Notes under the pieces: generated by a model
The model's database searches: none
The model's input: the letters and a program-made list of their open reading frames with translations, nothing else
What the model was told of the DNA's origin: nothing
Source: a bacterium
GTDB lineage: Bacteria; ARS69
Assembly: GCA_025774805.1 (NCBI GenBank)
Contig: JALGZR010000049.1
Span: 1 to 34,106, forward strand
Direction of reading: 5' to 3'
DNA: 34,106 nt
Position numbers and translations under genes: made by a program
Shown here: piece after piece, positions 1 through 34,106 of the stretch
Position numbering within the stretch: the first letter of the stretch is position 1
Layout: each line of letters begins with the position of its first letter

Positions 1-512
1 CTCTCGGAGATGTCGTATTGGACGTAGTCCGACACGAGGATCCCGCCGATGCGCTCGGCCGGCCACGTCTCCAGCCAACCGATGACCGCGACGGAGTGTC
101 CCTCGTCGGGCAGGATGTTCCAAAACGCCCGGTTCGTTCGATCCCACGCGTTGTAGACCCTCGCTCCGGAGCCCTCTCCCGACTTCCGGATCAAGAAGGG
201 CCTCCCCTGCTCCTTCGGTCGTCGGCCGGTCGCGATCGTCGTCCAGATGGTGGGCGACTTCTCGAGCGGAACGAGAGTGAGGAGATCGGCCCGCGTCCCC
301 TGCCTCATCAGGCGATCGAGCACCGGCATCCGTCCCTGCGCCACCAGGGGATCGACGATGTTCCAGTCGAGGCCGTCGATCCCCAGGATCACGAGAACGG
401 GGGAGGAGTCGTCCCGGGACGCGTCTCCGAGAGGACCGTCTCCGCCGCAGCCGGAGGCGAGACCGCTCACCAGGGTGAGGAGCGCGACGAGGGCCGCGAG
501 CCGCACGCTCAT
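1..512 (-). CDS. AP-superfamily phosphodiesterase lipoprotein, N-terminal part (cut by left edge)
   Basis: The first ~170 codons of a type I phosphodiesterase/nucleotide-pyrophosphatase-like member of the alkaline phosphatase superfamily; the rest lies beyond the window. The N-terminus is hydrophobic and ends in LASGC (Cys22), a plausible although not ideal lipobox, so the product is probably an envelope lipoprotein. The metal-binding Asp is seen in GIDG (Asp46). Ser87 in KSPTIW lies where the family has its Ser/Thr nucleophile, followed by the usual TG-x4 turn. The ATG overlaps the stop of the GT39-TPR gene as ATGA, so translation is probably coupled. It is the last visible gene of the ten-gene minus-strand operon. 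Substrate unknown; a phospholipid or glycan phosphodiester is only an inference from the neighbours. Confidence 0.8.
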   Translation of the reverse strand, partial: MSVRLAALVALLTLVSGLASGCGGDGPLGDASRDDSSPVLVILGIDGLDWNIVDPLVAQGRMPVLDRLMRQGTRADLLTLVPLEKSPTIWTTIATGRRPKEQGRPFLIRKSGEGSGARVYNAWDRTNRAFWNILPDEGHSVAVIGWLETWPAERIGGILVSDYVQYDISE

Positions 513-2823
513 GGCCGCCCGGCCTCCGGACGGGCCGATCGCCCTCCCCGTCGTCTCGCCGTGACGAGCTTCGGGTCGCCCCCCTCCTGTCGGAATCGCT
601 CGAACCATACGTCGGCCTTCTCCGTCTCTCCGAGAAGCCGCTCATGCACCAGGGCGATCTCCAGAAGCGGGGCGGGATCGTCGGGGGAGATTCGAATCTC
701 CGCCTCGAACTGCTCGATCGCGCCGGGCCCGTCCCCCCGGATCGCCGCAAGAATTCCGAGAGCGAACCGGACCCCCGGCAGGCGGGGTTCGGCCGCCGCC
801 GCCCGGAGAAGCGCGTCCTCTGCCCCGGCCAGCTTGTCGTTCTCCAGGAGGAGGCGGCCGAGGGCTCGGTAGGCGAAGGCACACTGACCGCCCTCCTCGA
901 AATACGCCCGGTAGGCGTTCAGCGCGGTCTCCGTCCTTCCGCGAAGGCGGGCCACCTCTCCGATCCGGAACTCCTCGCTCGCTGCAAAGCAATCCGAAAG
1001 GCCGAGCTCCCGGTGACGGTCGAGGTCTTCGAGGTAGGAGAGCCCCCGGGTGGCCCGGGCTCGGGCGACCGGGTTGTGCTGTCCCTCCCACCAGTCCTCG
1101 TACTCGAGCACCTCCCGGTAGAGAGCGCGGGCCGTGTCGGTCTCGCCGGCCCCATCTCCGCCAGGGAGACCTTGCCGAGCAGATACCGGGGCTCGATCTC
1201 GACGGAGCGCGCGTACGCCGCGCGGGCCTCTTCGAAGCGGCCGAGCTCGTCCAGCAGGGCCCCCCGATTGAACGGGGCGCGATAGTAGTCCGGGTTGAGC
1301 TGCTCCGCGATCTGGAAGTGTCGCATGCCCTCGTCCGGGTGGCCGGTCCGCGCGAGATCCACGCCCAGGTTCAGGTGGCACTTGTCGTAGTCGGGCTTCA
1401 GCGCGAGGGCGTCCCGGTAGTGACCGATCGCCTCCTCGTAGTCGCCGTTCGTGTCGGCCACGATGCCGTGCCGGTAGAGGATCTGGGCAATGCCCTTCGA
1501 CTCGTCGACTCCGTAGAAGTTGGCCTGCATCAGCCAGGCGACGAGGACGGCCGCCGCGACCGCTCCGCCCGCGCGCCGCCACCTCCCCCCCCGGACGGCA
1601 TCGATGATCTCCAGGAGACCGTACGCGGCGAAGGGAAAGAGGGCGGGCACGATGGGCAGCCGGTAGCGGGCCAGGACGAAGAAGAGGATCACCGAGGTGG
1701 AGTACGCGATCACGAAGAGGTACAGAAGGCTCCAGCGCCGCCACTCGCGCAGCGCGAAGGCCATTCCGATCACCGTGAGCGGACCCAAGAGGCCGAAGGA
1801 GAACGTGGGCCCTCCCAGCACCCGGGAGAACTGGCGGAAGTAGCCGAAGTGCTCGATCTGGGGCACTTCGTACGTGCTCCAGAAGTGCGTGAACTTCATC
1901 ACCAACCGGGAGAGAAACGTACCCGGATTCGCTCGGATGAACCGGAGGGTCTCCGCGAGGTAGAACGAGGACACCTCCGTGTAGGTCAGAGATCGACCGA
2001 GGACGCGCTCCGCCTCCGTCCGGCACTCGACGTCCTTGTGGAGGTCGGCGGTGATCGTCTCCACCGTGCCGTCGTCCCGCGTGACGTACAGCACCGGCGT
2101 CTCGTGCCCGCCCGACGCCATCGGACCGTTCCCGATGTAGAAGTTGAGACCGCCGTTCGTGGTAAGAAACGCGGCGTCGCCACTGCGCGCGTTGTGGATC
2201 GTGGCCGGCAGGATGAAAAGCAGCGTGCCCGCCGCGAGGGCGATTCCCCCGGCGAGGCCGTCCCGCCAGCGGCCGAGGCGGGGAAGCACGGGATCCCCCC
2301 AGGCCGCGATCAGCCAGAAGAACGCGGGCGGAGCGAAGAGGAGAACGTTGCCGCGGCCGAGGGCGTAGATGCCCAGCAGCGCCCCCGCGGCGAACGCGAA
2401 TCCCCACGACCTCCGCCGGGCGGCCTCGTACAGGAGCAGGAGATGGGACGTCGCGAGAAAGACCGTCACCGTCGGGTAGAGGATCGCGACGGAGTAGTAG
2501 ATCAGCGGTCCGTAGACGGCGTTCATGCCCGCGGCGACGGCGGCGAGCCGCCGCCCTCCCCAGAGCCGGGCGAGCAGATAGGCGAGGGCGACGGTCGCGG
2601 TGGAGAGGAGGAGGTCCTTCGCCTGAAGACCTTCGCGCAGGATGCGTTGGGCCCACTCGTCGTAGTACTTCGCGTCGAGTCCGAGGAAGTCGAACCAGGG
2701 GTAGGGTGCCATGCTCTGCCAGTGCAGCGCCCGCAAGACGAGAGCGACCAGCAGGACCCCGACGACATACGCCGTCTCCGTCGGAGTCCAGGGCGGGGCG
2801 ACCGGCGAGCGGGAGGGGGGCAT
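509..2823 (-). CDS. GT39-like membrane glycosyltransferase with C-terminal TPR repeats (frameshifted)
   Basis: Integral membrane protein of the GT39/ArnT-PMT type. A first membrane helix is followed by an acidic loop with LDAKYYDEWAQRI (roughly residues 50-62), many hydrophobic helices, and a late RYRLPIVPALFP segment typical of the family. From about residue 430 it continues as soluble TPR repeats (for example GDYEEAIGHYRDALALKPDY). The reading frame breaks at a CCCC run at 1150-1153: upstream the good frame runs to ...LAEMG, downstream it resumes at GETDTARALYREV. One extra G on the coding strand would restore one ~771-residue protein. The ATG at 2823 is chosen because GGAG lies 7-8 nt upstream; it follows the previous stop by 16 nt. 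Such proteins transfer sugars from polyprenyl-phosphate donors at the outer face of the inner membrane; the acceptor is unknown. Confidence 0.8.
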
Positions 2824-2839
2824 GGCGACTCTCCAGTCT

Positions 2840-4405
2840 CTAATCGAGGTATCCGACGGCGCGGAGCTGCTCGATGATCGTCTCGTCCGGAGAAGTGGCG
2901 GGGGAGCCGGCCTCCCCCGGGCGAAGGAGACCATCGCGGGAGTCGCCGTCGAAGCGCATCGGTCGCTCGACGAAATAGGTCCGTGGGAAGATCGATCGCG
3001 GGATGTCGTGGACGTAACGGCGAGGGATCGTCTCCCCGAGGAGGTGCATCGTCAGGGCGGGAACGTCCTGCAGGTCGATCTTCCGGACCGGGCCGGGCAC
3101 CACCGGGCGACCGAAGGCGCCGAAGTATCCGAGGCGCCGGTGGTACCCGGAGAAGCTCGTCGGCGGTAGCGTCCCGGTGATCTCTCCCGGGGCCGGGCCG
3201 GGGCCGGGAGCGAACAGGAGTCCCTCCGCCTCCTCGGCGATGAGATCGGGACCGATCTCGAGACCGTAGCCGTGGTGGGGAACGGTCGACGGATCGTGGA
3301 CCGCGCGGATCAGAGGTGAGCCCGCCCGATCGGTCGCCTCCTCGAGAGCCGTGCGGAACGCGGCCCTCGTCTCGTCCGAAACGTCACCCAGGTAGAAGTC
3401 GCCCCCGAAGAGATTCCGGGTCGACGCGACGGCGGACCGGAGCTCGGGAGGAAGCGTCGCGAGGAAGGCCGTCTTCGAGATTCCGGCGTAGACGGGACCG
3501 AAACCGTGGTCCGCGAGGACCAGCAGGGTCGTGTCGGAGTCCAACCGATCGAGCACCTCACCGAGGATGTCGTCGCACCAGACGTAGATGTCCCGCACTG
3601 CGTTTCGCAGACGCGCGGGCGCGTCCCTCGGGTGGTGGGGATGCTCGGGATCGTGAAAACGCCAGAGGTGGTGCTGGATACGATCCGGAGTGGTGAAGAC
3701 GATGAAAGAGAACTCGGGTCTCCGGTCGAAGAGGAGTCCGAGCCCGATCTCCCGGCGCGCCCGGGCGAGCTCGAGCTTCCGATCGAGCCAGGCCGTCTCG
3801 CTCCCCGGGGAAGGAGGGCCGAGGAACGCGTCGCGCCGATACCCGCGGGCGACGATCTCTTCCTCGAGCGAGGGGGGAAACGTGAGCGGGGCCCCCTGCG
3901 GATAGGGGAAGCCCGCGATCATGAATCCGTTCACGGAGTCGGGAGGACAGGAGATCGGCACGTTGACGATGCCGACGGTGCGCCCGCGGCGGGTGAGGTC
4001 CTCCCAGATCGCGGGCGCGAGGCGCCGGGTCGCGTCGACGTAGCGCCCGCGGGGGTCGTCGCCCTCCGGCACCCAGAAGCTCCAGATGCCGTGATCGGAG
4101 GGGGGCGTGCCGGTGGCCACGGTGGTCCAGGCCGGCGGGGAGATCATCGGGACGGTGCTCCTCACCCCGCCGACCGCGCCCTCGCGCCGGAGTCGGGCGA
4201 AGTTCGGCAGAAGCCCCTCCCGCTCCCACCGCTCGACGAGCCGGGGATCGAGGCCGTCGAATCCGAGCAGGAAGACCGGCCCCGGAACCGCCCGCTCCGC
4301 GACCGTCGTCTCGGGGAGCTCCCGCTCACAACCCCCCAGTGCGAGGAGAGGGATCGCGATCGCGAGCCGGTCGAGACGGGGTCGGCGGAGGGACGGGGTC
4401 GGCAT
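2840..4405 (-). CDS. AP-superfamily phosphodiesterase lipoprotein
   Basis: A 521-residue alkaline-phosphatase-superfamily hydrolase of the type I phosphodiesterase group. A short hydrophobic stretch ends in LALGGC (Cys26), a good lipobox, so it is probably lipid-anchored in the envelope. Visible active-site elements: Asp50 in GFDGLD, Ser89 in MISPPAW as likely nucleophile, Asp240 and His244 in TTPDRIQHH, Asp298-His299 in ADHGFG, and a later PHHGYG. The metal site therefore looks intact. The C-terminus EQLRAVGYLD shares the GYL ending of the paralogue at 9405-11084. GGAG lies about 7 nt before the ATG. It sits 63 nt after the YfhO gene and 16 nt before the GT39-TPR gene. Family assignment is firm; the substrate cannot be told from sequence. 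Confidence 0.88.
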   Translation of the reverse strand: MPTPSLRRPRLDRLAIAIPLLALGGCERELPETTVAERAVPGPVFLLGFDGLDPRLVERWEREGLLPNFARLRREGAVGGVRSTVPMISPPAWTTVATGTPPSDHGIWSFWVPEGDDPRGRYVDATRRLAPAIWEDLTRRGRTVGIVNVPISCPPDSVNGFMIAGFPYPQGAPLTFPPSLEEEIVARGYRRDAFLGPPSPGSETAWLDRKLELARARREIGLGLLFDRRPEFSFIVFTTPDRIQHHLWRFHDPEHPHHPRDAPARLRNAVRDIYVWCDDILGEVLDRLDSDTTLLVLADHGFGPVYAGISKTAFLATLPPELRSAVASTRNLFGGDFYLGDVSDETRAAFRTALEEATDRAGSPLIRAVHDPSTVPHHGYGLEIGPDLIAEEAEGLLFAPGPGPAPGEITGTLPPTSFSGYHRRLGYFGAFGRPVVPGPVRKIDLQDVPALTMHLLGETIPRRYVHDIPRSIFPRTYFVERPMRFDGDSRDGLLRPGEAGSPATSPDETIIEQLRAVGYLD

Positions 4406-4468
4406 CCGGAGCTCCGGGGCGGCAGGGGAACGACACGAAGAGGGCGGCGGAAAGGAAGCCCTTCGATC

Positions 4469-6958
4469 CTAAGGGGACCGCCCGGGACCCGACAAGGTTC
4501 CGGGCTCCGCGTCCTTCTTCCTCCCGCGATCCCGTCCCGGAATCGCCAGGGCTGCCCCCGTGAGAAGCAGACCGAGGAGGGAGAGAGCGACTCCCCTCCG
4601 GAAGGAGGACGGCCGGTACCTCAGCTCGACATCGTGGGGACCGGGCGGCAGGACGACTCCGCGAATCAGGCCGTACACCGGGAGGATCTCCGCGGGCTCC
4701 CGGTCGACCCGGGCGCTCCATCCCCGGCTGAAGGAGTCGGCGATCACGAGAGTCCGTTCACCGGGCGCATTCGTCCGGATGACGAGATCGTTCCAGGTGT
4801 CGGAGAGGACCTCGACGGATCCGGCGAAGGCCTCCGCCTTGTCGTCGCTCCGGCCGCGCACCTCGCCGTAGCCGACCCAGATCGCCTCGCGAGCCGGGTC
4901 GAACGCGCCGGTGGCGAGAATCTCCTTCATCTTCTCAGGCGAGATGCCTCGACCGCGGTCGACCAGGCGCACGCGGGGGAGGGCCTCCAGGTTGCGCCAG
5001 ATCCCGAAGCCGCTCGACGAGACCGGACGCCAGCCCTCGGCGGTGAACGGAACTCCGCCCACCGCCGCGCGAACCGCGAGGGCGTCGAGCAGCGGGTGCT
5101 CCATGGACTCGGCGCGCGTCGGGGCGACGATGCGCCGGCCGCTCCAGATGCCGTGCGAGAAGACGTCCTCGCCGAGCGCGATCTCGAGCATCTCGCCGAG
5201 GCGGCGATCGGTCAGCGCGTTGTAGCCCTGGACGTCTCGGAGTCGATACGGAACGTTCGTCGACGGCGGCAGCGCGCTCGAGAGCGGATAGGGGCGAACC
5301 GGCAGGTCGCGCCCGAAGCGGATGAACCGGCCGCCTCCGTGCGCGCGGTCCTCGTCGAGTAGGTCCGCGAGTCGCTCGATCGCCGGCGAGTCGGCGAAGA
5401 CCGCGCCGGGCGGGCGATCTCCCCGGTACGGCGCGGCGAAGAGGAAGAGCTGGACCGCGGCCAGGGCGAGCGGAATCCAGGAGACGACCCGGGACGCGGG
5501 AAGGAGAAGCGCGATCGCGGTCCCTCCGGCGAAGAGCGCCGCCGTCCGCGTCCGCTCGAGGACGTGCGCGACCGACTCGGGGGGGAGCCCTCCCGGCGGC
5601 AGGCGTCCCGGGTCAGCGCCGAGCCGTTCCGGAAGCGAGTCGCCGAGACTCGAGACGACCAGCATCCCCCCGACCGCGGCCAGGCCGATCGACGCGCCGT
5701 AGATCCGCCTCCCCCGGCCTCCCCTCCGGGCGAGATCACCGGCCGCGAGACCGGCGAGACCGGCCTGCGCGAGGATGACGAGAAACCCCACGCGGTCGAT
5801 CCGAGAGAACCGGAAGCCGGGAAGGACCTCGTAGGCCAGTCGGGCCAGCGGAGACCCGAAGGCGACGAGAACCGAGACCGCGAACAGCAGAGTGAACGGA
5901 AGGGCCGCGCGTCGGGTGCGCGGGCTGAACATGCCCCACATCGCCAGCAGGAAGATCGGCGTCCCGGCGAAGATCGAGTTGATCGAGTGCCGCAGGTAGA
6001 AGCCGTCGCCGCGGGAGAACCCGTGACCCCACTCGTCCAGGGTCAGAGGAGTCCCGAAGAACTCGGGGACGAGAAACCGAACGGCGTCGACGGGATGGAA
6101 GGAGCCGGAGATCACCGTGGCGTAGGGGAGCGCCGCGCGGGCGGAACGGGACGCGAGCTCGATCGTCGGAATGAGCTGGGCCGCCGCGAGAAGGGCGGCG
6201 AGAGCGCCGGCGACCCCGAGGGTGCCGATGCGGGGCACGGTGCGCGCGCGGGCCGCCGGGTCGGCGAGGCAGACCCCCGCGAGCACGATCCCCGCGGCGT
6301 AGGCGCCGTGAAGGGCGATCTGGGGCTGCCCGGCGAGCAGCAGGAACCCTCCCGCGAGACCGAGAAGCGCGGCGCGGCCGAGGCCGGGGCGTCGCAGCAC
6401 GTCGAGTCCGAGCGCGATCACCCACGGAATCCAGGACGCGGTGGCGAGAAACGGCGGCTGACCGAAGTGTTTCGCGAAGTACCCGTTCGCCACGAAGGCC
6501 ACGCCGCAAAGCGCGGCGACGGAGGAGGATGCTCCGAAGCGCCGGAGCAGGGACCGCACTCCCAGTCCTCCCCACGCGACGTGAAGAAACAGGAAGTAAC
6601 CCATCTGGGCCTTCGGCCCGAACGGGAGGAGAAACCAGTTCGGGGGGTAGAGGACCCCGGCCTGCACGTCGGCGAGAAACGGAGCGCCGCAGAACGTGTA
6701 CGGATTCCAGAGCGGGATCGTCTCCTCGCGCCACGCCGCGTGCAGCACCGCTCGCCGGGGGTAGTACGAGGTGGCGGAGTCGGGGTTGTGCGAGGGAGCG
6801 GCGCGTTCCTCCGGCGCGGCGGATTCGGACCAGGGCCGCCACCGCGCCATGTTCGCGGTCACCGCGACGCGCCCCCCGAACAGCTCCGGCGCGAAGAGAA
6901 TCGCCGCGAAGGCCACCACGGTGAGGGAGGGGACGATCCGGAGGATGCCGAGCCTCAT
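4469..6958 (-). CDS. YfhO-family multi-spanning membrane protein
   Basis: An 829-residue protein of the bacterial YfhO family, GT-C-like membrane proteins involved in glycosylation of envelope or teichoic polymers in the few studied cases. Around residues 80-105 it carries the family signature IPLWNPYTFCGAPF followed by DVQAG and YPPNWF. About a dozen hydrophobic stretches follow, then a soluble beta-rich domain and a last C-terminal helix. The ATG at 6958 overlaps the upstream GT39 stop as ATGA; the reading frame is open much further upstream but that part is a shadow of the GT39 gene. It probably transfers sugars from polyprenyl-phosphate carriers made by the GT2 encoded just upstream. The acceptor is unknown. 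Confidence 0.85.
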   Translation of the reverse strand: MRLGILRIVPSLTVVAFAAILFAPELFGGRVAVTANMARWRPWSESAAPEERAAPSHNPDSATSYYPRRAVLHAAWREETIPLWNPYTFCGAPFLADVQAGVLYPPNWFLLPFGPKAQMGYFLFLHVAWGGLGVRSLLRRFGASSSVAALCGVAFVANGYFAKHFGQPPFLATASWIPWVIALGLDVLRRPGLGRAALLGLAGGFLLLAGQPQIALHGAYAAGIVLAGVCLADPAARARTVPRIGTLGVAGALAALLAAAQLIPTIELASRSARAALPYATVISGSFHPVDAVRFLVPEFFGTPLTLDEWGHGFSRGDGFYLRHSINSIFAGTPIFLLAMWGMFSPRTRRAALPFTLLFAVSVLVAFGSPLARLAYEVLPGFRFSRIDRVGFLVILAQAGLAGLAAGDLARRGGRGRRIYGASIGLAAVGGMLVVSSLGDSLPERLGADPGRLPPGGLPPESVAHVLERTRTAALFAGGTAIALLLPASRVVSWIPLALAAVQLFLFAAPYRGDRPPGAVFADSPAIERLADLLDEDRAHGGGRFIRFGRDLPVRPYPLSSALPPSTNVPYRLRDVQGYNALTDRRLGEMLEIALGEDVFSHGIWSGRRIVAPTRAESMEHPLLDALAVRAAVGGVPFTAEGWRPVSSSGFGIWRNLEALPRVRLVDRGRGISPEKMKEILATGAFDPAREAIWVGYGEVRGRSDDKAEAFAGSVEVLSDTWNDLVIRTNAPGERTLVIADSFSRGWSARVDREPAEILPVYGLIRGVVLPPGPHDVELRYRPSSFRRGVALSLLGLLLTGAALAIPGRDRGRKKDAEPGTLSGPGRSP

Positions 6959-8703
6959 CGCGTATCCTCGCCGGACGCCCCGGCCCGGGTGAGCTCGAAT
7001 CGGAGACGGAGCGCGGCCGGCAGTCCGGGATCGATCGCGAGCGCCCTCCGGAGAAGCGCGCGGCTCGAGTCGGGGTCGTCGGCGAGGATCGCCCGCCGGT
7101 ACAGGCTCCAGGGTCGGTCCACCACTCCGGGCCCGGACAGGAGGCGATTCGCCTCGTCGGGACGGCCGCGCCCGACCTCGGCGTCCGCGGCCATCCAGGC
7201 GAGACGGTGATGGCCGGGCAGGGGAAGCGCTCCCGGCGCGGCGATCGCGCGGGCGAAGGCGGCGTGACGCGGACCCGGGCGAAGGTACACGCCGGCCGTG
7301 ATCGGCCAGACCGCGATCCACGCGGCGAGCGCCGCCGCCGCCCAGGGGAGTCCCCGGCGGAGAAGACGTCGCCGGTCCGGAGGATCGTCGGGATCGAACG
7401 CGAAGATCGCGACGGCCAGAAGGAGTAGGGGAACGAGCGGCTGGTGCATGCGGGACACGCCGAACGCGAACCCGTGGAGGACGAGGAACAGGACGATCCA
7501 CGCCGTGGTCAGGGAGCGGAAGGCGCTCGGGCGCAACGCCGCCAGAGCGGCGGGACCTCCGATCAACGCGACGGCCGCCGTCCCCCAGGTCATGAGGGTG
7601 AGAGCGACTGCGAGCGACGGTGACACGATCCCGTACCAGTCCCGAAGGACGTGCCGGGGCAGAAACGTGTCCGGAGCCCAGAGGGCGGCGATCTTGAGGG
7701 GAACGCGACGGAGGGCTCCGCCCGGATCCTCCGCGAGCGCCCGGCGCGCCTCGGCTCGAAACCAGAGCTCGGCCTCGGGCGATCCGAGTACGGTGACGCC
7801 CCGGGCCGCCAGCCGTCGCGGCACCTGCGTGCGCCACGTCCCGTCCGGCTCGAACGCGGCCAGGCCCGGATCGAGCCCCCGCGCCGCCAGGCGCTCGGCC
7901 CACGCCTCGGTCGTACCGTTCTCGGGGGGAAGCCCGACCGCCCAGAGGGAGGGGAGATCGCGGGAAAGATACTCATTGTGGCCGAGCCAGAGATTGTACC
8001 CGGCGTTCGTGTCGATCAGCACGGGGCGTCCGACCTGCGCGCTGACGAACAGAGACCACGGAGCGATCACGAGGATCCCCGCGATCGCCGCCCCCGCCGC
8101 GCGCCGCAACGCGGGCCGGTCGCGTCGCCGCCCGGCGAGCCACGCCGCCGAGAGGAGCAGCAGCGGGACCGCGAGGGAGCGCACGAGGGCCGCCGCCCCC
8201 AGGAGCAGTCCGGCGGTCACGGCGGGACCGGATCGTTCCTCGGCGTCCGCGGTCCACAGGCGCTCGAAGGCCAGCATCGCCGGCAGCAGGAACAGGGTCT
8301 CGGACCAGAGCAGATGGGAGAAGGCGACGTGGGACGGATGGAACGCCAGGAAGGCGCCCGCGGCGAGTCCGGCCCGTTCTCCGCGAATCCTACGCCCGAG
8401 GCGATAGACGACAAGCGCCGTCGCGGTCGAGAGAAGCGCCTGGAGCAGGCGAACTCCGATCGTCCGCCCTCCCCCGGCGAGCAGCCCCAAGGCGACGAAG
8501 GCCTGGTACCCCGGCGCCCGCCACGGATGGGGAGCCTCCCCGGCGACGATGCGCTCACCGAGCTCGAGGAACTCCTGCTCGTCGTATCGGGGAGGAAGGT
8601 CGGCGAAGACGATCGACAGAACGACCTTGATCAGGCCCGTGGCGATCAGGATCGTGCGAAAGGCGGGGCTCAAATCCGTCCCCGCACGTGGATGTCCGTC
8701 CAC
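6955..8703 (-). CDS. GT39-family membrane glycosyltransferase
   Basis: A 582-residue polytopic protein of the GT39/ArnT-like type. The first helix (about residues 15-35) is followed by the acidic catalytic-type motif PPRYDEQEF (Asp41, Glu42) and a WRAPGYQAF segment, then repeated hydrophobic helices. The C-terminal ~100 residues are soluble and TPR-like (PDSSRALLRRALAIDPGLPAALR). Expected donor: a polyprenyl-phosphate sugar. Two starts are possible. ATG 8703 overlaps the restored GT2 end by 34 nt. TTG 8673 overlaps the GT2 stop as TTGA and has GGGGA close upstream. The longer form is given. The gene's stop overlaps the YfhO start as ATGA. Expression is likely affected by the frameshift in the upstream GT2 gene. 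Confidence 0.82.
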   Translation of the reverse strand: MDGHPRAGTDLSPAFRTILIATGLIKVVLSIVFADLPPRYDEQEFLELGERIVAGEAPHPWRAPGYQAFVALGLLAGGGRTIGVRLLQALLSTATALVVYRLGRRIRGERAGLAAGAFLAFHPSHVAFSHLLWSETLFLLPAMLAFERLWTADAEERSGPAVTAGLLLGAAALVRSLAVPLLLLSAAWLAGRRRDRPALRRAAGAAIAGILVIAPWSLFVSAQVGRPVLIDTNAGYNLWLGHNEYLSRDLPSLWAVGLPPENGTTEAWAERLAARGLDPGLAAFEPDGTWRTQVPRRLAARGVTVLGSPEAELWFRAEARRALAEDPGGALRRVPLKIAALWAPDTFLPRHVLRDWYGIVSPSLAVALTLMTWGTAAVALIGGPAALAALRPSAFRSLTTAWIVLFLVLHGFAFGVSRMHQPLVPLLLLAVAIFAFDPDDPPDRRRLLRRGLPWAAAALAAWIAVWPITAGVYLRPGPRHAAFARAIAAPGALPLPGHHRLAWMAADAEVGRGRPDEANRLLSGPGVVDRPWSLYRRAILADDPDSSRALLRRALAIDPGLPAALRLRFELTRAGASGEDTR

Positions 8704-9412
8704 ATGCCGGCGAGCTCCCCGAGGGTGTGCAGTATGTGGCTGGGACGGACCGTCGACTCTCCCGCCGTCCGCGGGTAGTGCCGGACCCCGAGTGCCGGAC
8801 CCCGACCTCGGTCATCTTCAATCCCAGCTTCGAGGCTTTCGCGAGAATCTCCGTGTCCACGAAGAAACGCTTCGATTCGATGTGGATCCGGTCGAAGATC
8901 TCCCGTCGGAAAAGCTTGAACGCGCAGTCCACGTCCCTCACGCGGATGCGGAACAAGATCCGCACGAGGAGATTGTAGCCCCACGAGAGGACGAGCCGGG
9001 AGAACGGATCGAAGCGGTAGATGCGGTACCCGCACACGAGGTCGTAGTCGTCGATCGCCGCCAGGAGATTCTTCAGCTCCCTCACGTCGAACTGGTTGTC
9101 GGCGTCGGTGTAGAACACCAGCGGCATCGTCGCCGAGGTGAAGCCGGTGCGGAGGGCCTGCGCGTAGCCCCGGTTCTCGGCGTGGGCGAGGAGGCGGAGC
9201 TTCGGAATCTCGTCCCGAAGCGACTCGCACTCCTCGTGCGTTCGATCCCGGCTGCCGTCGTCGACGACGAGGATCTCGTAGTCGTCGAAGGCGAGATCCG
9301 TGAGGACCTCGTTCACCGATCGGACCTGCCGTCCGATGTTCTCCGCTTCGTTGTAGGCGGGGAGAACGACCGCGATCCGCCGCCCGATGCCCGCGGGAGG
9401 AACCTCAGCCAA
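8670..9412 (-). CDS. GT2 polyprenyl-phosphate sugar synthase-like glycosyltransferase (frameshifted by 14-bp duplication)
   Basis: GT-A fold family 2 glycosyltransferase resembling dolichol/undecaprenyl-phosphate mannose or glucose synthases. Visible motifs: VVLPAYNEAENIG near the N-terminus, VVDDGSRDRT (about 49-58), YTDADNQFD (about 101-109, DxD region), RIRVRDVDCAFKLFRR. It would make the lipid-linked sugar used by the GT39 and YfhO proteins downstream. The frame breaks near residue 200 in a perfect tandem duplication of CGGGGTCCGGCACT (8777-8804). With one copy removed the protein continues VRHYPRTAGESTV and ends at 8670, giving 242 residues. Without repair translation runs on in the wrong frame to 8555. 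The start is TTG 9412, overlapping the upstream stop; no ATG or GTG is available nearby, so the start is uncertain. Confidence 0.8.
8777..8804. repeat. Perfect 14-bp tandem duplication inside the GT2 gene
   Basis: Two head-to-tail copies of AGTGCCGGACCCCG on the plus strand (8777-8790 and 8791-8804). Fourteen is not a multiple of three, so the second copy shifts the GT2 reading frame. Deleting one copy restores a family-typical C-terminus. Either replication slippage in the strain or an assembly artefact. Confidence 0.95.
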
Positions 9413-11084
9413 GGTAACCCGCCCTCTTGAGGCGCTCCTTGATCTCGTCCATCTCGTCCTTCGTGAGACCGAGATCGGAATCGGGGGGAGCATCGCCCTC
9501 CGGGCCGGCGGGTGGCGCGCTCCGCACCGGGTTCCCGGCGTTCTCCCGGTCGGTGAACGTCTCGGTGAGGACCCGCCCGTCGAAATCAGAGGGCACCCCC
9601 TCGCCGAGATAGTGGAGGATGGTGGGCGCGACGTCGATCAGGTTCGCGCCCTCGGTGGTCGCGCCCGCCCGGACGCCCTCGCCCCGCACCAGGAGGATCC
9701 CGTTCATCCGGTGATCGCCGGAGTTCCCGTAGACCGGTTCGATGAAGCGGTGGGACGTGAAGTCGACGGTTCCCAGGGCCTTGTTCCGCATGTCCCGCGG
9801 GAGAAATGTGAGGTCGGGCGCCCGGTCGAGGAACGGACCGTGGTAGAGGTCCTCGCGACGGTGGATCTCCCCTATGAGAGATTCGCCGGTCTCCGGGTCG
9901 GTCAGCTCGCGCAGGCGGAGCGTGAGCTCATCGAGAACCCCCTCCGCCTCCGCTCCGGACTCCACGATGCCGCGTGGCTCACGCCCCTTGAGATTGAGAA
10001 AGAGCTGCCCGTAGTTCCCCTTGGAGTAGACGCGAGTCCGCGACCAGTCGACGTCGTTCAGCGACAGGAACAGCCGGTTGATGCGCCGGATCCAGCGGGA
10101 ACGGGTGCCCACCCCGGACGCGAGACGCAACCGCGCGAGTCCGGTGCGCATCGAGAGCCGGTATCCGGTGGCGGGCGAGAGCCCGAGCTCGAAGAGGGAC
10201 CGCTTCACGAACGTCGTGAGCGCGGGCTTCAGCCGCAGGAATCCCTCGCGGAGAAGCCAGACGTTGAAGACGAGAAACCGGTGGATGGGACCGAAGCCGT
10301 GGTCGGAGAGCACGATCGTCGTGGCGCCGTCGGCGGCCTCCATCCACTCCCCGACGACCGCGTCGATTCTCCGCCAGTAGGCGAGACAGCGCTCTCCCAG
10401 GATCGAGGACTCGGCGGGGTCGTGCAGCGGGTGATCCGGATCGAGCACGTGCCAGAGCTCGTGGCCGAACCGATCGCTGCCCCAGACGTGCAGCATCGCG
10501 AATTCCCACTCGCGGTTTCGCAGCAGCCACGAGTACGCGCGCCGGTTCGCCTCCAGCACGCGATCGAGCTCATCGAGGACCGCGTGGCCGGCCCCTCGAC
10601 GGTAGACCTCCACGTGATAGAGCTCGTATCGTCCCGTCGCCTCCTCGATCTCGTCGAGCAGCTCCGGAGGCCAGGTGAAGCCCCGATCCCCCATCGGCGT
10701 GAGGAAGTCGCCGACGAGGCAACCGTTCACGGGCGTGGGCGGATACGTGACGGGCACCCCGACGACGAGCACCCTCCGGCCCGCGTCCCCGAGAAGCTCC
10801 CAGATCGTCCGTCCCACCCGCGTCCGTGAGCTCACCGGGGTCTCCTCGAAGCCGCCCGGCTCGCGCAGGAGAAACTCGAAGATCCCGTGCTTGCCCGGAT
10901 TCTTCCCGGTCATGAAGGAGCACCAGGCGGGCGCGGTCACGGGGGGGACGATCGAGCGGAGGGATCCGGATGCGCCTTCGTCACGCAGGCGCGCGAGGTT
11001 CGGCATCGAGCCGTCGGCCAGCCACGGCCCGATCAGATCGAAGGTGGCGCCGTCGAGGGCGATGACCAGAACCCGGCGCTTCAT
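9405..11084 (-). CDS. AP-superfamily phosphodiesterase (cytoplasmic-type, no signal peptide)
   Basis: A 559-residue type I phosphodiesterase/nucleotide-pyrophosphatase-like protein. Metal and active-site elements all look present: Asp11 in ALDGAT, Thr50 in VTAPAW as likely nucleophile followed by MTGKNPGKHGIF, Asp204 and His208 in GSDRFGHELW, Asp261-His262 in SDHGFG, and a later GDHRMNG. Unlike the two lipoprotein paralogues it starts directly at the catalytic domain (MKRRVLVIALDG), so no export signal is visible. The C-terminus KERLKRAGYLG ends in the same GYL tail as the paralogue at 2840-4405. The ATG lies 3 nt after the upstream PHP-lipoprotein stop, and its own stop overlaps the GT2 start. 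Substrate unknown. Confidence 0.88.
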   Translation of the reverse strand: MKRRVLVIALDGATFDLIGPWLADGSMPNLARLRDEGASGSLRSIVPPVTAPAWCSFMTGKNPGKHGIFEFLLREPGGFEETPVSSRTRVGRTIWELLGDAGRRVLVVGVPVTYPPTPVNGCLVGDFLTPMGDRGFTWPPELLDEIEEATGRYELYHVEVYRRGAGHAVLDELDRVLEANRRAYSWLLRNREWEFAMLHVWGSDRFGHELWHVLDPDHPLHDPAESSILGERCLAYWRRIDAVVGEWMEAADGATTIVLSDHGFGPIHRFLVFNVWLLREGFLRLKPALTTFVKRSLFELGLSPATGYRLSMRTGLARLRLASGVGTRSRWIRRINRLFLSLNDVDWSRTRVYSKGNYGQLFLNLKGREPRGIVESGAEAEGVLDELTLRLRELTDPETGESLIGEIHRREDLYHGPFLDRAPDLTFLPRDMRNKALGTVDFTSHRFIEPVYGNSGDHRMNGILLVRGEGVRAGATTEGANLIDVAPTILHYLGEGVPSDFDGRVLTETFTDRENAGNPVRSAPPAGPEGDAPPDSDLGLTKDEMDEIKERLKRAGYLG

Positions 11085-11087
11085 GGC

Positions 11088-12587
11088 TCATTCCGGGATC
11101 AGATAGACGGGACTCGACCAGGCCATGCCGCCCGTCTCGTCGATGCCGCGCAGGTAGACCCACGTCGGCTCCTCGATCGGTTCGGTGGTGGCGGTGAGCT
11201 CGATCACGTCCGCCGCCTCGGGATCCGGGCTCAGCTCCGCCAGAGGCCCTTTCGGACCGACGAGCTCGGCCAGCAACCACTTGGTCGTGGAGCCGAGCGA
11301 GCCGTAGACCTCGGCCCGGTGTCCCCTCTCGACCCGCAGCTCGGAACCCATCTGCTCACCGTCCACGGTGAACTCGAGCAGATAGCGCGGACCGGTCGTC
11401 GCGTAGCAGCGGCGCTGCCGGAGCGCGTCGAGCACCGCCTCGCGCGTGAGCTCCTTCGCCAGGATCGCCGTGAGCCCCCCCGGCCAGGGGTGCTCTGCCG
11501 TCGCGAGGACACGGGGGTTCCCGGGGAGCGTGATTCGCGTGTCGCTCGACGCGATGAACCCGGGGCGGAAACCGCGGGAGAGCAGTGCGGTGACATGAGC
11601 GCCCGGCGTCTCCCGGGTCGTGGGCCGGATGGGGTCGGGAGCCTCGAAGGTGCCGAGGGAGGAGTAGACCTCGACGAGCTCTTCGCCGCCGGCCCCGGCC
11701 GTGGCGGGATCGACCGGCGGATTCCGCTCCGAGCCGGAGGGGTGCGCGATGGCGACGACCGAGCCCGGGGGCAGCGCGGCTCGGAGCTTCGCCGGGGTGT
11801 CGTGGCCCGTCGCGACCGTCGGAAGTGCGGACGGCGGCTCGGAGAGGTACACGAGTCGATGCCCGTAGAGCGAGGACGACCATTCGAAGCCGGCGAGGGG
11901 GACGAACTCTCCCGGCACGTCGTTCTCGGCCAGAATCTCGAGGACTTCGGCGAACGCCTCGTCGGTCAGCGCGCTGTCCTCCCCCTCCAGAGCGTCGTTG
12001 TCGGTGATCGCGGCGAAGTCGAGCAGAGCCACCGCCCGTGCGTACCAGGCGTAGAGCCCGGGTCCCCGCTCCCCGTCGCTCAGATCGCTGTGCCCGTTCA
12101 GGTCTCCCCAGAAGATCCGGTACTCGGGGTCGTCCATCACGACGAAGGGATTCGCGAGGGCCTCAACGGTATCGCCGGGAACGAGGCCCCGCAGGAACTG
12201 GACGCCCGGGGCGTGGAACTTGAGCCCGGCCATCCGGTACGTGCCGAGCTCCGTGGCCTCCATCCGGGGTCGCGCGGGGAACTCCGTCTCCGGAGACGAG
12301 GAGTCGATGCGGAAGCTACCTTCGAAGTCGTAGTCGGGAAGTCCCGCCTGCGTCACCACCCGGAGGACGATCGCCGTCTCCTCTCCCCGGGCGATGATCG
12401 ACGGTGCGGTGAGATGGAGGAAGACTCCCTGTTCGTGGAGAGGCACGCTCTCCTCCGACTCCTCACCCGTTCCGGAACCGCCTCCTCCCCCGCAGGCGAC
12501 GAATCCGAGGCTGAGCGCGCCGGCGGCGAAGGCGGCGGCAGGCGTACGGACGAGAAACGGGCCGGTGCCCGTCCGGGGAGCTCTCAT
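11088..12587 (-). CDS. PHP/DUF3604-like putative lipoprotein with altered metal motifs
   Basis: A 499-residue protein resembling the DUF3604/CehA-McbA branch of the PHP metallohydrolases. The N-terminus is hydrophobic with FVAC (Cys32) then a Gly/Ser/Glu-rich linker, as in a lipoprotein. A beta-rich domain follows, then the PHP-like part: WGDLNGHSDLSDG (160-172), AITDND (193-198), GFEWSS, YGHRLVYL, IAHPSG (His282), ASSDTRITLPG (346-356), and a C-terminal beta domain. Three positions where the family usually has His are Asn164 (GDLH), Asn197 (TDH) and Arg351 (SDxH), so metal binding may be changed or lost. The ATG overlaps the glyS stop as ATGA. Function uncertain: phosphoesterase or non-catalytic binding protein. 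Confidence 0.78.
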   Translation of the reverse strand: MRAPRTGTGPFLVRTPAAAFAAGALSLGFVACGGGGGSGTGEESEESVPLHEQGVFLHLTAPSIIARGEETAIVLRVVTQAGLPDYDFEGSFRIDSSSPETEFPARPRMEATELGTYRMAGLKFHAPGVQFLRGLVPGDTVEALANPFVVMDDPEYRIFWGDLNGHSDLSDGERGPGLYAWYARAVALLDFAAITDNDALEGEDSALTDEAFAEVLEILAENDVPGEFVPLAGFEWSSSLYGHRLVYLSEPPSALPTVATGHDTPAKLRAALPPGSVVAIAHPSGSERNPPVDPATAGAGGEELVEVYSSLGTFEAPDPIRPTTRETPGAHVTALLSRGFRPGFIASSDTRITLPGNPRVLATAEHPWPGGLTAILAKELTREAVLDALRQRRCYATTGPRYLLEFTVDGEQMGSELRVERGHRAEVYGSLGSTTKWLLAELVGPKGPLAELSPDPEAADVIELTATTEPIEEPTWVYLRGIDETGGMAWSSPVYLIPE

Positions 12588-14713
12588 CTCGATTCCTCCC
12601 GGCCCCGAGGGCCGCTCTTCTCCTCGGCGGGACTGATCCTAGACAGATCGGCCAGCCCCTGGATCCGATCCACGATCTTCCCGAGGAGGCGAAGACGATT
12701 GTCGCGCAGGGCCTCGTCGTCGGTCATGACCAGCACGGAGTCGAAGAAGGCGTCGATGGGGGACCGCAACCGGGCCAGATCCGGAAGTGCGTCGCGGTAG
12801 CGATGCTCCGCCTCCGCGGCGGCCACCCGGGCGTCCACGGCGGAGAAGGCGTCGTGAAGGTCCCTTTCCGCACTCTCGACGAGGAGATCGGGCGCCGGAT
12901 CGCCTCCGCCCGCTCGCTGCTTCTTGAGGATGTTCTTCGCCCGCTTGAAGCCGGCGGCGAGCGCCTCGAAGTCCTCGCGCCGGGACGACCGGAGCTCCGA
13001 GAGAGCCTCTGCTCGCGCCCGCGCGTCAACGGCGTTGCCCCCTGCGACCCGGGTCACGGCGGCGACGATGTCGGCCTCGAAGCCCTCCTCTTCGACCAGG
13101 TGGCCGGCGAGGCGGTCGCGCACGAACGCGGAGGTCTCGCGGACGATCGCGTCCGGATTCCCGATCCTCTCCCCGTACGGTTCGGTCGCCCTCCGGATGA
13201 GATCCTCGATGGAGAGGTTCATCCGGCGATCGAGGAGGATGCGGATGATTCCGAGAGCTCCCCTTCGCAGTCCGAACGGATCCTTCGAGCCGGAGGGAAC
13301 CATCCCGGCGGCCCAGACGCCGACGAGCGTGTCCACGCGGTCCGCGATCGCGAGACAGGCTCCCGCCTCCGAGGTGGGCAGCACATCACCGGCGAACCGG
13401 GGGAGGTAGTGCTCCTCGATCGCGAGCCCCACCGCCTCGGGCTCCCGGCTGTGCTTCGCGTACTCCCGGCCCATGACCCCCTGGAGGGCGGTGAACTCCT
13501 TGCCGTCCTTGATCATCTCGGTAAGCAGGTCGGTCTTGGAGAGGAGGGCGGCCCTCCGCACGGTCTCGACGGTCTCGGCGCCGCTCTTCGAAGCGAGCTC
13601 CGCGGCGATCTCGCCGATGCGCTCGGACTTGTCCCGGAGCGATCCGAAACCCTCCAGCCAGACGACCTTCGCCAGCGCGGGCACCCTCTCGGCGAGGGGG
13701 GTCCGCAGGTCCTCGTTCCAGTAGAAGCGCGCGTCGTCGAGGCGGGCCCGGAGAACGCGCTGGTTCCCGTTCATCACCCGCTCGACGGAGTCGGGGGCGG
13801 AGTTCGCGACGCAGAGAAAGCGGGGGAGGAGCCGTCCGTCGCGTCCCTCCACCGCGAAGTAGCGCTGATGGTCGCGCATTGCGGAGATGATCACCGGCTT
13901 GGGGAGCTCGAGGAACTCGTCGTCGAACTCACCCACGAACGCCGAGGGCATCTCGACGAGATAGGAGACCTCCTCCACCAGGCGGGGATCCTCCACGAGG
14001 GAACCCCCGGCCTCCCGGGCCGCCGCGCGCAGGAGATCCACGATCCTCTCCGCGCGGTCGGCGGCGCGGAGAACGACGAGCCCATCCTCCAGCGCGGCCT
14101 CGTAGCGAGAGGCCTCCGTCACCTCGAACGGCCCCTTCGCCAGGATGCGGTGACCGTAGGTGAGGCGGCCGGCCTTCACCCCCTCGATCTCGAGCGGGAC
14201 CACGTCGCTCCCGAGGAGGGCGAGGAGCCACCGGACCGGCCGCGCGAAGCGGAAGCGCGACGGACCCCATTTCATGGTCTTGGGAAAGGTGAGGCGCCCG
14301 GTGATCTCGGACAGGGCCGCGGCGAGAAGCTCGATCGTCGGCCGTCCCGAAACCGTGATCGTCGCGCCGGCGTAAGGCCCGCGCGCGGTCTCGACCTCCC
14401 GCAGGTCCTCGACGCGAAGCCCCTTTCCCCTCGCGAATCCGATCGCCGCTTTCGTCGGGTTGCCATCCGCGTCGAAGGCGGCCTTCCACGGCGGGCCGGT
14501 GACCTCCTGGCGGCGGTCGTCCTGGCGGGCGGGCAGCCCGCTCGCGAAGAGCACGATTCGGCGCGGCGTGGCGTGGGTCTCCACCGACACGCCCGCGAGG
14601 CGGTTCTCGGCGAGAAACGTCTCGAACTCCTCCCGAAGCTGTTTCGCCGCGGGCGGCAGATAGCCGGCCGGGATCTCCTCGGTGCCGATCTCGTAGACGA
14701 GATCGAAGCTCAC
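12584..14713 (-). CDS. glyS: Glycine--tRNA ligase beta subunit
   Basis: The 709-residue beta subunit of the bacterial alpha2beta2 glycyl-tRNA synthetase, which charges tRNA-Gly in the cytoplasm. Recognised by its N-terminus ([15 protein letters not shown]), the TFPKTMKWG and [12 protein letters not shown] segments, the [10 protein letters not shown] motif, and [18 protein letters not shown] in the HD-like region. Length is normal for the family. The start is GTG 14713, overlapping the glyQ stop as GTGA; the open frame extends far upstream but that part is a shadow of glyQ. Its stop overlaps the start of the PHP-like lipoprotein gene as ATGA, which links this housekeeping gene directly to the envelope genes downstream. 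Confidence 0.96.
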
Positions 14714-15705
14714 TTCCTTCCCCCTGACTTCAGCGCCCTCTCCCCCTTCTTCCTCTTCTTCTCCTCCCCGGACGGAGGGGGAGGGTCCACACCTTCGGAG
14801 ACCGACCCGTCGCGGCCCTCGCCTTGCGTGTTCTCGGCGGCCTCCCCTTCCGTCGCGGATTCCTCGGCCCGTTGCAGGGCGAGCCGGGACGCCTTGACGG
14901 CGAGGGCGCGCACCCGGGCGATGTAAGTGGCTCGCTCGGTCACGCTGATCGCGCCGCGGGCGTCGAGCACGTTGAAGAAGTGGGAGCACTTGAGCATCGC
15001 GTCGTAGCCCGGAAAGAGGAGGTTCGCGTCGAGAAGCCGCCGCGCCTCCGCCTCGAAGTCGTTGAAGAGGCGAAAGTGCAGATCGACGCTCGCGTGCTCG
15101 AAGTTGAACGCCGAGAAGTCGCGCTCGTACTCGAGACGTACGTCGCCCCACGTGTAGTGCTCGTTCCAGCGGACGTCCCGGATGTGGTCGACGCCCTGCA
15201 CGTACATGGCGATCCGCTCGAGGCCGTAGGTGAGCTCCACGGAGATCGGATCCAGCTCGATCCCCCCCACCTGCTGGAAATAGGTGAACTGGGTGATCTC
15301 CATTCCGTCGAGCCAGACCTCCCAGCCGAGTCCCGCCGCCCCGAGAGTGGGCGACTCCCAGTCGTCCTCGACGAACCGTACGTCGTGCCTCTCGAGCGGG
15401 ATGCCGAGGTCTCGCAGGCTGTCGAGGTAGACGTCCAGCACGTCGTCGGGCGACGGCTTGAGGATCACCTGATACTGGTGGAACTCCTGCACCCGGTTCG
15501 GATTCTCGCCGTATCGTCCGTCCTTGGGGCGGCGCGAGGGCTCGACGTACGCCACGCGCCACGGCTTGGGGCCGAGCGCGCGGAGAAAGGTGTGCGGGTT
15601 GAACGTCCCCGCCCCCACCTCGGTGTTCATCGGCTGGGCGAGGACGCACCCCTGCCCTTCCCAGAAGCGCTGGAGACGGAGGATGATCTCCTGGAGGGTC
15701 AGCAC
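14710..15705 (-). CDS. glyQ: Glycine--tRNA ligase alpha subunit
   Basis: Catalytic class II aminoacylation subunit of the alpha2beta2 glycyl-tRNA synthetase. Highly conserved segments are visible: [77 protein letters not shown]. The start is GTG 15705 because GGGAG lies 7 nt upstream and the family begins here; upstream in-frame codons read as low-complexity arginine-rich sequence. The product is 331 residues, about 30 longer than usual because of a charged C-terminal tail ([13 protein letters not shown] through [16 protein letters not shown]) that is not part of the catalytic fold. First gene of the ten-gene operon; a candidate promoter lies about 90 nt upstream. Confidence 0.95.
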
Positions 15706-15790
15706 GGCGGACTCCCGGACGGATGACCGGCGACCGAAGCGGGCCCGTCGGGGGGGGAACCCGGCGATTTTTCGGCGAACCGGACGCGGG

Positions 15791-15820
15791 AGTATAGCGG
15801 ATTTCGCAGGGGAAGACGAA
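15791..15820 (-). promoter_or_regulatory. Candidate sigma-70-type promoter for glyQ and the operon
   Basis: On the minus strand TATACT (15796-15791) is a close match to a -10 box. TTCGTC (15820-15815) is 18 bp upstream as a weak -35. It sits in the glyQ/HIT divergent gap, about 85 nt before the glyQ GTG. No T-box-like or other riboswitch structure was recognised. Confidence 0.35.
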
Positions 15821-15929
15821 TCGAGCGCGCTGCGGTATTCCTGGGAAGAAGCGATGCCGCCGCTCCGGCGGGCGCGCGTCTTTCGATCGTTCCCGCCGGG
15901 CGTTGGTACGCCATCCATCGGAGGATGCC

Positions 15930-16265
15930 ATGACGATCTTCAGCGACATCATCGAGGGAAAGATCCCGGCCGACATCGTCTACGAGGATCACCTCGCGAT
16001 CGCGTTTCGGGACATCAAGCCGCAGGCGCCGTCCCACGTCCTCGTGATCCCGCGCGAGCCCATCGCGAGGCTCGCCGACACGACTCCCGAGCAGGAGCTG
16101 CTCCTGGGGCACCTTCTCCACGTCGCCCGCGAGGTCGCGGAGAGGGAGGGGCTGACGGGCGGATTCCGGGTCGTGATCAACAACGGATCCGACGGCGGCC
16201 AGGAGGTGGAGCACCTTCACCTCCACGTTCTCGGCGGGCGGAAGATGACCTGGCCCCCCGGCTGA
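15930..16265 (+). CDS. HIT-family nucleotide-binding hydrolase
   Basis: A 111-residue histidine-triad protein of the HINT/PKCI-like branch (purine nucleoside phosphoramidate hydrolases). Seen: N-terminal [36 protein letters not shown], and the catalytic triad [11 protein letters not shown] near residues 95-105. Length is typical. The ATG at 15930 is chosen because GGAGG lies 6 nt upstream and the family starts at this residue; an in-frame GTG-type extension upstream adds only eight or nine unrelated codons. Divergent from glyQ and convergent with the M1 peptidase gene, with a strong hairpin after its stop. Confidence 0.93.
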
Positions 16266-16310
16266 CCCGGCCCGCAGATCTCACCAGACCCTGCCGAGAG
16301 ATGCGGACTC

Positions 16311-16358
16311 GAGAAGAGGGCCGGCCGGGGACTCGCCCCGCCCGGCCCTTCGCTTCTC
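16311..16358. terminator. GC-rich hairpin between convergent genes, candidate bidirectional terminator
   Basis: Arms AGGGCCGGCCGGGG (16317-16330) and CCCCGCCCGGCCCT (16336-16349) pair at 13 of 14 positions around a 5-nt loop. An outer GAGAAG/CTTCTC extends the stem. It lies between the HIT gene (plus) and the M1 gene (minus). No T-run follows on either strand, so function as an intrinsic terminator is inferred from position and stem strength only. Confidence 0.45.
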
Positions 16359-16384
16359 CCGGGTTCGAGATGCGGACCCGGACT

Positions 16385-16402
16385 CCCCGGCGGGTGCCGG
16401 GG
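16385..16402. terminator. Second hairpin, just after the M1 peptidase stop
   Basis: CCCCGGC and GCCGGGG form a perfect 7-bp stem with loop GGGT, about 20 nt beyond the M1 stop (16423-16425) on the minus strand. No U-tract follows. It could add to the larger hairpin next to it. Confidence 0.35.
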
Positions 16403-16422
16403 CGGTTCGTGCGCCCCGGGCG

Positions 16423-19167
16423 TTACCGCAGTCGCACGATCGGGCGCACCCGGCTCTCTCCGTCCGCCGTCAGGCGCACGAAGTAGACCCCGGACGCCAC
16501 GCGCTGTCCGTCGGCGGTCCGGCCGTCCCACGTCACGCTGCTCCGTCCGGCCGGCAGCATGCCGCGGGCCAGTGTGCGCACCAGCCGTCCGCTCACGTCG
16601 TAGATCGTGAGCTCCGCGGGTCCGGCCGCCGGCAGCGAGAAGGAGATCCCCGTGGAGACCCGGAACGGATTGGGAGCGCCCGTTCCGAGCGTGAGCGGCA
16701 CGCGGGCCGGTCCCGTGTCCACTCCGGTGCCCGGACTGTACGGCTCGCCGAAGAAGTCCTTGAGAATCGTCTCGACGTTCCCGCGGAGATCCGTGTGGTT
16801 CATCCGGTACGGCCGCCCCGCGATGTGGGCGAGCTTTCCGCCGTCGGGACGGTGCGTCCCGCCGCCCGGAGGAATCGCGATGACGCCGCTCCCCTTGACG
16901 CCCGAGACATTGGACTGGAACAGCAGCGTGCTGTTCGGTCCCACCGTCGTCGAGAAGACGTCGTTCCAGTTTTGGGTTCCCGTCAAGGCGATGTCGTCGA
17001 ACGACGGGTGAACGGCGGTGAGGTCGTTCAGGGTGATGTTCGTGCTGGCCCAGGTGATGCCGAGGTAGGTCGTGAGATCCCCCGCGAGGAACGTCTGGCC
17101 GCGGCGCGACAGCAGCAGCACGTTGCCCCCCACGTCGAGGTAGGACTCGATCGGGGTCTCGGTCCACTTCGGAAGGTCGCCGTTGAAGTTGTTGCCGACC
17201 CAGACCACGGCCGAGAACTTGCCGAGGAGATCGCCGGGCACCGGTCCGTGGCCGAGCGGGGTCGGCAGATTCGCCGGGTAGCCGGAGGCCGGCTCGGGGA
17301 AGGCATCCCAGAACGTGAACGGCAGGTCCGCCCAGAAGCAGCTGTCCGCGTAGGCGGACTGGATCTCCGGACTGTAGGTGTCCCAATCGACACCGTTCAC
17401 CACGAGCAGGCCCTGATCGAAGGTCGGGTCCGTCACGACCGTCTCGACCTCGCGGAGGATCCAGCGGTCCGGGTCGAGGACCACCGACTCCACGTCGCCC
17501 GTCACCGGGATCTGGTAGTTCTCGAGCGCCAGGGAGTTCTGCACCACGTGGTCGTACGTGCTGGTCGTCGTCGTCACGCGCACGTCGATGGGCAGCGTGA
17601 ACAGACCGGTGTTCGTCTGGATCTGCTCGATCGTGAGATCGAGCGTGCCGGGAACCGAGTCGTGCCACGCGTACCGGTAGATCGGGTAGTACTCCCCGTA
17701 GATCCACTGCTGGAAGAAGTCATCGAGATCGATTCCCGACGCCGCCTCCATGACGTCGCGGAAGTCCTCCGTGGACGCGTTCCCATGACCGTAGAGGCTT
17801 CGGTAGTCGGCGAGCCCGTCGAAGAAGTTCGTCTCACCGACGATGTGACGGATCATGTGCGGGATCCACGACGCCTTGTTGTAGGTGAGGTTGACGTCGA
17901 AGATGTCGTCGATCTGCGGGTTCTCCACGTAGATCGTTCCCGGCCCGTAGTAGGCCGCTCCGTCCATGTACTGCTGATAACGGGCGAAGCCGTCCGACTG
18001 CTCCTTCCAGTAGGCCTCCGACCAGGTCGCGAATCCCTCGTTCAGCCAGATGTGTTTGAAGTTGTAGCAGGTGACCTCGTCCCCCCACCACTGGTGCGCC
18101 AGCTCGTGGGAGATGAGGTCCTCCGACCAGCCCCCCATGCTGCTCAGGGTCTGGTGCTCCATCCCGCCGCCCCACACGAATTCCGCGTGACCGTACTTCT
18201 CGTTCACGAACGGATACTCGCCGTACCCCTGCGCGAACGCGTTCAGCATGGGCACGACCAGGGCGTAGGTGTCCTGCACGTCGTCGTAGTGGCTCGGGAA
18301 GACGTAGTAGTCCACCGGCATCGGGGAGCCGCCGCCCTGCGGCGTGTAGGAGTGCGAGAAGATCGTGTAAGGGTGAATCGCGAGCGAGACCAGATAGGTC
18401 GACATCGGGTAGTTCGTCTTCCAGTGGAACGTGCGTGTCGTCCCGTTGTCGACGTCGGAGATCAAGAGACCGTTCGAGGCGACGTAGAGATGATCCGGCA
18501 CCGTGACGCGGATGTCCACGGAGTCGGCCTTGTCGCGCGCGATATCCTTGCACGGCCACCACTCGCGGGCTCCGAAGGGCTCGCTCAGGGTCCAGATCAT
18601 GCTCTGGCCGTCGAAGGTGCTCCATCCGAACGAGTTGCCGGCGGGGTTGCCCGAATAGGTGACGGCGATGACCACCGACTGCCCGGCCGTGTAGGTCGTG
18701 TCGAGATCCACGGTCAGGAGGTTGTCCGGATGCGACCACGTCGTCGGGCTTCCTCCCAACGTGACGGCGGAGACCGTCATGTCGGCCGTCAGATTCAGAT
18801 CGAACGTCGTCTGGTCGGTGCCGGTCAGCTCCGCGGTGGTGGTGACGGTACCCGAGAGGGTCTGGATCGAGGGGTCGAGCGTGAGATCGAGGTCGTAATG
18901 GTGGACGTCCCACTCGTGTTGCTCCGGAGAGCGCAGGCCCGAATCGCGTGCCCACGCCTCGGCCCGCCGGGTCTTGATGGCCGCCTCTTGCGAGCGGTGC
19001 TCCAGGAGTCGCTCGCGTAGCGCCGCGGGGTCGTCGTCGGGGGCGGCGAGGGGGGCGGCCGGCGGTTCGGCCCGGACCGGAAGCACCGGCGTCGTGGCCA
19101 CGAGAGCGAGGAGGAGAATCGGGACGAGCGCCAGAATCGGCGCAAGTCTCCGCAGGTCGGTGGGCAT
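16423..19167 (-). CDS. Secreted M1-family zinc aminopeptidase with GATase-like domain and FlgD-Ig/sorting tail
   Basis: A 914-residue exported protein. Residues 11-33 look like a Sec signal peptide (cleavage plausible after VRA). The M1 core spans about 85-500: substrate-binding loop GGGMEH (333-338, in place of GAMEN), zinc motif HELAHQWWGD with His354, Glu355, His358, third ligand Glu377 in LNEGFATW, and a probable catalytic Tyr429 in TYNKAS. Residues ~585-810 resemble a ThuA/class I glutamine-amidotransferase-like fold (LLVVNGVDW, FSAVVWVGNNFNG, YLDVGGNVLLLSRRG), without an obvious catalytic triad. The last ~85 residues (APNPFRVSTGISFSLP to GVYFVRLTADG) match FlgD-Ig/type IX-like C-terminal domains. 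Start ATG 19167 has GGAGTGA close upstream. Likely digests peptides outside the cell; surface anchoring is inferred. Confidence 0.9.
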   Translation of the reverse strand: MPTDLRRLAPILALVPILLLALVATTPVLPVRAEPPAAPLAAPDDDPAALRERLLEHRSQEAAIKTRRAEAWARDSGLRSPEQHEWDVHHYDLDLTLDPSIQTLSGTVTTTAELTGTDQTTFDLNLTADMTVSAVTLGGSPTTWSHPDNLLTVDLDTTYTAGQSVVIAVTYSGNPAGNSFGWSTFDGQSMIWTLSEPFGAREWWPCKDIARDKADSVDIRVTVPDHLYVASNGLLISDVDNGTTRTFHWKTNYPMSTYLVSLAIHPYTIFSHSYTPQGGGSPMPVDYYVFPSHYDDVQDTYALVVPMLNAFAQGYGEYPFVNEKYGHAEFVWGGGMEHQTLSSMGGWSEDLISHELAHQWWGDEVTCYNFKHIWLNEGFATWSEAYWKEQSDGFARYQQYMDGAAYYGPGTIYVENPQIDDIFDVNLTYNKASWIPHMIRHIVGETNFFDGLADYRSLYGHGNASTEDFRDVMEAASGIDLDDFFQQWIYGEYYPIYRYAWHDSVPGTLDLTIEQIQTNTGLFTLPIDVRVTTTTSTYDHVVQNSLALENYQIPVTGDVESVVLDPDRWILREVETVVTDPTFDQGLLVVNGVDWDTYSPEIQSAYADSCFWADLPFTFWDAFPEPASGYPANLPTPLGHGPVPGDLLGKFSAVVWVGNNFNGDLPKWTETPIESYLDVGGNVLLLSRRGQTFLAGDLTTYLGITWASTNITLNDLTAVHPSFDDIALTGTQNWNDVFSTTVGPNSTLLFQSNVSGVKGSGVIAIPPGGGTHRPDGGKLAHIAGRPYRMNHTDLRGNVETILKDFFGEPYSPGTGVDTGPARVPLTLGTGAPNPFRVSTGISFSLPAAGPAELTIYDVSGRLVRTLARGMLPAGRSSVTWDGRTADGQRVASGVYFVRLTADGESRVRPIVRLR

Positions 19168-19300
19168 GGGGTCACTCCGGATAGAGAAGAATCGAGCGGG
19201 GCGCTCGAAGGGCGGAACGAATGGGCGATTCCGGGGGGGGTCGCGAGGCGGGCCCGCGGCCCGAGTCAACCAGTCAGCCCGAGTCGGGGGGCACCCCCTC

Positions 19301-19320
19301 ACTATACCCATTTTATCAAG
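19301..19320 (-). promoter_or_regulatory. Candidate promoter patch upstream of the M1 peptidase gene
   Basis: The only AT-rich patch in this GC-rich gap. On the minus strand it holds TATAGT (19306-19301), a possible -10, with CTTGATAAAA next to it. No convincing -35 at the proper distance was seen. The leader to the ATG would be about 130 nt. Confidence 0.25.
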
Positions 19321-19368
19321 ATTCGCGATCGGCGTGGTAGTGTGACCGACCCCTTTCCCTGTTCCTTT

Positions 19369-19385
19369 GACCGCCGGAGGCGGTC
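19369..19385. terminator. Hairpin after malQ
   Basis: GACCGCC and GGCGGTC form a perfect 7-bp stem with a 3-nt loop, about 20 nt after the malQ stop on the minus strand. No U-tract follows, so its role in ending the malQ transcript before the M1 gene is only suggested. Confidence 0.35.
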
Positions 19386-19403
19386 CCCCCCCGTCTCGGG
19401 GGC

Positions 19404-20975
19404 CTATTCGCACGCTCCGTCCGCGGCCGAGGCGCCCGGCGGTGCCCCCGCGGGCGCTCTCCCGGTCGACTCGGTGAGCCCGGCCAGGCGCCGGACGAGA
19501 TCCTCCGTCCACGCGCCGGGAGCCATCCGCCACTCCCAGTGGCCCTCGGGGCGGCCCGGGATGTTCATCCGTGCCTCCGAGCCCAACCCGAGGACGTCCT
19601 GGATCGGGAGGATCGCTGTGTCGGCCACCGAGGTGAGTGCGAGACGGATCAGGTCCCAGTGGATCTCGGAGCCGTCCGTTCCGAGGTATACCAGCACGCG
19701 CTCCCGCCGCATCCGGCGCTCCGCCTCGTCCTCGGTGGTGTTCTCTCCCGAGGAGAACCAGCCGACCGCGGTGTCGTTGTCGTGCGTGCCGGTGTAGACC
19801 ACGCAGTTGCGGACGTGCCCGTGGGGCGCGTGGGGGTCGTTCTTCGAGTCCGGGCCGAACGCGAACTGGAGGACCCGCATCCCCGGGAACCGCCAGCGAT
19901 CCCGCAGCGCCTCGACCTCGGGAGTGATGACACCCAGATCCTCCGCCACGATCGGCAGCTCTCCGAGATCGCCGCGCAGCGCCTCGAAGAGAGCGTCCTT
20001 CGGCCCCTCCACCCACCGCCCGTCCTCGGCGGTCGGCTCGCAAGAGGGGACCTCCCAGTAGCTCTCGAACCCCCGGAAGTGGTCGATCCGGACGCGATCG
20101 TAGAGGCTCAGGGCGGCTCGCATCCGGTGGATCCACCAGGAGAAGCCCCGTTCCGCGTGCTCGCCCCACCGGTAGAGCGGGTTCCCCCAGAGCTGGCCCG
20201 TCTCGCTGAAGTAGTCGGGAGGGACCCCGGCCACGACGCGGGGACGGCCGTCCTCCCCGAGATCGAAGAGCTCGGGATGCGCCCAGACGTCCGCGCAGTC
20301 GGCCGCGACGAAGATCGGCACGTCGCCGAGGATCGAGATTCCGAGCCCGTTCGCCCTCTCCCGGATCCTCCCCCAGTGCTCGGAGAAGAGGAACTGGACG
20401 AAGAGATTCCGGTCGACGGACCGCTCCCAGACCCTCCTCGCCTCGGCGAGCGCCCCCTCCTCCCGCCGGACGAGCTCCGGAGGCCAATTGACCCATGCGG
20501 CCCCGTGCCCCCCCTCCTTGATCGCGGCGTAGAGGGCGTAGTCGTCGACCCAACCTCGTTCCCGCTCCCGGAACTCCTGCAGACCCCGGGCGAGGCTCTC
20601 GGACCCCCGTCCGGACCGGAACGAGGCGTGGGCCTTCGCGAGGAGGGCCGTCCGCCAGGGGACGACGGCGGAGAAATCCACCAGCTCGGGGGGAAACGAC
20701 GGGGCCGCCGCGAGATCGCCCTCGTCCAGGAGTCCGTCCGCCACCAGCCGCTCGAGGGAGACGAGAAGGGGATTGCCCGCGAAGGCGGAATCGCACTGGT
20801 ACGGGCAGTTGTTTTCCCCGGTAGGACCGAGTGGGAGAACCTGCCAGATCGACTGCCGGGCCCGGGCGAGTGTGGCGAGGAAGGCCTCGGCCTCGGGGCC
20901 GAGCTCGCCGATTCCCCCCGCACCGGGCAGGCTGGTCGGATGGAGGAGGATTCCGCTGGCTCGCGAGAACTCCAT
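19404..20975 (-). CDS. malQ: 4-alpha-glucanotransferase (amylomaltase)
   Basis: GH77 disproportionating enzyme that moves alpha-1,4-glucan segments between maltooligosaccharides or glycogen in the cytoplasm. At 523 residues it is close to the compact Thermus-type enzymes. Seen: SGILLHPTSLPG at the N-terminus, SIWQVLPLGPTG, GDVPIFVAADCADVW, catalytic nucleophile Asp298 in RIDHFRG, acid/base Glu345 in AEDLG, and Asp399 in THDND. The start is ATG 20975, with GGAGTGA directly upstream; a GTG two codons earlier falls inside that Shine-Dalgarno sequence. The UDP-glucose pyrophosphorylase encoded nearby on the other strand suggests local storage-glucan/UDP-glucose metabolism, although the two are not co-transcribed. 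Confidence 0.95.
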   Translation of the reverse strand: MEFSRASGILLHPTSLPGAGGIGELGPEAEAFLATLARARQSIWQVLPLGPTGENNCPYQCDSAFAGNPLLVSLERLVADGLLDEGDLAAAPSFPPELVDFSAVVPWRTALLAKAHASFRSGRGSESLARGLQEFRERERGWVDDYALYAAIKEGGHGAAWVNWPPELVRREEGALAEARRVWERSVDRNLFVQFLFSEHWGRIRERANGLGISILGDVPIFVAADCADVWAHPELFDLGEDGRPRVVAGVPPDYFSETGQLWGNPLYRWGEHAERGFSWWIHRMRAALSLYDRVRIDHFRGFESYWEVPSCEPTAEDGRWVEGPKDALFEALRGDLGELPIVAEDLGVITPEVEALRDRWRFPGMRVLQFAFGPDSKNDPHAPHGHVRNCVVYTGTHDNDTAVGWFSSGENTTEDEAERRMRRERVLVYLGTDGSEIHWDLIRLALTSVADTAILPIQDVLGLGSEARMNIPGRPEGHWEWRMAPGAWTEDLVRRLAGLTESTGRAPAGAPPGASAADGACE

Positions 20976-21084
20976 GGTCACTCCGGGCTCCGAGGGGTGA
21001 TGGCTGCCGGGCCGGGCGACCGCCGAGCTTAGCCGGGGGGGTCGATCCCGCCAAGGGTCGGATGGCCCCGTTCGCGTGGATCCG

Positions 21085-21093
21085 TGGTATTGT
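21085..21093 (+). promoter_or_regulatory. Candidate extended -10 promoter for the EIIA gene
   Basis: TGGTATTGT has the form TGn followed by a -10-like TATTGT in the divergent gap between malQ and the EIIA gene. No good -35 is visible, which an extended -10 would tolerate. It would give a leader of about 90 nt. Confidence 0.3.
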
Positions 21094-21192
21094 CCGGCTT
21101 CCTCGGACTACGTAGGCTGGAGTCGGGTTGAAGGTGGCCGCGCGAGGCGGCCGGGGGTCGTCGCCCGTCTTCGGCTCGATCCGGGAGAGAGA

Positions 21193-21669
21193 ATGGTGCT
21201 ATCGGTCGATCGGTTGCTCTCCTTCTTCGACGAATCCCGCTACCTATCGAACCTGGGCCCCCGGACGAAGGCGGGCGCCCTGAAGGCGCTCGCCACCTGC
21301 CTTGCGAGCGATCCGGATATTCGACATCCCGACGTCTTGCTCGAAGCGCTCGAGGCGCGCGAGAAGCTCGGCTCCACCGCCATCGGGAAGGGAGTCGCGA
21401 TCCCCCACAGTCGAACGCTCTCCGCGCCCCGTCTCAAGGCGGTCGTCGCGCGGTCGAAGAAGGGCATCGATTGGGGCGCGCCCGACAAGAAGCCGGTGAA
21501 GATCTTCTTCGCGGTGGTGGCACCTCCCCAGGAGCGGAAGAACGACTACCTGCCCCTCCTCGGGGCGCTGGTCGGCGCGATGCAACAGAAGAAGAACCGC
21601 GACGCGATCCTGGCCGCGCCGGATTGGGAAGAGGTCCGCACGGTACTGGAGGAGTCGCTCCGTGGCTGA
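21193..21669 (+). CDS. PTS EIIA type-2 (fructose/nitrogen-type) domain protein
   Basis: A 158-residue single-domain EIIA of the PTS_EIIA_2 (mannitol/fructose/PtsN) family. The phosphorylatable His72 lies in the typical STAIGKGVAIPHSRT stretch. The remaining fold follows (VKIFFAVVAPPQ..., YLPLLGALVGAM). No EIIB or EIIC domain is attached and no PTS permease is in the window, so a regulatory PtsN-like role is more likely than sugar uptake. ATG 21193 is chosen with GGGAGAG upstream; longer in-frame starts add sequence unlike the family. Its last codons overlap the next gene by 8 nt, so the two are translationally coupled. Confidence 0.88.
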   Translation: MVLSVDRLLSFFDESRYLSNLGPRTKAGALKALATCLASDPDIRHPDVLLEALEAREKLGSTAIGKGVAIPHSRTLSAPRLKAVVARSKKGIDWGAPDKKPVKIFFAVVAPPQERKNDYLPLLGALVGAMQQKKNRDAILAAPDWEEVRTVLEESLRG

Positions 21670-21997
21670 CGGAGTCCAGAGACTCGCCGCGCTTCAGGAC
21701 ATCGACGTGATGATCCGCGAGCGTCGGAAGGAGGAGGAGCTCGGATTCCAGCTCGGGGGTCTCGAGGATCTCGAGAAGGCCCGGGCGAAGCTGACCAGCG
21801 AGATCGACGGCCGGGCGCTCCGGCTTTACGAGCGCCTGAGCAAGCGCTACGACCGAGCCGTCGTGCCGGTGATCGACCATCGATGCCTCGGCTGCTCGAT
21901 GGCGGTTCCCACGTCACAGCGCAAGAGCGGCGACGACCGTCGGACCCGGGACGTCGTGACCTGTGAGAGCTGTGGCCGGATCCTCTTCTTTATCTGA
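21662..21997 (+). CDS. Short C4-type zinc-ribbon protein (DUF164/zf-RING_7-like)
   Basis: A 111-residue protein. Residues ~1-65 form a short charged helix, probably coiled coil. Residues ~70-111 are a C4 zinc ribbon: HRCLGCSMAVPTS then VVTCESCGRILFFI (two CxxC knuckles). The ribbon matches the C-terminal domain of the DUF164/CdsZ group, which are usually about 240 residues with a long coiled coil; here most of that coil is missing. The start is GTG 21662, overlapping the EIIA stop by 8 nt. Possible role in nucleic-acid or ribosome binding, inferred only from the family. Confidence 0.82.
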   Translation: MADGVQRLAALQDIDVMIRERRKEEELGFQLGGLEDLEKARAKLTSEIDGRALRLYERLSKRYDRAVVPVIDHRCLGCSMAVPTSQRKSGDDRRTRDVVTCESCGRILFFI

Positions 21998-22045
21998 GAT
22001 CGAAGGGCCGCCCTCACCCTCCCCGCGGACTTTCGGAGGGCCGGG

Positions 22046-23434
22046 TTGACGGGCGCGAACCCGTTCGACGCCTTCGAGGCGAAGATGCGGTCCGCGGGCC
22101 TGCCCCCGATCGCCATCGAGACGTTCCGTCACTACTACGAGCGGTTGCGCGGCGGGGAGTCCGGAGCTCTCACCGAGGAGGACATCGACCCGCTCGAGAC
22201 CCTTCCCGACGTGGAGGAGCTCGCGGGGTACGAGGCACGGGGCGCCTCCGTCCTCGGGAAGGCGGTCGTCATCAAGCTCAACGGCGGGCTCGGCACGTCG
22301 ATGGGGATGACGAACGCGAAGTCCCTCCTCGGCGTGAGAGGGGGGATGACGTTTCTCGACCTCACCGTTCGCCAGGTGCTCCACCTGCGCCGCCGGTACG
22401 ATTGCGAACTGCCGCTCCTGCTCATGAACAGCTTTCGAACCCGGGACGATTCGTACGCGGCGCTCGCCCCTTATCCCGATCTCGACGTCGGGCTGCCCCT
22501 CGACTTCCTACAGCACAAGGTTCCGAAGGTGCGAGCCGACGACCTCACTCCGATCGAGTGGCCGGCGAATCCCGATCACGAGTGGTGTCCCCCCGGCCAC
22601 GGGGACATCTACACGGCGCTTCTCACTTCCGGAATGTTGGAGGAGCTCCTGTCCCGCGATCTCGAGTACGCCTTCGTCTCCAACTCCGACAACCTGGGCG
22701 CGGTGCTCGATCTCCGGATCCTCGGGTGGCAGGCGGAGGAGAACATCCCGTTTCTGATGGAGGCGACCGACCGGACCGAGGCGGATCGAAAGGGCGGTCA
22801 TCTCGCACGGCTCCGAAGTGGGGGGCTCGTGCTGCGGGAAGTGGCCCAATGTCCACCCGACGAGATCGATCGGTTTCAGGACGTCACCCGCCATCGCTAC
22901 TTCAACACGAACACGCTGTGGGTGAACCTGCGCACGCTTGCGGGCGTGTTGGAGGAACGGGGGCACGTCCTGGCGCTTCCGATGATCCGCAATCAGAAAC
23001 CCGTCGACCCCGCGGACGAGTCCACCCCGGCCGTCTTCCAGCTCGAGACCGCGATGGGGGCGGCGATCTCGGTGTTCGCGGGGGCCCGCGCGATTCGGGT
23101 GCCGCGCGAGCGGTTCGTTCCGGTGAAGACCACGAACGATCTCCTCGCCCTCTGGTCGGACGTCTACGTCGTGACCGAGGACTTCCGCGTCGTCCCGGCC
23201 CCCTCGCGGGCGGTGGGGGATCTCGTGATCGACCTCGACCCGCGCTACTACCGGCGGATCGACCAGCTCCGGGAGCGCTTCCCGAAGGGACCACCGTCCC
23301 TCGCGAGCTGCCGGCGTTTGCGGGTCCGCGGCGACATCGTCTTCGGGGGGGAGGTGATCGTCCGGGGAGACGTGGCGATCGAGCACTCCGGCCCCGGCCC
23401 TCGGGTCGTCCCCGACGGCGAGGTCTTCGACTGA
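22046..23434 (+). CDS. UTP--glucose-1-phosphate uridylyltransferase, eukaryotic-type (UDPGP family)
   Basis: Makes UDP-glucose from UTP and glucose-1-phosphate in the cytoplasm. It belongs to the eukaryotic-type UDPGP family rather than bacterial GalU. Visible: nucleotide-binding loop KLNGGLGTSMG (77-87) with following Lys92, LLLMNSFRTRDDS, CPPGHGDIYTAL, VSNSDNLGA (211-219), FNTNTLWVNL, and RFVPVKTTNDLL with the conserved Lys. Length 462 is normal. The start is TTG 22046: GGAGGG lies 5-6 nt upstream, and the next in-frame ATG (Met24) would cut into the helical N-terminus. UDP-glucose would feed glycan synthesis such as that of the glycosyltransferases in this window; that link is inferred. 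Confidence 0.92.
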   Translation: MTGANPFDAFEAKMRSAGLPPIAIETFRHYYERLRGGESGALTEEDIDPLETLPDVEELAGYEARGASVLGKAVVIKLNGGLGTSMGMTNAKSLLGVRGGMTFLDLTVRQVLHLRRRYDCELPLLLMNSFRTRDDSYAALAPYPDLDVGLPLDFLQHKVPKVRADDLTPIEWPANPDHEWCPPGHGDIYTALLTSGMLEELLSRDLEYAFVSNSDNLGAVLDLRILGWQAEENIPFLMEATDRTEADRKGGHLARLRSGGLVLREVAQCPPDEIDRFQDVTRHRYFNTNTLWVNLRTLAGVLEERGHVLALPMIRNQKPVDPADESTPAVFQLETAMGAAISVFAGARAIRVPRERFVPVKTTNDLLALWSDVYVVTEDFRVVPAPSRAVGDLVIDLDPRYYRRIDQLRERFPKGPPSLASCRRLRVRGDIVFGGEVIVRGDVAIEHSGPGPRVVPDGEVFD

Positions 23435-24657
23435 GCCGCGGTGACCGCCTTTCCGGGGTCGGCGAGTCGCCCCCCTCCCGCCCGCCGCACCCCCGTCCGG
23501 CCGACCGCCCGTACCGCGCCCGCCGAAGGCTCGGGCTCCTCGCGACCGGGATCGGAGCGTTCGCGCTCTTCGCCCTCTTGTCGCTCGTGCCGGGCGTGAC
23601 GGAGACCCTTTACGGATCCCGCATCGGACCGCTTCTTGCGTGGACCCTCGCGCGCGTCACCGGGGTTCTCCCCTTTTCTCTCGTGGAGATGCTCCTCGCG
23701 GTCTGGATCTCGGGGCGGCTGGCGCTGGCGGCGCGGGGCATCGTGAACGCCGCTCGCGGTCGGCGTCGCTGGAGGAACGCGGTGGGAGCGGGCGCGCTCG
23801 CGGCGGCCGGGGACCTCGGAATCGGGCTGGCGCTCTTCTACTTTCTTTGGGGTCTCGGGTACGCCCGGCCCCCGGCGGAGGAGCGGCTGGCTCTGCCCGT
23901 CGGCGAAACAACCTCGACCGAAGTCGTGGCGGCGCTTGCCGGGGAGCTGGTGGACGCGGTCAACGTCACCTACCGGGAGCTTCACGGGTCGGACGACGCG
24001 GGAGCGCCGACCGTGGTCGAAGACGAGCGGGGGCTCGAGGACGCGATCGAGTACGGGTGGCGACGGCTTGCGTCCGAGCTCGAACTCGGCGCGCCGCGGA
24101 CCTGGCACTGGGTCCTCACGAAGCGGCCGGTGGCGAGCCCGCTTCTCCACCGCATGGGGCTGTCCGGCTTCTACTCCCCGTTCACCGGCGAGGCGAACGT
24201 GAGCGCGAGTGTACCGGCCGCCTACCGCGCACACACGATCGCGCACGAGAAGGCCCACCAGCGCGGCGTCCAGCCGGAGGACGAGGCGAACTTCTTCGGC
24301 TTCCTGGCCGGGCTGCGCGCGCCCCATCCCGTGGCGCGCTACTCGTCGCTCCTCTTCGCGCAACGCCAGCTTCTCGGAACGCTCCTCCGCGCGGGGGAAG
24401 AGGAGACCGCACGGGCGCTGATCGACCGCCGTCTTCCCGGAGTCCAGCGAGACGTGGACGACCTGAACGCGTACTGGAGTCGGCACCGAGGCGCCGCCCA
24501 ACGCCTCACGCGCCGCGTCAACGACGCCTATCTCAAGACGAACCGCGTCGAGGGTGGAGTCCTCTCCTACGGCGGAAGCGTCGATCTGATCCTCGCGTGG
24601 GCGCGAAGCCGGGGGGGAACGCTGGCCGGGGAGCGCTCGGGACCCGGAGCGGGCTGA
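23431..24657 (+). CDS. DUF3810-family membrane protein with HEKAH metallopeptidase-like motif
   Basis: About 380-408 residues. Two or three N-terminal membrane helices (LGLLATGIGAFALFALL; PFSLVEMLLAVWISG; AAGDLGIGLALFYFLWGLGY) are followed by a soluble domain. That domain has the DUF3810 signature GFYSPFTGEANVS and then HTIAHEKAHQRG, with His272, Glu273 and His276 forming HExxH, and DEANFFGFL. A membrane-bound zinc peptidase is plausible but unproven for the family. The start is a problem: no ATG, GTG or TTG is in frame before the first helix. The given start is CTG 23431, which has GAGG 7 nt upstream and overlaps the previous stop as CTGA. A lost base in the C-run at 23470-23475 joining a GTG at 23441 is an alternative. 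Confidence 0.8.
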   Translation: MSRGDRLSGVGESPPSRPPHPRPADRPYRARRRLGLLATGIGAFALFALLSLVPGVTETLYGSRIGPLLAWTLARVTGVLPFSLVEMLLAVWISGRLALAARGIVNAARGRRRWRNAVGAGALAAAGDLGIGLALFYFLWGLGYARPPAEERLALPVGETTSTEVVAALAGELVDAVNVTYRELHGSDDAGAPTVVEDERGLEDAIEYGWRRLASELELGAPRTWHWVLTKRPVASPLLHRMGLSGFYSPFTGEANVSASVPAAYRAHTIAHEKAHQRGVQPEDEANFFGFLAGLRAPHPVARYSSLLFAQRQLLGTLLRAGEEETARALIDRRLPGVQRDVDDLNAYWSRHRGAAQRLTRRVNDAYLKTNRVEGGVLSYGGSVDLILAWARSRGGTLAGERSGPGAG

Positions 24658-24720
24658 CGGTCACGAACGGACGGCGAGATAGTAGTATCGGGGGGGCGCC
24701 CCCCTCGAGGAGACTCATCC

Positions 24721-26007
24721 GTGAACGTCGTGATCATCGGCAACGGAATCACCGGAGTCACGGCCGCCCTCCGCCTGCGGGAAAGGCGTCCCGACTGCAA
24801 CATCACGATCGTTTCCGGGGAATCCACGTACCACTACTCCCGGCCCGCGCTCATGTACCTCTACATGGGACACATGACGTGGGCCGACACGAAGCCGTAC
24901 GAGGACGACTTCTGGAAACGGCAGCGCCTCGACCTGGTGCGCGGCTGGGTGACCGGCGTCGACGTCTCCGGCAGGCGGATCACGCTGCATGGCGGCGGGA
25001 GTCTCGCCTACGACAAGCTGCTGATCGCCACCGGATCGAAATCGAACAAGTTCGGCTGGCCCGGCCAGGACCTGCCCGGCGTGCAGGGGTTCTACGACCT
25101 GATGGATCTCCGGCTCCTGCACGAGAATACGGTCAGAGCCGAGCACGCGGTGATCGTCGGGGGCGGTCTGATCGGGATCGAGCTCGCCGAGATGCTCCAC
25201 TCCCGCAATCTCCACGTCACCTTCCTCGTTCGGGAGAAGTACTACTGGAACAACATCCTCCCGTCCGAGGAATCGAAGATGATCTGCCGGATCATCCGCG
25301 CGGCGGGAATGGACCTGAGGCTCTCGACGAACCTGAAGGAGATCGTCGACGACGGAACCGGTCGCGTGACGGGCGTCGTCACGGATACCGGGGACCGGAT
25401 CGACTGTCAGCTCGTGGGGCTCACCCCGGGCGTCTCCCCCAACATCGATCTGGTGAAGGACTCTCCGATCGCGACGGGTCGCGGGGTTCTGGTCGATCTC
25501 TCGCTGCGCACGAACGTGCCTGACATCTTCGCCGCCGGCGACTGCGCGGAGATCGTCACGCCCGACGGAGAGCGCAATCTCATCCAGCAGGTCTGGTACA
25601 CGGGCAAGGCGCAGGGGCGCGTCGTCGGGGACGTCCTCGCCGGAGACGAGCGCGAGTACGAACCGGGGATCTGGTACAACTCCGCGAAGTTCCTCGACCT
25701 CGAGTACCAGACCTACGGCTTCGTGAGCAACGAGCCGCGGGAGGGCGAGCGGCACCTCTGGTGGGAGCACCCCGATCACGGCCACGGAATCCGCATCGTG
25801 CACGACGGGCGGAAGGTGACCGGATTCAACCTGATGGGGATCCGCTACCGCCACGAGGTCTGCGAGCGGTGGATCCGGGAGGAGCGGCCGATCGAGTACG
25901 TCCTCGACCGGCTCGCGGAGGCGAACTTCGATCCCGAGCTCTACCGGCGCCACGAGAGCAAGATCGTTCCGGCGCTCCGGGCACAGATCGCGAGGGCGGC
26001 GACATGA
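24721..26007 (+). CDS. FAD-dependent pyridine-nucleotide-disulphide-type oxidoreductase
   Basis: A 428-residue two-dinucleotide-binding-domain flavoprotein related to NADH-dependent nitrite reductase/rubredoxin reductase-type enzymes. Seen: FAD-binding VVIIGNGITG (residues 3-12), YDKLLIATGS, the NAD(P)-binding VIVGGGLIGIELAE (144-157), and the FAD-contacting IFAAGDCAEIV near 270-280. No CxxxxC redox disulphide next to the second Rossmann motif, so it is not a classical disulphide reductase. The start is GTG 24721 with GAGGAG 8 nt upstream. It is followed closely by a membrane polyferredoxin gene, a natural electron partner. Substrate unknown. Confidence 0.88.
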   Translation: MNVVIIGNGITGVTAALRLRERRPDCNITIVSGESTYHYSRPALMYLYMGHMTWADTKPYEDDFWKRQRLDLVRGWVTGVDVSGRRITLHGGGSLAYDKLLIATGSKSNKFGWPGQDLPGVQGFYDLMDLRLLHENTVRAEHAVIVGGGLIGIELAEMLHSRNLHVTFLVREKYYWNNILPSEESKMICRIIRAAGMDLRLSTNLKEIVDDGTGRVTGVVTDTGDRIDCQLVGLTPGVSPNIDLVKDSPIATGRGVLVDLSLRTNVPDIFAAGDCAEIVTPDGERNLIQQVWYTGKAQGRVVGDVLAGDEREYEPGIWYNSAKFLDLEYQTYGFVSNEPREGERHLWWEHPDHGHGIRIVHDGRKVTGFNLMGIRYRHEVCERWIREERPIEYVLDRLAEANFDPELYRRHESKIVPALRAQIARAAT

Positions 26008-26048
26008 TCGCGTTCCGGGCGCCGATCGCGAGGGCGACGGCATGATCG
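25974..26048. repeat. Imperfect 38-bp tandem duplication at the oxidoreductase/polyferredoxin junction
   Basis: Two head-to-tail copies with period 38: one from about 25974 and one from about 26012. The best-matched core is GATCGCGAGGGCG followed by (G/A)CG(A/G)CATGATCG, at 25986-26010 and 26024-26048. Both copies contain an ATGA: the first holds the oxidoreductase stop, the second the start of the next gene. Confidence 0.85.
26004..26045 (+). other. 13-codon ORF bridging two ATGA junctions
   Basis: ATG 26004 overlaps the upstream stop as ATGA, reads MIAFRAPIARATA, and stops at a TGA that overlaps the next gene's ATG (26042), again as ATGA. It is a by-product of the 38-bp duplication. It may keep reinitiating ribosomes moving from one gene to the next; a peptide function is unlikely. 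Confidence 0.45.
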
Positions 26049-27451
26049 AGACACGCTTCCTCAGGTACGACCACGACGAGGAGAGGCTCGGGATCCCGGA
26101 GCCACCGAGGGTCGCGGGGCCGGGCCGTTCCGCCGGAGAGAAGGCCTCCGTGGCCCTGATCGCGCTCGGGCTTCTCGCGATGGCCGTCTTGCTCCTCGGG
26201 GCGCCCGGCACGGGAACCTGGGGCGGCCTTCTTCTCGCCTTCGCTCCGGTCGTGATCGGTACGGCGGGTCTGTTCCGGTTCGCCTACCGGGACACGACCC
26301 CGGGCATCAAGCACGACGGCACCGTCTTCTCCGGGGTCAAGCGGCGCGGCCTGCTCGGCTGGGGTCTCGCCGTTCTCATCACCGGGTTCTACTCCGTCCT
26401 CTACTGGACCCCGCATCTTCTCGAGCGCGCCGTGCGTCTCGTCGACCCGCTGGCGCTGGTCCTCTCCGGAAAGCCGGCGGATCATTGGTTCCTCTACGGC
26501 TTCCTCTACACCCTGGCGATCCTCGTCTTCGGCGTGCGGATGTTCATGAAGTACCGGCACAACCGCTACCAGCTCGTCCGCACGGCGTCGGTGATGTTCT
26601 TCCAGCTCGGGCTGGCGTTCCTCCTGCCCAACGTGATGAAGGCGCTGAGCGCGCCCGAGTTCTACTTCACCTACTTCTGGCCGCTCAAGTGGACGTACCT
26701 CTGGCCCGCCGGCCACGGCGTCGGCTGGATTCTCGACTCGGGAGCCCTCGGCCTGTTCCTCGTCTTCTGGGGCGCCGTCATGACGTTCATCGCCACGCCG
26801 ATCCTCACGTACTTCTTCGGGAAGCGCTGGTACTGCTCGTGGGTGTGCGGTTGCGGCGGGCTCGCCGAGACGCTCGGTGATCCGTGGCGTCAGCTCTCCT
26901 CGAAGTCGACGAGGGCCTGGAAGATCGAGCGCTGGATGATCCACGCGGTCCTCGTCTTCGTCACCGTGACCACCGCGCTCCTCTGGATCGACCACGCGTC
27001 AGGGAGGGCGCTGTTCGGGCCCCTCTCCGGCACGCTGGCGCGCGGCTACGGCTTCTGGATCGGCGCCCTCTTCGCGGCCGTGATCGGGGTCGGGTTCTAC
27101 CCGCTCCTCGGCAGCCGCGTCTGGTGCCGCTTCGGGTGTCCGATGGCGGCGATCCTCGGCATCTTCCAGCGGTTTCTCTCGCGCTTCCGCATCACGACGA
27201 ACGGCGGGCAATGCATGTCGTGCGGCAACTGCTCGACCTACTGCGAAATGGGAATCGACGTGCGGGCCTACGCCGAGAAGGGGGAGAACATCGTGCGGGC
27301 GTCCTGCGTCGGCTGCGGCGTGTGCTCGGCCGTCTGCCCGCGCGGCGTCCTCAAGCTCGAGAACGGCTCCGGCTTCGCGGGGCGGTACCCCGGATCCGAA
27401 GCCCCGTTCAAGGCCTTCGCGAAGGCGCTCGGGGAGCCGACGGTGCCGTGA
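26042..27451 (+). CDS. Membrane-bound polyferredoxin (NapH/NosR-like 4Fe-4S protein)
   Basis: A 469-residue integral membrane iron-sulphur protein. Helices lie around residues 38-80, 105-125, 150-170, 185-200, 230-258, 298-316 and 335-357. The NapH/NosR-type cysteine pairs follow helices: Cys265/Cys269/Cys271 in WYCSWVCGC and Cys362/Cys366 in WCRFGCPM. Two C-terminal ferredoxin clusters follow: Cys391, 394, 397, 401 (CMSCGNCSTYC) and Cys422, 425, 428, 432 (CVGCGVCSAVCP). The first pair has Gly-Cys where the family usually has Cys-Pro. It likely moves electrons between the flavoprotein encoded upstream and a membrane acceptor. ATG 26042 overlaps the stop of a 13-codon ORF created by the 38-bp duplication. 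Confidence 0.88.
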   Translation: MIETRFLRYDHDEERLGIPEPPRVAGPGRSAGEKASVALIALGLLAMAVLLLGAPGTGTWGGLLLAFAPVVIGTAGLFRFAYRDTTPGIKHDGTVFSGVKRRGLLGWGLAVLITGFYSVLYWTPHLLERAVRLVDPLALVLSGKPADHWFLYGFLYTLAILVFGVRMFMKYRHNRYQLVRTASVMFFQLGLAFLLPNVMKALSAPEFYFTYFWPLKWTYLWPAGHGVGWILDSGALGLFLVFWGAVMTFIATPILTYFFGKRWYCSWVCGCGGLAETLGDPWRQLSSKSTRAWKIERWMIHAVLVFVTVTTALLWIDHASGRALFGPLSGTLARGYGFWIGALFAAVIGVGFYPLLGSRVWCRFGCPMAAILGIFQRFLSRFRITTNGGQCMSCGNCSTYCEMGIDVRAYAEKGENIVRASCVGCGVCSAVCPRGVLKLENGSGFAGRYPGSEAPFKAFAKALGEPTVP

Positions 27452-27586
27452 GGGGGGGCTGTTCGCCGCCTTCATGAGCGCGATCGACGCTCGAAAGCCA
27501 ACGCGGAGGGGTCGGCCGCGCCTCAAGAACGGGCGGACTCACTTCCGGACGACCACGTCTCGAAAGCGAACGTGCACGGGTCGTAG

Positions 27587-27826
27587 AATTCGATTCGCTG
27601 CATTCGAGACAATCTCGCCGACCACGAAGCAGGCGGCTTCGCTATCTCGGGCGACTACTGCAGCCCCCACCTTGTCGGGTGCTTCATCATCGAGAACGGG
27701 TCCGGTGGATCCAACAATGCGCGAGGAGGCGGGGGGATCAACGTCCAGTGGGAGTCGCCTGCTCGTGAGAGACGAACAAGGACCGCGCCAGTGATCCGCC
27801 TGACCGATGCTATACTCTCTGGATGA
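27587..27826 (+). pseudogene. Remnant of a right-handed parallel beta-helix repeat protein
   Basis: The gap 27452-27969 holds no intact gene that I can support. The frame open from 27587 to the TGA at 27824 reads CIRDNLADHEAGGFAISG, then CSPHLVGCFIIENGSGG and ARGGGINVQWESP. This is the C-x-I-x-x-N, GG and SP-x-x-x-x-C pattern of secreted beta-helix/Por-type repeat proteins. There is no start codon, and an in-frame TAG (27584) cuts it off upstream, where the same frame still reads as plausible protein. A 24-bp direct repeat (27491-27514 and 27560-27583, 20 of 24 identical) lies upstream, 69 bp apart. Probably a decayed gene fragment with no product. Confidence 0.5.
27808..27816 (+). promoter_or_regulatory. 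Candidate extended -10 promoter for the hybrid kinase gene
   Basis: TGCTATACT combines TGn with TATACT, one base from consensus. No clear -35. Transcription would begin around 27822-27824, which is exactly at an in-frame ATG (27823), allowing a leaderless longer form, or would leave a leader of ~147 nt to the preferred start at 27970. Confidence 0.4.
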
Positions 27827-27969
27827 CAACCGCCCGCCAGTTCCTCCCGCCGGCCGGTTGCAGGGCGTGCGGTTTACAGGCTCGGGCGGGCACAGACTGG
27901 CCTGATCGATGGACAGGAGCGGGCAGGAGCAGGAGAGCGGCTGTCGAGCGACTTTGCGGGGTGCTTCTC

Positions 27970-29964
<1,995 letters not shown>

Positions 29965-29991
29965 GGGGGGCTGGCCCGGGCGGTGTACACT

Positions 29992-30015
29992 TTCCCTTCC
30001 CGATTCCCTTCCCGA
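29992..30015. repeat. Perfect 12-bp tandem duplication
   Basis: TTCCCTTCCCGA occurs twice head to tail (29992-30003, 30004-30015) in the gap between the kinase and GMC genes. No coding or regulatory meaning is evident. Confidence 0.9.
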
Positions 30016-30102
30016 GCATTCCGACCGTAGTGTGATCCGGAGACTCCCATCATTTGACCCGATCCCCTGAGACCGATCCGCCCCGGCCCACCTGACCTTG
30101 CC

Positions 30103-31731
30103 ATGCGCGAGTCAGCCGCATACGCTTCTCTGAGCACACCGTCGTGGACGCCCCCTCATCGTCTTCCTCCAGAGCGCCAAAGAGCCGTGATCGTTGACCT
30201 CAGTAGCAGGACGCGATTCTCCGGGCCCGTACACAAGAACGTGTGCGTGGTCGGCAGCGGTATCGGCGGTGGGAGTTTCACCGCTCGCTATACGCGCCAG
30301 AGGGAGGATCTGGTCATGATCGAAGCCGGGGGTGGGCGTCCAAACTCCACGATGCAGAGCGAAATGGTCGGACGAGAGTTTGGCCTGGTCATTACCCGAG
30401 AGGTTTCGCTGGGCGGCACGAGCAACGTCTGGCGGGGCCTCAGCGGTCCCCTGGACCCGATCGACTACGTGAGCCGAGATTGGATTCCCGAGAGCGGGTG
30501 GCCCATCGACTCTCGCGAGTTGAAGTACCACTACACCGAGGCCGTCAAGCTCTTGGGTTTGCCCGACTGGGCGTACTTCTCACCCGCCTCCGTGCCGATC
30601 GACATCGAGAGGCTGACTCACGACATCTCGTTCGATCGTGATCTGCTCAGGAACAAGTACTTCCTGTTCACCCGACCGCCCAAGACCTTTCGCCTCGACA
30701 TGTTGCAGCACTTTGACCGCCGTGAGGACTTGCTGTTGCTGAACGCCGTGGCCCTCGAAATCATCACCCACCCCGACGGCCGGGCAGTCGAGAGACTCGT
30801 CGTAAAAGGCCCGCGTGGAGAGTCCATTGACATCCATGCCAAACACTTCGTGCTTGCCGCGGGAGCGCTGGAGACGCCGCGGTTGCTCCTCAACTCTCGC
30901 CGTCACAACCCGAGAGGAGTGGGCAATAATCACGACACCGTGGGCCGGTATTTGATGGATCACCCCATGGGGAGCTTCAGTCAGATACGGCTTGATCGGA
31001 TCCGCCGCGCCCCCGTGTATCAGGCTTTCAAGCTCGGTCCGGGACAGAACATCAAGGCGGGACTCGTGCTGACGGACGACCAGCAACGCCGCCACCATCT
31101 GCCCAATCACTGCTTCCATCTCTGGCCTTCCTTTAGACGCGGCATCGACGATCGGTTCGAGGCGCTACGACGCGCGTTGATCACGGCCAAAAGCAAGAGA
31201 TTGAGCGCCCGCGACACACTGACGTTGCTGACCAATCCCCATGCGCTCTATCGCATCCTTTCCTTCGGTCTCCTCAGCAGCGTGCGATATAAGTATGCCG
31301 ATCTCTTCTTCGTCACCGAACAGATGCCCAACCGGGCCAGCTCTGTGCGATTGTCACGTGAAAAGGACTGCTTCGGGTACCCGATTGCGAAGATCGACTG
31401 GATCGTGAGCGACAATGATCTGGATTCGATCGTGACGTGCAATCGGCTCGCGCTGGAGGCGCTGTCCTCCCCCGGCCGTCAGGTTTCTTTTCAGAGGAAC
31501 AAGGCATCAATCAGTGAAAGTCTCACGTCCGCGGCGCACCACCTGGGCACCGCGCGCATGTCGGAGAACGAGAGAGGCGGAGTGGTGGATAGAAACTTGA
31601 AGGTGTGGAACGTGCATAACTTGTACATCTGCGATGCGTCCGTGTTTCCGACGGCCGGCAATGCCAATCCGTCGCTCACGATTTGCGCCCTGGCGCTGCG
31701 GCTGGCGGACATGTTGGCGACCAGACACTGA
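30103..31731 (+). CDS. GMC-family FAD-dependent oxidoreductase
   Basis: A 542-residue glucose-methanol-choline-type flavoprotein. Seen: FAD-binding VCVVGSGIGGGS (48-58) with Glu74 in MIEAGGG, LGGTSNVWRGLSGP, KHFVLAAGALETPRLLL, the catalytic-region AAHHLGTARM (His479/His480), and the C-terminal NLYICDASVFPTAGNANPSLT with Asn522 before Pro523. It would oxidise an alcohol or sugar; its neighbour is a glycosyltransferase, so a sugar-polymer precursor is possible. ATG 30103 has no clear Shine-Dalgarno; GTG 30187 (Val29) with AAAGAG just upstream is an alternative that removes an unconserved Pro-rich stretch. No signal peptide is seen. Confidence 0.87.
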   Translation: MRESAAYASLSTPSWTPPHRLPPERQRAVIVDLSSRTRFSGPVHKNVCVVGSGIGGGSFTARYTRQREDLVMIEAGGGRPNSTMQSEMVGREFGLVITREVSLGGTSNVWRGLSGPLDPIDYVSRDWIPESGWPIDSRELKYHYTEAVKLLGLPDWAYFSPASVPIDIERLTHDISFDRDLLRNKYFLFTRPPKTFRLDMLQHFDRREDLLLLNAVALEIITHPDGRAVERLVVKGPRGESIDIHAKHFVLAAGALETPRLLLNSRRHNPRGVGNNHDTVGRYLMDHPMGSFSQIRLDRIRRAPVYQAFKLGPGQNIKAGLVLTDDQQRRHHLPNHCFHLWPSFRRGIDDRFEALRRALITAKSKRLSARDTLTLLTNPHALYRILSFGLLSSVRYKYADLFFVTEQMPNRASSVRLSREKDCFGYPIAKIDWIVSDNDLDSIVTCNRLALEALSSPGRQVSFQRNKASISESLTSAAHHLGTARMSENERGGVVDRNLKVWNVHNLYICDASVFPTAGNANPSLTICALALRLADMLATRH

Positions 31732-31747
31732 GTCGGAGTTCTTGAAC

Positions 31748-32665
31748 ATGCCCACCGCGACGACAATGGACGGAAATGGCGGTCCCCGATCGGCGGCGGC
31801 TCTGGTGGTGCTCAGCTACAATGGCAAGGACCAGCTGGATGAGTGTCTGAGGCGGATACGTGCCGTCACCTATCGTCCGCTGAGGACCGTGGTGGTGGAC
31901 AACGGTTCCACGGATGGCACCGCGGACATGGTCCGTAGCCGCCACCCCTTCGTGGATCTTGTAAGGAGCGACCACAACGCGGGCGTGTCCGGTGGGCGCA
32001 ACCTCGGCGTTCGCTGGGTCGAGCAGCACATGACGGTCGAGTATGTGATCTTCCTTGACAACGACACGCGAATGGAACCCGACACGGTGAAAGAGCTCGT
32101 GGCGGCTGCGGCCGCCGACGAACGAATCGGGCTCGTGGCCCCCAAGGCATTTCGACGGGAGGGGGACCCGGTACTGTTTTCGGCGGGCGGAATGCGGTTC
32201 AACCCCTATACGGGGGTCGTACGCGACTTGGCCAGCGGCGAGATCGACAGGGGCCAATACGATGAAGCGCGCGATGTTCAGGCCTGCCCGGGATTTGCGT
32301 TCATGGTGCGTCGAGCGGTGTTCCATCGCGTGGGAGTGTTTGACGAGGGCTTCAATCCCTACGGATGGGAAGACGTGGACCTCTCGCTCCGCGCGGCCCG
32401 AGCCGGATTCCGCATCGTATACGCGCCCAAGGCCGTCGTATATCACGGAGGGGGTCGTGTGGGGAGGGGAATCGTCGACCACTATGAGCGCCATAAGGTC
32501 AGAAACTGGTTCCACCTGGTCCAACGAAACACGACGTTGTTGCAGCGTCTGTGCGTTCTCTGTGTGCTGCCTCTCCGTGCCTTGGGGAGACTGACCAGAG
32601 AGATCGCCAAAGGCAACCACAGGATCGTGGGGATCTGGATCAGAGCATTGCGCGAGAGGGACTGA
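31748..32665 (+). CDS. GT2 glycosyltransferase, rhamnosyltransferase-like
   Basis: A 305-residue family 2 glycosyltransferase of the WbbL/RfbN-like group. Motifs: ALVVLSYNGKDQLDECL (18-34), VVVDNGSTDGTADM (48-61), nucleotide-metal motif FLDNDTRME (102-110), ACPGFAFMVRR and the acceptor-site GWEDVDLSLRA. The C-terminus carries a hydrophobic segment with LCVLCVLPLRALG. It probably adds a sugar from a nucleotide-sugar donor to an envelope polysaccharide on the inner face of the membrane. ATG 31748 is chosen, about 10 nt after CGGAG and 16 nt after the GMC stop, so it is co-transcribed with that gene. Distinct from the polyprenyl-phosphate-type GT2 at 8670-9412. Confidence 0.9.
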   Translation: MPTATTMDGNGGPRSAAALVVLSYNGKDQLDECLRRIRAVTYRPLRTVVVDNGSTDGTADMVRSRHPFVDLVRSDHNAGVSGGRNLGVRWVEQHMTVEYVIFLDNDTRMEPDTVKELVAAAAADERIGLVAPKAFRREGDPVLFSAGGMRFNPYTGVVRDLASGEIDRGQYDEARDVQACPGFAFMVRRAVFHRVGVFDEGFNPYGWEDVDLSLRAARAGFRIVYAPKAVVYHGGGRVGRGIVDHYERHKVRNWFHLVQRNTTLLQRLCVLCVLPLRALGRLTREIAKGNHRIVGIWIRALRERD

Positions 32666-32696
32666 CTCTACGCGACAGGGGCAGATCGTGATGTCC

Positions 32697-32873
32697 AGCC
32701 CGCATATCTCACCAGCCTCTGCTGCGGCAGCGGCAAGCCGCGTCTGGCGTCGTCGTTGCGGCGCTCCCGCCCTGCGACGGGGCTACAGCCCCGCCTCGGG
32801 CGAAAGCACTCCATCTCCTCGCCAGACAAGACTATCCACAGCCCCGCGACAAGCCTGGTGAGAAATGCAGGCT
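32697..32873. repeat. Nested inverted-repeat intergenic element
   Basis: A 21-bp terminal inverted repeat (32697-32717 versus 32853-32873, 18 of 21 paired) encloses an inner perfect 8-bp pair GTCTGGCG/CGCCAGAC (32742-32749, 32820-32827). Inside that is a core hairpin CGGGGC-TACA-GCCCCG (32778-32793). The right arm contains GGTGAG and the ATG of the next gene. It could be a small non-autonomous mobile element, an interspersed palindromic repeat or a structured leader. No target-site duplication was clear. Confidence 0.6.
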
Positions 32874-34106
32874 AGAGACTCCGGAGCCGTCACTGCGGTG
32901 TGCATTGAGGTCATGAGTCCCGACATGCTCACCGCCTGGGTAGAGCGGGGTTGGATGCCCCATCTCGAGGGCCTGCGCCAGGACGGGGTGTGGGCGCGGC
33001 TCGAATCTGACACCGATCTGTCGAGCGGCTCGATATGGCCGACTTTCTTCACCGGTGTGAACCCGGCGAAACACGGCCAGTTCTTCACCCACATGCAGCT
33101 CGAGCCCGGCACCTACGAAATCGTGAAGAAGTACGCCGACGATGTTCCGTGTGAACCGTTCTGGACCGAAATCGGTCGCGCCGGCAGGTCCTGCGCCATA
33201 ATAGACGTTCCCCAGACGCGTCCGGTTGAGCCGTTCAACGGGATTCACGTTGCGGGGTGGGGTGGCGAGTTTCCCGCTTGGCCGCGCTCCTCCTCACCCG
33301 CCGGGCTCATGGCCGAGATCACGGAGAGGTTCGGTACTCATGCATTGGTGGATCAGTACCGGATGGCATTCGGACCGAAGACCGACCGGGACTTTTCGCG
33401 CTTTGCCGAGGAGTTGTTGCACGGTGCCCGGGCGAAGGCCGAAATGTCCCACTGGATCTTGAAGCAGGGTCCGCGCGATCTGTTCTTGACCGTCTTCTCG
33501 GAGACACACTGGGCGCTGCACCTGCTCTGGGATGCCCTGGACCCGAGCCATCCCCGGCATGATCAGGCACGAGCTGCCAAGTCGACGAGGACGTTCCGTG
33601 ACCTGTGCCGAATCATCGATGACGCCATCGGCGCATTGCGGCAGGCCCGGCCGGAAGCGGATCTGCTTCTGTTCTCGCTTTCCGGCATGGGCCCGAACTA
33701 CAGCGGGCGGCACGTGCTTCCGGCTGTATTGGATCGCATCGGCATGGGTCCGAGGGGCGCGCGGCGCCTCCGGCCCCTCGAGGCATCGTTCTCCACGTGG
33801 CTTCGGGCAACGCACGGGAGAGCCGTGCTGGAGGGGTCGGTGTCGGTCCGCGCCATCGAGATCATGAAGAGGATCATCCCCACACGCCTGTGGGACAAGT
33901 ACGCGCGCCGCATTCTGCACGCAGGGGGGGGCTGGAAGAGGAGTCGGGCCTTCTGTGTACCCAACGACTACTCGGGATCCATACGCGTCAACGTATACGG
34001 TCGTGAACCGGGCGGGTTGGTTGCGCCAGGTGCTGAATATGAGGCGGTGTGCGACGAGATCACCGCAGCGCTGCTCGAGCTCGAGCACGCGGAGACGGGC
34101 AGGCCG
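32864..34106 (+). CDS. AP-superfamily phosphodiesterase-like protein with degenerate metal site (cut by right edge)
   Basis: The first 414 codons of an alkaline-phosphatase-superfamily protein related to the phosphodiesterases encoded at 2840-4405 and 9405-11084, continuing past the window. The fold is recognisable from WPTFFTGVNPAKHGQF (58-73) and LHLLWDALDPSHP (218-230). Ser54 lies in the nucleophile position. Several metal ligands appear replaced when aligned with the intact paralogues: Glu15 for the first Asp, His215 for the Asp of SDRxxH (His219 kept), and Leu272-Ser273 for the DH of SDHGFG. So it may be inactive, or use another metal arrangement. No signal peptide. ATG 32864 lies 4-5 nt after GGTGAG inside the right arm of the inverted-repeat element. 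Confidence 0.75.

Follow-up and report, generated by a model that had tools for sequence, protein, structure and literature searches.

Perfect tandem repeats of variable copy number have been described in bacterial genes and promoters. Passages of one report (PMC2955026) attribute allele conversion at a 6-bp repeat in mutL of Salmonella and E. coli to slipped-strand mispairing; there the working allele has three copies, conserved in close relatives, the repeat is in frame and conversion was observed. Parts of another (PMC12817950) describe perfect repeats of about 57-58 bp in promoters of M. tuberculosis Erdman, the copy number of which varies among reads and strains, is possibly reversible and is hard to handle in short reads. 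The site considered here is a 14-bp tandem duplication in a glycosyltransferase (GT2) gene, found in a 34,106-nt stretch of bacterial DNA (hereafter the window). Like that of mutL, it is a short perfect repeat, within a coding region, on whose copy number function depends and, like the Erdman repeats, it is one whose copy number may be reversible and is hard to establish from short reads. It differs from the former in that the working allele has a single copy and the relatives have no repeat, and from the latter in its position within a coding region. A search of the literature on tandem duplications, whether as reversible frameshifts or as faults of assembly, found no title or abstract on this locus. 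As it stands, the 14-bp change amounts to either a commonplace lesion or a fault of assembly.

To judge from its sequence, the gene encodes an ordinary ArnC/DPMS-like polyprenyl-phosphate glycosyltransferase (GT2) for which sugar transfer is predicted; the family named in the original prediction was borne out by a Pfam match above cut-off (PF00535, E 4e-30). Intact relatives share the fold of ArnC, DPMS and GtrB, with the GT-A domain and the interface helices seen in DPMS and ArnC. This was assessed on a model of one relative, L034 (pLDDT 92.5), which matches Pyrococcus DPMS (PDB code 5mlz) with a Z score of 26.7 and an rmsd of 2.4 over 227 residues (model 8-241, chain -2 to 232), ArnC with Z up to 24.3 and GtrB with Z up to 22.4. 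The D-x-D-x-Q motif and a loop arginine are likewise common to these enzymes and the intact relatives. The relatives differ in that they end after the last interface helix, with no transmembrane helices beyond it in the model secondary structure, and the window's copy differs further in being without both the loop and the helix. In gene content, the operon resembles the CsbB-GtcA-YfhO system of multi-component transmembrane glycosylation, as outlined in parts of PMC8035078, in that a GT-A gene stands beside PMT_2 and YfhO-like GT-C genes; it differs in having phosphodiesterase genes interleaved among them.

The GT2 gene as it stands occupies 8555-9412 of the window (minus strand), with a likely TTG start at 9412 that was placed through the conserved TTG-GC(T/C) context and the point at which similarity begins in relatives. 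The frame is correct through VRH and is followed by an unrelated tail. The unit CGGGGTCCGGCACT (minus strand) occurs here in two exact abutting copies, the first in coding order at 8791-8804 and the second at 8777-8790, and TRF reports an array at 8777-8805 with a period of 14, 2.1 copies and 100% match; the perfect duplication described in the original prediction is therefore present. No other match to the unit with two or fewer mismatches occurs in the 34,106-nt window, and the window corresponds to contig C240 of the 284-contig assembly, where the duplication site is present once. Ten sequences of 0.9 Mb each were simulated with a third-order Markov model, and perfect tandems arose at means per 0.9 Mb of 8.9 (period 9), 3.2 (period 10), 1.2 (period 11), 0.4 (period 12) and 0.1 (period 16), with none at the remaining periods; since no perfect period-14 tandem arose in any of the ten, the array exceeds chance. 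Microhomology at the junction amounts to 1 bp. A DNA hairpin at the array was considered and rejected (fold z-score -0.55; 54 of 200 shuffles fold equally well). The translated frames show that two copies put the gene out of frame, as had been claimed: the protein runs on as SGSGTTRGRRESRR... until a stop at 8555-8557. The normal C-terminus is indeed found in the alternative, ancestral frame, in which the tail reads VRHYPRTAGESTVRPSHILHTLGELAGMWTDIHVRGRI followed by a stop. This displaced coding sequence (8670-8795, minus strand) is open in the ancestral frame and retains its third-position bias.

The locus was compared with four other genomes from family and phylum searches, each of its own genus and all from the same family as the window. 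Judging by identical match positions, two of the four seem to correspond to Gemmatimonadota bacterium DHS20C21 and bacterium M3-22_Bin_282. In all four, the GT2 orthologue is a single open frame (75-82% identity) with one copy of the 14-bp unit, and the alignment opens a 14-base gap exactly at the second copy; a tandem repeat at the site occurs in none of them. Such a comparison of homologous loci had been suggested beforehand, and its outcome, one copy and an intact gene, is uniform within the family set. Differences between the displaced tail and its counterparts lie mostly at third codon positions, as in the gene body. Since the tail bears no sign of decay, the duplication is either recent or absent from the cells altogether.

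We consider it very probable that the second copy arose sporadically and recently, as a 14-bp tandem duplication that put an ordinary GT2 gene out of frame. It would then be one of a class of short duplications and deletions that occur across unrelated genes of the assembly, rather than a dedicated switch. The single copy in each of the four relatives and the undecayed tail argue for this reading, as do the lesions found elsewhere in the window's own assembly (G000), a draft of 284 contigs with 5.06% contamination. This was sampled in 101 stretches, the window included (1,470,255 non-N bases of 5,098,847, or 29%), which yielded 26 perfect tandem arrays with a period of at least 10 that is not a multiple of three. 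By frame reading, five of these are gene-breaking, with units of 10, 14, 16, 20 and 88 bp. Besides the GT2 gene they affect an MFS transporter (16 bp, L171:19528; Pfam MFS_1 on both sides), a PAS histidine kinase interrupted within the IAHDFNNIL box (10 bp, L198:10797; Pfam PAS, then HATPase_c), a HAMP histidine kinase (20 bp, L188:16136; Pfam matches the downstream part only, the frames at this place being open over 516 and 467 aa in two relatives) and a DHH phosphoesterase which, from its DHH/DHHA1 domains, we take to be NrnA-like (88 bp, L132:5471; Pfam DHH, then DHHA1 below cut-off). Junction microhomology is 0-2 bp across all five, and the broken genes are functionally unrelated, showing no concentration among surface or adaptive functions. 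Two further arrays were set aside: that at L145:8405 (10 bp) has a full kinase domain in both frames, which look like two genes, and that at L182:3975 (11 bp) probably marks the end of one gene.

Breaks of a complementary kind were found with relatives' proteins as queries. Frame changes accompanied by 12 to 20 residues missing relative to homologues are present in an ABC permease (L152:1535), at L158:5908 and in another GT2 gene (L125, about 19670), and these look like out-of-frame deletions of tens of bases. The last such comparison gave eight rows in 155 G000 gene regions, two of them at the 8777-8804 site itself, the trusted rows being those of L152, L158, L171 and the window; candidates in L169, L178, L186, L206 and L152 (at 19320) were rejected as non-coding, repeat or ambiguous. 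The reciprocal control gave three ambiguous rows in 141 gene regions of the relative G002. Also counted with the deletion-like breaks is a second frame break in the window, at 1147-1162, in the GT-C/TPR gene (2934-509, minus strand) that closes the same operon: this gene is one frame in G002 (L122) and two here (919-2934 and 509-2656, minus strand), with no perfect tandem array listed at 1147-1162.

Other genomes were sampled as a control. In 819,001 bases of G002, none of four out-of-frame arrays is gene-breaking, and 80 GTDB loci (710,279 bases) hold, besides two 10-bp arrays, four out-of-frame arrays with a period of at least 13; among these four none is clearly gene-breaking, one being too near a contig end to judge. 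Five breaks against zero in G002 give a Fisher p of 0.17 (uncorrected); the probability that all five fall in G000 by chance is 0.11 against G002 and 0.03 (binomial) with the 0.71 Mb of GTDB loci added, again uncorrected. The excess in G000 over the controls is no more than suggestive, which counts against the reading proposed here, as does the reading of only 10 of the 26 arrays, the window's included, as translations, the other 16 having passed through a GC-phase screen only. A mixture of one- and two-copy cells would also be compatible with the assembled sequence alone. In general, an apparent switch in one draft genome should be compared with the remainder of its assembly before any mechanism is put forward.

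Whether such a sporadic lesion lies in the assembly or in the cells is close to evenly balanced, with an assembly or library error somewhat the more likely. Error, to which we give not quite an even chance, would mean that the cells have one copy and that the second came from abutted overlapping contig ends or a chimeric read. Abutting of contig ends, chimeric reads or faulty repair of breaks could produce motif-free duplications and deletions some tens of bases long. Microhomology-free changes of this size in unrelated genes, the conserved DHH phosphoesterase among them, favour an error together with the undecayed tail, the fragmentation of the draft and its contamination. Conversely, the duplication sites lie away from contig ends, and the control genome, from another assembly, is not significantly different. 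Common assemblers, moreover, require reads across a junction, which speaks for a real molecule, and a perfect duplication shorter than the usual k-mers assembles from reads that carry it.

A real but non-adaptive loss mutation in the sampled lineage, as one step in a decay of the operon or of the whole genome, is a serious contender that we rate a little below an assembly error. The duplication has the look of a clean single event and the break at 1147-1162 lies in the same operon. The high conservation of the gene within the family and the absence of decay in its tail tell against such a loss. The same holds for the MutS and MutL domains, which G000 carries in open frames: they leave no indication of a mutator, and loss of mismatch repair was rejected as a cause. 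Ku-dependent end joining was rejected as a source of microhomology-free duplications: a Ku domain (PF02735) has no match in G000, although three of the four relatives have one. Error and null mutation had both been named as alternatives in the original prediction and, given the single-copy relatives and the lesions elsewhere, fit better than its main proposal.

That proposal was a slippage switch, in which loss and regain of the 14-bp copy would toggle the lipid-linked sugar donor and, through coupling, the genes behind it. Directly upstream of GT2 is a gene of the type I phosphodiesterase/nucleotide pyrophosphatase family (9405-11084, minus strand; PF01663), and downstream on the same strand lie a PMT_2 (GT39-type, GT-C) glycosyltransferase gene (6955-8673; PF13231, 45.4 bits against a cut-off of 26.1) and a YfhO-like membrane protein gene (4469-6958) whose ATG overlaps the PMT_2 stop as ATGA. 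Of the identities given to the downstream genes the first stands, whereas the second falls below the Pfam cut-off (PF09586, 22 against 28.5 bits); YfhO-like orthologues of 56-61% identity occur in three relatives. G002 and G004 share the order GlyS, DUF3604, phosphodiesterase, GT2, PMT_2, YfhO-like, phosphodiesterase and GT-C/TPR, as does the G001 stretch examined from DUF3604 onward. GT-A and GT-C genes stand together throughout, GT2 adjoining PMT_2 in the window and three relatives; the fourth relative's contig ends within PMT_2. The window has at least two paralogous phosphodiesterase-type genes (2840-4405 and 9405-11084) among the operon's glycosyltransferases, a third copy being indicated by cross-matches in relatives, and two related PMT-type genes are interleaved in the conserved operon.

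A close stop/start overlap between GT2 and PMT_2 is seen in all four relatives. The ancestral GT2 stop overlaps the likely PMT_2 start in the tetranucleotide TTGA (8670-8673, minus strand), the corresponding junction being TTGA in L005 and L008 and GTGA in L006 and L007, and PMT_2 protein similarity begins at the TTGA point in L121 and L123. The two-copy frame moves the GT2 stop about 118 bases into the PMT_2 gene, a displacement that would plausibly weaken reinitiation at PMT_2. This conserved overlap is one of several features in keeping with a switch: two 14-bp copies form a repeat whose copy number changes the frame, as in phase-variable genes, and a perfect duplication could be lost by slippage. 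Surface glycan genes are, in addition, common targets of phase variation. Repeat copy number is described as phase-variable for the M. tuberculosis promoters in parts of PMC12817950. A reversible switch at the GT2 locus is nevertheless unlikely. The site holds two copies only and, with 1 bp of microhomology at the junction, a one-copy allele would have no pre-existing repeat to slip on for regain. Since no relative has the repeat, and equivalent breaks affect an MFS transporter, two kinases and an NrnA-like gene within 1.47 Mb, the switch reading is unsupported.

It is likewise very doubtful that the two-copy protein is functional, with its catalytic domain whole and the new tail tolerated. 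Residues 42-202 of the translated frame, which make up the Pfam GT2 domain, do lie entirely ahead of the shift, and the metal motif D-x-D-x-Q (D104, D106 and Q108, invariant in 25 homologues) survives as DADNQ. The shift, however, deletes the final helix and the conserved H-x-P-R loop, including the residue equivalent to Arg202 in Pyrococcus DPMS. H-x-P-R occurs at this position in 78 of 84 homologue rows (two of which are repeats, L034 being L005 and L035 being L008), and H208, P210, R211 and G214 (L034 numbering) are invariant in the 25-sequence alignment; the acceptor-loop arginine and the helix after it are present in the relatives and gone from the window protein. By offset, rather than residue by residue, R211 maps to about Arg202 and the last helix, 222-239, to the second interface helix. 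According to parts of PMC5526996, the acceptor loop of PfDPMS is connected through Arg202 to the metal site and the donor phosphate, and the lipid is bound by the interface helices, its site being formed by IFH2. With the Arg202 equivalent and the last helix lost, the two-copy protein is likely to be inactive. The 55 C-terminal residues of a relative, searched against the PDB, returned only two weak hits, both to unrelated nucleoporin sequences.

A further proposal, a genome-wide burst of microhomology-free short tandem duplications that frameshifted many genes and left a broad, non-dedicated, slippage-reversible reservoir including the glycan operon, strikes us as very improbable. Duplications that were both real and reversible would offer a widespread means of inactivating genes reversibly.

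Several minor observations were made alongside. Five GT2 homologues (L058, L068, L081, L085 and L098) lie in very long open frames, of 701-836 aa from the start of the match, and may be domain fusions. In a Chloroflexi homologue (L066:4900-5000) the frame is lost within G-rich low-complexity sequence immediately past H-L-P-R; coding then seems to continue in a different frame. The window also contains a 38-bp tandem repeat at 25972-26048, its two copies 87% alike, and a long aminopeptidase-like ORF at 16423-21054 that ends in a C-terminal type IX secretion sorting domain (TIGR04183, 31.7 bits against a cut-off of 23).
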